From the IMG/VR virus record IMGVR_UViG_3300037247_000838, positions 1-49,329 of that record: 49,329 bases of DNA; one strand, 5' to 3'. The notes beneath the pieces were generated by a model that was given only the letters and a program-made list of their open reading frames with translations, did not search any database and had not been told where the DNA came from. How positions within the stretch are numbered: the first letter of the stretch is position 1; every line of letters starts with the position of its first letter. The stretch comes from a virus. The position numbers were made by a program, and so were the translations under genes. Of the stretch, positions 1-49,329 are shown in pieces.

Positions 1-127
1 ATTCCGCTGCTTTCCACGAGGCCGTTCGAAATGATACGGCAGGGCCTGGCGGCGTGCCGACGCCCGAGCAGTTCGACGGCAGCGAAGGTGCCGTGCGCCC
101 GCCAGACCCGCCAGACCCGCTTGACGC
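1..127. repeat. Terminal direct repeat marking circular closure (copy 1)
   Basis: Bases 1-127 are identical to 49203-49329. A 127-base exact overlap at both ends is what a de Bruijn assembler leaves on a circular contig when the k-mer size is 127, so I read it as circularity or circular permutation rather than a biological terminal repeat. The reading frame of the gene at 48899 continues cleanly across the junction. Confidence 0.93.
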
Positions 128-182
128 TGCCGAGCAGGAAGCCTTCGACTCCGCCGACGAGGACGCCGCACAAGCAGAATGA
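3..182 (+). CDS. Hypothetical acidic phage protein, C-terminal part (continues from 48899)
   Basis: This is the C-terminal end of the gene that starts at 48899. The frame runs through the duplicated 127 bases and ends at TGA 180-182. The tail is rich in Pro, Asp, Glu and Ala, with PPDP repeats, and looks disordered. In the circular genome the full product is about 161 residues. I recognise no domain. Confidence 0.75.
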   Translation, partial: SAAFHEAVRNDTAGPGGVPTPEQFDGSEGAVRPPDPPDPLDAAEQEAFDSADEDAAQAE

Positions 183-191
183 GGTGGAATC

Positions 192-485
192 GTGGATTAC
201 TGGCAAGAGTGCATAAGCGAGGCGTTCGACGAGGAGGGGATTGTCGCAACGCCAGAGCAAATTGACAACGTGGCGGGCAGTGTAGAGGTCGCGCACGAGA
301 ACTATGGGTTGCACATAGGGCCGCCGCCCTCGCCAGGGCCTGACCCGCGAGACCGGCAAATTCGCGAACTGCAAGGTGAACTAAGGGACGAAAAGTCGAA
401 GAGGCGATGCCCTCAGTGCAAGGGAATGAAAACGATTTTCAATATGGACTGCTGGGAATGCAACGGCACGGGCCGAGTTTTTTGA
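192..485 (+). CDS. Conserved phage protein with CxxC zinc-binding pairs
   Basis: The product has 97 residues and starts at GTG 192, preceded by a weak purine-rich GGTGGA. The N-terminal half (DYWQECISEAFDEEGI) and a CPQC...CWECNGTG pattern near residues 73-94 match a small phage family I have seen in many siphovirus and prophage genomes. The CxxCxGxG-like pairs resemble a half DnaJ zinc finger and probably bind one zinc. The function is unknown. It lies in the run of short early genes that crosses the genome junction. Confidence 0.75.
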   Translation: MDYWQECISEAFDEEGIVATPEQIDNVAGSVEVAHENYGLHIGPPPSPGPDPRDRQIRELQGELRDEKSKRRCPQCKGMKTIFNMDCWECNGTGRVF

Positions 486-494
486 GGCACATGA

Positions 495-788
495 ATGAAA
501 CTCTCCCCCGACCACATCGCCGCCATCGAGGCCGAGGTCAACTCCTCGATGGAAAGCGTGATGATCCTATGGATCGACCCCGAGGCCCACACGTCGGCCG
601 TCGTGCTGCCGTACGAGGCCGTCATGGGTGAGCTGGTCGATGCGGCGTTCGAGTGCGGCGAGGCGATCGACGGCGTTGGGAAGAGCGTGGAAGAGGCGCT
701 GGTGAATCTGGCGAAGGGGCTGATCCAGCGGAATGAAGAACGGTACCCGAAACTTTTTACCCCCCCGAAAGGAGACCCTTATGGATAG
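495..788 (+). CDS. Hypothetical phage protein
   Basis: The product has 97 residues and starts at ATG 495, ten bases after the previous stop. It is mixed alpha/beta in character, acidic in the middle and without Cys pairs or membrane segments. Its 3' end overlaps the next gene's start by 8 bases, and the next gene's ribosome binding site (GAAAGGAG, about 768-775) lies inside it. No recognised family. Confidence 0.65.
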   Translation: MKLSPDHIAAIEAEVNSSMESVMILWIDPEAHTSAVVLPYEAVMGELVDAAFECGEAIDGVGKSVEEALVNLAKGLIQRNEERYPKLFTPPKGDPYG

Positions 789-1056
789 CGTGCAACTCAA
801 AGACAAACCGAGGTCGCTCAAGCCGAGAGCTTACGAATCGAAGGCTTTCGACCAGACCAACAAGTCGATGCAGCAAATCATTGATATGTCCGCGTCGGAG
901 GCGTTGCATGGCTTGGCCTTGACGGTGAAGACGGGCCTTGAAGCCATCCAGCGCATCTTGCCGGACGGCCGGCAAAAGAAGGAGGAGCCCGTTGCGGACT
1001 CCCAGGCGGACGATGAGACGCTGCCAGAGATGCCAAACGATCCGCCCGACGAATAA
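781..1056 (+). CDS. Hypothetical phage protein
   Basis: The product has 91 residues. ATG 781 is chosen because AAAGGAG sits at the right distance upstream, while the in-frame ATG at 733 has no such site. The C-terminal third is strongly acidic and probably disordered. It is the last gene before the structured 319-base gap that precedes the replication genes. No recognised family. Confidence 0.65.
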   Translation: MDSVQLKDKPRSLKPRAYESKAFDQTNKSMQQIIDMSASEALHGLALTVKTGLEAIQRILPDGRQKKEEPVADSQADDETLPEMPNDPPDE

Positions 1057-1084
1057 CCGGCACCCGCGTAGGGCACGACGCGGT

Positions 1085-1201
1085 GGCGGCGCTCGTTTGG
1101 GTAGGCGAGCGCCGCCGGCCGGAACACAACCAGCCCGGGGGTGCGTAGCCCGGCCCTGTTGCCCGGTGCAAGTCAGGTGGATGGACGGGGCGCCGGGCTG
1201 G
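1085..1201 (+). promoter_or_regulatory. Structured leader upstream of the replication gene
   Basis: The gap 1057-1375 has no convincing gene but several perfect stems. There is an 11-bp hairpin with arms 1085-1095 and 1106-1116. A closing 8-bp stem pairs 1130-1137 with 1194-1201. Inside it lies CCTG-TTGC paired with GCAA-(GT)-CAGG at 1155-1177. A further 8-bp hairpin with one wobble pair, GGGGAGCG/CGCTTCCC, follows at about 1214-1235. The 8-bp stem encloses a branched fold, so this looks like a structured RNA leader or a replication-origin element. No matching riboswitch class was recognised. Confidence 0.5.
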
Positions 1202-1375
1202 AATTTTCACGGAGGGGAGCGAAGTGGCGCTTCCCTGACCGTCCGTAGATTACCCAGATTAGGACATATCAACGTAATTTTTTCTACGGGAGGCTTGGGC
1301 GCGCTTCGCGAGCACGGTTTCGAACCGCAGAAAAGTTTCAAACGCTCGCTTTTTTTTGAACCGGGGAGCAAGCGA

Positions 1376-2113
1376 ATGGCCAGAGACTGGATCAAGATGC
1401 TGATCGACTTACGGGAGGAACCTGAAGTCATCCAGATCGCTAATGAGACTGGAATCGACGCAGATACCGTCGTCGGGAAGCTCCATCGGATCTGGGGGTG
1501 GGCCAACAAAACATTGCGATCCGGCAACGCGCCTGGCGTGACTTTTTCGTGGATTGACGACTACGTGCGCACTGAAGGTTTTGCTCAAGCAATGAAAAAT
1601 GCGCGCTGGCTGCAAGTGCGGCCGAACGGCGTTTTTTTTCCGAAATTCGATCGGCACAACTCGCAAAGTGCTAAGCAGCGGGCACTTACGGCGAGAAGAG
1701 TGACACGCAAACGTAACGCTCGCACCGTTACAAAAAGCGCACCTAGAGGAGAGGAGAGTAAGAGGAGAGTAAGAGAAGGTACTAAAGTACCTTCTGAAAC
1801 CCCCTTACCCCCTTTACCTGCGGTTTTGGACACGCAGGAATTCCGCGAATGCTGGGCAAGCTGGGAGAAACACCGAAAAGAAATCAAACACCCACTGAAA
1901 GACACCATGCGGTCCGGTCAGATCAAGATGCTCGCGAAGCTCGGGCACGATGCTGCGGTCGCAATGATCGAGCATACCATCACGATGGGCTGGCAGGGCC
2001 TCAGGGCCCCGAAAGACGACAAGAAGCTCGCGTCCCCGACCGTGGACCTGGTCGCGGTCCAGAAACAGATCGACGCGAAGAAAGCCGCCAAGGTGGCGGG
2101 AGAAGCGAAATGA
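1376..2113 (+). CDS. Phage replication initiation protein (O/DnaT-like)
   Basis: The product has 245 residues, from ATG 1376. The N-terminal 95 residues (MARDWIKM..., a DTVVGKLHRIWGWA segment, FPKFDRHN, SAKQRALTARR) match a prophage family with a winged-helix-like fold that is annotated as replication protein. After a basic, low-complexity linker (about 100-140), the C-terminal part has the pattern ECWASWEKHRKEI ... AMIEHTITMGWQGL, typical of the DnaT/primosome-like domain that contacts single-stranded DNA and helicase. It overlaps the next gene by 4 bases (ATGA), consistent with an initiator/loader pair. The initiator role is inferred from family and position. Confidence 0.7.
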   Translation: MARDWIKMLIDLREEPEVIQIANETGIDADTVVGKLHRIWGWANKTLRSGNAPGVTFSWIDDYVRTEGFAQAMKNARWLQVRPNGVFFPKFDRHNSQSAKQRALTARRVTRKRNARTVTKSAPRGEESKRRVREGTKVPSETPLPPLPAVLDTQEFRECWASWEKHRKEIKHPLKDTMRSGQIKMLAKLGHDAAVAMIEHTITMGWQGLRAPKDDKKLASPTVDLVAVQKQIDAKKAAKVAGEAK

Positions 2114-2757
2114 CCCCCAACGAATTCGCCACCCTCTGGAAGGACGTCAAGCTCCGCCTGCCCGGCCCGGCTGTCTGGATCGCCAAGCAGCCGACCGAGG
2201 GCGACGACGTGACGCAGGCGGACATCCTGGGGCTGTGGCAGACCAAACTCGCCGACATCGCCCTGGAAGACGCCCTGGCGGTCGTGGAGGCCCTGTACGA
2301 GGAAGAGATCCCCGAGCCGAAGTCGTGGAGCCGGTTCCCTATGATCATCGCCAGGGAGGCCAGGCGGCTCGCTCGCGACCGCGGCGACGTCGGCCCGGAC
2401 GACGCGCCGAAGCCGAAGTTCGTCGACGGCGAGCAGGTCTACAAGTGCTCGCTGTGCCGGGACGACGGCCGGGTGACCGTGATCCACCGGGAGACGCAAA
2501 AGCGTTTCCTCGACGATCCGGCGTCGTTCGACCTGAAAACCATGCACGGGCGGATCGTAATGGGCCGCTCGCACTACGAGTGCGTCGTCGCCTGCCGTTG
2601 CCGCATGGGCGACCGCCGGGTCAAGCAGGGCACGCGCCGGATCGACGACTCGTGGTGCCTGGCCAGTCTGGCGCCAGAGCAGATCCACGCGTGGCTGGTG
2701 AAGTTTCGGGAGTGGTGGCTGGAGCGTAACCAGTCGCAAGGGGAATTGGAATTTTAG
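2110..2757 (+). CDS. Possible helicase loader with zinc-binding C-terminal region
   Basis: The product has 215 residues; the start codon overlaps the previous stop (ATGA). The first 100 residues follow the pattern of phage helicase-loader N-domains such as the G39P type (helical, LWQTKLADIALEDALAVVEA, then P-rich spacing and an Ile/Ala helix). The C-terminal half has a CSLC pair (about residue 114) and CRC (about 165), which could hold zinc. Position directly after the replication initiator supports the loader reading, but similarity is weak and no P-loop is present, so it is not a DnaC-type ATPase. Confidence 0.45.
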   Translation: MTPNEFATLWKDVKLRLPGPAVWIAKQPTEGDDVTQADILGLWQTKLADIALEDALAVVEALYEEEIPEPKSWSRFPMIIAREARRLARDRGDVGPDDAPKPKFVDGEQVYKCSLCRDDGRVTVIHRETQKRFLDDPASFDLKTMHGRIVMGRSHYECVVACRCRMGDRRVKQGTRRIDDSWCLASLAPEQIHAWLVKFREWWLERNQSQGELEF

Positions 2758-2767
2758 GAGGAAACCC

Positions 2768-3406
2768 ATGGCGTCGAGAAAACGAGAGTTCGATCTGGCC
2801 GAGTGCTACGCGTTGTGCGATTCGTGGTTGCGGCAGGGCACGTTCGCGGGCTACTGGCTCGGCCGGCTGATTCACGAGGTGGCTCGGTTGCGCGGGCTGC
2901 TGTCGATCGGCCGCGTGGCGATGGCGTTCGGTCTGAAGCGGGAGAAGCGACTGCGGGCGAGGATCGCGAAGCTGGAGGCGCAGGTTGTCGTTCGCCAAGC
3001 CCTTGATGACCGACCGCTTGACGACGATCTGAACGTCCTTTGGAATCGTTGCGATGCTCGCGCGCCGTTGTCCCTGGCGGATCAGCGCGAGTTGTACGAC
3101 TGGCTGCAAGAGAAAGACGTGACTATCAGCGACTACGACAAGAAGATCGTGGATCGCGACAAGAAGATCGTGGGACTGGAGACGGAGATTGTGGCGATGT
3201 TGTCTACCGGCCTGCTGCTCAACGCTCGCTGGGTAGGTGGATGGTGCGTCGTCTATCCCAACAGCAACTTCGATACACAGTGCAAACGACTCGTGGAGCT
3301 TGGAGCCTGGAAGCGTAAGCTCTTCTCCCTCGACAACACAGTTTCTTACCGGCCGATTGAATCTCAAGAGCTGGCGGAAAGCGGCGCAGAAAGGAGCGAG
3401 CGATGA
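2768..3406 (+). CDS. Hypothetical coiled-coil protein
   Basis: The product has 212 residues, from ATG 2768 with a good AGGAGG eight bases upstream. The central section (about 55-80 and 115-145) is charged and heptad-like, including a duplicated DKKIVDRDKKIVG stretch that indicates a coiled coil. It overlaps rusA by 4 bases, so the pair is translationally coupled. No enzyme motif is visible. Confidence 0.65.
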   Translation: MASRKREFDLAECYALCDSWLRQGTFAGYWLGRLIHEVARLRGLLSIGRVAMAFGLKREKRLRARIAKLEAQVVVRQALDDRPLDDDLNVLWNRCDARAPLSLADQRELYDWLQEKDVTISDYDKKIVDRDKKIVGLETEIVAMLSTGLLLNARWVGGWCVVYPNSNFDTQCKRLVELGAWKRKLFSLDNTVSYRPIESQELAESGAERSER

Positions 3407-3894
3407 CGCCAATTGAATTCTTTGTCCCCGGCAAACCGCAAACCGCGGGCAGCAAGCAAGCTTTCATTCGCAGTGGTCGAGCGATCGTCACCGACGCGAA
3501 CAAGAAGACGAAACCATGGCAGGCACAGGTCGCGATGTTCGCCAGCCAGGCGTATCAGGGGCCGCTGCTCGACTTCCCTTTGATGGTGTCTATGGTGTTC
3601 TTTCGTTTGCGGCCGAAGGGTCATTTTGGAACGGGCAAGAATGAAGGCGTCCTCAAGAAGAACGCGCCGATCGCCCCGGCGGTTATGCCAGACTTGCTGA
3701 AGTGGACCAGGGCCGTCGAGGATGCCCTCACAAAGGTCGTTTGGACGGATGACGCACGGATCGTCGTCGAGCCCCTACAGAAGGTCTACGCGACGGTAGA
3801 GGGCGTTGCCGTGCAGATCAGGGAGGCGGATAGGATCGACGTTGCGTGGCCGAGGTGGGCGTGTGAACTGATAGCGAGAGATGAATCATGGTGA
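3403..3894 (+). CDS. rusA: RusA-type Holliday junction resolvase
   Basis: The product has 163 residues. RusA enzymes are small dimeric nucleases that cut four-way junctions and help phages resolve recombination or branched replication intermediates before packaging. Visible hallmarks are the N-terminal VPGKP motif (residues 8-12) and the catalytic-region pattern MPDLLKWTRAVEDAL ... WTDD, with Asp97, Asp107 and Asp116/117 at the expected spacing. Overlap with the upstream gene (ATGA) and its place among the replication genes fit this role. It partners functionally with the ERF annealing protein at 45196. Confidence 0.92.
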   Translation: MTPIEFFVPGKPQTAGSKQAFIRSGRAIVTDANKKTKPWQAQVAMFASQAYQGPLLDFPLMVSMVFFRLRPKGHFGTGKNEGVLKKNAPIAPAVMPDLLKWTRAVEDALTKVVWTDDARIVVEPLQKVYATVEGVAVQIREADRIDVAWPRWACELIARDESW

Positions 3895-3986
3895 CCTGGC
3901 GGCGCGGGACCTGGACGCCGAAGTACGCGAACCGAGACTTTTTTGAGGAGGCGGAAAATGGAGATTCAACGATACAGCCGAGGTAA
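3888..3986 (+). pseudogene. Short decayed copy related to the 4407 gene
   Basis: The frame of 32 codons starts at ATG 3888, overlapping the rusA stop. Its first bases (GTGACCTGGCG) and its GACTTTTTTGAGGAGG block match parts of 4209-4257 and of the gene at 4407-4643. I interpret it as an internally deleted duplicate whose remaining use may be to carry the Shine-Dalgarno sequence for the gene at 3958. Confidence 0.4.
3931..3960 (+). repeat. Direct repeat carrying a ribosome binding site (copy 1)
   Basis: ACCGAGACTTTTTTGAGGAG begins at 3931 and again at 4235. Both copies are followed by an A-rich stretch and the start codon of a different gene (3958 and 4264), so the repeat acts as a mobile translation leader. 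Confidence 0.75.
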
Positions 3987-4212
3987 GATGGCGAAGGATG
4001 ACGAGGGATCCTTTGTTCTGTTCGACGACGCTTGCGCCGCGGCCGCCCGGGCTGTCGAGAAGGCGGTTGTCGCTGCTCTTGCTGCGATTACCTTTAACGC
4101 AATCACGGCGAGAATCCCGGCTGACGTTGACGACCATACTGTACGACTAGTTATCGGTCGCATCCGTAAGATACTTCAGCTGATTGAATCTCAAGATTCG
4201 GAGAAGCGATGA
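3958..4212 (+). CDS. Hypothetical phage protein
   Basis: The product has 84 residues. ATG 3958 follows the repeat-borne GAGGAGG site, which decides the start over the in-frame upstream ATG. The middle is Ala-rich and helical (about 27-55), with no Cys and no clear membrane segment because Asp and Arg interrupt it. No recognised family. Confidence 0.6.
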   Translation: MEIQRYSRGKMAKDDEGSFVLFDDACAAAARAVEKAVVAALAAITFNAITARIPADVDDHTVRLVIGRIRKILQLIESQDSEKR

Positions 4213-4250
4213 CCACCTGGCGAGAGAAGGCAAGACCGAGACTTTTTTGA
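4209..4250 (+). pseudogene. Remnant of a duplicated MTWRE-type gene
   Basis: ATG 4209 opens a 13-codon frame that begins MTTWREKARP and stops at TGA 4248-4250. The start closely matches MTWREDARP of the gene at 4407, then jumps to sequence resembling that gene's last codons (LF-stop). This is an internally deleted copy. Confidence 0.5.
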
Positions 4251-4266
4251 GGAGGGAGGGAAAATG
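4235..4266 (+). repeat. Direct repeat carrying a ribosome binding site (copy 2)
   Basis: Second copy of the block at 3931-3960, here extended to GAGGAGGGAGGG before ATG 4264. Confidence 0.75.
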
Positions 4267-4410
4267 GGTATGCCACACGAGTGGTCGGAAGAATGCGATG
4301 AGCCGCGGGACGACATTCCAGACCGGCTTATCAGCCAAGAGGAGTCGGACCGACGAGATCCTGACTTTGAGCCAAACTTGCTCGATCCGGATAGGGGGCC
4401 AGACTGGTGA
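4264..4410 (+). CDS. Small acidic hypothetical protein
   Basis: The product has 48 residues and is very rich in Asp, Glu and Pro. A strong GGAGGGAGGG lies just upstream. Its stop overlaps the GTG start of the next gene (GTGA). The composition suggests a disordered or DNA-mimic-like peptide, but that is only a guess. Confidence 0.55.
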   Translation: MGMPHEWSEECDEPRDDIPDRLISQEESDRRDPDFEPNLLDPDRGPDW

Positions 4411-4643
4411 CCTGGCGAGAAGACGCACGACCGATCATCGCGGAAGTGATTGCCCGCGTCGGCACGTCCGACATGAAGGCGTTGCGGCGAGCGTTGCGCG
4501 AGGCGTTCCCCTGGGGGGACGTGAGCTGGCCGCGCAAGATTTGGCGCGACGAGGTAAAGGTACAGCTCGGAACGAAGAAGAAAACGCGGCGAGGGAAACG
4601 GAAGTCGCGACGTAGCGACGAAGATCAACCAACACTTTTTTGA
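4407..4643 (+). CDS. Conserved small phage protein (MTWRE family)
   Basis: The product has 78 residues and starts at GTG 4407. The N-terminal pattern TWREDARPIIAEVIA ... LRRALREAFPWG ... PRKIWRDEV matches a small family widespread in prophages and of unknown role. The C-terminal 25 residues are highly basic (KKKTRRGKRKSRR), so nucleic-acid contact is plausible. Two truncated relatives lie immediately upstream (3888, 4209), which shows local duplication and decay. Confidence 0.75.
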   Translation: MTWREDARPIIAEVIARVGTSDMKALRRALREAFPWGDVSWPRKIWRDEVKVQLGTKKKTRRGKRKSRRSDEDQPTLF

Positions 4644-4660
4644 CGGAAGGAAACGAGACC

Positions 4661-5050
4661 ATGGCCAAGAAAAACCCATCGTTCAAGACCAAGGGCAAGC
4701 TCGGCAAACCGAATATTGGCAAAGAGTCCAACAGTATCCGCCTCACGATTCCGGAGTCCGGGAAGTTCAGCTACGAAGAGGCCCGGAAGTTCCTGCTGAA
4801 GTCGCGCCTGGCCCTGACTATCCGAGAGGGCGATCCAGACGCGCCAAACCTTCCCGGCATCGAGCATGAGCAGGTTAACGTTGAAGCGGACTGCCAGGAA
4901 TTTACGACAACCGAAACGGGATTCGGTGTCACCTTGAATTTCGGCCAGGGACTCGACGATCACAAACTCCTGGACTTCAAGTTCAAGGACGTCTACGTCA
5001 TTGCGGAGAAGATCGGCGACGCGCCGAAAGCGGAAGAGACGGCCGCATGA
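4661..5050 (+). CDS. Hypothetical phage protein
   Basis: The product has 129 residues. ATG 4661 is preferred because GGAAGG and a purine stretch precede it at workable spacing. It has a Lys/Gly-rich start followed by a predicted beta-rich body and no Cys motif. It sits between the DNA-metabolism genes and the tRNA-like element. No recognised family. Confidence 0.6.
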   Translation: MAKKNPSFKTKGKLGKPNIGKESNSIRLTIPESGKFSYEEARKFLLKSRLALTIREGDPDAPNLPGIEHEQVNVEADCQEFTTTETGFGVTLNFGQGLDDHKLLDFKFKDVYVIAEKIGDAPKAEETAA

Positions 5051-5063
5051 TCGAGAGGGACGT

Positions 5064-5155
5064 GGCTCCGTGGCAGAACGGCAATGCAGGCCGACGCGAA
5101 ACACGGTCGGGGATTAAGCACCCCGTTTGCGAGGTTCGAGTCCTCGCCGGGGCCA
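5064..5155 (+). tRNA. tRNA-like gene with aberrant middle region
   Basis: The acceptor arms 5064-5070 and 5148-5154 pair over seven positions with A73 at 5155. A D arm (GCA 5073-5075 with TGC 5085-5087) and a T arm with TTCGAGT (5135-5141) are clear. The T stem needs 6 bp for the acceptor to close, giving 13 bp in total. The middle does not fold normally: GGCCG/CGGTC closes a 10-base loop, and GGGG-ATTAAGCA-CCCC forms a separate stem that could be a class II variable arm or a displaced anticodon arm. The anticodon is therefore undetermined. It could be a decayed tRNA or a tRNA mimic. Confidence 0.5.
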
Positions 5156-5158
5156 TTT

Positions 5159-5644
5159 ATGAAACGAAACGCACAAACGCTGAAGGTTCATGTCCGCTGG
5201 ATGATCCGGCGCGACATGCCCGAGGTCTTCGAGATCGAAGAGCAATGCTTCGAATTTCCGTGGTCCGAAGAGGACTTCATCCGTTGTTGGCGGCAGCGAA
5301 ACACCATCAGTATGATCGCCGAACACGATGAGCGAGTCGTCGGCTTTATGATCTACGAACTGCACGAGAAGCGGCTGCACATCCTCAACTTTGCGGTCGG
5401 GCAAATCTGGAGGCGCATGGGCGTAGGGTCGCAGATGGCGACAAAGCTCGTCGGGAAGTTATCCCGGCAGAGGCGCAATCGCATCCTGCTTGAAATTCGC
5501 GAGACCAATCTCCCGGCGCAGCAGTTCTTTCGCAAGGCTGGTTTTCGGGCAATGTCCGTCATGAGGGATTTCTACCAAGACACACCCGAAGACGCGTATC
5601 TGTTCCAGCGTGATTACTGTAGGGCAAGCATGAGTGCGAAATGA
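5159..5644 (+). CDS. GNAT N-acetyltransferase, RimI-like
   Basis: The product has 161 residues. GNAT enzymes move acetyl from acetyl-CoA to amino groups; RimI acetylates the N-terminus of ribosomal protein S18. The acetyl-CoA loop is visible as QIWRRMGVG (82-90), after the core strands FMIYELHEKRLHILNFAV (63-80), and the C-terminal AQQFFRKAGFRA is typical. I recall a very similar sequence as the RimI-like protein of planctomycetes, suggesting host origin. Start ATG 5159 lies just after the tRNA-like gene; the upstream in-frame ATG would fall inside that gene. The target in phage infection is unknown. Confidence 0.85.
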   Translation: MKRNAQTLKVHVRWMIRRDMPEVFEIEEQCFEFPWSEEDFIRCWRQRNTISMIAEHDERVVGFMIYELHEKRLHILNFAVGQIWRRMGVGSQMATKLVGKLSRQRRNRILLEIRETNLPAQQFFRKAGFRAMSVMRDFYQDTPEDAYLFQRDYCRASMSAK

Positions 5645-5751
5645 AACGCAAACGCAGAATTCGCGGGCATCGACACGCCGGCAAGAGACGGAACCTGTCG
5701 CGGAAGATGCTCGCGAAGCTGCGGTTACAGAAGGAGCGAAGACGATGTTGA
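5641..5751 (+). CDS. Very basic 36-residue peptide
   Basis: ATG 5641 overlaps the acetyltransferase stop (ATGA). More than half of the residues are Lys, Arg or His, and a GHRHAGKRRN segment resembles ribosomal or nucleic-acid-binding tails. The next gene's Shine-Dalgarno (AAGGAG) and start lie inside it. It could bind RNA or DNA, or be only a coupling frame. Confidence 0.5.
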   Translation: MKRKRRIRGHRHAGKRRNLSRKMLAKLRLQKERRRC

Positions 5752-6053
5752 CTAAAGAACTGATCGGCGCGATGCGGACGGGAACGGCGGAGGATATCTG
5801 CCGAGCAATCGACGCTCTAATGGAGGGTGACTGGGATGGGCTTGAGCCAGTCGATGCTGAGGCGTCGATCGCCAGGGTCATCGTTGCCGCACGGGACAAG
5901 CCGGAGGATGCTGACCTGACAATATCGGCAAAAGCCGACCTCGCGGCCGAGGATTACAGACTGCGGATGGTTCGTATTGGCGTGATACTGACAAGCGAGG
6001 AATTGAAAACTTTCCGTGACGGGGTCAGGGCGGGATTCAGAGCGTTAGGATAG
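5745..6053 (+). CDS. Hypothetical phage protein, last gene of the early rightward block
   Basis: The product has 102 residues; ATG 5745 follows AAGGAGCGAAG. It is acidic in the first two-thirds and ends with a helical, basic segment. It stops ten bases before the end of the oppositely oriented recombinase gene, so the two transcription units converge here with no room for a separate terminator. No recognised family. Confidence 0.65.
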   Translation: MLTKELIGAMRTGTAEDICRAIDALMEGDWDGLEPVDAEASIARVIVAARDKPEDADLTISAKADLAAEDYRLRMVRIGVILTSEELKTFRDGVRAGFRALG

Positions 6054-6062
6054 CGAGGGAGC

Positions 6063-6791
6063 CTACCCCTCCCGCTTGACGATCTGCCGGATCGTGCCCG
6101 AATTCCACGTCTTGCCCCGGAAGTCGACGCCCTCCCCGTCTAGCGTCCTCGCGATCGCAACACTGGTAAAGCCTTGCGAAATCATGCCGAGGATGCGGCC
6201 GATCGTGGCCTGCTCAGCCTCGTTGCGCCGTATGCCGGTCGGCAGGCCGCTCAGCTTGTGCAGCTCGCTGTCCGGGTCCACTTCCCAGCCGTACCGTATG
6301 CGGTCGATGCGACCCATCCGCCGGCCCTTGCCGTTGCCGTCGTCCTGGTAGTCGAGCATCTTGTCCGACGTCGCTTCATTGCCAATCTCGCGAAAGCCCT
6401 GGTCGATCGCCGCCATGATGGTATAGATCATCCGGCCGTGTGGCGTGGACGTATCGAACATTTCGGTCGCCGACGCGAGTTGTGCGCCGCGACGTTTCAA
6501 GTCCTTGGCGATTTGCAGCCGGTCGATCGTGTCCCGGGACAGCCGGCTGAGCGAATAGACGACCAGCACGCCGGATTTTCCGAGGCGCTGAGTGTGGTCG
6601 ATCGCCTTGACGATGCCCGGCCGGCGCAGGTCCTTACCGCTCACGTCCGGATCGTCGTAGACCGCAGCGACGTCGTGTTTCAGGAACGCGGCGAACTCGC
6701 GGCAACGCTTCACTTGCGATTCGATGGTTTCGGTGGTCTCGCTCTGGTCTCTCGGCCGGGGCGAGAATCGAGCGTAAATGATAGCCTTCAT
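6063..6791 (-). CDS. Serine recombinase (resolvase/integrase family)
   Basis: The product has 242 residues. The N-terminal resolvase domain shows YARFS with nucleophile Ser10 and Arg8, then SLSRLSRD around residues 80-87 and a long E-helix region. The C-terminal part (about 160-242) matches the short recombinase DNA-binding domain (GWEVDPD, LPTGIRRNEAEQATIGRIL, TWNSGTIRQIVKR). It is shorter than large serine integrases, which carry a zinc and coiled-coil region. It could integrate the phage, resolve multimers or invert DNA. It is the last gene of the leftward block and the only site-specific recombinase in the genome. Confidence 0.88.
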   Translation of the reverse strand: MKAIIYARFSPRPRDQSETTETIESQVKRCREFAAFLKHDVAAVYDDPDVSGKDLRRPGIVKAIDHTQRLGKSGVLVVYSLSRLSRDTIDRLQIAKDLKRRGAQLASATEMFDTSTPHGRMIYTIMAAIDQGFREIGNEATSDKMLDYQDDGNGKGRRMGRIDRIRYGWEVDPDSELHKLSGLPTGIRRNEAEQATIGRILGMISQGFTSVAIARTLDGEGVDFRGKTWNSGTIRQIVKREG

Positions 6792-6812
6792 GGTTGGGGG
6801 GTTCCTTTCGGT

Positions 6813-7019
6813 TCAGCCGGTCATCAGTTTGGAAAATGGGACTTGATTCGCCGCTCGTTTCCCGTCTCCAAATTCGAGGGTGCAATGCTTTGTCCCGACC
6901 AGCCCGGAAACAATCAGCGGTGTCCCGGCCGGTATGTCGAGCCCGCGACGATCTGACGGTATAGGTTCTTTCGTGATAACAGTGGTACCGATGTACCGTT
7001 TCATGGGGTTCTCGTTCAT
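6813..7019 (-). CDS. Hypothetical small beta-rich protein
   Basis: The product has 68 residues, with GAAAGGAACC upstream of ATG 7019. The pattern ITKEPIPS... LDIPAGTPLIVSG suggests an SH3-like beta barrel. It is the gene immediately upstream of the recombinase in the same direction. No recognised family. Confidence 0.6.
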   Translation of the reverse strand: MNENPMKRYIGTTVITKEPIPSDRRGLDIPAGTPLIVSGLVGTKHCTLEFGDGKRAANQVPFSKLMTG

Positions 7020-7059
7020 CGGTCAGGTTCCTTTCGTGTTGGTGAGTAGGAAACGGAAG

Positions 7060-7383
7060 TTATTCGAGCCGCAGCTTGTGATTGGGCTTGGGCGGGGTTT
7101 CGTTGGTCGCTTTGGCGATGGCTTCGCGAAACACCTTGCGGTAAACCTGTATGTTTTCTCGTGCTACCTTAGACCTGGGGGCTGGGATTGGCATCATCAA
7201 GGCAGCTTGGCACGCGACCAACAAGTCAGGCGCGGCCGCGATCAGTAGGCCATCGGTTGGGTCAACATCCTCCGCCACGATTTTTGCGGGATTTAAGGCT
7301 ATGATCGTCAGTTTTCCACGCTTGCCGCCTAGATATTGGCCGTACGCAGAAGTGGTCCACGGGCCAGGTGTGTGCTTTGCCAT
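7060..7383 (-). CDS. HTPGPW-family phage protein (paralog 1)
   Basis: The product has 107 residues. It begins MAKHTPGPW and contains the second family signature DGLLIAAAPDLLVA (about 44-58). This is a widespread family in phage accessory regions with no established function. A second member lies at 7718-8038 in the same array. A GAAAGGAACC ribosome binding site precedes ATG 7383. Confidence 0.8.
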   Translation of the reverse strand: MAKHTPGPWTTSAYGQYLGGKRGKLTIIALNPAKIVAEDVDPTDGLLIAAAPDLLVACQAALMMPIPAPRSKVARENIQVYRKVFREAIAKATNETPPKPNHKLRLE

Positions 7384-7407
7384 CGCTCAGGTTCCTTTCG
7401 GTTAGGG

Positions 7408-7638
7408 TTATCGTCGCCACACGGCCCGCTGTTTGTCCCACGAGAAGCCGCACGCTCGCAAGTACCTCACGCACTCGGTCGGCGTCCGCAACGTCTCCAC
7501 GGGCCCCAGGCGAGCCTCGTAGAGCAAATAGGCCGGCTCGCCGAAGTCGACCATACCGCGCATGTCGTAGATGACGACCTCGGCCCAGTGTCGGTAATTT
7601 CGCTTGTCCTTGCGCACTTCGTCGGGTAGACTGTCCAT
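7408..7638 (-). CDS. Hypothetical small protein
   Basis: The product has 76 residues. ATG 7638 is chosen because AAAAGGAAACC lies just upstream; the in-frame ATG at 7692 has no site. It is rich in aromatic and charged residues and ends with CGFSWDKQRAVWRR. No family recognised. Confidence 0.6.
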   Translation of the reverse strand: MDSLPDEVRKDKRNYRHWAEVVIYDMRGMVDFGEPAYLLYEARLGPVETLRTPTECVRYLRACGFSWDKQRAVWRR

Positions 7639-7717
7639 CTGATGGTTTCCTTTTGGGTTGAGGGGGAACAGGCAGGCCGCGCCCAGTGTCATTCCCGGGA
7701 CGCGGCCGTTTTTCGTT

Positions 7718-8038
7718 TCAGCCAGTCGCCTTTTTGATGGCTCCGTGCGCCAAACTCAGGGCGACGTTCGCGGATTCCAGCAAGTCGCCGTCGCTCCCTG
7801 TTTCGTCGCCTAGATGTTCGATGTGGCACTTGAGCGTACCCAATACTTCGCGGCAGTCTTTCAACGACTTCAATAATTCCGGCGAGGCCTCGATCAGTCG
7901 CGCGTTGGCCCTTGCCTCGCTCTGGTCATTGCATGGGTGTGGTACTGTCAAGGGTCCATCCGGACGACTTATCCGGTAGTCGATGCCGCTTACACTGGTA
8001 GGCTCGCAAGCCCAGGGGCCGGGTGTGTGCTTCGTCAT
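7718..8038 (-). CDS. HTPGPW-family phage protein (paralog 2)
   Basis: The product has 106 residues. It begins MTKHTPGPWACEP and keeps the family motif NARLIEASPELLKSL (about 55-70). The start at ATG 8038 follows ACGAAAGG. It is diverged from the copy at 7060, so this is an old duplication or two separate acquisitions. Function unknown. Confidence 0.8.
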   Translation of the reverse strand: MTKHTPGPWACEPTSVSGIDYRISRPDGPLTVPHPCNDQSEARANARLIEASPELLKSLKDCREVLGTLKCHIEHLGDETGSDGDLLESANVALSLAHGAIKKATG

Positions 8039-8119
8039 AGTATTCGCCTTTCGTGAGAGTGAGGAGTGGAAAACAGCCGGGGACGCGCCGTCACGAGACG
8101 GCACGCGGACCGGAGGCTT

Positions 8120-8311
8120 TCAGGGTTCGTACGATGCCTGGATGGTCCGTTCAGCGTTGTCCACGGCACGGTCGATAGCATCCTTGCCACACTTGCGCGA
8201 GCAATAGGGCGGGCTGTCCGGGTCGATCTCGTAGGCCGTGTCGCCCGTGTCGAATGGGCAGCCGCATTCATCGCACGATAGGTCGCGTTCTATGATTCTG
8301 ATTTTCTGCAT
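8120..8311 (-). CDS. Small zinc-finger protein
   Basis: The product has 63 residues. CDECGCPFDTGD (13-24) and CSRKCG (about 37-42) form a CxxC/CxxxC pair typical of a treble-clef or ribbon zinc site. A short GGAG lies upstream of ATG 8311; the long in-frame upstream extension is GC-rich noncoding spacer. The binding target is unknown. Confidence 0.65.
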   Translation of the reverse strand: MQKIRIIERDLSCDECGCPFDTGDTAYEIDPDSPPYCSRKCGKDAIDRAVDNAERTIQASYEP

Positions 8312-8385
8312 TGTCTTGACTCCAAGGGTAAAGGAAACGGGAACCGGGGGACCGCGGCGCCACCCGCGGCCGGCCCGGGCGCCGT

Positions 8386-8748
8386 TCAGGCGTTTTTGTT
8401 CGCGTATTCGGCCCAGAAGTGTTCGGCCGTCATCATTTCGTCGGGGACGTCCTCGGGGTTTGTTGCGCACCGGCCGCTGATGCCGCCGAAAGCCCTTGCC
8501 CATTTCGGCCCGGTTTGCTTTCGTTGCCTCTGGCAGTCGGTTCTCGACACCAAGAATCCGATGCGGTGACGGCCTTGCATTACGGCTGCTTCGCGCAGTT
8601 CTGGGGTCGGGCATTCATAATCAACTGGAAACTCTTTGCAGCTATGGCGGCCTTCAAACACACAACGGGCCGTGTAGACCATGCCGCTGTACTCAGCCAG
8701 TTCTTGCGCGGTCATTACGCCGAAGTCTCTTGGGGCTTCTGTGCCCAT
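8386..8748 (-). CDS. Hypothetical protein
   Basis: The product has 120 residues, with AAAGGAG placed well before ATG 8748. Four Cys are scattered without a classic spacing. The N-terminal half (MTAQELAEYSGMVYTARCVFEG) looks globular. Member of the leftward accessory array. No family recognised. Confidence 0.6.
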   Translation of the reverse strand: MGTEAPRDFGVMTAQELAEYSGMVYTARCVFEGRHSCKEFPVDYECPTPELREAAVMQGRHRIGFLVSRTDCQRQRKQTGPKWARAFGGISGRCATNPEDVPDEMMTAEHFWAEYANKNA

Positions 8749-8826
8749 GGTACGATCTCCTTTGCAGGTGAAAACGGAAACGGGATCCGGCAGACCGGGG
8801 CGCAACCCCCGGAAAGCCGGCGACCG

Positions 8827-9078
8827 TCACGCGGCGACAACTCGCTGGTCCATCGACGATACCTGGCGGGACAACGGTGGCGACTGAAACGCGACCGCGT
8901 GACCACCATCGGTGCAAAACTCCAGGTAATCGGTTGCGTCCTGCAAGCAATGAAATGTGGCGATGCACTTCCAAGGCAAGATGTCTTCGGCGTTTGTCGG
9001 CCGCTCGATCCATACAAGGTACGGCTGGGGACAGGTCTGCTTGGAAGCACGGGACGGGGCGTTTTTTCGATCGTTCAT
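8827..9078 (-). CDS. Hypothetical small protein
   Basis: The product has 83 residues; ATG 9078 follows TTGGAG. The segment PYLVWIERPTNAEDILPWKCIATFHCLQDATDYLEFC reads as a compact alpha/beta domain. No family recognised. Confidence 0.55.
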   Translation of the reverse strand: MNDRKNAPSRASKQTCPQPYLVWIERPTNAEDILPWKCIATFHCLQDATDYLEFCTDGGHAVAFQSPPLSRQVSSMDQRVVAA

Positions 9079-9131
9079 TGTGAATACTCCAAAACTGAGG
9101 GGGACAGGAAAACAGAAGCCGGGGCGAGGGT

Positions 9132-9365
9132 TCAGCCCTCCACCTTGGGCGCCCACGCATCGCCGATCTTGGCGTGCTTGGCAATGGCATCAGACTCCGA
9201 CAGACCGGCGAACCGATCAGCGTTGCAGCAATTCGGCCGCATCCTGTCGGGGTGGCAGCATTGATCGACCAGCCCCGCAACGATCCACACTTGTAGATCG
9301 TAGTTGAAGTGGAGATCCCGCTGGGGCAACTTGCCGGTAGAGACCGGCTGAGATACGATAGACAT
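9132..9365 (-). CDS. Hypothetical protein, first gene of the leftward block
   Basis: The product has 77 residues. ATG 9365 follows GGAGGG; an ATG seven codons upstream (9386) is possible but poorly spaced. It holds CCHPDRMRPNCC, a close-set Cys/His group that may bind metal. It is the first gene downstream of the leftward promoter at 9471-9499. Confidence 0.6.
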   Translation of the reverse strand: MSIVSQPVSTGKLPQRDLHFNYDLQVWIVAGLVDQCCHPDRMRPNCCNADRFAGLSESDAIAKHAKIGDAWAPKVEG

Positions 9366-9403
9366 GGGTGAGCCCTCCGAATTCAAGGTTCCAGGGTTTG
9401 CCC

Positions 9404-9427
9404 GGCGCCCGGCTACTACCGGGCGCC
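9404..9427. promoter_or_regulatory. Perfect 9-bp hairpin in the leader of the leftward block
   Basis: Arms GGCGCCCGG (9404-9412) and CCGGGCGCC (9419-9427) flank a six-base loop. It sits between the leftward promoter and its first gene. On the + strand it is followed by ACTTTTAT, so it could stop stray rightward transcripts; on the - strand it would be a stable 5' leader hairpin. Confidence 0.6.
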
Positions 9428-9470
9428 ACTTTTATGCGCCAGGTGACCGGCGCAGTGGGCTTATGTCCTA

Positions 9471-9499
9471 AATCTATCGTCCACGTGGAACCGAGTCAA
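9471..9499 (-). promoter_or_regulatory. Leftward sigma70-like promoter with embedded palindrome
   Basis: On the - strand, TTGACT (9494-9499) and TAGATT (9471-9476) are separated by exactly 17 bases. The spacer contains the perfect palindrome TCCACGTGGA (9480-9489), well placed to act as an operator. The predicted start near 9464 would transcribe the accessory array and the recombinase. Confidence 0.65.
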
Positions 9500-9616
9500 G
9501 AACATTCCCGGCCGTCGGACACGATTCGGTTTTATTCGCCGTGAAACGTAGGGGTTTGGGCCGGAAACTATTTTGCGGCACGAGACTTGCAACAGGGGTT
9601 ACAGCATCAGGCCGAT

Positions 9617-9645
9617 TTGACAAGGGTGCGATTCAACGTCAGAAT
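9617..9645 (+). promoter_or_regulatory. Rightward sigma70-like promoter
   Basis: A perfect -35 TTGACA (9617-9622) is followed after 17 bases by CAGAAT (9640-9645). The predicted start near 9652 lies only a few bases before the first arm of the pseudoknot at 9656, so the transcript would begin with that structure. Confidence 0.6.
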
Positions 9646-9651
9646 TAGAGC

Positions 9652-10274
9652 AGGCGGGGTGATGCCGCCAGACAGACGATCTAAAAGCCGGACGTGACGG
9701 GCATCACCCCCGAAGCGAACCCGGCTTTTCTTATTGAGTGAAGTGAGTAGCGTCCGCCGTTTGTGTGGTTGCGAGTGGATTCCCGCCGTTCGTCGGGTTC
9801 GTGGGCCACTGATAGGCCGCAATCATGCCACCGCAAGGAAACGGCGGACGCCGCGCACTTCAGTAGCGGACGCGACGAAAGGAAACCTAAGCAGCCGAGC
9901 CCGTGGCGGGGCCTACTCCTTCCACCATCAGGGCGCGCCGAAAGGCTTGCGGCTGTGGATACAATGGACGTTTGACGGGGCGCCGCAATGGGCGACAAGC
10001 CGCGGCTTTGTGACGGCCGGGCCCGCTCAGTTGCAATTGCGACGTCCCGCCGAGCGTCCGGGCCCGCAGAGGGCGACCGATCGAAGTGGCCGCGGTAGAC
10101 AGCCACGGTGAGAGCCGTAGACTTGATGGCCACAAGCGCAGTCTGGGATCCCGGTGATACCACCATATTAAGCCGGGACAGCGCAGCCAATAGTGCTGGC
10201 GGGGTGTGGATCGAGTTGCAGCCCTGATAAGTGTGGCCTTGCCACGGCGCCGCTGCGCTTCGGCTACGCCGAAG
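9652..10274 (+). ncRNA. Candidate large structured noncoding RNA or long structured leader
   Basis: About 620 bases without a credible gene, starting at a good promoter. Perfect stems: 9656-9666 with 9700-9710 (11 bp), interleaved with 9683-9691/9721-9729 (9 bp), forming a pseudoknot; a long hairpin 9740-9861 whose core pairs 9750-9762 with 9839-9851 (13 bp); GCC-GAAA-GGC 9937-9946; GTTGC-AATT-GCGAC 10030-10043; 10086-10091/10128-10133 enclosing ACGG/CCGT; TCCCGG/CCGGGA 10149-10154/10173-10178; GTGGC/GCCAC 10233-10245; CTTCGGC/GCCGAAG 10258-10274. An unpaired A/C-rich stretch leads to the gene at 10334. Known large phage RNAs (GOLLD, ROOL) are comparable in size, but I cannot match the sequence to them. 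Confidence 0.5.
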
Positions 10275-10333
10275 ACAAGCCAAACAGCACGGGAACAACG
10301 CGCAAACAACCGCCAAACAACGGGGGAACGATC

Positions 10334-10579
10334 ATGTTCATCGAAGTACAATGGGTCGACGCTCGGACCGATGACGGTTGGACCGAAGAATGCGACCTGG
10401 ACCACAGACTCGCCGAAATCACGACCCTCGGCCACTTGATCCGCGAGGAAGACGGCGTCTTGTGTATGGCCGCTTCCAGAGACAAGCACACGGGGCAATT
10501 GAGCGGGATCGTGTACATCCCGCTCGTCTGCGTGATCGCAAGGCGGGTGATCGACGAACAACGGGGGAACGTGACGTGA
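10334..10579 (+). CDS. Hypothetical small phage protein
   Basis: The product has 81 residues from ATG 10334, preceded by CGGGGGAACG. The sequence is a mixed alpha/beta pattern with acidic first half (WVDARTDDGWTEECDLDHR) and a hydrophobic strand IVYIPLVCVIARRV. It is the first gene after the structured RNA region and overlaps the next gene by four bases. Confidence 0.6.
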   Translation: MFIEVQWVDARTDDGWTEECDLDHRLAEITTLGHLIREEDGVLCMAASRDKHTGQLSGIVYIPLVCVIARRVIDEQRGNVT

Positions 10580-10683
10580 AACTCTGGGAAATGATCGCGC
10601 TGGGGATGTTGGCCGCGATGCTGGCCGTCGTTGTTGGCTACGAGGTGGCCAAACTACTGATCCGCTGTTTGACCGCTGTTTGA
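10576..10683 (+). CDS. Single-pass membrane peptide
   Basis: The product has 35 residues and starts at GTG 10576 in the GTGA overlap with the upstream stop. Residues 6-22 (MIALGMLAAMLAVVVGY) form one membrane segment followed by a short basic helix. Such peptides in phages can be holin-like, superinfection-exclusion or membrane anchors; nothing decides between these. Confidence 0.55.
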   Translation: MKLWEMIALGMLAAMLAVVVGYEVAKLLIRCLTAV

Positions 10684-10742
10684 CCCCTGTTCGAGCCAAC
10701 ATCGCAGCACGCACGGCACGGGGCAGAGACGGCAGGCCAGCC

Positions 10743-11005
10743 GCTATTGAGACAAACCATGATACTGGTCTCAATAGCCAGAAAACCCTGAAAAGCAGGC
10801 CCTCAGATTGAGCCACAGCGAGCGCAAACAGGTCAAGACGACCTCAGATACCCTTGATTTCGGGGGTCAGTGATGGACAGTCTCAATAACAGCGACGCAA
10901 GCGCGGGGCAGGGGGCACGACAGTTTGCGACATGGTAGCATGGCGCTACCATCCACGCCAGGCGCACGCGCGGCAGGTGGCGACGTGACATAAGGGGTCG
11001 CTTAT
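10743..11005. promoter_or_regulatory. Cluster of operator-like inverted repeats
   Basis: The gap 10684-11193 has no good gene but several palindromes. GCTATTGAGAC/GTCTCAATAGC (10743-10753/10768-10778, 11 bp) has a third half-site GTCTCAATA at 10880-10888. ATGGTAGC/GCTACCAT pairs 10932-10939 with 10945-10952. CATAAG/CTTATG lies at about 10988-11005. The AT-rich, phased repeats look like repressor or activator sites for the following genes. No clear -35/-10 pair was found here. Confidence 0.5.
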
Positions 11006-11141
11006 GCTTGGGGAGAGGCGATGTAAGGTGAGCAGTGGCAAGGGGTTACGATGATAGCACGGCAGGGCAAAACGATCGCGCACGGCCAGAAACCGAACCG
11101 GACCCCCCACCCGGTCGCGGTAGGACCCATTCAGTTAGCCC

Positions 11142-11184
11142 GTTCGATGCGCTGCTGATTTTTCACTTGTTAAACTGGGTAAGG
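11142..11184 (+). repeat. Repeated gene leader, copy A
   Basis: GTTCGATGCGCTGC...TTGTTAAACTGGGTAAGG ends right at the ribosome binding site of the gene at 11194. It is closely matched by copy B at 11623-11665, and its 3' half by copy C at 11957-11980. Confidence 0.7.
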
Positions 11185-11193
11185 AGGTTCGTT

Positions 11194-11619
11194 ATGCAGA
11201 AGAAGCCTGACATTTGGGACGACACGCCGTTTCACACCAGCCGCAACACAGTGCTTGGTGCGTTGGCTTGCTGGGCGGTGCGGCAGTCGCCGTACTTGGT
11301 TCCGGCCGGTCTTGCGGAGGCGGTACACGAGTTTAGTGTGGCTTTTGGAATTGACGACGATGGATGCGTCGGGGTATTTGAAACCGACTGCCAGCGGCTT
11401 CGGAAGCAGGTGTTTGAGTGCTTCAGCGAGTGTTCGTCGATTCTCGCTTGGAACGAGTGCAAGAGCGGCACCACCCCTGCGGTCGTGGGTTCCAGTCGGT
11501 ACGATCGGCCGCACCCCGACAACGACATCATCGACTTGGACGCACTGGCCCGGAACATCGCTCACTCGATCACCGTTGAGGAGAAGTACGAGCAGGAGCA
11601 CGGTCCCGTCATGGTGTAG
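11194..11619 (+). CDS. Hypothetical protein
   Basis: The product has 141 residues. ATG 11194 has a strong AAGGAGG seven bases upstream; the in-frame GTG at 11035 would extend into repeat and operator-like DNA and is rejected. The protein is acidic and helical with four Cys and no standard metal motif. It heads a three-gene group in which each gene is preceded by the same leader. Confidence 0.65.
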   Translation: MQKKPDIWDDTPFHTSRNTVLGALACWAVRQSPYLVPAGLAEAVHEFSVAFGIDDDGCVGVFETDCQRLRKQVFECFSECSSILAWNECKSGTTPAVVGSSRYDRPHPDNDIIDLDALARNIAHSITVEEKYEQEHGPVMV

Positions 11620-11622
11620 CTT

Positions 11623-11665
11623 GTTCGATGCGCTGCATATTTTCCGCATGTTAAAGTAGGTAAGA
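11623..11665 (+). repeat. Repeated gene leader, copy B
   Basis: Near-copy of 11142-11184 placed between the stop of the 11194 gene and ATG 11670. The first 14 bases and the TGTTAAA-TAGGTAAGA end are almost unchanged while the middle differs, suggesting a conserved control element. Confidence 0.7.
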
Positions 11666-11669
11666 TGCC

Positions 11670-11954
11670 ATGATCGAGCACACTGTCCTCTGCCCTGGGT
11701 ATGTTGGCGGTCCGTCAGGCCGTTTGCGGGGCAATTACACCACGACTTCGGATTTATCACATATTCGGATGGATTGCCGGTTCTGCGGTGCGGATCTGTC
11801 TGGTTTCGCGGTGGCGACTCAGTTGGTCTTAGGCTACGACGGGATCGACTATTGCCGCAAATGCAGTTCGGAACATGGGAAAGAACAGTTGCGAGACACG
11901 GCGTACCAGATTGCACCGCCGCCGCTTCCTGGAGAGCAGCTTACAACTGCGTAG
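11670..11954 (+). CDS. Small zinc-ribbon protein
   Basis: The product has 94 residues. CRFCGADL (about 36-43) and CRKCSSEHG (about 62-70) form a two-knuckle zinc ribbon. It follows leader copy B, but the Shine-Dalgarno is weak (GTAAGATGCC), so expression may be low or leader-dependent. Target unknown. Confidence 0.6.
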   Translation: MIEHTVLCPGYVGGPSGRLRGNYTTTSDLSHIRMDCRFCGADLSGFAVATQLVLGYDGIDYCRKCSSEHGKEQLRDTAYQIAPPPLPGEQLTTA

Positions 11955-11956
11955 CC

Positions 11957-11980
11957 GTTCAAGTGTTAAGCTAGGTAACC
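11957..11980 (+). repeat. Repeated gene leader, copy C (shorter)
   Basis: GTTCAAGTGTTAAGCTAGGTAA keeps the 3' half of copies A and B (TGTTAA then TAGGTAA) before the gene at 11997. Confidence 0.55.
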
Positions 11981-11996
11981 CTGAAAGGAGTTGATT

Positions 11997-13664
11997 ATGT
12001 CCAGGCGAGAGACGACGGAGAAGCTGTTGGATGCGTACGACGAGGCGTGCATCAACCCGGCAAGAAGTTGCATGGAGCCCCGCGATGCACTTTTGGACTT
12101 CTGCTGTCCTGAGCCTTGTCCTGACCGTTGCGCGGAGGCTGAGCGGCTGTTGGAGGTGCTGCGATGTGCAGAGGCAGCCTACGAAACTTTTCGTAGCGTG
12201 CCCCCTGCTCGCGTCCGTCCTAGCACTTTCGAGGTACGTGGTGCCGTTAATACCGCTCGAGAGGCTTTCTTGGACTTCTGCGAGCCTGCGCCCTGTCCAG
12301 ACCGGCGTGCGGAGGCTGAGCGGCTGCTGCAGGCGTACAACCACGATCACACGAACGATCGGAGTGAAAGTGTGAAGGCTCTTCTGGACTTTTGCGAGCC
12401 TGCGCCTCCGGTGTTGAACAGCGAGCGGGTGTCGGCGTTGGAGAACGCGGCGCACCTATGTCGCATCCATGGCCGTAGTGGCGGCGGTCTTATTTTGGAG
12501 TCGGGGGAACACGTTGATCTTCCGTCCGTCGCCAGGACTCTGGACGGGATCCTTACCGGTCCAGTCATTTTCGACCACGAGGTGCCGAAGCCGGTGTTCT
12601 CGCCTGCGGAGGTGTCGGCTTTGGCGGAATCGGCGACGTTCCTGCGGGCATCAATCCCTGTGGATAACCCCAACACCCGGTTCTCCGAGGTCGCCGACGT
12701 CCTGGACGGTATCCGCGAGGGCGCGGTGGTGCAGGAGCCTGGGCCTGTGGGTCTGTGGCCTGAAGAAATAGTGGCTCTGGGCGAGGCGGCGGATATTCTC
12801 CGGCTACGCATTGTGCAGAAGGCGAGGGCGAGGGCGAGGGCGAGGGCGAGTGTTTTGTCGCAGATGGGCGAGTCGGAAGTAGCTCGCTTTCACGAGGGCT
12901 ACGCCAAGGCCCTGGACGGTATCCGGGAGCGGGGCGTGGTGCAGGAGCCTGTTTCGCTGAGCCCACTTCAATTGGGGATCGTAGAACGAGCGATTTACTG
13001 GTTATCAGAGCGGCGTGGTGGTGAAGACGCTCAACGTAACTGCGCCGAGGATTTGGGGAAAATGATTTCTGGTGATCTTGATGGGCAGACTTGGAGTAGC
13101 TTGCTTAAAGAGCGAGACTCGCTAAAACTGGAAGTAGCCACCCTTGGCCGGCAGATAATCGATCAGAAGTATGCTCTTGCGGCCGCGGGCGTGCAGGAGC
13201 CTGGTCCGACGTTCGCGGCTGTGGTGGCTGATCGGGACCGTCTGGAGGCGGAGGTGATCGACCTGAAAAGCCGTGGAGTCGTTTTGCTTGTTGAGCGGGA
13301 CGCACTGGAGGCGGAGAACGAGAGCCTGAAGGACGTCATTAAGCGGCAAAATAAGTCGATTGCGGAAATGACGTCGGAGTATGATCGCCTGGCGGGAGAG
13401 CTTCTCATTGCGGAAAAAGAAGCCACAAAGGCCGTTTGCGAGGCAAGCGAGTCTGCCCCGGCCGAACTGGGGGAGTTGCTGCGCGCGGTGCAGGGAATGG
13501 CTTTTGATTACGAAAGACTCAAGATGCAGCGGGATCAGTTGCTGTACAGAGAACAACGGACGCGTGCAAATCAGGACCTCGATCATGCGGCCGGCGAGAT
13601 GAGAGTCGCTCGCGAGGCCGTCGAGAAGGCGTTTGCGGCCCGGAAGCCTGCCGAGCCGTCCTAG
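11997..13664 (+). CDS. Repeat-containing coiled-coil protein
   Basis: The product has 555 residues; ATG 11997 follows AAAGGAG. It is built from internal repeats. LLDFCCPEPCPDR-AEAERLL recurs as FLDFCEPAPCPDRRAEAERLL and again as LLDFCEPAP in the first 140 residues. A VSALENAAHL... unit and a LDGIREGAVVQEPGP unit follow two to three times each to about residue 320. The C-terminal 240 residues are charged and heptad-like (coiled coil). A 5x GGCGAG tandem repeat encodes an Ala-Arg run. No enzyme motif is visible; a structural or scaffold role is a guess. Confidence 0.65.
   Translation: MSRRETTEKLLDAYDEACINPARSCMEPRDALLDFCCPEPCPDRCAEAERLLEVLRCAEAAYETFRSVPPARVRPSTFEVRGAVNTAREAFLDFCEPAPCPDRRAEAERLLQAYNHDHTNDRSESVKALLDFCEPAPPVLNSERVSALENAAHLCRIHGRSGGGLILESGEHVDLPSVARTLDGILTGPVIFDHEVPKPVFSPAEVSALAESATFLRASIPVDNPNTRFSEVADVLDGIREGAVVQEPGPVGLWPEEIVALGEAADILRLRIVQKARARARARASVLSQMGESEVARFHEGYAKALDGIRERGVVQEPVSLSPLQLGIVERAIYWLSERRGGEDAQRNCAEDLGKMISGDLDGQTWSSLLKERDSLKLEVATLGRQIIDQKYALAAAGVQEPGPTFAAVVADRDRLEAEVIDLKSRGVVLLVERDALEAENESLKDVIKRQNKSIAEMTSEYDRLAGELLIAEKEATKAVCEASESAPAELGELLRAVQGMAFDYERLKMQRDQLLYREQRTRANQDLDHAAGEMRVAREAVEKAFAARKPAEPS
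12821..12850 (+). repeat. Tandem hexanucleotide repeat (GGCGAG)5
   Basis: Five exact copies lie inside the 11997 gene and encode alternating Ala-Arg. Copy-number changes would stay in frame, so length variation among relatives is expected. Confidence 0.85.
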
Positions 13665-13715
13665 TCTTGCCAGATCCCCGGATCGTGCGTATGGTGGAAT
13701 AGGAGGGTAGTGAGG

Positions 13716-14405
13716 ATGACCGAGACGCCAATCAGCATCGAAGCAGCGCAGAAAAGCGTGCCGAAGGTCGTCCAGCCCGAAGAGCCGGCGTTCATGCCGA
13801 TGACTCCGGAAGAGAAGTCCTTGCACGTGACTCGGCTCCAGAAGGAAGGCCGTTGGCCGAAGTTCTGTACGCGCCGCGAGGAGATTCGCCTCGAACAGAA
13901 GGCGAAGGGCGTCAGGGGGCCCCAGGCCAACGAGACGTCTTGGCGGCAGGCGCTGGAAGAGTTCCCGCCGGAGAAGGAAGAGCCCAAGGAGCCGGAGGCG
14001 ACTGAGGAGACGCTCAGGCGGCTGGAGGAGAACAGCTCTGACATTGACATCCGGAAGGACGTCGAAGAGGCTTTTAGGAAGTTGAGGGTGGGGGGGCTGT
14101 CGATAAACAGCTTCGACCGCGAAGGGGCTTACCTGTTCTGGAAGGGCTACAAGGACAGCATCCGCGATTTTCTCAAAGAGTACGGGGTGAAGTACCTCGG
14201 GAAGTCGTCGGACGAAAACGACCCGAAGAAGCGGGACGAGCGGGACGTGGAGCTTGACGACCTGCATACGGCCATGGAGAAGGAGTTCCCGGTGGAGGGC
14301 GAGAAAGTGGCGTGTCCGGCGTGCAGCGTGCAGTTGCAGTTGCCGAACTCGCTGCGAACGGGCGATGACGCGAAGTCGCCGCAGTTCCATTTACGGGTAG
14401 CTTGA
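13716..14405 (+). CDS. Hypothetical protein, possibly packaging-related
   Basis: The product has 229 residues. ATG 13716 follows AGGAGGG; the GTG two codons earlier is less well spaced. The N-terminal 60 residues include TPEEKSLHVTRLQKEGRWPKFCTRREEIR, the middle is acidic, and a CPAC pair lies near residue 196. Its place upstream of the terminase made me consider a small terminase, but no DNA-binding fold is recognisable. Confidence 0.6.
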   Translation: MTETPISIEAAQKSVPKVVQPEEPAFMPMTPEEKSLHVTRLQKEGRWPKFCTRREEIRLEQKAKGVRGPQANETSWRQALEEFPPEKEEPKEPEATEETLRRLEENSSDIDIRKDVEEAFRKLRVGGLSINSFDREGAYLFWKGYKDSIRDFLKEYGVKYLGKSSDENDPKKRDERDVELDDLHTAMEKEFPVEGEKVACPACSVQLQLPNSLRTGDDAKSPQFHLRVA

Positions 14406-14566
14406 TGAGCATGGAGAAAGCCGAGTTCGAGAGGCGTTGGTGTGAGGGCAGTGACTTGCGCGTCGCCGACTTGGCTGGTGTCGGGTTGCACGCTGAGCCG
14501 TGCGACTGCGAAGAGGACGGGTGCAAGGGCTGGCAGATGAAAGGTCCCCAAGATGAAACGACGTGA
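14405..14566 (+). CDS. Small Cys-rich protein
   Basis: The product has 53 residues from ATG 14405, which overlaps the preceding stop. It contains CDCEEDGC near the C-terminus. It overlaps the next gene by 14 bases, whose ATG 14553 and AAAGGT site lie inside it. No family recognised. Confidence 0.5.
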   Translation: MSMEKAEFERRWCEGSDLRVADLAGVGLHAEPCDCEEDGCKGWQMKGPQDETT

Positions 14567-14828
14567 CGCGATCAAGACGGCGATCGGCAGCCTGCTGGGT
14601 TTCCTGGCGGCGCCGTTCGTTGCGAAGGCGGCTCCGGTGGAAATGCGGAGGCTTACCGATCCGCGTGGTCTCGACTTCAGCAAGCACAGGCCCGAGTTGG
14701 ATACGTGGGCGTCTGGCACGTACGAAGACGGGGAGATATACGGGATTCGCTACTGGTTGGAAAATGGGAAGGACGTTACTGCAAAGTACGATGCCAAGGT
14801 CAAGGCAATGAAAGCAGCCAAGCCATGA
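14553..14828 (+). CDS. Predicted Tat-exported small protein 1
   Basis: The product has 91 residues. It starts MKRRDAIKTAIGSLLGFLAAPF, a twin-arginine signal (RR, then a mildly hydrophobic stretch, then AKAAP as likely cleavage site near residue 27). The mature part is about 64 residues, charged, with no recognised fold. Export in a folded state to the periplasm or paryphoplasm of the host is inferred. The stop overlaps the start of a second, similar Tat protein. Confidence 0.65.
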   Translation: MKRRDAIKTAIGSLLGFLAAPFVAKAAPVEMRRLTDPRGLDFSKHRPELDTWASGTYEDGEIYGIRYWLENGKDVTAKYDAKVKAMKAAKP

Positions 14829-15217
14829 AACGCCGTAACTTCATCACCGCCGGGCTGGCCATCTTGGCCGCGCCGTTTTCGCTGTCCGCCAAGCCGAAAC
14901 TGTCGTCGGATCCTCGCATAGAAGCGATGTGGCGGGCGAAATTCGCACTTGAGAGAATGGACCCCAGGAAACTTGCGGCGATGCAGAAGGCGGCCGGTCC
15001 GTGGCGGATCGTCAAGCAGAGCGAGGATGGGCGGGTCGTACTGGAGCGGGAGGGTTATTCACCGGTGCCTGATGGTTCTTCCTTGGACTGGGTGATGGGG
15101 CACGTTATCGTTGATTCGTCCGGTGCAGCCGTTTCGGTGTCGATACTGACAAGCGGGTACAAGGTGAGCAGGAACTTGACGCGGGGTAGTGCAGTTGGCA
15201 GCACGTCTGGCGCATAA
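14825..15217 (+). CDS. Predicted Tat-exported small protein 2
   Basis: The product has 130 residues. It starts MKRRNFITAGLAILAAPFSL with a likely cleavage after SAK, much like the preceding protein. The mature part has a PWRIVKQSEDGRVVLERE strand-rich segment. Its last dozen codons run into the tRNA gene at 15180-15252, and its TAA stop lies in that tRNA's anticodon loop. Either the gene was extended by an incoming tRNA, or the tRNA was captured at its 3' end. Confidence 0.6.
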   Translation: MKRRNFITAGLAILAAPFSLSAKPKLSSDPRIEAMWRAKFALERMDPRKLAAMQKAAGPWRIVKQSEDGRVVLEREGYSPVPDGSSLDWVMGHVIVDSSGAAVSVSILTSGYKVSRNLTRGSAVGSTSGA

Positions 15218-15252
15218 CCAGCAGCTCGCGGGTTCGAGTCCCGGCCCCGCCA
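15180..15252 (+). tRNA. tRNA-Met(CAT)-like gene with G33 and an unpaired 1-72 position
   Basis: Acceptor 15180-15186 pairs with 15245-15251 at six of seven positions; 1-72 is C-C. D stem GTGC/GCAC, a 7-base anticodon loop CGCATAA closed by CTGG/CCAG, a 5-base variable loop and a T loop TTCGAGT are all regular. The anticodon is CAT. Position 33, almost always T, is G here. The open 1-72 pair recalls initiator tRNAs, but the three G-C pairs of an initiator anticodon stem are missing. CCA is not encoded. It may be functional but unusual, or decaying. Confidence 0.75.
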
Positions 15253-15359
15253 TTTGAAAGCGAGCATAGGTCGACCAGGTGGGTTGTGGGTCGAATGAGG
15301 CCGAGCATGCACAAGCCCGGATGGCTCGGTTGTGACCGGGACGAAGCCCGCCACTTACT

Positions 15360-15446
15360 GCCCCGGTAGTTTAACAGGCAAAACGCCCAGGGAGGGTAGA
15401 CAGTGCCCTTAACTGGGAGATCCTGGTTCGAGTCCAGGTCGGGCCA
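15360..15446 (+). tRNA. tRNA-like gene with a 22-base anticodon loop
   Basis: Acceptor GCCCCGG (15360-15366) pairs with TCGGGCC (15439-15445) except at 2-71. D stem GTTT/AAAC (15369-15372, 15381-15384), anticodon stem CCCAG/CTGGG (15386-15390, 15413-15417) and T arm CCTGG-TTCGAGT-CCAGG are clear. The anticodon loop 15391-15412 has 22 bases and contains its own AGGG/CCCT hairpin, i.e. about 15 extra bases, like an intron or an engineered-looking insertion. The anticodon cannot be assigned. Same deviation class as 5064-5155. Confidence 0.65.
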
Positions 15447-15609
15447 CTTTATGTGGGGCGCCCCTGAAATAACGGGGTCGCCGAAATGACACCGACGAAG
15501 AGTACGCGATGCCTAATGGTTGGTTGAAGGGCACAACCCGCGACGTCACAGTCATAGGCGATGAGGTGGGATTCCTTTGCCCTGCTCCTTTTACCGCGAG
15601 GAAAAACCT

Positions 15610-15732
15610 ATGGCACACCAGAAGAAGCGTTCGGCCGCCGCGAAGAAGAAGATGGGCACGCCGAACAAGTCGCCGACGAAGCACACGTACACGAACACGA
15701 AGCCGAAAGCGAAGAAGAAGAAGGCGTACTGA
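15610..15732 (+). CDS. Small very basic, histone-H1-like peptide
   Basis: The product has 40 residues (starts MAHQKKRSAAAKKK) with 15 Lys/Arg, Pro/Thr-rich middle and a KKKK end, like the C-terminal tail of histone H1 or nucleoid-associated proteins. GCGAGG lies upstream of ATG 15610. It would condense or bind nucleic acid. Overlapping longer frames in the other two phases are dismissed as shadows. Confidence 0.55.
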   Translation: MAHQKKRSAAAKKKMGTPNKSPTKHTYTNTKPKAKKKKAY

Positions 15733-15734
15733 GC

Positions 15735-15953
15735 ATGCGGTTCGAGGAAGCACTTGCCGGGATGCGAAGAGGCCACGAGGTCACCCACGAGGACATGGAG
15801 CCGATCGGCGGCTCCTTGCGGTTGGGAGACTGGCAGGGAGAAGAGACAATCCTTTACGTTACGGAAGGCGGCATACACTTTCCTTGGGACGTGCAACTGA
15901 ACGACTTGCTTCGGGAAGACTGGAAGCTGGAGGAACCGGACGATGGCGCTTAA
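15735..15953 (+). CDS. Tad2-like (DUF2829) anti-Thoeris candidate
   Basis: The product has 72 residues. It follows the DUF2829 pattern from end to end: MRFEEALAGMRRGHEV at the N-terminus, where the family has MNFGEALEALKxGKKV, a central strand TILYVTEGGIHFPW, and the C-terminal signature QLNDLLREDWKL, where the family has QTDxLAEDWxV. Tad2 proteins in this family bind and sequester the cyclic ADP-ribose isomer made by Thoeris ThsB and so protect phages. It is shorter than typical members in the middle. The start at 15735 matches the family start. Activity is inferred from family only. Confidence 0.65.
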   Translation: MRFEEALAGMRRGHEVTHEDMEPIGGSLRLGDWQGEETILYVTEGGIHFPWDVQLNDLLREDWKLEEPDDGA

Positions 15954-16104
15954 AACGCAGTCCCTTGATGATTTTCTTCCCAGACACGATTTCATTGATC
16001 GCGCTCCTTGCTTTCGTTGCGATGGTTGCCGCAGGAGGATTCCGATGGCTAAGCTAGTGGCACGCGGGAAAAAATCTTTCTGCGGAGATTGCGACCCCGG
16101 ATAG
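15943..16104 (+). CDS. Small zinc-ribbon protein
   Basis: The product has 53 residues from ATG 15943, overlapping the Tad2-like stop. CFRCDGC (23-29) and CGDC (48-51) give a CxxC...CxxC ribbon. A second in-frame ATG at 16045 has a better AGGAGG but would remove the first knuckle. A competing frame at 15968 would code a 29-residue membrane peptide; the metal motif makes the present frame more likely. Confidence 0.5.
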   Translation: MALKTQSLDDFLPRHDFIDRAPCFRCDGCRRRIPMAKLVARGKKSFCGDCDPG

Positions 16105-16148
16105 AGGAACTAACGACCAACTGACAATCTAACGGGACAAGCGTGAGC
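16104..16148 (+). repeat. Imperfect 45-bp direct repeat flanking a one-gene cassette (copy 1)
   Basis: The last 25 bases, from ACAATCTAACGGGACAAGCG at 16124 on, are identical to 16408-16432, and the preceding 20 are similar. The repeat precedes the gene at 16169. Confidence 0.85.
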
Positions 16149-16168
16149 TCGTCATTTGAGGAGACGCG

Positions 16169-16408
16169 ATGTTGATTCAACTCCACCAAGACCACGCGGA
16201 CGGGACAAGTGAATTCATAGCTCAGAGCGATGACTTCGGCGATATGCCCCAAGCGGAGTTCAGCAAAAAGCTCCGCGCTTGGATAGAGGGCGTTCAGGGG
16301 CGGCATTCGTTACCGGAAGGTTCCAGTTGGCACGTGCATAACGAGAAGTCGCCGAAGTTCATGCTTGCAGCAAACCCGAAGTCGACCGAGGAACAAACGA
16401 CCGCTTAA
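16169..16408 (+). CDS. Hypothetical protein within a direct-repeat cassette
   Basis: The product has 79 residues with GAGGAG upstream of ATG 16169. Sequence such as FSKKLRAWIEGVQGRHSLPEGSSWHVH suggests a compact alpha/beta fold. Its last codons (EEQTTA-stop) are encoded by the second copy of the flanking repeat, so the gene looks inserted or excisable as a unit. Confidence 0.6.
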   Translation: MLIQLHQDHADGTSEFIAQSDDFGDMPQAEFSKKLRAWIEGVQGRHSLPEGSSWHVHNEKSPKFMLAANPKSTEEQTTA

Positions 16409-16432
16409 CAATCTAACGGGACAAGCGTGAGC
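16387..16432 (+). repeat. Imperfect 45-bp direct repeat flanking a one-gene cassette (copy 2)
   Basis: Second copy of 16104-16148. Recombination between the copies would remove the 16169 gene cleanly. Confidence 0.85.
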
Positions 16433-16461
16433 CGGCAGGCTCGGCGCAAGTCAACGCAAAA

Positions 16462-16497
16462 GCCCATGCGGGGCCGCATACCCGCGTGGGCTTTTTT
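16462..16497 (+). terminator. Strong rho-independent terminator before the packaging genes
   Basis: GCCCATGCGGG (16462-16472) pairs with CCCGCGTGGGC (16481-16491) over 11 bp with one wobble, an 8-base loop and a run of six T. It separates the accessory stretch from the late operon. The A-run on the 5' side may make it bidirectional. Confidence 0.9.
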
Positions 16498-16530
16498 CGT
16501 TGCGCTTGTCCCACGTACACGAGGTGAGTG

Positions 16531-16854
16531 ATGAAGGCCAAGCCGTTGAAGATGGCGGACGGGAGTTACGCGCCGTGCGAGCCCACGGAAGCCACTCACG
16601 TTCAACTCAACATGCCCGGGCCTATCCCGAGCAGGATTATTCCGGTTCAGGTCAAGGGCCCTCGGAAAGGTTTGCCCAACTGGACGTGGAATGGCGACGT
16701 TGACAAGCCGACACTGAAGCCGAGCATCCGGTCATTCATTTCGCCCAAGGAGATTCGGTGTCATTCATCCGTAAGCGATGGGCAAGTTCAGTTTTTGAGC
16801 GACTGCACGCACGAATTCGCAGGTCAGACTTTGGACTTACTGGACGTTGAGTGA
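16531..16854 (+). CDS. Conserved phage protein of the DUF6527 type
   Basis: The product has 107 residues. The pattern WTWNGDVDKPTLKPSI ... CHSSVSDGQVQFLSDCTHEF matches a small, common phage family that is often mislabelled ammonia monooxygenase and is grouped under DUF6527; its role is unknown. The conserved Cys and His (RCH, DCTH) may bind metal. ATG 16531 is used; a GTG one codon earlier is possible. First gene after the terminator. Confidence 0.8.
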   Translation: MKAKPLKMADGSYAPCEPTEATHVQLNMPGPIPSRIIPVQVKGPRKGLPNWTWNGDVDKPTLKPSIRSFISPKEIRCHSSVSDGQVQFLSDCTHEFAGQTLDLLDVE

Positions 16855-16866
16855 ATTGAAAGACGA

Positions 16867-18771
16867 ATGGTAGCCCACGACCACAACACGAAAACGCCGT
16901 ACATCCACCTGGTCCCGAAAGACCCGGCGGAGAATCTGCGCTTTCGCCGGTGGGTGGCCGACCAGTGCAGGGGCAACCCGCGGCGGCAGGCGCAGTTGAA
17001 AGAGATGTGCCGCAGGGATCTGCTGTTCTACATCAACGTGTTCTGCTGGGTGTTGAATACCAAGGACTTCGCCAAGCAGCCCGTCCGGCCGTTCTTGTCC
17101 TGGTTGGATCAAGATCGGGTCATCTTGGATATGCAAGCAGCGTTTGGCGTCGAGGATCTGCAAGTCGTCAAGAGCCGCGACATGGGCGGTACGGAACTGA
17201 GCATGAAGGCTATTGAGTACGGATGGCATTTTCATGATTACCAGTCCTTCCTGGTCTGCTCGCGAAATGAGGACCTGGTCGACAAGACCGGAGACACGCG
17301 AACGCTCTTCCACCGGATCGACTTCACGCACAAGTTCCAACCGACGTGGCTGCTGCCCACTAGCCGGGCTCTGGGCGAGAAGGATCCGAACCGGATCAAC
17401 AACCACGTTAAGAACGCGGACAACGGCTCGGTGATTGACGGTACGGCGACCACGCCGAATATGTCGGTCGGCGACAAGCGGACGGGCATCTTGCTTGACG
17501 AGCGGGCTCTTATGGAAAACAACGTGGCGATTTCGACGGCGACCCGCGAAGCGACCAAGTGCCGGCTGAGTAACAGCACGCCGCGCGGCACCACGGGGGA
17601 CGGTGCCGAATTCTGGCGTCTCTTCAAGAGCCCGCATACCAAGACGGTTTGCCTTTGGTGGTGGATGCACCCGGACAAGCGCCGTGGCCTCTACACGAGT
17701 TTCGGCCAACGGCTGGTGAAGCTCGATCCGGATTACGAGTATCCAGCCGATTACGAGTTCATCCTCGACGGCGACAAGTGCCAGACGATCAACGCATACA
17801 TGATGGTCGAGGGCGTCAAGCGGAAGATGCGCTCGCCGTACTACGACTATGAGTGCGGCCGGGCGTCGAGCGACCAGGAGATCGCGCAGGAGCTTGACGG
17901 CGACTTCCTGTCGTCCGGCTGGTCGTTTTTCCGGATCGAAATGCTGGAGAAGCTCAAGGCGAAGTACGGCCGGCCGCCGGTCCACGTCGGCGAGTTGTCG
18001 TTCGATATCACGTCGCTTCGCACGGCCGAGTGGCGGGATGAGCCGCAAGGCCGGTTGTCGCTCTGGGGGAATCTGTCCGAAGATAAGCGGCTGCCCCTGG
18101 ACCATCAGTACGTCATCGGGATGGACGTCGCCACCGGCATCGGCGGTGAAATGTCGAGCAACTCGGCGATGAGCGTATTCGACAAGACCATGGGCGAGAA
18201 GGTGGCCGAATGGGTAAGCCGTACCACGTCGCCGGAAGACATGGCGAAATACGCCATGGCGCTGGGCTATTGGTTCAACGGCGCCTTGCTGATTCCCGAA
18301 TCGAACGGGCCCGGCGGGCAACTTATCAAGGTGCTTCTCGAATTGGGGTACCAGAATCTCTTCTATGGCTTGCGCGACGACCTGGCGTATGGCCAGAAGC
18401 CGCAACGCAAACCCGGCTGGGCCGCGACCAAGGCGAGTAAGCCGATCTTGCTGGGCGAGTACGGCCGGGCGCTGCGCGACGAGCGGTTTCCGAACCCGTC
18501 GCTCGAAGCGCTGAGGGAAGCCGGCGAGTACATGCACATGCCGAGCGGGAAGATCGAGCACTCCCGCACGAAGGGCGAAGGCGTCGGGCCGGCGGACGAA
18601 GGCGAGAACCACGGCGACCGCGTGATTGGCGACGCGCTGGCCTGGCTTGGCTCCAGGGACGTGAAGGTCGAGCGGGCCAAGCCGGTGGATGAGATTCCTC
18701 CGAACAGCTACGCGTTCCGGCAACAGCGGCGGCAGGCAAAGCGCAAAGAGAGGAAACAGTACGCATGGTAA
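16867..18771 (+). CDS. terL: Terminase large subunit
   Basis: The product has 634 residues. This motor protein uses ATP to pump DNA into the prohead and cuts the concatemer. The ATPase part shows a variant Walker A VKSRDMGGTE (101-110), Walker B GILLDE (207-212) and the coupling motif NSTPRG (236-241). The C-terminal RNase-H-like nuclease shows GMDVATG with Asp420, PESNGPG with Glu478 and GDRVIGDAL with Asp584/Asp589. The portal gene overlaps its 3' end by 7 bases. No small terminase was recognised next to it. Confidence 0.92.
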   Translation: MVAHDHNTKTPYIHLVPKDPAENLRFRRWVADQCRGNPRRQAQLKEMCRRDLLFYINVFCWVLNTKDFAKQPVRPFLSWLDQDRVILDMQAAFGVEDLQVVKSRDMGGTELSMKAIEYGWHFHDYQSFLVCSRNEDLVDKTGDTRTLFHRIDFTHKFQPTWLLPTSRALGEKDPNRINNHVKNADNGSVIDGTATTPNMSVGDKRTGILLDERALMENNVAISTATREATKCRLSNSTPRGTTGDGAEFWRLFKSPHTKTVCLWWWMHPDKRRGLYTSFGQRLVKLDPDYEYPADYEFILDGDKCQTINAYMMVEGVKRKMRSPYYDYECGRASSDQEIAQELDGDFLSSGWSFFRIEMLEKLKAKYGRPPVHVGELSFDITSLRTAEWRDEPQGRLSLWGNLSEDKRLPLDHQYVIGMDVATGIGGEMSSNSAMSVFDKTMGEKVAEWVSRTTSPEDMAKYAMALGYWFNGALLIPESNGPGGQLIKVLLELGYQNLFYGLRDDLAYGQKPQRKPGWAATKASKPILLGEYGRALRDERFPNPSLEALREAGEYMHMPSGKIEHSRTKGEGVGPADEGENHGDRVIGDALAWLGSRDVKVERAKPVDEIPPNSYAFRQQRRQAKRKERKQYAW

Positions 18772-20543
18772 TGCTCATTTCCACCGGTTATGTCCTCGAC
18801 GCCAGGAAGCTCCGTACGGACATTGACTGGTCGATCAAGGAACTTGCGAAGTTTCGCGATGCGAGAGGGAAGTTTGAGCGCCAGGCGGCGGGGCACCACT
18901 ACGGCGACAACCTGGAAGAGAGCGATCCGAATCCAGTCAACTATATGGAGCTGGCGGACACGATCTACCTGCAACAGCTTGCGTCCAGTTCGCCGCAGAT
19001 CAGCGCGAGCACGCCGCACAAGTCGCTCAAGTCCGCGGCGGCCGATATAGTTCTAGTGGTCAACCACATCCTTCGGTCGCAAAACTTCAAGGGTACGCTG
19101 CGCGAGGTCGTGCATGACGGGCTGTTCGGGATGGGGATTGTGAAAATCGACCGCGTCCCCGATTCGCACGTTGATATCGAGGACGAACGGATCGAAACGG
19201 GTAAGACGACGATCACGCCCGTCGACCTGGACGATTGGGTTCAGGACATGAAGGCCAAGCGGTGGGACCAGCAGGGCTACCGGGGCCATCGCTACTGGGT
19301 TCCACTCGACGAAGTCCGTAGCGATCCACGCAACAATCCGGACGTCGCAGCGAAGTTGCAGCCGTCCGACCGGGATGAGAACCTGACGGGCGGCGAGCGT
19401 GGCGTCGAGGAGATGTCTCGCAGCGGGACCTCGGAAGAAGGCGATTTCGAGAAACTGGTTGAACTTTGGGATATCTATCTGCCGAGACAGCGGTTGCTGG
19501 TAACGCTTACGACCAGCCCGGACCTGGAACCTCTCAGGGTGATCCAGTGGACCGGCCCGCCGCATGGCCCGTTTCGCCGGATCGGGTTTCGCCATGTCGC
19601 GAACAACGCCATGCCCGTTCCGCCGGCGAGCTACTGGTATTCGATGCACGTTATTGGAAACAATGTGTTTAACAAGTTGGCCGATCAGGCTCTTCGGCAA
19701 AAGACGGTGTTGCCGGTGCCGATGAGACAGCTCAAGGACGGCGAGCGGACCATCGAGACCACGGATGGCGAGGCGTTTGGCGTCGAGTACGCCACGGGCA
19801 CGCTCAAGGAGGTCAGCTACGGCGGGATCAGCCAGGTCAGCATGGCCTTCATGTTGACGCTGAACGACCTCCAGAGCCGCCACGCCGGCAACCTGGACCT
19901 GCTGGGCGGGCTGAGCCCGCAGTCGGATACGGTCGGGCAGGACAAGATGCTCTCGGATCAGGCAACGGGCCGGATCCGCGATATGCAGGACCAGGTCTTG
20001 GAGTTCGTGCGGGGTGTTGCCATGGACGTGGCGTGGCATCTCTGGAACGAGTCGGCCGTCGCAACTTTCCAGGTCGAAAAATCGACGCCAGGCAGTCTCG
20101 CGCCGCTGTCGATCGAGTGGAGCACGGCGAACCGGGTCGGTAATTTCCTCGATTACAATTTCGACGTCGACCCGTTCTCGGCGCGGTCCCAGTCGCCGAG
20201 CGATCGGTTGCAGACGCTCACAATGGTGTTCGAGCGGTTCGTCTTGCCGGCGATGCAGACGGGCGTGCAACCGGACATGGAAGCGATTCTGCGGCTGGTC
20301 GGCAAGTACGCCGACTTCCAGGAGATCAGCGACATCATCCAATTCGCCACACCGTCGTTCGAGGAAATGCGCGGGCCGGTTACGGGGGAGGCTAGGCAGT
20401 CGCCGGTGACGACGCGGACAAATATACGGGTCAACCGGGGCGGGGCGACCAGTGCAGGTAAGAACAAGGCAATGGTGTCGACGTTGCTTGGCGCCGGCGT
20501 GCAGTCGAAAGAGACGGACATGATCGGGAGGCCGGTAGGATGA
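18765..20543 (+). CDS. Portal protein
   Basis: The product has 592 residues. Portals form the dodecameric ring at one capsid vertex, dock the terminase and connect to the tail. Assignment rests on size, position directly between the large terminase and scaffold/capsid genes, and typical features: early NYMELADTIYLQQLASSSPQI helix region, a central segment rich in W/P/G, and a late GLSPQSDTVGQDKMLSDQAT stretch characteristic of portals of this type. ATG 18765 overlaps the terminase stop; ATG 18771 (TAATG) is an alternative. Confidence 0.85.
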   Translation: MVMLISTGYVLDARKLRTDIDWSIKELAKFRDARGKFERQAAGHHYGDNLEESDPNPVNYMELADTIYLQQLASSSPQISASTPHKSLKSAAADIVLVVNHILRSQNFKGTLREVVHDGLFGMGIVKIDRVPDSHVDIEDERIETGKTTITPVDLDDWVQDMKAKRWDQQGYRGHRYWVPLDEVRSDPRNNPDVAAKLQPSDRDENLTGGERGVEEMSRSGTSEEGDFEKLVELWDIYLPRQRLLVTLTTSPDLEPLRVIQWTGPPHGPFRRIGFRHVANNAMPVPPASYWYSMHVIGNNVFNKLADQALRQKTVLPVPMRQLKDGERTIETTDGEAFGVEYATGTLKEVSYGGISQVSMAFMLTLNDLQSRHAGNLDLLGGLSPQSDTVGQDKMLSDQATGRIRDMQDQVLEFVRGVAMDVAWHLWNESAVATFQVEKSTPGSLAPLSIEWSTANRVGNFLDYNFDVDPFSARSQSPSDRLQTLTMVFERFVLPAMQTGVQPDMEAILRLVGKYADFQEISDIIQFATPSFEEMRGPVTGEARQSPVTTRTNIRVNRGGATSAGKNKAMVSTLLGAGVQSKETDMIGRPVG

Positions 20544-20908
20544 TCTATTGCTACGAGACACTTGATGGCGAAGTGGTTGATCTGGAGTTCCCGATGGGCG
20601 AACAACCGGATGATGTTTTACTGGAAGACGGTCGCCTCGTGACAAGGAGCTTCCAGGCTGAGGGCCGGTCGATCAGTACGGTGCCGAGCAACTATCCCAG
20701 GGAGTCGGACGCCATGGGCGTGGCCCCGTCGCAGGTGAAGGAGGCGTACGAGGCGTCGGTAGCGGCCGGTTGTCCGACGCAGTTCACGCGGGATGGGTCG
20801 GCAGTTATCACCGACGCGAAGCACGAAACGGCGCTGGCGCGTTCGTTGGATCTGAATCAACGGAACGGTGGCTGGAACGATACTTACACCCCGAGGGAAA
20901 CGGGTTGA
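20540..20908 (+). CDS. Conserved phage protein near the portal (MIYCYE family)
   Basis: The product has 122 residues from the ATGA overlap with the portal gene. The start MIYCYETLDGEVVDLEFPMG resembles FmdB-type zinc-ribbon openings, but the second Cys pair is absent. The segment ESDAMGVAPSQVKEA...GCPTQFTRDGSAVIT is typical of a family that sits beside portals in related phages. The role is unknown, perhaps in head assembly. Confidence 0.7.
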   Translation: MIYCYETLDGEVVDLEFPMGEQPDDVLLEDGRLVTRSFQAEGRSISTVPSNYPRESDAMGVAPSQVKEAYEASVAAGCPTQFTRDGSAVITDAKHETALARSLDLNQRNGGWNDTYTPRETG

Positions 20909-20975
20909 AACGGAAACACATTAACACGGGGCCGCCGAGTCGTTCGGCGGACCATATTATTGAAAGGTGAATGCT

Positions 20976-22007
20976 ATGAGCGCGGGAACGGAAACAGCGG
21001 AACAAACGACGATTCCCGAGACGGACGAAAACGCCTCCGATCTGGCGGCCGAGTTCGGTCTCGATGAGCAGCAGCAGGCGGAGGAAACTTCGACTACCGT
21101 TGCTGAGGATGAGGAGAGCACGGAGAAGGAGACTGAGGTTACCGCCGGCGATGACCAACAGGCCGCCGGCGAAGGTGAAGTGGCAAGTGGGGAGGGTCCG
21201 GTCTTTCCGGATCACTTGCTCCGACGCGCCGGATTGACTGCCGAACAGGCGGTGGATTACGGCTTCGATACTTCCGAGTCGCTGCAGCGCGCGATGATGT
21301 TCGCCGGGGATGCCATTCAGGCATCCAGGCAACAGGCTCCGGAGCAACGCGACCAAGGCGATGCTACGGCCGATCGCGCCGGCGAGTCGAAGCCGGCGGA
21401 TGGTGAGTTCGTACCCTTGAAGCTCGAAGTGAGCGACGACGACGTCGATGCGACAAGAGAACTGGCGTCGAAGTGGGAGTCGGCGATCAACGAGCGGCTC
21501 AAGGCCGATCACGATCGCATTCAGACGCTCAATGGCGAACAGGAGTCTACGCGGCAGGCTAATGCCGAATCGCACGCGGCCGAACAGGTCCGGCGGTTCG
21601 ACGACGCGTGCGAGTCGATTGACTCCACGCTCTACGGTAAGGGTGACTACGGAGCGCTCGACGCCGCCACCAAGGCGGCGCGGGACGCGACGGAGGAACC
21701 GCTGAACGTCATGGTCGCCGGCTATCGCGCATTAGGGAAAGCCGCGCCGACCATGGAGGAACTGGCTGCCATGGCCCATCGTGTGGCGCATGGCGGAGAA
21801 ATTGCAAAAGAAGCCACGCGCAAAATTGCCCAACAGCTTCGTGACAACCGGGGCCAGTTTACGTCCCGACCGACGCAACGCAAAGGCAAGGCGCTTACTC
21901 GTGACCAACAAGCTGAAATCAATCTTGGCGAGAGACTCGCGAAAATGGGTCTCCCCAGCGACGACGATCTGGATGACGACATGATCGGCGAGTTCGGCGA
22001 CGGGTAA
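20976..22007 (+). CDS. Putative scaffolding protein
   Basis: The product has 343 residues. ATG 20976 has GAAAGG at good distance; the GTG at 20967 is too close. The first 75 residues are extremely acidic and disordered, the middle is helical with coiled-coil propensity (about 140-210), and the C-terminus is mixed-charge. Composition and position immediately before the major capsid gene are classic for a phage scaffold, which guides prohead assembly and then leaves. Confidence 0.75.
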   Translation: MSAGTETAEQTTIPETDENASDLAAEFGLDEQQQAEETSTTVAEDEESTEKETEVTAGDDQQAAGEGEVASGEGPVFPDHLLRRAGLTAEQAVDYGFDTSESLQRAMMFAGDAIQASRQQAPEQRDQGDATADRAGESKPADGEFVPLKLEVSDDDVDATRELASKWESAINERLKADHDRIQTLNGEQESTRQANAESHAAEQVRRFDDACESIDSTLYGKGDYGALDAATKAARDATEEPLNVMVAGYRALGKAAPTMEELAAMAHRVAHGGEIAKEATRKIAQQLRDNRGQFTSRPTQRKGKALTRDQQAEINLGERLAKMGLPSDDDLDDDMIGEFGDG

Positions 22008-22039
22008 GGAGCGTGGCGTAACCATAAGGATTTCGGATT

Positions 22040-23089
22040 ATGCCGACAATCACAACTGACGACTTGGCTGATCTGCTCGTGTCGACCCAGAAAGATCTGG
22101 GCGAGATGCGATTCAATCAGATTGCCACTCGTCTGCAAGACTACGAGGTGTTCCCGCATCTCTGGAAGCGCGAGAAGGTCGACTTCCAGGGCGGCGTGAG
22201 CATCTCGCGCAACATCATGGTCGACCACTCCGGTGCCGCCAAGCAGACTTCGTTGTTCGGCCAAGACCAGGTTTCCGTCAACGACGTGATGCAAACGATC
22301 GAGCGGCCGTGGCGGTTCACCACGACGAATTACGCCTACGAGCGCCGCGAACTGCTGATGAACCAGGGGAAGCGCCGGCTCATCAAGCTCATCAAGATTC
22401 GCCGGTGCGATGCAATGATCTCGCTGGTCGAGCACGTTGAGGATCAGTTCTTCGCGGCGGCGCCGGCCTCCACCGACGAGACTGAAATTCACGGGCTGAA
22501 GTATTGGGTCGTTTCCAATTCGAGTTCAACGCCCGGTTTCAACGGCGGCGCGGCCTCGGGCAATACCGACGTGGCCGGTCTTTCGCCGACGACGTACAGC
22601 CGATGGAAAAACTACACCGCGATTTACACCACCGTCAGCAAGGGCGACCTCGTGAGAAAGATGCGCACCGCCTACAAGAGGATCAGGTTCAAGAGTCCGA
22701 TCTCGATCCCGGATTACCGGACGGGCAAGGGCGACCGTTACCGCATCTACATGAACGAGGACACGATCACCTCGTGGGAGACGCTGGCGGAGAACCAGAA
22801 CGAAAACTTGGGCAAAGACTTGGCTCCGTACGACGGCAACACGGTGTTCAAGCGGAACCCGATCATCTGGGTTCCCAAGCTCGATGGTTCGACGTCGCCG
22901 ACAAATCCGGTCTACATGCTGGACTGGAATTACATTCAGCCGGTGTTCCTCTCTGGGGATTACCTCCACGAAGAAAGGCCGAAGCAGAAGTTCGATTCGC
23001 ACAACACGCTGGTTGTGCATATCGACTGCACTTGGAACATCCTGTTCACCGATCGCCGCTCCCAAGCCGTGCTTGCCACGACTGCCTGA
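22040..23089 (+). CDS. Major capsid protein
   Basis: The product has 349 residues. It follows the scaffold gene and has the size and composition of an HK97-fold coat: helical N-arm (1-45), an extended loop-like FQGGVSISRNIMVDHSG region (E-loop equivalent), a long spine helix around RRLIKLIKIRRCDAMISLVEHVEDQFF (about 115-142), and a beta-rich C-terminal half ending HNTLVVHIDCTWNILFTDRRSQAV. I assign it by position and pattern; no exact family name is claimed. Confidence 0.85.
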   Translation: MPTITTDDLADLLVSTQKDLGEMRFNQIATRLQDYEVFPHLWKREKVDFQGGVSISRNIMVDHSGAAKQTSLFGQDQVSVNDVMQTIERPWRFTTTNYAYERRELLMNQGKRRLIKLIKIRRCDAMISLVEHVEDQFFAAAPASTDETEIHGLKYWVVSNSSSTPGFNGGAASGNTDVAGLSPTTYSRWKNYTAIYTTVSKGDLVRKMRTAYKRIRFKSPISIPDYRTGKGDRYRIYMNEDTITSWETLAENQNENLGKDLAPYDGNTVFKRNPIIWVPKLDGSTSPTNPVYMLDWNYIQPVFLSGDYLHEERPKQKFDSHNTLVVHIDCTWNILFTDRRSQAVLATTA

Positions 23090-23146
23090 TCGGTTCGGTG
23101 AACTGGAGGTTTAACTAAAACAGAACTCCATTTGGAGGAAAAACAA

Positions 23147-23995
23147 ATGGGAGCCGAAAAAACTGTTATTAGGGGCGACACGCAGAATGGCCCGTCTGGC
23201 CAAATCTGGCATGATTGTCCCATCGCTGACATTGCCCGCGACCCGTCTATCGGGTTCGGGTTCTATGATGATTTTCTGCGGTACGGGGACACGGCAACAA
23301 CCGTTGCGAATGCCAGCGGCACGCCGACGTATGACGGCAGCAGTACCGTCAAGGGCCGCGCGGCGGCTGGAGGCGGTCTCGCACTGTTCAGTACGGATGA
23401 CAACGAAGAGGCCGGGTTGGGGTCGGGTGGTGCCACGTCGGGACCGTTCATGATTCCCGCTGCAAAGTCCGGCGGAAAGAAGTTGTGGTTTGAGGCGCGC
23501 GTGAAGAAGAGTCTCATCACTAACAACGCCGCCGGTTTGTTCGTCGGGCTGACTAGTCCAGGCGCTATTGTGGCGAGCTTCATGGCTGCTACGGATTTCT
23601 CGGACGTGGACATTCTTGGCTTCTGGATTCCGGAGTCGTATGCCGGCGATGCTACCGACGGCGCGAACATTCACGTCGTTACCCAGAAGACGAGCGCCGC
23701 CTTTGACTACATCATCGAAGAGGCTGATACGCACGCCGAGGCGGACACGTTCCTCAAACTTGGGTTCAAGTATGACCCCAAGCATCCGGAGAACAAGCTC
23801 ATCAGGTTCTACATTGACAATGTGGAGCAGAGTACGTTTGTTGCTGAACTCGCCGCCGACTCGACCGTCTATACGGCCGATGCCACGAACTTCCCCGGTG
23901 GGGAGCAGATGGCTCCTGGATTTGCGATGGAGGTTGGGAGTAGTAATGACTTCACGGCCACGATGGCATGGTGGAGGGCGTACCAGCTTTATTGA
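23147..23995 (+). CDS. Virion protein with lectin-like fold (decoration candidate)
   Basis: The product has 282 residues. ATG 23147 is preferred, with GGAGG ten bases upstream. The pattern of alternating strands (KLWFEARVKKS, GLFVGL, FLKLGFKYD, IRFYIDNVE) fits a concanavalin/LamG-like jelly roll. Directly downstream of the capsid gene and followed by a strong hairpin, it is probably co-expressed with the capsid at high level, as expected for a head decoration or fibre-like protein. Confidence 0.6.
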   Translation: MGAEKTVIRGDTQNGPSGQIWHDCPIADIARDPSIGFGFYDDFLRYGDTATTVANASGTPTYDGSSTVKGRAAAGGGLALFSTDDNEEAGLGSGGATSGPFMIPAAKSGGKKLWFEARVKKSLITNNAAGLFVGLTSPGAIVASFMAATDFSDVDILGFWIPESYAGDATDGANIHVVTQKTSAAFDYIIEEADTHAEADTFLKLGFKYDPKHPENKLIRFYIDNVEQSTFVAELAADSTVYTADATNFPGGEQMAPGFAMEVGSSNDFTATMAWWRAYQLY

Positions 23996-24009
23996 GGAAA
24001 CTGAGGATC

Positions 24010-24048
24010 GCCGGCGGATGTGAAATGTTTCCGTTTCACTCCGCCGGC
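24010..24048 (+). terminator. Terminator-like hairpin after the capsid genes
   Basis: GCCGGCGGA (24010-24018) pairs with TCCGCCGGC (24040-24048), and GTGAAA (24020-24025) pairs with TTTCAC (24034-24039), making a 15-bp stem with one bulge and an 8-base loop. The following CCCTCTTACTCT is only moderately T-rich, so it may be a partial terminator or an mRNA-stabilising structure protecting the capsid message. Confidence 0.65.
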
Positions 24049-24083
24049 CCCTCTTACTCTAACTACGAAACGGAAACGGAACC

Positions 24084-24542
24084 ATGGACGCACGATACGA
24101 GAGGTTTTATTACGCTATTCTCAAGGTCGAGACGCTCCCGCAAGAGCTTATCGACGAGCACGCAGAGTGGGACTTGCTGGTCAAGGCGGGCAACAAGCTC
24201 GGCTATTCCTGGACCATGGGCGACCTGGTCACCATCGCCAAGCGGGCGCTGGACATCAAGGTCGACCGGGAACGGAATGTGACGTTCACACCGTGCAGGA
24301 AACCGGCGGTGCAAGTCGAGGCAAACGGGACCGACTGGGAGAAAGTCGCGGTCGGGAGCTACGTGCAGCTCGTCGGTAGGAAGCCGCAGAGCCCGGGCGG
24401 CCCGATCCCAGTCGGTAAGTTCCTCGGCCGAGCCGAACGCGGCCGGCTGAAAATCGACGTCACGCCGGAGGGCACGGAGACCGCCAAGGACTTATTGCGC
24501 AGTGACGTGAAACTGATGGAGCCAAGCACATCGGAGGCGTAG
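24084..24542 (+). CDS. Hypothetical structural-region protein
   Basis: The product has 152 residues with a purine-rich AACGGAAACGGAACC leader. The first half is helical, the second beta-rich (VAVGSYVQLVGRKPQSPG). Position between capsid and connector genes suggests a head-completion role, but no family is recognised. Confidence 0.6.
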   Translation: MDARYERFYYAILKVETLPQELIDEHAEWDLLVKAGNKLGYSWTMGDLVTIAKRALDIKVDRERNVTFTPCRKPAVQVEANGTDWEKVAVGSYVQLVGRKPQSPGGPIPVGKFLGRAERGRLKIDVTPEGTETAKDLLRSDVKLMEPSTSEA

Positions 24543-24546
24543 CGAG

Positions 24547-25524
24547 ATGGCCGAGAGCACACTGTCGGTAACGTGGACCGAACTGCAAGCGGAGCTGGGC
24601 TACCGGTTCGGGTACGGCCGCGCGGCGACGGGAGCGACCCGGCTGGCGAACCTGCTTGCCGCAACGCGGGGCGGGAACCGGCAGTTCCTGAGCCCGCCGA
24701 TCCTGCCCGGGGAAGAGGTCGCCCACTCGTGGTCGTTCTTGAAGGTCTCGACGACGTTGACGGCGTGGGCCGACGTGGCGGCGACGGTGATGACCGGGGA
24801 CACGACGGTTACCGCAGCGAGTGCGACGTTCTACCCGTCGATGATCGGTCACACGCTTACGGCGGTCGCGTCGGGTAATACGTACACGATCACGGGGTAC
24901 ACGTCAGCGCTTATTGTGACGGTGAGTTCGACCATGGTGGCTGACACGGGCCTTACGTTCACCATGACCGCCACGGGCGACTATCGGCTGCCGGACGATT
25001 TCGGCGGGTTCAACGAGCCGCTGCACTACAACGCCTCGTCCTACAACAACCACCCGATCCGCCAGACGGGCACGGGCAACATCTACGGACTGCGGCAACA
25101 ACCTCTTGCGGCCGTCGTGGCGATCCGGCCGGAACTCTATGCGGTGTTGCCGCTGGCGTCCGCGGGCTTGACGGCGCAGCGGTCCGACCTGATGCTCTGG
25201 CCCACGCCGCAGAGCGACCACGTGTTGCGGATTCGCTACAAGGTCCAGCAAGAGCCGATCGACGATACGAACGAGTATCCGCTGGGCGGGATGGCGTACG
25301 GCGATACGTTGTTGGCGTCGTGCCTGGCGTACCTGGAGACGATGGTGCGCGGCGGGCAGGGGCCGCTGTGGCAGAACTTTATGACGCAGTTGGCTGCGAG
25401 TGTGTCGCGGGACCGGGCGGACAACGCGCCGGATATTATCGGCTACAACGGCAACGGTCCGCGGGGCACCGTTCGCAGATTACGGACTTCATCACTGACC
25501 ATCAACGGGGTGGCGGTTTCATAA
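24547..25524 (+). CDS. Putative head-to-tail adaptor
   Basis: The product has 325 residues. The N- and C-terminal parts (TWTELQAELGYRFGYG; LRIRYKVQQEPIDD ... YGDTLLASCLAYLETM) are helical and framework-like, as in connector or adaptor proteins. An inserted beta domain (about 75-150; TGDTTVTAASATFYPSMIGHTL ... YRLPDDFGG) of a type often seen in phage connector and tail-tube-like proteins sits in between. Position after the portal/capsid block supports the adaptor reading. Inference by pattern and order. Confidence 0.55.
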   Translation: MAESTLSVTWTELQAELGYRFGYGRAATGATRLANLLAATRGGNRQFLSPPILPGEEVAHSWSFLKVSTTLTAWADVAATVMTGDTTVTAASATFYPSMIGHTLTAVASGNTYTITGYTSALIVTVSSTMVADTGLTFTMTATGDYRLPDDFGGFNEPLHYNASSYNNHPIRQTGTGNIYGLRQQPLAAVVAIRPELYAVLPLASAGLTAQRSDLMLWPTPQSDHVLRIRYKVQQEPIDDTNEYPLGGMAYGDTLLASCLAYLETMVRGGQGPLWQNFMTQLAASVSRDRADNAPDIIGYNGNGPRGTVRRLRTSSLTINGVAVS

Positions 25525-25538
25525 GGGGACAAGTTGCT

Positions 25539-25859
25539 ATGTCAATGACGCGATACAGCCGGTGGATGGAGAACGTGGCGCTCAAGACCGATGCTACGAC
25601 TCCCGTGATCGACCTGACGGACACGGCGTTCGGGGCGATTTTTATCGTGGCGAGCGAGAGCCAGGTGCTTTTGACCTACTGGGGCGCGCCCGATCCGGAC
25701 GGTACGTTTCTTCCGCTTCAGGACAAGAACGGGAACGCAGTGACGCAGGTGGTGGCGCATACCAAGGCGTACCCGATCCTCGAAGCGGCGTTCGGTTGCC
25801 GGGCGATCAAGCTCTACGCCGATGCGGCTGGCTTGGTTGACATTTCTCTCAAGGCATGA
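25539..25859 (+). CDS. Hypothetical virion protein
   Basis: The product has 106 residues, ATG 25539 after AAGGGGA. It is beta-rich (FGAIFIVASESQVLLTYWG) and lacks Cys pairs. It forms part of the late structural operon between the adaptor candidate and a lectin-like protein. Confidence 0.6.
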   Translation: MSMTRYSRWMENVALKTDATTPVIDLTDTAFGAIFIVASESQVLLTYWGAPDPDGTFLPLQDKNGNAVTQVVAHTKAYPILEAAFGCRAIKLYADAAGLVDISLKA

Positions 25860-25862
25860 ACC

Positions 25863-26651
25863 ATGCGACAACACTTACTACTGCCGGGCGGGGACTTCGA
25901 GCCGGCTGACTTTGCCGACTGCAAGCTCTGGCTGCGCGCCGACGGTGGCAACTTCACGAAAGACGGCTCGAATCTCATCTCGCAGTGGGATGACTTGTCG
26001 GGCCAGGGAAACCATGCACTGAACGCCGGCGCGGATGCGACCAAGCCGGCGTTCAGCGCCGACGAGATCTCCGCGGGCGTCGGCGCCGCAGTCTTCGACG
26101 GCACAAACGACAAGGCCACGATTACCAATGACGCATCGCTCGTTTTGGGGACCGGCGACTTCACGTACGTGTTCGCGATGAAGCTGACCACACCGGACAC
26201 CAGCGGCACGCCTTTTGTTCATACCGCCACGGGCAACGGCACCGGCGGGGGAACGTCGCATGGCTACGATTTATTCCATCGCAACACCGCGCGGATTCAG
26301 GCGACGATCAACCTCGATGGAACACAATACACGCAGGATTTCACCGGCCTCGCATCGCCCCGGGTTTTAACGCTTATCACGCGCGTGGATCGGTCGGGGT
26401 TCATGCGAACCTACTTAGACGGCGTGGCCCACGGCACGCCAAGGGACATCAGCAGTCAGGTTGCGTTTTCGATCGGAGCGCCTGCGAGCGGCGTGATGCT
26501 GGCAGAACTCGCTAACGGCAGTTCGGATTGGGACAGCGCCATGGCGGAAGTGATTTTGTACAAGCGGCTCCTGACGGTAGGCGAGACGAACACGCTGGGC
26601 GAATACATGGCGGCGCGGTATGGCACGTCGTGGACCGACGTTACGGCTTAA
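25863..26651 (+). CDS. LamG/concanavalin-like virion protein
   Basis: The product has 262 residues. The sequence DCKLWLRADGG...ISQWDDLSGQGNHALN ... GDFTYVFAMKL ... STILYKR-type ending (VILYKRLLTVGE) is a familiar LamG-like jelly roll found in many phage fibres and planctomycete surface proteins. It most likely binds host-surface carbohydrate. It starts four bases after the previous stop. Confidence 0.7.
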   Translation: MRQHLLLPGGDFEPADFADCKLWLRADGGNFTKDGSNLISQWDDLSGQGNHALNAGADATKPAFSADEISAGVGAAVFDGTNDKATITNDASLVLGTGDFTYVFAMKLTTPDTSGTPFVHTATGNGTGGGTSHGYDLFHRNTARIQATINLDGTQYTQDFTGLASPRVLTLITRVDRSGFMRTYLDGVAHGTPRDISSQVAFSIGAPASGVMLAELANGSSDWDSAMAEVILYKRLLTVGETNTLGEYMAARYGTSWTDVTA

Positions 26652-26706
26652 CAATTCAAGGCGCGTCGCGGGGCGGGCCGTACTTTCAGCATAGGGAGAA
26701 GAGGAA

Positions 26707-28095
26707 ATGCCGCACAATGTACTAGAACGAGACCTGATGGAGGCGGACTTCGCGATCCAAGATCCCGGCGATGGGGGGACGATCAAGGTCCTGAAGAACT
26801 TCTGCCACGTTGCGCTGGTGACACTTTCTGCGGACGCTCTTAAGACGCGAGCGCTCGCTGATCCAGCCAGGGCCGGACTGCGGCTGACGCTGGAATTCAA
26901 GACGGACGGCGGTGACTGCATCGTGACCGCAGACAACGGCGTCGACCAGGCCGGCAATGCCGCGATGACGTTCGCCGACGCGGGCGACATCATCACATTC
27001 GAGTCGATCCAGACCGGGGACAACTTCCGCTGGCGGGCCACGAGCTATGACGGAGTTGCCGGGATTGATATTGGTCCCACGTCTGCGAACACGCATGGCG
27101 ACGACATCGAGGAGAAGTTCGGCGATGCCAACGACGCCACGATGGATTGGGACGGGTCGAACATGAAGCTCCTTCCGAAGACGGACGATACGGGTGCCCT
27201 ATACGTCGGCAACGGCACGTTGGACTGGGACCTGAAGTGGTGGTCCGACGCGGCGTTCGTGGACTTCAACCACGGCACGAAGATCGTCGAGTTCGATGCG
27301 ATCGACCTGAAGCTGGGCGACAACGACAGCATCAACTTCGGCGACAAGGCCGGCAACGGCGACTTCACGTTGAAGTTCGACACGTCGAACCTGCAATTCC
27401 TGCCGGACGTGGACGACACGGGCGCCGTGCATATCGGCAACGGGACACTGAACTGTGACTTCAAGTGGTTCTCGACGACTTCCGGGGATTACGTCGAGTT
27501 CAACGCGGGCGACGACATTGTCAACTTCGTGGACATCGACATTGCGCTTGATGACGATGCTGAGTTCTCGGTTGGCGCAGGTAAGGACCTGTACTTCACT
27601 TCGGACGGCACAGACGGCTACATCAACAATGACGACAGCGGTCGCGTTGTGATCGGTAACACCTCCGCCGCCGTTCATCTAGGCGTATCTAACGGCGGTA
27701 CGTTCGTCAAGAGTCGCCTGGTCCAGCATCAGCCGGATCGCGGTGCGGCAACCACGTCTGCCAGTTTGAGTGATGCCCAGATCCTCAGTGGAATCCTCAT
27801 CGGGGCCACGAGTGCCGCCGCAAACTATACGCTGCGGACTGGCACGGAGATCGAAGACGCCCTCGAAGTCATTGTCGGCCCGATTGCGACCAATGATTCC
27901 TTCGAGTTGGTTATTGTCAACACCGGGGGAACGACTGGCTGGGATATTACCGTGCTTACGGCGGCCGGCCTGACGATCATCGGCAATCCGGTTATCGGTG
28001 CCCTTGCCGACGTTGCGACCGAGCAGGAATCGCAGGGCACGTTCCGGTTCATCAGGACGGCCGAGAATACGTTCGACGTTATTCGGGTGGCCTGA
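26707..28095 (+). CDS. Putative tail fibre with beta repeats
   Basis: The product has 462 residues. Two diverged repeats around residues 140-270 share the pattern W-G-N-L-K/Q-LP-DDTG-L/V-GNGTL-DWDLKW and the DFNHG/EFNAG turns, followed by a beta-rich C-terminus (TGWDITVLTAAGLTIIGN). This kind of Gly/Asp-rich repeat is typical of trimeric fibre or spike shafts. It has a GGGAGAAGAGG leader before ATG 26707. Confidence 0.65.
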   Translation: MPHNVLERDLMEADFAIQDPGDGGTIKVLKNFCHVALVTLSADALKTRALADPARAGLRLTLEFKTDGGDCIVTADNGVDQAGNAAMTFADAGDIITFESIQTGDNFRWRATSYDGVAGIDIGPTSANTHGDDIEEKFGDANDATMDWDGSNMKLLPKTDDTGALYVGNGTLDWDLKWWSDAAFVDFNHGTKIVEFDAIDLKLGDNDSINFGDKAGNGDFTLKFDTSNLQFLPDVDDTGAVHIGNGTLNCDFKWFSTTSGDYVEFNAGDDIVNFVDIDIALDDDAEFSVGAGKDLYFTSDGTDGYINNDDSGRVVIGNTSAAVHLGVSNGGTFVKSRLVQHQPDRGAATTSASLSDAQILSGILIGATSAAANYTLRTGTEIEDALEVIVGPIATNDSFELVIVNTGGTTGWDITVLTAAGLTIIGNPVIGALADVATEQESQGTFRFIRTAENTFDVIRVA

Positions 28096-28101
28096 TAACC
28101 C

Positions 28102-30831
28102 ATGCCCAACGACCGCACCATCGCGTTGCTACCGCCCGTGGGCGGAATCAACCGAGCGGCGCCGTATCAGAGGCAGCCGCCCTATACGACGCCGAGCGCG
28201 CAAGACGTTCGCCCCTACGGCGTGCTCGAGGAGCGGCATCGGATCGGGTCGCGCCCGGGCCTGGGGGTTGCGTACCGCACGCAGTTGGGCTCGGGCAACC
28301 CGATTCGGATGGCCGCGACCCTGGACATTCAGCCGGCGGACGGGTTCACGTTCTGGGCGGATGACTTCAAGGGGTCGAGCCAGGCGGGCGTGTGGAGCGG
28401 GTCGATCCCGGGTGCCAATGGCCTTGTTGTTTCGGATGGCTTCGCGCAGGCAAATTGGCTGGATTTGCTACTGACCGGCACGGACGGTGTGGCAACAGCC
28501 CAAGACGTGCTTGACGATACCGGAGACGATGTGGACTGGAGCGTATACACGATTGAAGCCGGCGATTTGGTGGTCATCACGAACGGGACGGACGACATCA
28601 ACGATGGAACGTACGTTGTTCAGTCGGTGGCGGCCGGTGCCCTGACGCTCACAACCAACTTTGCCGATGCCGGGCTGGCCGGAACCTGCACGTTCGCTGT
28701 CTACGATGCTCGTATTCGCGGGGCGGCGCGGGACGATGTGACCGATCTGGACGTGACCGAAGACTACGAGCTGGCTATCTGGATCACGCCCGACGTCGGG
28801 TCGCATCGCGGGCAGTATCGGATCTACGGCCGAATGGACTCGGCGCTGGACCCGTCTGCCGGGGCGAACGGCGGCGGGTTTATTCTCAACTTCAATCCGG
28901 CTACGGGCAGCGGCAACCATTCGTTTACGCTCTCGGACTTCTTGACGAACGGCAATCCTTCTGCAAATTCGTACACTCCGGCAGTTGTGACCGACGGTGG
29001 CCCGTCCCCCGGCTGGCTGGTTGTCCGGGTCTATGCGGACGGCGGCGGCGATGCCGACAAGATCTCGGTGTTCTGGCTGCAACACACGATTCTCGACAAG
29101 GTCACCGTCACGGGGACAACCAAGAGGCGATTCGGGTTCCGGATGGAAGCCGACGTCGGGGAAGCCAACGGCGTGACGAGCGGCTGCCGGGTCTCCAGTT
29201 TCCGCATCGTCTACTTCTCCGACGCTGACACGAACAAGCGGCCGCAGTTCCCGCTGATGGCGTCGAGCAACGGCTTGCTCTACCAGACGCACATGCTGTC
29301 GTCCATGATCCAGGTGGCGCAGGGGTCCGCTGCGGACCTCGTGGCCGACCGGGCGTTCCAAGCCGTCAGCCGGCTTGGCGAGCTGTTCATTGCGGATCAC
29401 GGCGGCATCACGCACTCGGGAACCGGGATGGTCTCGGTGGACGCGAATTCAGTGTCGAAGACTGCGGGAGGTTTCGACGCCGGCGCCGATCCCGACAACA
29501 ACATGCTCGTCCTGCACACGCCGGTCCCCGACGAGCCGGACAATACGATCACCCCCGGCACGTACGAGTTCGAAGTTGGCAGCGCGACCGTCCTCAATAT
29601 CCCCGACCAGGACGGCGTCCAGCAAGTGCTCGCCACCTCGCCGTTCGGAGCCGGCGGCGAATCAATCAGCTACAGCATCCAACGGGGGCCGAAAGTCTTC
29701 GACGCCGACGCCGACACGCTTGAACTCTACGTGGCGACCTATGGAAAGGGTTTTGCCCCGGTTGGATGCAAGGCGATTGCCCTCTACCGGGACCGGATCG
29801 TTATGGCCGTGGACGGGACGGGCGGCCTCTATGCCTCCCGAGCCGGCGATCCGTACGACCACGATTACGGAGCGGTGTGGAGCGACTTCGACCGGGCCTG
29901 GGCGCTCGGCTCGGGCATCAAAGCGGGGAAATTGCCGCATCCCACGACGGCCATTTTCACCCACTCCGACGACTGCATGATCGTCGGGTGCAAGACGTTG
30001 ACGTACATCATCCGCGGCGACCCGGCAGCCGGCGGAGACGTCGACCTACTCAGCCGGGAAGTGGGCATCGTGGACTTCGATGCGGGGTGTTACACGCCGG
30101 AGGGCTGGTTGGTGTTCCTCTCGCTGGACGGGCTCTACGCGGTGCCTGGTGGCTGTGGGGGCGACGTGATCCCGCTGTCGATCAAGTCGGTGCCACGCGA
30201 GTTGCGGGACATCGACCCGGACACCTGCAAGGTTTCGATGGCCTATGACATAGTGAAACACGGGATCCACCTGCTTCTCGATTATGGGGCCGCACACCCA
30301 GTCGATCATTGGTGGTTTGATTGGGAGTCCAAGTCCCTTTGGCCCGTGTCGCTCCAGGCCGACCACGGGCCACACGTCGCGCACACGCAACGGCCGATGC
30401 ACGGGTTCGACCGCGGGACAGTGCTCGGTTGCCGTGACGGGTATCTCCGCCGCTTCCACGACGACTTCCAGCAAGACGATGGCGGGAACGCAATCGACTC
30501 GCACCTGCTGATCGGGCCGATCGACATGGGCGGCGCGTGGAGCCGGTCCATGCTGCGCGAACTGGTTGGGAACATGGCCGAGGGGTCGGCGGACGTGGGC
30601 TGGAAGCTGTACGTCGCCGATACGGCCGAGGCGGCGGTCGACCTGGCGAGGGCCGCGGCGACGGGTACGGAGCACACACCGGGTACGTTCGTCGCCGGGG
30701 GGAACTTCCGGGACCACCCGCTGGCGTCCGGCGGTTCGTTTGTGTTGCGGCTGGACAACGACGAGGCGTGGCCTTGGGCGTTGGAACGGATCACGGCGAC
30801 GATCGAGAAGCTGGGGCGCCAGCAGTTGTAA
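28102..30831 (+). CDS. Putative tail nozzle/tubular protein B with an inserted lectin domain
   Basis: The product has 909 residues. The opening (LLPPVGGINRAAPY ... AQDVRPYGVLEERHRIGSRPGLG) is typical of the gp12/nozzle-like proteins that close the tail tube of short-tailed phages. Residues about 75-330 look like an inserted LamG-type module (FWADDFKGSSQAGVWSGS ... FRMEADVGE). The C-terminal half returns to a beta-propeller-like pattern (YRDRIVMAV, YAVPGG, HWWFDWESKSLWPV). Assignment is by pattern and position. Confidence 0.6.
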   Translation: MPNDRTIALLPPVGGINRAAPYQRQPPYTTPSAQDVRPYGVLEERHRIGSRPGLGVAYRTQLGSGNPIRMAATLDIQPADGFTFWADDFKGSSQAGVWSGSIPGANGLVVSDGFAQANWLDLLLTGTDGVATAQDVLDDTGDDVDWSVYTIEAGDLVVITNGTDDINDGTYVVQSVAAGALTLTTNFADAGLAGTCTFAVYDARIRGAARDDVTDLDVTEDYELAIWITPDVGSHRGQYRIYGRMDSALDPSAGANGGGFILNFNPATGSGNHSFTLSDFLTNGNPSANSYTPAVVTDGGPSPGWLVVRVYADGGGDADKISVFWLQHTILDKVTVTGTTKRRFGFRMEADVGEANGVTSGCRVSSFRIVYFSDADTNKRPQFPLMASSNGLLYQTHMLSSMIQVAQGSAADLVADRAFQAVSRLGELFIADHGGITHSGTGMVSVDANSVSKTAGGFDAGADPDNNMLVLHTPVPDEPDNTITPGTYEFEVGSATVLNIPDQDGVQQVLATSPFGAGGESISYSIQRGPKVFDADADTLELYVATYGKGFAPVGCKAIALYRDRIVMAVDGTGGLYASRAGDPYDHDYGAVWSDFDRAWALGSGIKAGKLPHPTTAIFTHSDDCMIVGCKTLTYIIRGDPAAGGDVDLLSREVGIVDFDAGCYTPEGWLVFLSLDGLYAVPGGCGGDVIPLSIKSVPRELRDIDPDTCKVSMAYDIVKHGIHLLLDYGAAHPVDHWWFDWESKSLWPVSLQADHGPHVAHTQRPMHGFDRGTVLGCRDGYLRRFHDDFQQDDGGNAIDSHLLIGPIDMGGAWSRSMLRELVGNMAEGSADVGWKLYVADTAEAAVDLARAAATGTEHTPGTFVAGGNFRDHPLASGGSFVLRLDNDEAWPWALERITATIEKLGRQQL

Positions 30832-30862
30832 AAGACGCAAAATCCAAGTAAGGGAGATTATC

Positions 30863-31585
30863 ATGGCAGACGATCTTACTCTTCCGGGTACAAACCAAGA
30901 CATCGCAACGGACCTGATTTCCGGCGCGCACTACCAGCGGGTGAAAATTTCCATTGGTGCGGATGGCGCTGCTGCGGACTGTTCCGCTGCCAAACCGATG
31001 CCGGTCGTTCAGCAAGACCCGATCAGCTCGTCACGGCAGGCGCATCTGGACAACATTCACTTGGCTCCCGTCGTCACGGACATCACTCACCACCAGGTCC
31101 ACGAGGAAGAATCTTTCGAGTGCTCTGCCGTCGATACCAGCATGGGATCGGCTGACACGCTCGTACTCGCGTTTAAGACGCCATCTGCTCCGAAACGTGT
31201 TCACCTCGTCGTTGGTTATGCCTCCAAGGCCGACGCCCATCTTGATTTAATAGAGGCTCCAACGTGGGATGCTTCCTCTGGCACGCTCAAAACCATTTTC
31301 AATCGGTATCGGGATTCTTCTTCTTCTTCGGCGATACTTGAAGACAAAACGACTGGCTCGTTTGCTGCAAACGACGCCATGATTGAAAACCCGACCAATC
31401 TTGCCGGGGGTACGATCGTTGATTCTTCCTACAATTGGTCTGATCGGAAAACGACTTTTGCCGATCGAGGTGATTCCGAATTTATCCTCAAGGCTGATAC
31501 GCTGTATGCCGCAAGGCTCACCGCCGACACCGGGACCAATGCCGGACAGATCAAGTTGTCTGAGTACGAACACACGGACGAATAG
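30863..31585 (+). CDS. Hypothetical virion protein
   Basis: The product has 240 residues from ATG 30863 with GGGAG upstream. Its N-terminal 45 residues (ISGAHYQRVKISIGADGAA, MPVVQQD) recur in many phage tail-associated proteins; the rest is beta-rich with Ser runs. Its stop is immediately followed by the next ATG. Confidence 0.6.
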   Translation: MADDLTLPGTNQDIATDLISGAHYQRVKISIGADGAAADCSAAKPMPVVQQDPISSSRQAHLDNIHLAPVVTDITHHQVHEEESFECSAVDTSMGSADTLVLAFKTPSAPKRVHLVVGYASKADAHLDLIEAPTWDASSGTLKTIFNRYRDSSSSSAILEDKTTGSFAANDAMIENPTNLAGGTIVDSSYNWSDRKTTFADRGDSEFILKADTLYAARLTADTGTNAGQIKLSEYEHTDE

Positions 31586-32599
31586 ATGCCATTTCTCCCG
31601 CTATTCCTGCCTCGCGTGCCTGAAGTCCGCGGTCCGATCCCGGCCGGGCTCGGTGGCGATGCGCCGTTGCAGGTGGAGTGGACGCCGTGCGATCTGGACA
31701 ATCCGTCGCATCGCCGGGCGCACGAGGACACCGGCCGTGCGTTCCGGCAGATCAATCGAGCGGAAAACTTCCCGCGGAGGGGTACCGCAACTGCTCTGTG
31801 GAAACCGAATACGACGCCGAACACGATCGCCATCGAGGATAACGAGACGGGCGAGGCAATTGTCGTCAACATGGATCCCGAGCCGGGCCGCGATCCGAAC
31901 CTGCGCGACGGCGACACGGTCGCCTACTACTATGAGGGCGACACGGCGTGGACCTGGAAGAGTTACCACGACGACAAGGTGGGCACGCTGAAGTTCTGGA
32001 CGCTCGACCCGGGCGACATCCCGGCGGGTTGGGGGATAGCGAATGACGGAGTGGGCAGTGGTACAAATTCCGTAGCGAACGGCGGGTCGGGCCTGGATTA
32101 TGTCACGCCGGGGTTCATCGTCTGCGCGAACACGGCGGGGACGCTGGTGGCGGCGGTGAACGTTGACCCGGTGGACAATCATAACCACACGCCAGGTTCA
32201 GGGATTGGCGACAACACGGACGCTCTTGCCACGGAAAATGCGGATGCCAACGTGGCCAACCACAGTAGTCATACGCATACGGTTACGATCAACAATCACG
32301 ATGACCACTATCACACCATCGGTGATAGCACCACTTTTTTCGCTACGGATCTAGGCGAAGAAAATGTATCCTATGTCAACCTGACAGACAAACAAACCGA
32401 TGGCTTCGGGGATCCACTGGTCCTTTCGCATTCGATTGATACTGTAAGCGGGGTAATTCTGACCCACACCTACAACGGCCACTCGCACACTATCGAAAAC
32501 CACAGCCATCCATTCACGATCGGCGACGATGGCGCCCACGATCACTCTGGCGGCACTCCGGCTTACATGACCGCGATTCCGATTGAGCGGATACCATAA
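31586..32599 (+). CDS. Tail fibre with collar domain and His-rich metal-binding tip
   Basis: The product has 337 residues. GTLKFWTLDPGDIPAGWGIANDG (about 133-155) matches the phage tail collar domain. From residue 199 on, the protein is full of HxH motifs (HNHT, HSSHTHT, HDDHYHT, HSHT, HSHPF, HDHS). In T4 short fibres and similar proteins such motifs coordinate a line of iron or zinc ions in a trimeric needle. It is therefore probably a receptor-binding fibre. It follows the 30863 gene without a gap. Confidence 0.75.
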   Translation: MPFLPLFLPRVPEVRGPIPAGLGGDAPLQVEWTPCDLDNPSHRRAHEDTGRAFRQINRAENFPRRGTATALWKPNTTPNTIAIEDNETGEAIVVNMDPEPGRDPNLRDGDTVAYYYEGDTAWTWKSYHDDKVGTLKFWTLDPGDIPAGWGIANDGVGSGTNSVANGGSGLDYVTPGFIVCANTAGTLVAAVNVDPVDNHNHTPGSGIGDNTDALATENADANVANHSSHTHTVTINNHDDHYHTIGDSTTFFATDLGEENVSYVNLTDKQTDGFGDPLVLSHSIDTVSGVILTHTYNGHSHTIENHSHPFTIGDDGAHDHSGGTPAYMTAIPIERIP

Positions 32600-32610
32600 G
32601 GAGAAAAACC

Positions 32611-33633
32611 ATGGCACGACGAATTGGCGGCCAATACTTTCCCGGCGCGGGCGAGAAGCGGCAGACTGCACGCCGGGCCCGCATGAAGTATGCCGAGACC
32701 GTGCAGCGGCAAGCGCTGGCCGGCCCGGGCGGATATTTGGGTGGGCAGGCGCTCAGTCAGGCGAACCGGGTTGGCAGGCGGCTCTTGGGCAGCCCCGGCG
32801 CCGGCGGCTACAACCTCGCGGTCGGAGGCGGCGCCGGGGGAGGTGGCGGCGGTGGAGGGTACGGCTCAGACTACGACGAGGCCCGGGCGGCCAACCTCGC
32901 TAGGTATTACGAGGGCAAAGGCGAACTGACCGATCTGCGCAAACGCGGGCTCGGTGCGTACGGTTCGCTCGGCGCTCAGCAGGATGCCGACATCAACCAG
33001 CAGTACGACAGCCAGGCTTCGCAGGTCCAGCAGGGCATGGTCAACCGTGGGCTGACGGCCAGCACGATCGGCCCGTCGATGCAGCTTGGCGTCGAACGCG
33101 GCCGGGCCGGGGCGTTGTCGCGGGCGGGTGATGCACGGCTCAGGGATCAACTCGCGTTCGACGAGCGAATCACGGGCAACGTCGCCGGCTTTATCGAACG
33201 GCGGGAAGATCCGTACCCAGACCTGGGGCAGTATTTGAGCGTGGCGCAGCAGTACGGCGCGAGCGGCGGCGGCAGTCCGGCCGTCTATGGCGGGTACCAG
33301 GTGCCGGGCGGAGGTTACTTCAACGTGGGCGGCGGCAGCGGGCAGCCGCAGCGGCCGAGACCGGGCCCTGGGTTCATAGCTGAAGGGCCTCAGCCGGGCG
33401 GCGGTGGAGGGCCGGGGGCGAACCCGGACGTCGTGCAGCAGCCGGGCGGCTGGGGTGGGATCGCCAACGTGTGGGACCCGCAAGAGAAACAACGCCTGGC
33501 GGACTTCCAGCGGAAATTCGGCCACCTGTCGGTAGAGCAACTGAAAAACAATCCCGAGGCCCAGCGGTTCATCGCAGAGCAGCGGCGAAAGTTCACGGCA
33601 GGCGGTCCGGTCACCCGCAGCTACATGGCGTAG
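32611..33633 (+). CDS. Putative internal virion/ejection protein 1
   Basis: The product has 340 residues with AAGGAG before ATG 32611. It starts strongly basic, holds a long Gly-rich stretch (GGGAGGGGGGGGYG near 72-85), a helical LRKRGLGAYGSLGAQQDADINQQYDSQ region and a second Gly/Pro-rich segment. Gly-rich, helical proteins in this position of short-tailed phages are usually ejected with the DNA. Inference from order and composition. Confidence 0.5.
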   Translation: MARRIGGQYFPGAGEKRQTARRARMKYAETVQRQALAGPGGYLGGQALSQANRVGRRLLGSPGAGGYNLAVGGGAGGGGGGGGYGSDYDEARAANLARYYEGKGELTDLRKRGLGAYGSLGAQQDADINQQYDSQASQVQQGMVNRGLTASTIGPSMQLGVERGRAGALSRAGDARLRDQLAFDERITGNVAGFIERREDPYPDLGQYLSVAQQYGASGGGSPAVYGGYQVPGGGYFNVGGGSGQPQRPRPGPGFIAEGPQPGGGGGPGANPDVVQQPGGWGGIANVWDPQEKQRLADFQRKFGHLSVEQLKNNPEAQRFIAEQRRKFTAGGPVTRSYMA

Positions 33634-33646
33634 GAGCACAAGCATC

Positions 33647-34930
33647 ATGGGCATTACCGTAAGACCACGCGGCGGCGGCCGGGAGCTGATCGGCATGGCG
33701 TATATGGCCGGCGCCGGGCGCGACGCTCAGCGGCGGGAAGAGCTTGCGCAGCGCGAGCGGGCCGACCTGCGGCGGCTCCAGTACGGGGCTCAGCAGGCGG
33801 GCTACGATCGCCTAGCACGCGAACGGCAGTTGATGTTCCAGGCCGGCGTGCAAGGGCAGCGCGACGAGGCGGCGCGGTTGGAGCGAGGGCAGGCGGGCGA
33901 GTTGCGGCGCGAGCAGCAGCTTTTCGACATCGACGCCGCGAACGAAGAGTGGGGCCGGCGGGACGAGGTGAATGAGCTGCAAGCGTTGCAGGGCGAGTTC
34001 ACCGAAATCTTGAAACAGCCGTGGACGGAAGAGCAGATGCAACGGCTGCAAGCTACCAAGAAGAGTCTTCGTCTTGCGCGGGAGTCAGGTACGTACAGCG
34101 AAGAGCAAATGGTGGACATGACCCGCAGAGAACTCGACAACTGGAGCATGGAACAGCCAGAAGACGAGGAGATGCCCGAGGAGCTAACGCCGGAATGGTT
34201 CAAGAAGCAGGGTTTGCCAAACGCCGTATACGACCCGGACACTGGCCGGATGTACCTCAATTTGCCTGGCGGGAGAGAGGTGGATTTCTATTTCAAGCCC
34301 GGTACGAATGGCCTGGAGCCGGTGCTTATCGACGAGCCAAAAGAGCAACCCGAGCAAATGGACGTGCTGGGCAACACGCCGACCGCCCGCCTGAAAATCG
34401 GTCGCGCAGAATCCGATGCGCGAAAGAAGGCGATAGCCGATCGAGCAGAGAAATTGCTCGAAGCAAGCCGGGGCAAGGATGACATGGGTGAGTCAACGGG
34501 GCCGCCGAAGATCAGTGTGCGCGAAGCGATACGGATTGCTGAAACTGAATATGATGCGACGCGCCCGCCCAGCATTGAACGGCAAGAGTACGAGCGGGCT
34601 GTGAGTCAAGCGTACATCGACACGATGGGCGGGGCGCCGTCCAGACCGCAAGAACCAGCCGGGCAATTGCCGGGAGAGCAAGAGCCCGGTCCGTTCGACC
34701 CCGGCGGCCGGCTCTACAACCCGAACAGTATGCGGGAGGGATTGGATCGGGCGAAGGCGGTCCAGGAAAGACAGCGGTGGGAGGCGGAGAACATAATCAC
34801 GCCCGAGGAAGCGGCTGAGCTTATCCGGGTGACCAGTAAGGCCCATTTGGATGAGTTGGTCAATCAAGGCAGGATCCAGCCGGGTGACCGGTTCATCGAC
34901 CCCAACGGAACCGTCAGGAAGTTGCCGTAA
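33647..34930 (+). CDS. Putative internal virion/ejection protein 2
   Basis: The product has 427 residues. Residues 15-130 are almost uninterrupted charged helix (REELAQRERADLRRLQYGAQQ), indicating a long coiled coil; the rest is acidic with a short domain PNAVYDPDTGRMYLNLPGGRE. It overlaps the start of the 1772-residue gene by one base (TAATG). Together with its neighbours it resembles the ejection-protein trio of podoviruses. Confidence 0.55.
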   Translation: MGITVRPRGGGRELIGMAYMAGAGRDAQRREELAQRERADLRRLQYGAQQAGYDRLARERQLMFQAGVQGQRDEAARLERGQAGELRREQQLFDIDAANEEWGRRDEVNELQALQGEFTEILKQPWTEEQMQRLQATKKSLRLARESGTYSEEQMVDMTRRELDNWSMEQPEDEEMPEELTPEWFKKQGLPNAVYDPDTGRMYLNLPGGREVDFYFKPGTNGLEPVLIDEPKEQPEQMDVLGNTPTARLKIGRAESDARKKAIADRAEKLLEASRGKDDMGESTGPPKISVREAIRIAETEYDATRPPSIERQEYERAVSQAYIDTMGGAPSRPQEPAGQLPGEQEPGPFDPGGRLYNPNSMREGLDRAKAVQERQRWEAENIITPEEAAELIRVTSKAHLDELVNQGRIQPGDRFIDPNGTVRKLP

Positions 34931-37900
34931 TGGCGATAGCACTCGACAACCCATGGGATGCGTTCGAGGCGGTGGGAACCATCGCCCCACCTGCTCAGTT
35001 TGCGCAAGAGCAGGACCCGTGGGATGAGTTCGAGCCGGTTGGCGTCGTCGCTCGACAGCCGACCGAGATGGACCGACGCGTAGAGCAGATTGAGTTCCAG
35101 TCCGCGATGCAGAAGGAGCAAGAGGTTCGCGGGCAAGAGCAGGCGAACGCCCTGTACGACGATCTTCGCACGTCCGGGCTGAGTCGGGGCGAGGTGCCGC
35201 TCGACTGGGAGTCGGAATTGTTCAAGAACGTGCCGGAAGATGCCAGGGAGGCGGCTACTCGCATCCAGCAGATGTACGGGTTCGCGCAGGAGTTCTCGGC
35301 CGGATCGCTCCAGCGGGGGAAGCTGAAGGGCGATTACGCGTTTCGAGCCAAGGGACAGAAGAAGAGCGACTTGTGGACTGGACTCACTCCCGCTGAATCC
35401 ACGACGAAGCTGCTCGAAATCCCCGTCCGGGAACGCGACAAGTTCTTGCAAGTTCTGGCCGACACGGTTCAGCAGGAGAATCCGATTCGCGAGAGGGACC
35501 AGTTGGCCCTGAAGGGCTTTGGACGCAAGGGCCTGGAACGCGTTCTGCGCGGTACGCAGCGGCTCTCGGAAATGCCCGAAGACTTTGCCCGCTGGGCGAT
35601 GGGCCTGCCGAATGACGATCGAGAGTTCGTCAAGGAAGCGCACGGTATCATCTGGGGCCTCGACCCGGCAAAAGGCGCGTCCTGGGCGGAGACCGGGTTC
35701 CTCGGCGCCTTGGAAATGGTACCGGCCATGACCGCGTCCCTTGCCACGGGCGGCGCGGCGGGTGCGGGCACGATTGCCGCCGGTGGAAGCGCCCGCCTTG
35801 CGTTCTGGGCGAACAACCTCGCAGCGACCGGGTTCTGGTACGCGGAGTCCGCGCCGGACATTCACGACGAATTGAAACGGTCCGGAGCGGGCGACAACGC
35901 GGCGTACTACAGCGCGTTGTTTTTCGCCGCGCCGTATGCGGCGATCGAGCAGTCGCAGATGGTCATGTTGAAGATGGGGTTTGGCGGCAACGTGTTCAAG
36001 AAGTGGGCCACGAAGTCGTTTATGGAGGGGGTCGCGAAGTTCGGCGTGACGCAGGGCGCCTTGATGGCCGGCGAAGTGAGCGAAGAGACGTTGCAGCAGC
36101 TTACGGAGTGGCAGGCGAAAGAGGTTGCCCGGTACTTTGACAAGAACGTGAAGGTCGACCGCAAGGAGGAATGGGAGAAGGTCAAGGATGCGACCGTGGA
36201 AGCGATCAACGTGATGCCGTTCCTGATGGGGCCGGGGGCCGCGGTGTCCGGGACGTCGATGCACGCGAAGTGGGTGGCGGAGGGGCGCCCGAGCGCCGGC
36301 GAGTCGGCGGCGCGCAGGGACCGGCTGGAGATAGCCGAGTCCGTTCAGGGGGAATTGCAAGCCGAGCGGTCGGTCGAGCAGGTTGAAGTGGGCGAGTGGG
36401 TTGCCGAGAACCCCGAGGCCGCCAGGGAGCTTGCCGCACTCGACAAGCCGACACGTACACAGTTCGAGTCGTTTGCGCCCGTCGTGAAGGAAACGACGGC
36501 CAAGGGACGGGTGAAGTGGGTCGATCGGGTACGGCGGGAGCTTGCCGCACAGGATGCCGCTGAGGTCGCACCAGAGGCCGCTGAGGAGCCTGCCGAGGTC
36601 GAAGAGGCTCCCAAGCCGAAGACGGGGCTGGGACGGAAGAAGGCGAAGGTCGAATCCGAGGTCGTTGAGGAGCCTACCGCGACAGAAGTGGCTCTCAAGT
36701 TGTCGCGGGACATGGAGAGGAAGAAGGTCGTTCCGGCTACGGAACCGGCTGCGCCCGCTATCTCCGCCGAAGAGAAGGCCGATCTGTTCGCCACGGTGCC
36801 TGATCTTGCCGATTACAACGCGACGGAGTTGCGAGAGTTCGTCACCGCGTTGTCGCAGAAACGGACCAAGGCCGGGAAGCCCATCGCGACGACGAAGGCC
36901 GAGACTGCCCGCCTGGCCACAATGTCGGAAGATCAGCTTTTGCAGGAACTTCGCGGTGTCTTCGCCAAGCCGAAAGAGAAAGTGAAACCAGTCCGGCCGG
37001 AGAAGACGGGGCTGGGGAAGAAGAAGGCGGCGGAGAAAAGCTCGATCGTCCGCAACATCGAAACCGATATCCAAACGGCCGTCGATGCCGTCCCGGTGTT
37101 CAAGGATGCCCAGGTCGAAGTCGTGGACGCGAAAGGTGGCGTCGTCAAGATCACGCGGCCGGACGGGGCGGCGACCACTGTTCACTTCCGGGCCGACGCT
37201 GAAGTGAATGCTGCCGAGAAAGAGTTGGGCACGGGGGCCAAGAGAGGCGCCTATGCGTACGGCGACCGGGCCGGACTGAAGAAAGGCCACATCTACTTGC
37301 GCAAAGGCGCATCCCACCAGACACTCAACCATGAAGCCATCCACTGGCTGGAAGACATGGGAGTCGTCACGGCCGAAGAAGTCGCGGCCAACGGCGGCCG
37401 AGAGGGAATCGCCGAGGCGTATGAGAAGTGGGTTGCGAAGAAGACGCCGAACACGCTGTTCGAGAAAATCTACGCCGCCATCGAGTCGTTGCTCTCGTCG
37501 CAGAAGCGGCTGTTCCGGGACATCGCCAAGCGGGGACTGGGACGGAAGAAGGCAAAGAAGGCAGGCGGCGAGCAGGACGTCGCGTTCGCAGAGGAAACGG
37601 AAAGGGATCCCGGCTACATCCGGGCCAAGGCTTCGACCGACCAGCAGGTTCGAGACGCCTTGCGAGCACACGAGAAGCAGATGGTGGAAGCGGGCATCGT
37701 GCCACCGCGACGGACGTGGAAGAAGGCCAACGAGGATGCGGACCGGATGCTCAGCCCGACGAATTACGCGGCCACAAAAGCCCGGTTGCTGGATCGGGTG
37801 CTTGCCGGCGAAATGGTGGCGACCATGGAAGATCAAGTGGCCGTCGACCGGATCGTCGAGGAACTTCAGCAAAGGCATATTCGGGAGGGGACCGTCGAAG

Positions 37901-40248
37901 CGGCGCGCGAAGCGGAGCTATGGACGAACGGTAATTTCCAGGGCCGTGCTCGAGGGGCGGGTGTCCTCGGGCGGCGCGACCCGCTGGAAAATCCGGAAGA
38001 GCGCCGCCGCAAGGCACTGATGGAAGCGTTCTATTCGCCGAAGAAACAGACGAAGCGGAGTATTCTCAAACGTGACCTGAACGCGCCGATGGAGCCGGGC
38101 GATAGCATCGACCAGGCCCGGGAAGGCGTTCAGACGGGGTACGATCCGGAAGCGACGATCAAAGGAAAGAACGACAAGGCCAGGGAGAAGCTCGGGACGT
38201 TCCTTGAAGGGCAGGGCTACAACGTCGCCGACATCAACGACATTGCAAAATCCCCGACGCGGGCGTTGGGGATGCTCAGGCAGATCAGGGCGTACAAGGC
38301 GAGCCGCCTCGACGCGGCGTACGAATACTGGCACCAAATGATTCTGAGCGGGCAGTTGACGCAGATCGTCAACTTTGCGGGTACCCTCGGCCACGGTGCG
38401 CTGGCGATGGGGCCGGAACGGTTGTATTCGGCCACGGTCAATTTGATCGTAAAAGATCCCAACGCGGCGCAGTTTGGAGAAGTGTCCAGGATGATCCGGA
38501 CACTCGGCCCCGGCATCAAGCGAGGCATTCGAAACGGCTTGCATTCGTTCAAGCACGAAGTCGCCGGGCTGGAGTGGGAACTGGGTGCGCAGGACATTCA
38601 GCGGCAAGACGAACGTGGGTTTGCCATCGCGGGCACGAAGGGGAAGATTGTCAGGATACCCGGGTACCGGAGTTTGCAAGCGGCCGATGCGTTCACGAAG
38701 TCGATCATCTACGAGGCGGAATTGGCTGCTCGAGCCTACAGGACCGCCAAAGCCGAGGGGCTCGACGGCAAGGCGATGGATAAGCGGATCGCCGAGATTC
38801 AGGACAACCCCGGTTCGGCCGAGTCGCTGGCGGCATTGGCGTACGCCCAGGAGATCGCGTATCAGGACAAGGGCGGTAAGACAACGCAGAAGATCAAGAG
38901 GGCCGCATTGGCCGTTAGGCGAGTCCCCGGGCTGCGGTACCTGGTGCCGTTCGTCAACACGCCGGTGAACATCGCCGTGCGAGGCGGCTGGGACCGGACG
39001 CCGTTTGGGATCATCACCACGGCGCTCGAATACCGCGATGCCCGCGAAACGGGAGACTATCGCCGTGCGGTGGAACTCAGCGGCCGGTTGCTGGCCTGGG
39101 TGCCGATCTGGATGGCCCTGGCTCTCGGTGGCGACGAAGACGAGCCGTGGATTACCGGCGCCGAAGGCTCGGAGACGGAAGGCAGCCGGCAAGCGAGGCA
39201 TCGCGGCATCGAACCGTTCACGATGCGGGTCCCCTTTTCGGACGCCCGGATCAGTTACAAGCGGATCGAGCCGATCGCCACGTCGCTTGGCCTGGCCGTC
39301 GATTGGATCAATGCGTTCAAGTCCGGCGACCCGGATACCGCAACCGGCGAAATATGGAATTCGCTCGTGAACCAGTTCCGGAGCAAAACGCCGCTCCAGG
39401 GCCTGGGTGACTTTTCCGAGCTGTTCGAGACGAACAATAAAGCCAAGTTGGCATCCTGGGGCTCGGGGTTCACCGCAAGCTGGGTGCCGAACCTCATCAG
39501 GCAGCCGATTCGTCAGTTCAAGTCGGAATTCCCCGACCGTCGAATCTGGGGCAAGGGTGATGATTGGAAAACGCGGGTTGTGAAGCGGGCGTTTCAGAAG
39601 ACGGAGCTTCCGCAGTTGGTCGGCTTGGTCGAGGATCAGCCGATCTACGATCTGTGGGGACGCAAGGCCGTGAAGAACGGTCCCGAGACCACGGTGCCGT
39701 GGCAGATCGCGCGGACGATCAGCCGGGAACTGAACCCGGCAGACTTCAAGGTGCCGGACATCTTTGTCGGCGATCGGATCATTGGCGAATACAACCGGAC
39801 GCATCCAGAAGAGAACCCGTACCAGCCTGTCACGCCCGCCCCGTATTACACGCATCCGGAGACGAAGAAGAAAACCTGGATGACCGACGAGCAGAAGTCG
39901 AGCTTCACGCAGTTTGCCGGAGAGACGTCGAAACTACTGGTCGAGAAGCACAACCTCGATCCGGAGAACGTCACAACGGAAGCGGTCGAGGTGATTCGCA
40001 AGTCGATCGAGGACAGCCGCAAAGAGGCTCGCAAGCAGTTTGCCATTCAGTGGACCGGCGGGAAAGCGTACGATAAGACGCCGGAAGAACTGGCGGCGAT
40101 GCTGCACAAGAAGTACGAGGTGGCGCAGCGAAGATTGAAAGCCGGCTACGAGGAACCACAAGCGGGGAAGGAGTATCAGCGGCGGCTGAAAGAGTGGAAC
40201 AAGAAGAAGGCCGACGCCAGGGCCTACCTGACACAGTTGGCGAAATAA
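34930..40248 (+). CDS. Large polyvalent virion protein with HEXXH metalloprotease motif
   Basis: The product has 1772 residues, the largest gene. The N-terminus has two DPW(D/E)xFE repeats (residues 7-40). An Ala/Glu/Lys-rich, disordered section (about 460-700) holds three TGLG(R/K)KKA repeats. LNHEAIHWLEDMG at about 799-811 contains HEXXH (801-805), the zinc-peptidase signature. Towards the C-terminus, LVPFVNTPVNIAVRGGW and the membrane-like AWVPIWMALALGGDEDEPW match the LPD38-type domain of phage polyvalent proteins. Likely ejected into the host, where the protease domain could process cell-envelope or host proteins. Function inferred. Confidence 0.75.
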   Translation: MAIALDNPWDAFEAVGTIAPPAQFAQEQDPWDEFEPVGVVARQPTEMDRRVEQIEFQSAMQKEQEVRGQEQANALYDDLRTSGLSRGEVPLDWESELFKNVPEDAREAATRIQQMYGFAQEFSAGSLQRGKLKGDYAFRAKGQKKSDLWTGLTPAESTTKLLEIPVRERDKFLQVLADTVQQENPIRERDQLALKGFGRKGLERVLRGTQRLSEMPEDFARWAMGLPNDDREFVKEAHGIIWGLDPAKGASWAETGFLGALEMVPAMTASLATGGAAGAGTIAAGGSARLAFWANNLAATGFWYAESAPDIHDELKRSGAGDNAAYYSALFFAAPYAAIEQSQMVMLKMGFGGNVFKKWATKSFMEGVAKFGVTQGALMAGEVSEETLQQLTEWQAKEVARYFDKNVKVDRKEEWEKVKDATVEAINVMPFLMGPGAAVSGTSMHAKWVAEGRPSAGESAARRDRLEIAESVQGELQAERSVEQVEVGEWVAENPEAARELAALDKPTRTQFESFAPVVKETTAKGRVKWVDRVRRELAAQDAAEVAPEAAEEPAEVEEAPKPKTGLGRKKAKVESEVVEEPTATEVALKLSRDMERKKVVPATEPAAPAISAEEKADLFATVPDLADYNATELREFVTALSQKRTKAGKPIATTKAETARLATMSEDQLLQELRGVFAKPKEKVKPVRPEKTGLGKKKAAEKSSIVRNIETDIQTAVDAVPVFKDAQVEVVDAKGGVVKITRPDGAATTVHFRADAEVNAAEKELGTGAKRGAYAYGDRAGLKKGHIYLRKGASHQTLNHEAIHWLEDMGVVTAEEVAANGGREGIAEAYEKWVAKKTPNTLFEKIYAAIESLLSSQKRLFRDIAKRGLGRKKAKKAGGEQDVAFAEETERDPGYIRAKASTDQQVRDALRAHEKQMVEAGIVPPRRTWKKANEDADRMLSPTNYAATKARLLDRVLAGEMVATMEDQVAVDRIVEELQQRHIREGTVEAAREAELWTNGNFQGRARGAGVLGRRDPLENPEERRRKALMEAFYSPKKQTKRSILKRDLNAPMEPGDSIDQAREGVQTGYDPEATIKGKNDKAREKLGTFLEGQGYNVADINDIAKSPTRALGMLRQIRAYKASRLDAAYEYWHQMILSGQLTQIVNFAGTLGHGALAMGPERLYSATVNLIVKDPNAAQFGEVSRMIRTLGPGIKRGIRNGLHSFKHEVAGLEWELGAQDIQRQDERGFAIAGTKGKIVRIPGYRSLQAADAFTKSIIYEAELAARAYRTAKAEGLDGKAMDKRIAEIQDNPGSAESLAALAYAQEIAYQDKGGKTTQKIKRAALAVRRVPGLRYLVPFVNTPVNIAVRGGWDRTPFGIITTALEYRDARETGDYRRAVELSGRLLAWVPIWMALALGGDEDEPWITGAEGSETEGSRQARHRGIEPFTMRVPFSDARISYKRIEPIATSLGLAVDWINAFKSGDPDTATGEIWNSLVNQFRSKTPLQGLGDFSELFETNNKAKLASWGSGFTASWVPNLIRQPIRQFKSEFPDRRIWGKGDDWKTRVVKRAFQKTELPQLVGLVEDQPIYDLWGRKAVKNGPETTVPWQIARTISRELNPADFKVPDIFVGDRIIGEYNRTHPEENPYQPVTPAPYYTHPETKKKTWMTDEQKSSFTQFAGETSKLLVEKHNLDPENVTTEAVEVIRKSIEDSRKEARKQFAIQWTGGKAYDKTPEELAAMLHKKYEVAQRRLKAGYEEPQAGKEYQRRLKEWNKKKADARAYLTQLAK

Positions 40249-40343
40249 TGCTTACCAATCGCGACCGCTGGGCGGTTGTGGGATTATGTTTTTTGGGCTG
40301 GCTGGTCTGGATCCTTGGTTGGATCCGAGACGGCTGGTCGTAA
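40248..40343 (+). CDS. Small single-pass membrane protein
   Basis: The product has 31 residues and starts in a TAATG overlap with the large gene. Residues 8-25 (WAVVGLCFLGWLVWILGW) are a Trp-rich membrane segment. It could be a minor virion or holin-like peptide. Confidence 0.55.
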   Translation: MLTNRDRWAVVGLCFLGWLVWILGWIRDGWS

Positions 40344-40362
40344 CTTGAAAGGAGATTGAGTC

Positions 40363-40737
40363 ATGTCCGCAGATGAATTTGTGGCGTTGGGAGTCGATCC
40401 GTTCGAGCAGTTCGTTCGGCAGGTCATCGTCAACTTATACGGGGAAAAGAAGGTCGGGTTCTGGGAGTTGCTGATCCCGCTATTCACCGAACTGTTCAGC
40501 GCCTGGATCGAAAGCTGCGAAGAGCAGAACACGCCGGAAGTCGTGCTCGCGAGATTCCAGGCTCCCCCGTGGCGGTTGCGACGACGAGCAGTCAACCAGA
40601 TCTTCCGCGAGGCTCGTGGAGAAGGAAAGCGGATCACTCGCGAGGCCGCGCGTGAGCAGGTCGAGGCGATCATCAAGACCGCGAACGACAAGCCCGAGGA
40701 AACCCTGGAGGCCATCCGGTACGAAATGGGCGTCTGA
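40363..40737 (+). CDS. Hypothetical protein
   Basis: The product has 124 residues with AAAGGAG before ATG 40363. It is helical throughout; the second half is basic (WRLRRRAVNQIFREARGEGKRITREAAREQVE). No recognised family. Located between the late virion genes and the lysis/export group. Confidence 0.65.
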   Translation: MSADEFVALGVDPFEQFVRQVIVNLYGEKKVGFWELLIPLFTELFSAWIESCEEQNTPEVVLARFQAPPWRLRRRAVNQIFREARGEGKRITREAAREQVEAIIKTANDKPEETLEAIRYEMGV

Positions 40738-40786
40738 ACTAGACGACCGCAAGCAGAAACTAGACGTCACTAGACGTCACCAGACG
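40738..40786 (+). repeat. Short tandem repeats of a TAGACG unit
   Basis: ACTAGACG occurs at 40738-40745. TAGACGTCAC is repeated twice in tandem at 40761-40780, and CAGACG follows. The units contain the palindrome GACGTC and sit just before the ribosome binding site of the 40800 gene, so an operator role is possible. Confidence 0.7.
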
Positions 40787-40799
40787 AAAGGAGAGAATC

Positions 40800-41060
40800 G
40801 TGAGTCTGAATAAATCGGCGAAGGCGAAGGCGGCGAAGGAACGCAAACGACGGGACGACCGGCTTACACGGCGCAAGCTGTACCGAATCGAGCTTCTCGA
40901 ATCCCAGTTGCGCCAGTCTGTCGATATCGGAGCCATGGGGGTCTACGAAGCCGGCCGCGTCATGGCGCAGGTGGGGTCGATGCCCACTTCGGCAATCTTC
41001 CAGCTCATCCTGGTGGTTATCGAAATGAATAGCAAATGGCAGGAGCAATCGGAAGGGTAG
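40800..41060 (+). CDS. Hypothetical protein with basic N-terminus
   Basis: The product has 86 residues and starts at GTG 40800 behind AAAGGAGAG. The first 35 residues are highly basic; residues 63-76 (TSAIFQLILVVIEM) are hydrophobic and may be membrane-associated or a buried helix. Confidence 0.6.
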   Translation: MSLNKSAKAKAAKERKRRDDRLTRRKLYRIELLESQLRQSVDIGAMGVYEAGRVMAQVGSMPTSAIFQLILVVIEMNSKWQEQSEG

Positions 41061-41130
41061 CTGAACTTTACAATCTGACGCAAATTGACACCAAACTAAC
41101 ATCACTGACACCACGAAAGGAAACCATTCG

Positions 41131-41793
41131 ATGAAACGCTTACTCTTAGCCTGGCTGATCCTGTTCAGCCTGGTCGCCACCTGCTGGCCGGTTGAAATCA
41201 CCGTGCCGAAGAAGACGACGGAACACAACCTGGTCGCGTTCTCGTGCGATGCCCCGCAGCCGGGCTGCAAGTGGGTCGTAAAGGGACCACGAGGCGATGA
41301 GGCCCTGTACCTCGCTGGAACCGGGGGCGTCTTCACCGGCCCGCCTGGCGCCTACGTCGTGCTGCTGGAGACGTCGACCGAGAAGACGTGGGCCGAGACG
41401 ACAATCGTGGAGGGTGAGGATCGCCCGGACCCTCCCGACCCGGATCCCGACCCGGATCCCGGGCCCGATCCAGACCCCGGGCCGATACCGGGGCCAAAGA
41501 AAGTCACGGTACTCTACGAAAAGGACGACCAGACACCGGAGCAGGCCGCGATCCTTTCGAGTATGGTCTTGAGGCAGTGGATGAAAGCGAACGGCCATAC
41601 GTTCCGGCCTTTGGACAAGGACCTGGTGACGGCGGACGGATCGCCGAGTCCGAAAGTAGCGAAGTTGCTGCCCCACGTAGCGGGAAACCTGCCGGTCCTC
41701 TTCGTCGCCTCTTCGGAAAGTGACCTAGTTCAAATTCCTCTCCCCGACAGCGTTCAGGGGATCATTGACTTCGTCAAGAAGTGGGGAGGGTGA
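41131..41793 (+). CDS. Secreted two-part protein with a PDPDP linker
   Basis: The product has 220 residues. A Sec signal peptide (MKRLLLAWLILFSLVATCWP) is followed by a small beta domain, a linker of about 25 residues made only of Asp, Pro and Gly with flanking charge, and a C-terminal alpha/beta domain with a hydrophobic strand LPVLFVASSES. Such PDPDP linkers are frequent in secreted planctomycete proteins. It lies directly before the papain-like protease and may act with it at the envelope. Confidence 0.7.
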   Translation: MKRLLLAWLILFSLVATCWPVEITVPKKTTEHNLVAFSCDAPQPGCKWVVKGPRGDEALYLAGTGGVFTGPPGAYVVLLETSTEKTWAETTIVEGEDRPDPPDPDPDPDPGPDPDPGPIPGPKKVTVLYEKDDQTPEQAAILSSMVLRQWMKANGHTFRPLDKDLVTADGSPSPKVAKLLPHVAGNLPVLFVASSESDLVQIPLPDSVQGIIDFVKKWGG

Positions 41794-41794
41794 C

Positions 41795-42487
41795 ATGGAA
41801 AGATTCATCGTACCAGAAGGCCGAAAAACCGGCTGTCTCCCGCGAGACGATCGGTTCGGCGAGAACTGTGCGAAGGCCGAAGACGCAATGACGATTGTGC
41901 CTCGCCGGATGTGGTCTGAACTGATCGGCGAGGTCAATCTGCGTCCGTTTGTGACCGAGATCTTCGACCAGAACGGCGTCGGCTCCTGCGCGACCGAGAG
42001 TACGAGCCAGGCGATCCAGATCATCCGGGCGTTCCAGGGCCAGGACTATGTCCAACTCGCGCCGTGGTCGCTCTATGCGTTCACCAGCGGCGGACGCGAT
42101 CGTGGCAGCGTGATCGGCCACAACCTGCAACGGGCGCGAGACGTCGGGATACTGCCGATGCGTCTGTGGCCGCGATCCAAGGGCTGGAGTTCAAAGCCGG
42201 ACGAGGCGACTCTCGCGGAGGCGGCGAAGTATCGAATCCATGAATACTACGACTGCGGCTCGATTGACGAGATCGGGTCGGCGCTGCTCAAGGGTTGGCC
42301 GGTCGTCTTCGGCTGGAAGGGGCACTCCGTCGTCTTCACGGAACTGGTCGACACGAACCGGGCACGATACGCCAACTCCTGGGGAAGCGACTGGGATGAC
42401 AACGGGTTCGGTTTGCTGGACTTGTCAGAAGTGAACTTCAGCTACGGCGCGTTCGCCGTCTGCACAACCATTGATGCAGGGGAATGA
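41795..42487 (+). CDS. Papain-like (C1A) cysteine protease
   Basis: The product has 230 residues, start ATG 41795 with GGGGAGGG upstream. All catalytic elements are in order: Gln59 of the oxyanion hole and nucleophile Cys65 in QNGVGSCATES, His177 in GHSVVF, and Asn194 in NSWGSDW. There is no signal peptide or propeptide of typical length, so it is probably made active in the cytoplasm or works in the virion. Sitting just before a holin-like gene and a strong terminator, it may be an unusual lysis enzyme acting on a proteinaceous envelope. Confidence 0.85.
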   Translation: MERFIVPEGRKTGCLPRDDRFGENCAKAEDAMTIVPRRMWSELIGEVNLRPFVTEIFDQNGVGSCATESTSQAIQIIRAFQGQDYVQLAPWSLYAFTSGGRDRGSVIGHNLQRARDVGILPMRLWPRSKGWSSKPDEATLAEAAKYRIHEYYDCGSIDEIGSALLKGWPVVFGWKGHSVVFTELVDTNRARYANSWGSDWDDNGFGLLDLSEVNFSYGAFAVCTTIDAGE

Positions 42488-42491
42488 CGCG

Positions 42492-42755
42492 ATGGTGTCC
42501 GAGAAACAATGCGATGAACGGCACGGCAGGCTCAGTCGGCGGTTCAAGGCGATTTACGGGGCGATTACCATCGCGATCATCGCGATTGGCTGGGCCGTGA
42601 CGGCCGGTCACTTGGCGCAGAAGAAGGCTACGGCCGTCGAGAATAAGCTCGTGACCCATGAAGCCGTCCAGGTAAAAACCGAGCAACATCGGGACGAAAC
42701 GCTCGACCGGATAGAAACGATGGTCAAGGACTTGCACGCACGGGAACCTCCGTAG
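42492..42755 (+). CDS. Holin-like small membrane protein
   Basis: The product has 87 residues. One membrane segment (about 21-42, AIYGAITIAIIAIGWAVTAG) follows a basic N-terminus; the C-terminal 40 residues form a charged coil (VENKLVTHEAVQVKTEQHRDETLDRIETMVK). Architecture and location directly after the protease, at the end of the late operon, fit a holin or spanin-like protein. A perfect ACCTCC-GTA-GGAGGT hairpin overlaps its stop codon. Confidence 0.55.
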   Translation: MVSEKQCDERHGRLSRRFKAIYGAITIAIIAIGWAVTAGHLAQKKATAVENKLVTHEAVQVKTEQHRDETLDRIETMVKDLHAREPP

Positions 42756-42769
42756 GAGGTCCTTTCGAG

Positions 42770-42801
42770 CCCCGGTCGTCCGATGGCGGCCGGGGTTTTT
42801 T
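42770..42801 (+). terminator. Rho-independent terminator ending the late operon
   Basis: CCCCGG (42770-42775) pairs with CCGGGG (42790-42795), with an additional CG/CG pair inside, followed by six T. It closes the long late transcript. Confidence 0.88.
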
Positions 42802-42966
42802 CGTGCTGTTAGATACATCTCACACCATCTAATACCACCCAACCCTACCGGTTTCCGAAAAAACTTAGCGGTGTGCATCCTGCCGTTGTTCGCGTGGATC
42901 CATCCGAATAGTGGTGCGAATCCCGCCGTTGCCGATTGGCCGGCGAAAATTCTTTCGCCCCGGCGC

Positions 42967-42994
42967 TTGACATCTTTTCCTGAATCGCTAGATT
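42967..42994 (+). promoter_or_regulatory. Early rightward promoter
   Basis: TTGACA (42967-42972) and TAGATT (42989-42994) are 16 bases apart. The -10 box is the same as that of the leftward promoter at 9471. A transcript from near 43001 would pass two terminator-like hairpins before the first gene at 43336. A strong inverted repeat (GCCGGCGAAA ... TTTCGCC-CCGGC, about 42939-42964) lies immediately upstream. Confidence 0.65.
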
Positions 42995-43130
42995 CCGAAG
43001 CATGCTCAGCTTCTCAATCAACTTCTGGATTTTTCCACCTCGCGCAGCGGTCTGTTGTCGCTGAGCAATGCGCGGGGTGGTTTTCCTTTTTTCCTGAACA
43101 CCAAAGCCCGAGAAGGGCAAGGTTCGTCCG

Positions 43131-43193
43131 GTCCGTGGGCTTTCGCAGAATTCGTCCCAACGGTTTTCGTTTGTCCCACGGGCCGGCATTTTT
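43131..43193 (+). promoter_or_regulatory. GTCCGTG-type hairpin repeat 1
   Basis: GTCCGTGGG (43131-43139) pairs with CCCACGGGC (43175-43183), followed by CGGCATTTTT. It belongs to a four-member family between 43131 and 43753. A conditional terminator or antitermination site in the early leader is likely. Confidence 0.65.
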
Positions 43194-43232
43194 CCCTGAA
43201 CCAAAGGCCGAGTTTAGGCCAAGTGTTAGCCA

Positions 43233-43298
43233 GTCCGTGCGGTGGCGAGGACTCCGATCCGCAATCGTCATCCTCGTCGCCCACGGGCCGGCATTTTT
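43233..43298 (+). promoter_or_regulatory. GTCCGTG-type hairpin repeat 2
   Basis: GTCCGTG (43233-43239) pairs with CACGGGC (43282-43288), and after a bulged C, GGTGGCGAGGA (43241-43251) pairs with TCCTCGTCGCC (43271-43281). That is 18 bp with two wobbles and a 19-base loop, followed by CGGCATTTTT. It is the strongest member of the family and sits 38 bases before the gene at 43336. Confidence 0.75.
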
Positions 43299-43335
43299 GT
43301 CCGAGTTACTTTTGCATTGACTCAAGGAGAATGCG

Positions 43336-43608
43336 ATGAATCACCGTCCGATCGAACCGGATCGAGAAAAACAGGTCCCCTCGCAGCTTGCCGGCCTCAA
43401 CTCGACTCTCGACCAACTGTCGGAAGCCGTGAATGGATTGGAGCAGGCTCTTTCGCCAGTGTTGGTGGCACCTGATCCACCATCTGACACGGCAGAGGAG
43501 CCTGCGTGCCCTGAGTGCGAGTTGGCAACTGCGCTCATGTCGGCTCGTCGGCGAGTAGAGACGATCCTCTCGACTGTCCTGAACGTGACGTCCCGACTGG
43601 GAGTCTAG
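43336..43608 (+). CDS. Hypothetical helical phage protein
   Basis: The product has 90 residues with CAAGGAG before ATG 43336. The helical pattern LNSTLDQLSEAVNGLEQAL ... ECELATALMSARRRVETILSTVLNVTSRL is a common design for small phage early proteins and suggests a coiled coil. A CPEC pair lies in the middle. It is flanked on both sides by members of the same hairpin repeat family. Confidence 0.65.
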   Translation: MNHRPIEPDREKQVPSQLAGLNSTLDQLSEAVNGLEQALSPVLVAPDPPSDTAEEPACPECELATALMSARRRVETILSTVLNVTSRLGV

Positions 43609-43620
43609 TTTTTGCACGTC

Positions 43621-43668
43621 GGTCCGTGGTGTCGCAGATTTCGTCCTCGTTGCCCTGCCCCACGGATC
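43621..43668 (+). promoter_or_regulatory. GTCCGTG-type hairpin repeat 3
   Basis: GTCCGTGG pairs with CCACGGAT (43622-43629/43660-43667). It shares the internal TCGCAGA-TTCGTCC segment with repeat 1 but is followed by CGGCAAGTCTT instead of a T-run. Confidence 0.6.
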
Positions 43669-43684
43669 GGCAAGTCTTCGTCCG

Positions 43685-43753
43685 GTCCGTGCGGTGGCGA
43701 GGTTTGTCAACGCCTTCCTCGCATATTAACTTCCGCACGGGCCGGCCATTTTT
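43685..43753 (+). promoter_or_regulatory. GTCCGTG-type hairpin repeat 4
   Basis: GTCCGTGCGG (43685-43694) pairs with CCGCACGGGC (43733-43742), with an inner GCGAGG/CCTCGC stem, followed by CGGCCATTTTT. Compared with repeat 1, both arms changed together (GGG/CCC versus GCGG/CCGC), which supports selection on the structure. The gap 43609-43862 otherwise holds no convincing gene. Confidence 0.7.
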
Positions 43754-43862
43754 GGATGCTGTTTCTGTGGCCGGCACGCCATTTACGCCTCGTTGTTTGG
43801 ATTTTTCCTCCTTGTCGCGGTGCCGCGCGACTGGGAGGTTTTTTCGTCTCCGGAGGAAAGTC

Positions 43863-44141
43863 ATGGTGGAATTTGCTGAGCCCACGCACGAGAACGCGTT
43901 TGATATCTTGCGGCAACTTTTAGCCGCCCGGATCGGTGAAGTGGATGCAAATTGGCGCAAATCCTCAGAGGTCAACCTGGCAAAACACAACGGGGCTTAC
44001 CTCTTCGGCATGTTTGACGGCTTGGCAATTGCGGCTTCCATCGTGGAGAACGAGCCGCACGAGGCGGTTACTGACAAAATGCTCCGCCAGATGATTGTTC
44101 TGGCAAATTTCATCCAAACAACGAAATTCACAGAGAAGTAA
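43863..44141 (+). CDS. Hypothetical early protein
   Basis: The product has 92 residues; ATG 43863 follows CGGAGG. It is helical and mostly acidic (ENAFDILRQLLAARIGEVDANW). No recognised family. It is the first gene downstream of the last hairpin repeat. Confidence 0.65.
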   Translation: MVEFAEPTHENAFDILRQLLAARIGEVDANWRKSSEVNLAKHNGAYLFGMFDGLAIAASIVENEPHEAVTDKMLRQMIVLANFIQTTKFTEK

Positions 44142-44155
44142 TCACGGAGTGAATC

Positions 44156-44287
44156 ATGGCCGAGAATCGCGGGATCGGAAGCCCGGGCAAGGATGCAGAC
44201 GCGGCGGTCGGGCCCGAAAGGGTCGTGCAACTCCCCGGGGCGTCCGGCCGTCGCGCCGTTTTGTTGGAAAGGACTCCACTATGTTAG
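44156..44287 (+). CDS. Small leader-like protein coupled to csrA
   Basis: The product has 43 residues, Gly/Ala/Arg-rich, from ATG 44156 after GGAG. Its TAG stop overlaps the csrA start by seven bases (ATGTTAG), so ribosomes ending here could restart on csrA. It may be a coupling peptide rather than a functional protein. Confidence 0.5.
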   Translation: MAENRGIGSPGKDADAAVGPERVVQLPGASGRRAVLLERTPLC

Positions 44288-44775
44288 TGCTCTCACGCGA
44301 GCGGCATGAGGAAATTTGCATCGGCGACGACATCGTTGTCGCCATCGTCCAGATTCTCGGCAACAGAGTGCGGGTCGGCGTCGACGCGCCGCCGGAAGTG
44401 CCGGTTCATCGCAGGGAAGTGTATGACGCGATCCAGCGGGACGGGGCAAAACGGCCGGCGCCAGACACGTCGGGCCTGCTCAATCAGCTCAAGTCGTTTC
44501 GGCTGGCCGGCGCGGCGACCCTGTACGACGTGAACGAGGGCCGCAAGTGCGATCCGGTGTCGGTCGACGGGCTGATCGCGCTGATCGAAAGGCTGGAGCG
44601 AGTAAAGGTCGCAGCGCGGACGGCTCTTGATATTTGTCGCACGGAAGTGAAGTCGATTGTCGATCATAGTGTGCGCTCGCCGGTGGTCAAGGCGGGTGCG
44701 GATCAGTTCGCCGCCGCATGGCGCGACTTGAAGGAGGCCGTGGAAGCCGCCGAAGCGGAGGAACCCGGAAATTGA
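44281..44775 (+). CDS. csrA: CsrA-domain protein with a C-terminal extension
   Basis: The product has 164 residues. CsrA is a dimeric RNA-binding regulator that blocks or stabilises mRNAs at GGA hairpins. Residues 1-58 are a complete CsrA domain (MLVLSRERHEEICIGDDI ... VPVHRREVYDAI), keeping Leu4 and Arg44, the key RNA-contact residues. Ordinary CsrA ends near residue 60; here about 105 more residues follow, helical and of unknown family. GGAAAGGA overlaps its own ribosome binding site, so autoregulation is possible. A phage copy could rewire host post-transcriptional control. Confidence 0.9.
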   Translation: MLVLSRERHEEICIGDDIVVAIVQILGNRVRVGVDAPPEVPVHRREVYDAIQRDGAKRPAPDTSGLLNQLKSFRLAGAATLYDVNEGRKCDPVSVDGLIALIERLERVKVAARTALDICRTEVKSIVDHSVRSPVVKAGADQFAAAWRDLKEAVEAAEAEEPGN

Positions 44776-44785
44776 CCCGACCGAA

Positions 44786-44983
44786 ATGGAACCGGACGGC
44801 GTGGCAAGGCAGCCGGCGAAGGCAAAGCAGACGGCGCCGACGCACTGCCCGCGATGCAAGGGGCCGGGTTGGGGCGGACGTGGGAGTGTGCGGCGGGTGT
44901 GCCTGACGTGCCTGGATGAACAGCTCATGCAGGCTGTGCGAGGGGAAGTAATCACAATCAGGAAGTGGAAAGATGGCGAGTGA
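44786..44983 (+). CDS. Small zinc-ribbon protein
   Basis: The product has 65 residues with CPRCKGPGWGG and CLTCLDE (CxxC ... CxxC). Overlaps the next gene by 11 bases. Part of a series of small zinc-ribbon proteins in the early operon. Confidence 0.6.
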   Translation: MEPDGVARQPAKAKQTAPTHCPRCKGPGWGGRGSVRRVCLTCLDEQLMQAVRGEVITIRKWKDGE

Positions 44984-45191
44984 ACGCATGCCCTATCAGC
45001 CATACAAGCTGACGAACAGTGCTTACTGGCGAACGTGGTGTGCCCGATGCGGTACGCCAATGCGAGTTCGCGAATGCGAAAAAGACGACGAGCATTACTG
45101 TGAAAAGTGCTCTCCTGGTAAACCTCCGCACTACATGCAGGGGTTGACGCCACGGCAGAAGCATGGACTCGGCCGAACCTCAGGAGGCTAA
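44973..45191 (+). CDS. Small zinc-ribbon protein
   Basis: The product has 72 residues with CARCGTPM and CEKCSPGKPP, a clear ribbon of rubredoxin or transcription-factor type. Its last codons contain the Shine-Dalgarno (GGAGG) of the ERF gene. Confidence 0.65.
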   Translation: MASERMPYQPYKLTNSAYWRTWCARCGTPMRVRECEKDDEHYCEKCSPGKPPHYMQGLTPRQKHGLGRTSGG

Positions 45192-45195
45192 CACG

Positions 45196-46050
45196 ATGAC
45201 GACTAACGATGACCGAACCGACGCGGCCGAGGCGAACATGGAAGACAGGTTCCCGCCGGACGTGGACACGCGGCAGTCGCCGGCGGAGGGCGAACTAGCG
45301 GTCGACGAGAACGAGTCGGAACGCGAAGTGGTCCTCGACACGACCAACTCGCAACTCGAGCCGCCGCCCGTGCTGAACATCAACCAGGCAATCCTCCGTG
45401 TCAAAGCGGAAATGCCTCCCGTTGCGAAGTCTGAGTACAACAAAGGGCAAAAGTACCCGTATCGCGGCATCGACGGGGTCGTGAAAGTCACCTCGCCATT
45501 GCACAAGACGTACGGCATTTATTGCACGTCCGAAGTCCTCGAGATTCAGCGGGAGTCGCGGCAATCGAAGGGTGGCGGCTCGCTGAACTATACGTTCCTT
45601 AAGATGCGGTACACGTTCCGTGCGGCAGACGGCAGCACGGTCGCTACCGAGGTCGTAGGCGAGGGAATGGACCCGGGGGATAAATCTGCGCCGAAGGCGA
45701 TGAGCGGTGCGCTGAAGGTAGCTCTGCTTCAGATGTATTGCATTCCAACCGGTGGCGTTGACTCCGAGCAGGACTCGTACGAAGCTCCCGATCAAGCCAA
45801 GAACGCGCCGGACGTCCCGCCACGGGGCGAAACGCAAGAGGAGCCCGTGGCGGGCGACCGCGTGATGCTGGTTTTTCATACCTGGGCGGAAGTGATGGGG
45901 CATGATCTGACCACGGACGAAGGCAAGGTCAACGCGAAAGACGGGTTCCCGCCGTGGGTACAAGACAAGACGGGGCGAGAGTTCAACACGCGAAAGTCGG
46001 GCGAGTGGCGACAAGCCGACCTGAAAGCCTGTGAGGAGGCGTTGCCGTAA
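45196..46050 (+). CDS. ERF-family single-strand annealing recombinase
   Basis: The product has 284 residues; ATG 45196 follows GGAGG. ERF proteins form rings on single-stranded DNA and anneal complementary strands, working with an exonuclease in phage recombination. The core is visible at about 65-195: ILRVKAEMPPVAKSEYNKG, KYPYRGIDGVVKVTSPLH, and the late APKAMSGALKVALLQMYCIPTG that is characteristic of the family. The N-terminal 55 residues and the C-terminal 85 are acidic or variable. The matching nuclease is probably the split one at 47122/47594. Confidence 0.88.
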   Translation: MTTNDDRTDAAEANMEDRFPPDVDTRQSPAEGELAVDENESEREVVLDTTNSQLEPPPVLNINQAILRVKAEMPPVAKSEYNKGQKYPYRGIDGVVKVTSPLHKTYGIYCTSEVLEIQRESRQSKGGGSLNYTFLKMRYTFRAADGSTVATEVVGEGMDPGDKSAPKAMSGALKVALLQMYCIPTGGVDSEQDSYEAPDQAKNAPDVPPRGETQEEPVAGDRVMLVFHTWAEVMGHDLTTDEGKVNAKDGFPPWVQDKTGREFNTRKSGEWRQADLKACEEALP

Positions 46051-46277
46051 TGTGCCATGACCACATCAACGACGTCGTGACCTACATTGGCCGCGCCATC
46101 AAAGCGAGACGGAACAAACTGGGGGCGTCACTTAGAGAAGTAGCGCGTGATGCAGATATGTCCTACGTGTTTCTGTGCAATTGCGAGAACGGCAAGAGCA
46201 GAATGACCTACGACCGGCTGTACAGCGTAGCTATCGCATTGAACACAACAATTGGGCGATTATTTTCAGGGTTATAA
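46050..46277 (+). CDS. XRE-family (Cro/CI) DNA-binding protein
   Basis: The product has 75 residues and starts in a TAATG overlap with the ERF gene. A single helix-turn-helix is clear: LGASLREVARDADMSYVFLCNCENGKSRMTYDRLYSVAIAL (about 25-65). It has no C-terminal dimer domain, so it is Cro-like in size. Its operator might be one of the palindromes at 9480 or 10743. Being inside the early operon is unusual for a lysogeny repressor. Confidence 0.85.
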   Translation: MCHDHINDVVTYIGRAIKARRNKLGASLREVARDADMSYVFLCNCENGKSRMTYDRLYSVAIALNTTIGRLFSGL

Positions 46278-46289
46278 GGAGGCGATGCC

Positions 46290-46673
46290 GTGAATCAACC
46301 AATCCAACCACTCGAAAAAAGAACAGACGGTATACTCCGTTTCACGCCGAATGCCGTCGTACGGTATCTCCTGGATAACGGTCCAATCGACATGAATCAT
46401 CTGGCGAACTGCCCGTTCGGCAATAATGACCGCGAGCAGTTCGCTCAGTTGATTGGCTACAGCCTGAGCGGCTTTGAGGAACTGAGCTACGTGAGTGACG
46501 AGACGTACGAAGCGGCTGAGCGAATGGCTGACGGCACCGACGAGCGTGATGCAACGATAGCGGCTTTGCGGGCAAAACTCGCTGCCGTCCGCGGCGGGAT
46601 TCGCAAAGGTGTCGCTGTATTGTTTGGCGTTCACCCGGACGATCTGAAAGGGGGAGCCGACCCCGATGCCTAA
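46290..46673 (+). CDS. Conserved phage/plasmid protein
   Basis: The product has 127 residues and starts at GTG 46290 behind AAGGAGG. The signature FTPNAVVRYLLDNGPIDMNHLA ... REQFAQLIGYSLSGFEELSYVSD matches a small family common in phages and prophages, function unknown. It ends with a charged helix and an acidic tail. Confidence 0.75.
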   Translation: MNQPIQPLEKRTDGILRFTPNAVVRYLLDNGPIDMNHLANCPFGNNDREQFAQLIGYSLSGFEELSYVSDETYEAAERMADGTDERDATIAALRAKLAAVRGGIRKGVAVLFGVHPDDLKGGADPDA

Positions 46674-46839
46674 GATTACAGTCAATATCGACGTCTGCTG
46701 TGCCGTCTGCGGAGAAGACTTGTCTTCCCACTTTGGGCACATAAACGGCCGTCTTCCTGATGAGGATGTCGTTATCGTCGATCCGTGCAAGACGTGTATT
46801 GCCCAACTTCGCGAAGAGTTCGAGGAGGCGTTGCCGTGA
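46666..46839 (+). CDS. Small zinc-ribbon protein
   Basis: The product has 57 residues from ATG 46666, overlapping the previous gene. CCAVCGEDL (11-19) and CKTC (41-44) bind a likely zinc. The downstream gene starts at GTG 46836, again overlapping by four bases. Confidence 0.6.
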   Translation: MPKITVNIDVCCAVCGEDLSSHFGHINGRLPDEDVVIVDPCKTCIAQLREEFEEALP

Positions 46840-47132
46840 AGAAGAAGAAAGGAACCCGCTCGAACTTCCGCGTGGAGGTAGAGCCGCGAAACCTTATGGC
46901 CCAAACCGAAGAGGAATGGGAGCGAGACTGCGAAGCTATCGCTGAGCAAATCCGTAGGCACGTTGACGGGTTGCCGTTTGGGCACGACCGTGGCGTTAGC
47001 GTTATGTGGGACACCGAGTTTGTCTGCGAGCACTGCGGCAACCGTTGGACCGAGGACAGCGACACGTACAACGGTGGGTGTTGCGACGAAGACGAAGAAA
47101 ATAATCCGGAGCCAGAACCAGATGACACCTAA
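46836..47132 (+). CDS. Small zinc-ribbon protein with acidic tail
   Basis: The product has 98 residues from GTG 46836 (GTGA overlap), with GAGGAGG upstream. It begins basic (KKKKGTRSNFR), has CEHCGNRW and a late CC pair, and ends with an Asp/Glu/Pro run. The next gene's ATG lies inside its 3' end. Confidence 0.6.
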   Translation: MKKKKGTRSNFRVEVEPRNLMAQTEEEWERDCEAIAEQIRRHVDGLPFGHDRGVSVMWDTEFVCEHCGNRWTEDSDTYNGGCCDEDEENNPEPEPDDT

Positions 47133-47349
47133 ACAACCACCCGCCGCGACGATCGACTCGTTCTGCCTGGAGCCCGAGCAGGAGCCTGAGGTCATGCGGC
47201 GTTCGCGAGTGCAAGCCTGGGCGACCTGCCCGGCCATGGCCCGGTTCATCGAGTTGGGCCTGGTCAACACGTCGAGCGACATCGCCAACGCGGGCGAAGA
47301 GGTCCACAAGGCCGTCTCGGCCGGAATCCAGTTTTACCTCGATATATAA
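47122..47349 (+). CDS. N-terminal fragment of a RecB/Cas4-like nuclease
   Basis: The product has 75 residues. It contains only the opening of a PD-(D/E)XK nuclease of the RecB/AddB/Cas4 group: SRVQAWATCPAMARFIELGL with Cys36 (first iron-sulphur ligand) and NAGEEVHKAV with the GxxxH motif (Gly58, His62). It then stops at TAA 47347-47349. The rest of the nuclease is encoded at 47594-48400, with an unrelated 82-residue gene between. Overlaps the upstream gene by 11 bases. Confidence 0.75.
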   Translation: MTPKQPPAATIDSFCLEPEQEPEVMRRSRVQAWATCPAMARFIELGLVNTSSDIANAGEEVHKAVSAGIQFYLDI

Positions 47350-47358
47350 GGAGCAGCC

Positions 47359-47607
47359 ATGACCGCCGAATACCCAGCGTTCAAGTCGCACACCGACACT
47401 CCTCATCCTACTCTCGGCGACGAGATTATCGACCGACACGTCTGGCTGGAGCAGCTTGCATGGGAGGCAACACTCGCGGCGCTGAGTGGGTTGTTGGCTT
47501 ACCCTGACAGTGCAATCGCCGGCGCCGCAAAAGCAGCCGTCGAGGTTGGTCGTGAGACAGCGGAGCTATTTTGCAACCCCAAGGGAGCCGACGATGACCC
47601 AACGTGA
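47359..47607 (+). CDS. Small inserted gene between the two nuclease parts
   Basis: The product has 82 residues; ATG 47359 follows AAGGAGCAGCC. It is helical in the middle (HVWLEQLAWEATLAALSGLLAY ... AAKAAVEVGRETAELF) with no nuclease motif, so it does not supply the missing join. It overlaps the downstream nuclease part by 14 bases. A late insertion that split the nuclease gene is the simplest reading. Confidence 0.65.
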   Translation: MTAEYPAFKSHTDTPHPTLGDEIIDRHVWLEQLAWEATLAALSGLLAYPDSAIAGAAKAAVEVGRETAELFCNPKGADDDPT

Positions 47608-48400
47608 AATGCAAGAGGTAATGGAAGTGGCGTTGCTCGAATCGCGTCCTAACGTCCAGCCAGACGCCATTGACGGCCTGCGCCGGAGCATGTACGCCAT
47701 CACGGACCATATCTTCGGATACGACCACTCGATCCCCCCGAACCGCATCCATAAGTTCGATGGCGGCGAAGGTGAGAGGAACGGCCAAATCTCCTGGGAC
47801 ATTCCCGATCTGTCCGTGCGGCTCACGTCTGAGGTGGATCTGCTGTACGAGACGGACGTGGAATCGGTTTGGGTGAATATGGACTGGAAAACAGGCCACA
47901 AGATATGGACGGCAGCCGAGGTGAAGGGATCGTTCCAGTTTCAGATGCACGCCTGGCTCGTGTTCAAGCGATACGAGAAGCCGCAGACGCTCATCACGAG
48001 AATCTGGAACACGCGAAAAAACGTCGTCTCCCGCGACGTCGCGTTCGAGCGCGAGGATCTGCCGCAGTACGAATACCGCCTGCGCTCGGCCGTCGAGGTC
48101 TGGCGAGCCTACCGCGACACGGCGCCCGAGCAGTGCCCGACCTGGCCCTCGATTGAGAAGTGTACGATCTGCGATGCGGCGCACCTGTGCCCTGTGAGCG
48201 GCTACTCGCTGGAGACGCCGGAGGAGACGCTTGGCCGCGTCGTGGCGGTGCGGGCGCAACTGGCCGCGTGGGAGAAGCGGCTTACGGCCGTTGCCGACAA
48301 ACGGGGCGTGCCGATCGAGTGGAAGGATGCGCGCTGGGGGCGCGACGCCCCGAAAGAGACGAAGAAACCAACCGCGAAACTCTGGAGGGTGAAAACATGA
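47594..48400 (+). CDS. C-terminal part of a RecB/Cas4-like iron-sulphur nuclease
   Basis: The product has 268 residues with AAGGGAG before ATG 47594. It carries the catalytic PD-(D/E)XK core: SEVDLL (Asp82), MDWKTG (Asp97, Lys99) and FQFQMHAWLV (Gln117 of the Q-motif). CTICDAAHLC (190-199) is exactly the CX2CX5C group that, with one upstream Cys, holds a 4Fe-4S cluster in AddB and Cas4. That upstream Cys is in the separate protein 47122-47349. It likely resects DNA for ERF annealing. Confidence 0.82.
   Translation: MTQREMQEVMEVALLESRPNVQPDAIDGLRRSMYAITDHIFGYDHSIPPNRIHKFDGGEGERNGQISWDIPDLSVRLTSEVDLLYETDVESVWVNMDWKTGHKIWTAAEVKGSFQFQMHAWLVFKRYEKPQTLITRIWNTRKNVVSRDVAFEREDLPQYEYRLRSAVEVWRAYRDTAPEQCPTWPSIEKCTICDAAHLCPVSGYSLETPEETLGRVVAVRAQLAAWEKRLTAVADKRGVPIEWKDARWGRDAPKETKKPTAKLWRVKT
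48373..48400 (+). repeat. Repeated translation leader (copy 1)
   Basis: CCGCGAAACTCTGGA(G/A)GGTGAAA(A/C)CATGA occurs at about 48373-48400 and 48630-48657, each time ending in a start codon. The duplication includes coding sequence of the nuclease C-terminus, so it arose by copying this junction. Confidence 0.75.
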
Positions 48401-48615
48401 CCCCAGACGAAGCCTACGTGCTACTCGCAGATCCGGAATGCGATCCGGAGGAGCAGTCTCGCATGAATCCATCGTTTACGTGTGGCGACATGCTGCGAGT
48501 TGTTACTGACGGCATCGTGGAAATCGCACAACAACACGGTGAACGACCGCTCAACAGCATCATGGAGAAGCGAGTCCACCAGGCCACTCAAAATCAACTA
48601 CTGCCGGTGTACTGA
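48397..48615 (+). CDS. Hypothetical protein
   Basis: The product has 72 residues; ATG 48397 overlaps the nuclease stop (ATGA). CTGGAGGGTGAAAAC is the ribosome binding leader and recurs before the next gene. Acidic N-terminus, helical middle. No recognised family. Confidence 0.6.
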   Translation: MTPDEAYVLLADPECDPEEQSRMNPSFTCGDMLRVVTDGIVEIAQQHGERPLNSIMEKRVHQATQNQLLPVY

Positions 48616-48629
48616 AAGGCGAAATCCCC

Positions 48630-48657
48630 CGCGAAACTCTGGAAGGTGAAACCATGA
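48630..48657 (+). repeat. Repeated translation leader (copy 2)
   Basis: Second copy of the leader at 48373-48400, here noncoding and placed before ATG 48654. Confidence 0.75.
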
Positions 48658-48854
48658 ACGAAGCCCTGAACGCCACAAAAACAATCGCCGATGAACTCCA
48701 GATGAAGATTGAGTATCCGGTGATTCGATCAATCCTGCACATGAACGACAGCCTGCACATCTCACTGTACACGCGGATTCCGAACCGCTGGTGGCGATTC
48801 TGGCAGTTTGTTTTCTTTGGATTTCGCTGGGAGAAGGTGAACCCTCAACCCTAA
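48654..48854 (+). CDS. Small Trp-rich protein
   Basis: The product has 66 residues. The C-terminal third (RWWRFWQFVFFGFRW) is aromatic and amphipathic, suggesting membrane-surface contact. It is followed by a short direct repeat (CTCAACCCTAAA twice at about 48843-48869) before the last gene. Confidence 0.6.
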   Translation: MNEALNATKTIADELQMKIEYPVIRSILHMNDSLHISLYTRIPNRWWRFWQFVFFGFRWEKVNPQP

Positions 48855-48898
48855 ACTCTCAACCCTAAACCACTAACCTCTTCACGAAAGGATGAACC

Positions 48899-49329
48899 AT
48901 GAAATTCAGTGAAGCAGTCGAAGAATTCGAGAGACTCTGTCAGTCGAGCGAAAAGGCTGGTGAGTTCGCAACATTCAGCGTGGAGTACAAGCGTCACACC
49001 ACGCCCAGGATTGCATTCAACGTGTACTTCGCTTTCACCGGCCAGGCAACGAAGGAGTTCCCGTCGCTTGAACTGGCGATGGCGTACGTGAGGGAGATAC
49101 TCGCCCCCGTCAAGCAGGGCATCGCCGCTGCCCTCGACGCCGTGGACGTCGAAGACCTGTCCCGCGCCGACGACGACGGCATGCCGGCCACCGGGACAGG
49201 GGATTCCGCTGCTTTCCACGAGGCCGTTCGAAATGATACGGCAGGGCCTGGCGGCGTGCCGACGCCCGAGCAGTTCGACGGCAGCGAAGGTGCCGTGCGC
49301 CCGCCAGACCCGCCAGACCCGCTTGACGC
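48899..49329 (+). CDS. Hypothetical phage protein, N-terminal part (continues at 3-182)
   Basis: ATG 48899 follows GAAAGGATG. The first 75 residues look globular (FSVEYKRHTTPRIAFNVYFAFTG then a charged helix), and the rest is acidic and disordered. The frame is open to the window end and continues in phase at base 3 to the TGA at 180-182. No recognised family. Confidence 0.7.
   Translation, partial: MKFSEAVEEFERLCQSSEKAGEFATFSVEYKRHTTPRIAFNVYFAFTGQATKEFPSLELAMAYVREILAPVKQGIAAALDAVDVEDLSRADDDGMPATGTGDSAAFHEAVRNDTAGPGGVPTPEQFDGSEGAVRPPDPPDPLD
49203..49329. repeat. Terminal direct repeat marking circular closure (copy 2)
   Basis: Exact second copy of bases 1-127. Removing one copy gives a 49,202-bp circle in which gene 48899-49329 joins 3-182. 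Confidence 0.93.

Follow-up and report, generated by a model that had tools for sequence, protein, structure and literature searches.

The noncoding interval and its surroundings

What is the role of a stretch of about 620 nt without genes (9652–10274) in a phage genome? The window we have analyzed is the whole sequence (49,329 bases). A direct repeat of 127 bases is present at both ends, and therefore the genome is probably complete, either circular or circularly permuted. Its genes include those of a terminase, a major capsid protein, an Erf-like annealing protein, RusA, a PD-(D/E)XK nuclease, CsrA and a serine recombinase. The stretch lies in the longest noncoding interval of the genome (9387–10333), which has a leftward block including the serine recombinase on one side and a rightward operon, starting at 10334, on the other. 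The initial annotation had described it as a gene-free stretch in a tightly packed genome. The first part is confirmed: no coding signal is found in any frame of 9387–10333. Long antisense open reading frames are present, but they show neither a codon signal nor a Pfam match, and a coding explanation has been discarded. Tight packing is only partly correct: according to our own gene calling, the coding density is 85% and there are eight gaps of at least 300 nt, although this gap is indeed the largest.

The serine recombinase (6063–6791, minus strand) has only 242 aa and matches large phage integrases over their N-terminal part; it may be truncated. The nearest confident tRNA genes are found at 15180 and 15360, about 5 kb from the structured stretch. 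The genes on the right side of the interval are the following:

10334–10579, plus strand: first gene of the operon, 81 aa, without a family match
10576–10683, plus strand: second gene, a 35-aa hydrophobic peptide, which overlaps the stop of the first gene
11194–11619, plus strand: next gene, a homologue of Tad5, a type I Thoeris inhibitor (PF25190, 3.4e-22)

Relatives of the 81-aa protein were not found in phages or in IMG/VR. The Tad5 homologue has relatives with about 30% identity in large Rhizobium phages. A 510-nt gap (10684–11193) separates the peptide gene from Tad5. Its overall structure is not unusual. It contains a perfect 11-bp inverted repeat, GCTATTGAGAC...GTCTCAATAGC (10742–10776), a candidate operator or hairpin, and an extra GTCTCAATA half at 10880.

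A predicted promoter and two hairpins at the 5' edge

The left edge of the stretch contains these features:

9617–9645, plus strand: sigma-70-like promoter, TTGACA-17-CAGAAT, with 10/12 consensus matches
9652–9735, plus strand: 5' module, from the predicted start to the U-rich tail, a putative two-hairpin RNA of about 84 nt or an attenuator
9653–9669, plus strand: hairpin H1, GGCGG-[GGUGAUG]-CCGCC
9683–9735, plus strand: hairpin H2, intrinsic-terminator-like, with outer stem 9683–9691/9721–9729, inner stems and loop 9702–9708 (CAUCACC), followed by CTTATT; d = 16.6
9656–9710, plus strand: S1, an alternative perfect helix of 11 bp, antiterminator-like, with arms 9656–9666/9700–9710, which excludes H1 and the inner part of H2

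The promoter, already noticed in the initial annotation, ends 7 nt upstream of 9652, where the structured part begins, and we infer a transcription start near this position. Only two plus-strand sites in the genome (9617 and 42967) have at least 10/12 sigma-70 matches, with 1.1 per strand in mononucleotide shuffles; these hexamers are the general consensus, from which that of the host may differ. Both sites have a terminator-like site within about 115 nt, some 80 nt past the predicted start. When sites with at least 9/12 matches are considered, there are 12 in the window, and a terminator-like site is found within 130 nt only at 9617 and 42967.

The minimum-energy fold of the first 84 nt consists of H1 and H2, whose loops, GGUGAUG and CAUCACC, are exact complements (7/7 nt). 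Among 4000 dinucleotide shuffles of the module, loop complementarity of 7 nt was never found and 6 nt was found twice. A survey of the whole genome in 90-nt tiles, on both strands, gave a single other site with at least 6 nt (27226, seen on both strands) among 3268 hairpin pairs. The complementarity of the loops extends into the 11 bp of S1, a competitor of H1 and of the upper part of H2, so that a mutually exclusive antiterminator pairing is predicted. In fact, predicted folds of a growing transcript go from H1 to S1 (−24.9 at 62 nt) and then to H1 plus H2 (74–80 nt; −32.8 at 80 nt).

As a terminator, H2 is a 39-nt hairpin containing interior loops, with a U-rich run, UUUUCUUAUU, counting the end of the stem. 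Its score is moderate, the 8th among 23 positive sites in the genome, as calculated with the formula of d'Aubenton-Carafa. For each of these 23 sites, the 60 bases upstream were also searched for the longest complement. The complement at 9725 (11 nt, 0/500 shuffles) is by far the longest; this comparison was devised after the module had been seen, so its p-value is only descriptive. On the minus strand, no consensus promoter was found over the module, in a search limited to consensus sites which a non-consensus promoter would escape.

The downstream domains

The rest of the interval, up to the first gene, presents the following features:

9739–9862, plus strand: domain 2, a long hairpin with 7 bp plus a 13-bp core and an imperfect apex; z = −4.7 on the plus strand, −5.5 on the minus strand
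9881–10256, plus strand: domain 3, a predicted multibranched fold closed by 9891–9913/10235–10256; z = −3.4 on the plus strand, −1.2 on the minus strand
9937–9946, plus strand: GCC-GAAA-GGC tetraloop hairpin, within domain 3
10258–10274, plus strand: hairpin CUUCGGC-UAC-GCCGAAG, without a U-tract, not a terminator
10275–10333, plus strand: A/C-rich unstructured spacer with a ribosome-binding site (GGGGGAAC) before the first gene

The GAAA tetraloop and the A/C-rich end reported in the initial annotation are found as described. Two perfect stems of at least 11 bp are present, the 13-bp core of domain 2 (9750–9762/9839–9851), which it mentioned, and the 11-bp S1, when only 0.05 are expected in shuffles. 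On the other hand, the long-range 13-bp stem 9901–9913/10235–10247 includes two G-U pairs, and comparable stems are not rare in shuffles. We should also note that GCGGACGC is present twice (9844–9851 and 9867–9874), so the 5' arm GCGTCCGC (9750–9757) has two possible partners, possibly another alternative fold.

The 623-nt stretch has a folding energy of −294.5 kcal/mol, with z = −5.4 on the plus strand and −2.9 on the minus strand (20 shuffles); other shuffle runs gave values of about −3.5 to −4.5 on the plus strand. This fold is not unique, it ranks 5th among 110 plus-strand windows of 623 nt. Domain 2 folds strongly on both strands. For domain 3, none of 200 shuffles was equally stable on the plus strand. 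When compared with 164 windows of 376 nt, it is among the top 5% or so. About seven other plus-strand windows of this size match its z, mostly near 16.2, 21–24 and 42.9–43.9 kb. The region did not stand out in a genome-wide tiling with 150-nt tiles, as its stems reach over longer distances. Near 10274, the search for terminator-like sites gave none.

Search for related sequences

The initial annotation recognized no sequence match, and our searches agree. Rfam gave no match at the gathering threshold, nor any beyond chance at E ≤ 10 for 9400–11250. No DNA similarity was found in annotated phages and plasmids. Scans of IMG/VR with an antisense frame as a pseudo-protein probe and with two exact patterns (a 16-mer and a 15-mer) gave isolated chance matches. 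Many relatives of the phage can be found in IMG/VR through the terminase and the major capsid protein, the nearest ones with about 40% and 50% identity. No similar RNA was detected in them by blastn, nhmmer or single-sequence covariance models, which have little power, and no sequence is common to their structured gaps and 9387–10333. In genome contigs, no prophage relatives could be confirmed.

In one of these relatives, G005, strong terminators come after promoter-like sites in two structured gaps, without long upstream complements. This relative also contains two type-P5 twister ribozymes (L137, 2408–2472 and 3860–3925) and encodes CsrA.

A possible attenuated leader

The initial annotation proposed a large noncoding RNA with its own promoter. 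The position of the promoter, the absence of a coding signal and the folding of the plus strand agree with a structured, promoter-driven RNA, and the gap is probably transcribed as a folded RNA. A single discrete RNA of about 620 nt is not supported, as there is a terminator-like site at 9683–9735 and none at 10274. We suggest, with a probability of about 0.48, that the stretch is a long, structured and attenuated leader of a rightward early operon, with a conditional terminator near the promoter. It is considered as a leader because a terminator is missing near 10274 and an ATG with a ribosome-binding site is found at 10334. An attenuated leader would account for a promoter located at the edge and a terminator at about +80, as well as for the missing 3' terminator and the ribosome-binding site before 10334. 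The features of an attenuator predicted from the sequence are the promoter (9617–9645), the terminator-like hairpin (9683–9735), the gene at 10334 and the alternative pairing of S1 against H1 and the inner part of H2. The 376 nt of domain 3 are left unexplained by attenuation alone. The evidence is predicted from a single genome: the folds, the scores and the parallel at 42967–43096 are computed on its sequence, and from them we infer transcription, termination, read-through and regulation.

The mechanism might be as follows. Transcription would start near 9652 and H1 would form first. At about 60 nt, the 5' arm and the loop of H1 would switch to S1, pairing with the upper part of the coming H2. 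Once H2 has emerged up to its last strand, the combination of H1 and H2 would become more stable than S1, and H2 with its U-rich tail would stop transcription at about 9735, releasing an RNA of about 84 nt. Read-through would give domains 2 and 3 and, after them, the operon, which encodes the 81-aa protein and the 35-aa peptide, and probably also Tad5. The balance may be tipped by a kissing loop between H1 and H2, formed either in cis or by separate copies of the short RNA. Another candidate is an antitermination factor from the phage or the host. If this is correct, there would be an RNA-level on/off control ahead of an anti-defence gene, and the exact 7-nt complementarity of the loops would be a specific switch, open to compensatory mutations.

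Known systems and alternative explanations

Kissing attenuators of the pT181 type have a conditional promoter-proximal terminator, an alternative pairing and complementarity between hairpin loops (PMC3753616). The phage module shares the predicted terminator, which would hinge on an alternative pairing, and the loop complementarity. It differs in having both complementary loops in the same transcript and in the lack of an antisense consensus promoter on the opposite strand.

The module might also be a short regulatory RNA of about 84 nt (9652–9735) with its own terminator, which acts in trans and is occasionally read through to give an mRNA form. A promoter, two hairpins and a U-tail packed in 84 nt agree with this explanation, and there are precedents: IsrK of prophage Gifsy-1 exists in a short form and a read-through form like these, and the P4 CI RNA causes premature termination through complementary segments in the leader; in these systems internal complementary segments cooperate (PMC4825925). 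Like IsrK and the P4 CI/seqA/seqC leader, the phage module would be a prophage-type leader, which is predicted to give a short RNA by termination and an mRNA by read-through, and whose internal segments include complementary ones. Its complementary segments, however, are located in adjacent hairpin loops, there is no known sequence relation and action in trans is only putative. No trans target was found: GGTGATGCC and GGCATCACC occur solely at 9658 and 9700, and no single site stands out in duplexes with the rest of the leader. We consider a trans-acting short RNA unlikely.

A discrete structured RNA of about 600 nt, accumulating during infection and forming a new class analogous to GOLLD and ROOL, seems somewhat more doubtful than a short RNA. 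The loops of H1 and H2 would then form tertiary or intermolecular kissing contacts, and the A/C-rich tail would be the end of the molecule. The promoter exactly at the 5' edge, the preference of domain 3 for the plus strand (z = −3.4, with −1.2 on the minus strand), the many helices, the GNRA-type tetraloop and the absence of a coding signal are in agreement, and kissing loops are used by the GOLLD and ROOL cages, which are also similar in phage location and size (PMC12286853). Against it are the terminator-like hairpin 80 nt past the predicted start and the lack of a 3' terminator at 10274; furthermore, no homologue appeared anywhere we searched, and the fold is not exceptional when compared with the rest of the genome. 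It could possibly arise through read-through and processing. A new class of structured phage RNA of about 600 nt, in which the 5' kissing-loop/terminator module also sets the output of the full-length form, is improbable. If a discrete 600-nt RNA accumulates instead of a leader, it would be a further class of large phage RNA.

The likeness to GOLLD and ROOL suggested in the initial annotation is not supported. They share a phage location, hundreds of structured nucleotides, a possible kissing loop and a phage with tRNA genes. The differences are the absence of an Rfam match, of homologues and of a defined 3' end, and the terminator-like hairpin near the 5' end. GOLLD and ROOL are often found beside tRNA genes in phages, but here these genes are about 5 kb away. 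None of the features that can be tested on the sequence places the stretch with GOLLD, ROOL or OLE.

In the late leader of phage lambda, pR'-tR' (6S RNA), the terminator comes immediately after the promoter and precedes an operon. The same arrangement is predicted here, in a shorter leader which carries an 11-bp alternative helix and is not accompanied by any recognized Q-like gene. A control in which the promoters are constitutive, and an antitermination protein or RNA of the phage overcomes the terminators next to them, would agree with the two plus-strand promoters, each heading a rightward gene block with a terminator about 80 nt past its predicted start, and also with the similar sites in the relative G005. 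However, no antiterminator gene was recognized among the scanned proteins, and control of this kind does not by itself predict complementary loops. We regard it as improbable.

Finally, it is very unlikely that the stretch has no role as RNA, being either a DNA element (an origin, a recombination site or an operator region) or a chance GC-rich fold. It is true that domain 2 folds equally well on the minus strand, that inverted repeats can be DNA sites and that other windows in the genome, some of them coding, are equally structured. Nevertheless, there are no iterons and no skew switch at the site, which speaks against a replication origin, the recombinase gene is 3 kb away, domain 3 favours the plus strand and the module is positioned by the promoter. 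A sponge for CsrA was also discarded: although the phage encodes CsrA, GGA motifs are not enriched (11 found, 15 expected).

A second predicted promoter followed by a terminator-like site

An arrangement similar to that of the proposed attenuated leader is found elsewhere in the genome:

42967–43096, plus strand: second promoter (10/12) and then a terminator, with a hairpin ending at 43080, d = 29.5 and an 8-nt upstream complement

The predicted RNA begins with bases (UGCUCAGC) that complement the upper part of the 43080 terminator (GCUGAGCA). In the predicted folds, this pairing precedes the completion of the terminator, and the folding order of the RNA starting at 43001 resembles that of the 9652 module. 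The upstream complement has p = 0.012. Other terminator-like sites among the 23 have complements of 4–8 nt, and the other case with 8 nt is at 17925, inside a gene. This second site was found after the 9652 module, and it may be considered as a modest independent test of the arrangement. If the proposed explanation is correct, at least two rightward gene blocks would open with promoter-proximal terminators carrying built-in alternative pairings.

The block 42967–43862, opened by the second most promoter-like site of the plus strand, is noncoding and structured, and its folds are among the most stable in the genome. In it, a hairpin unit (GTCCGTG...CCCACGGGCCGGC) is repeated about four times, and two of the copies end in ATTTTT; these may be tandem small RNAs or stacked terminators. 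Just downstream of this block we find the CsrA homologue (44281–44775; 164 aa; PF02599, 2.6e-21), which has a long C-terminal extension.
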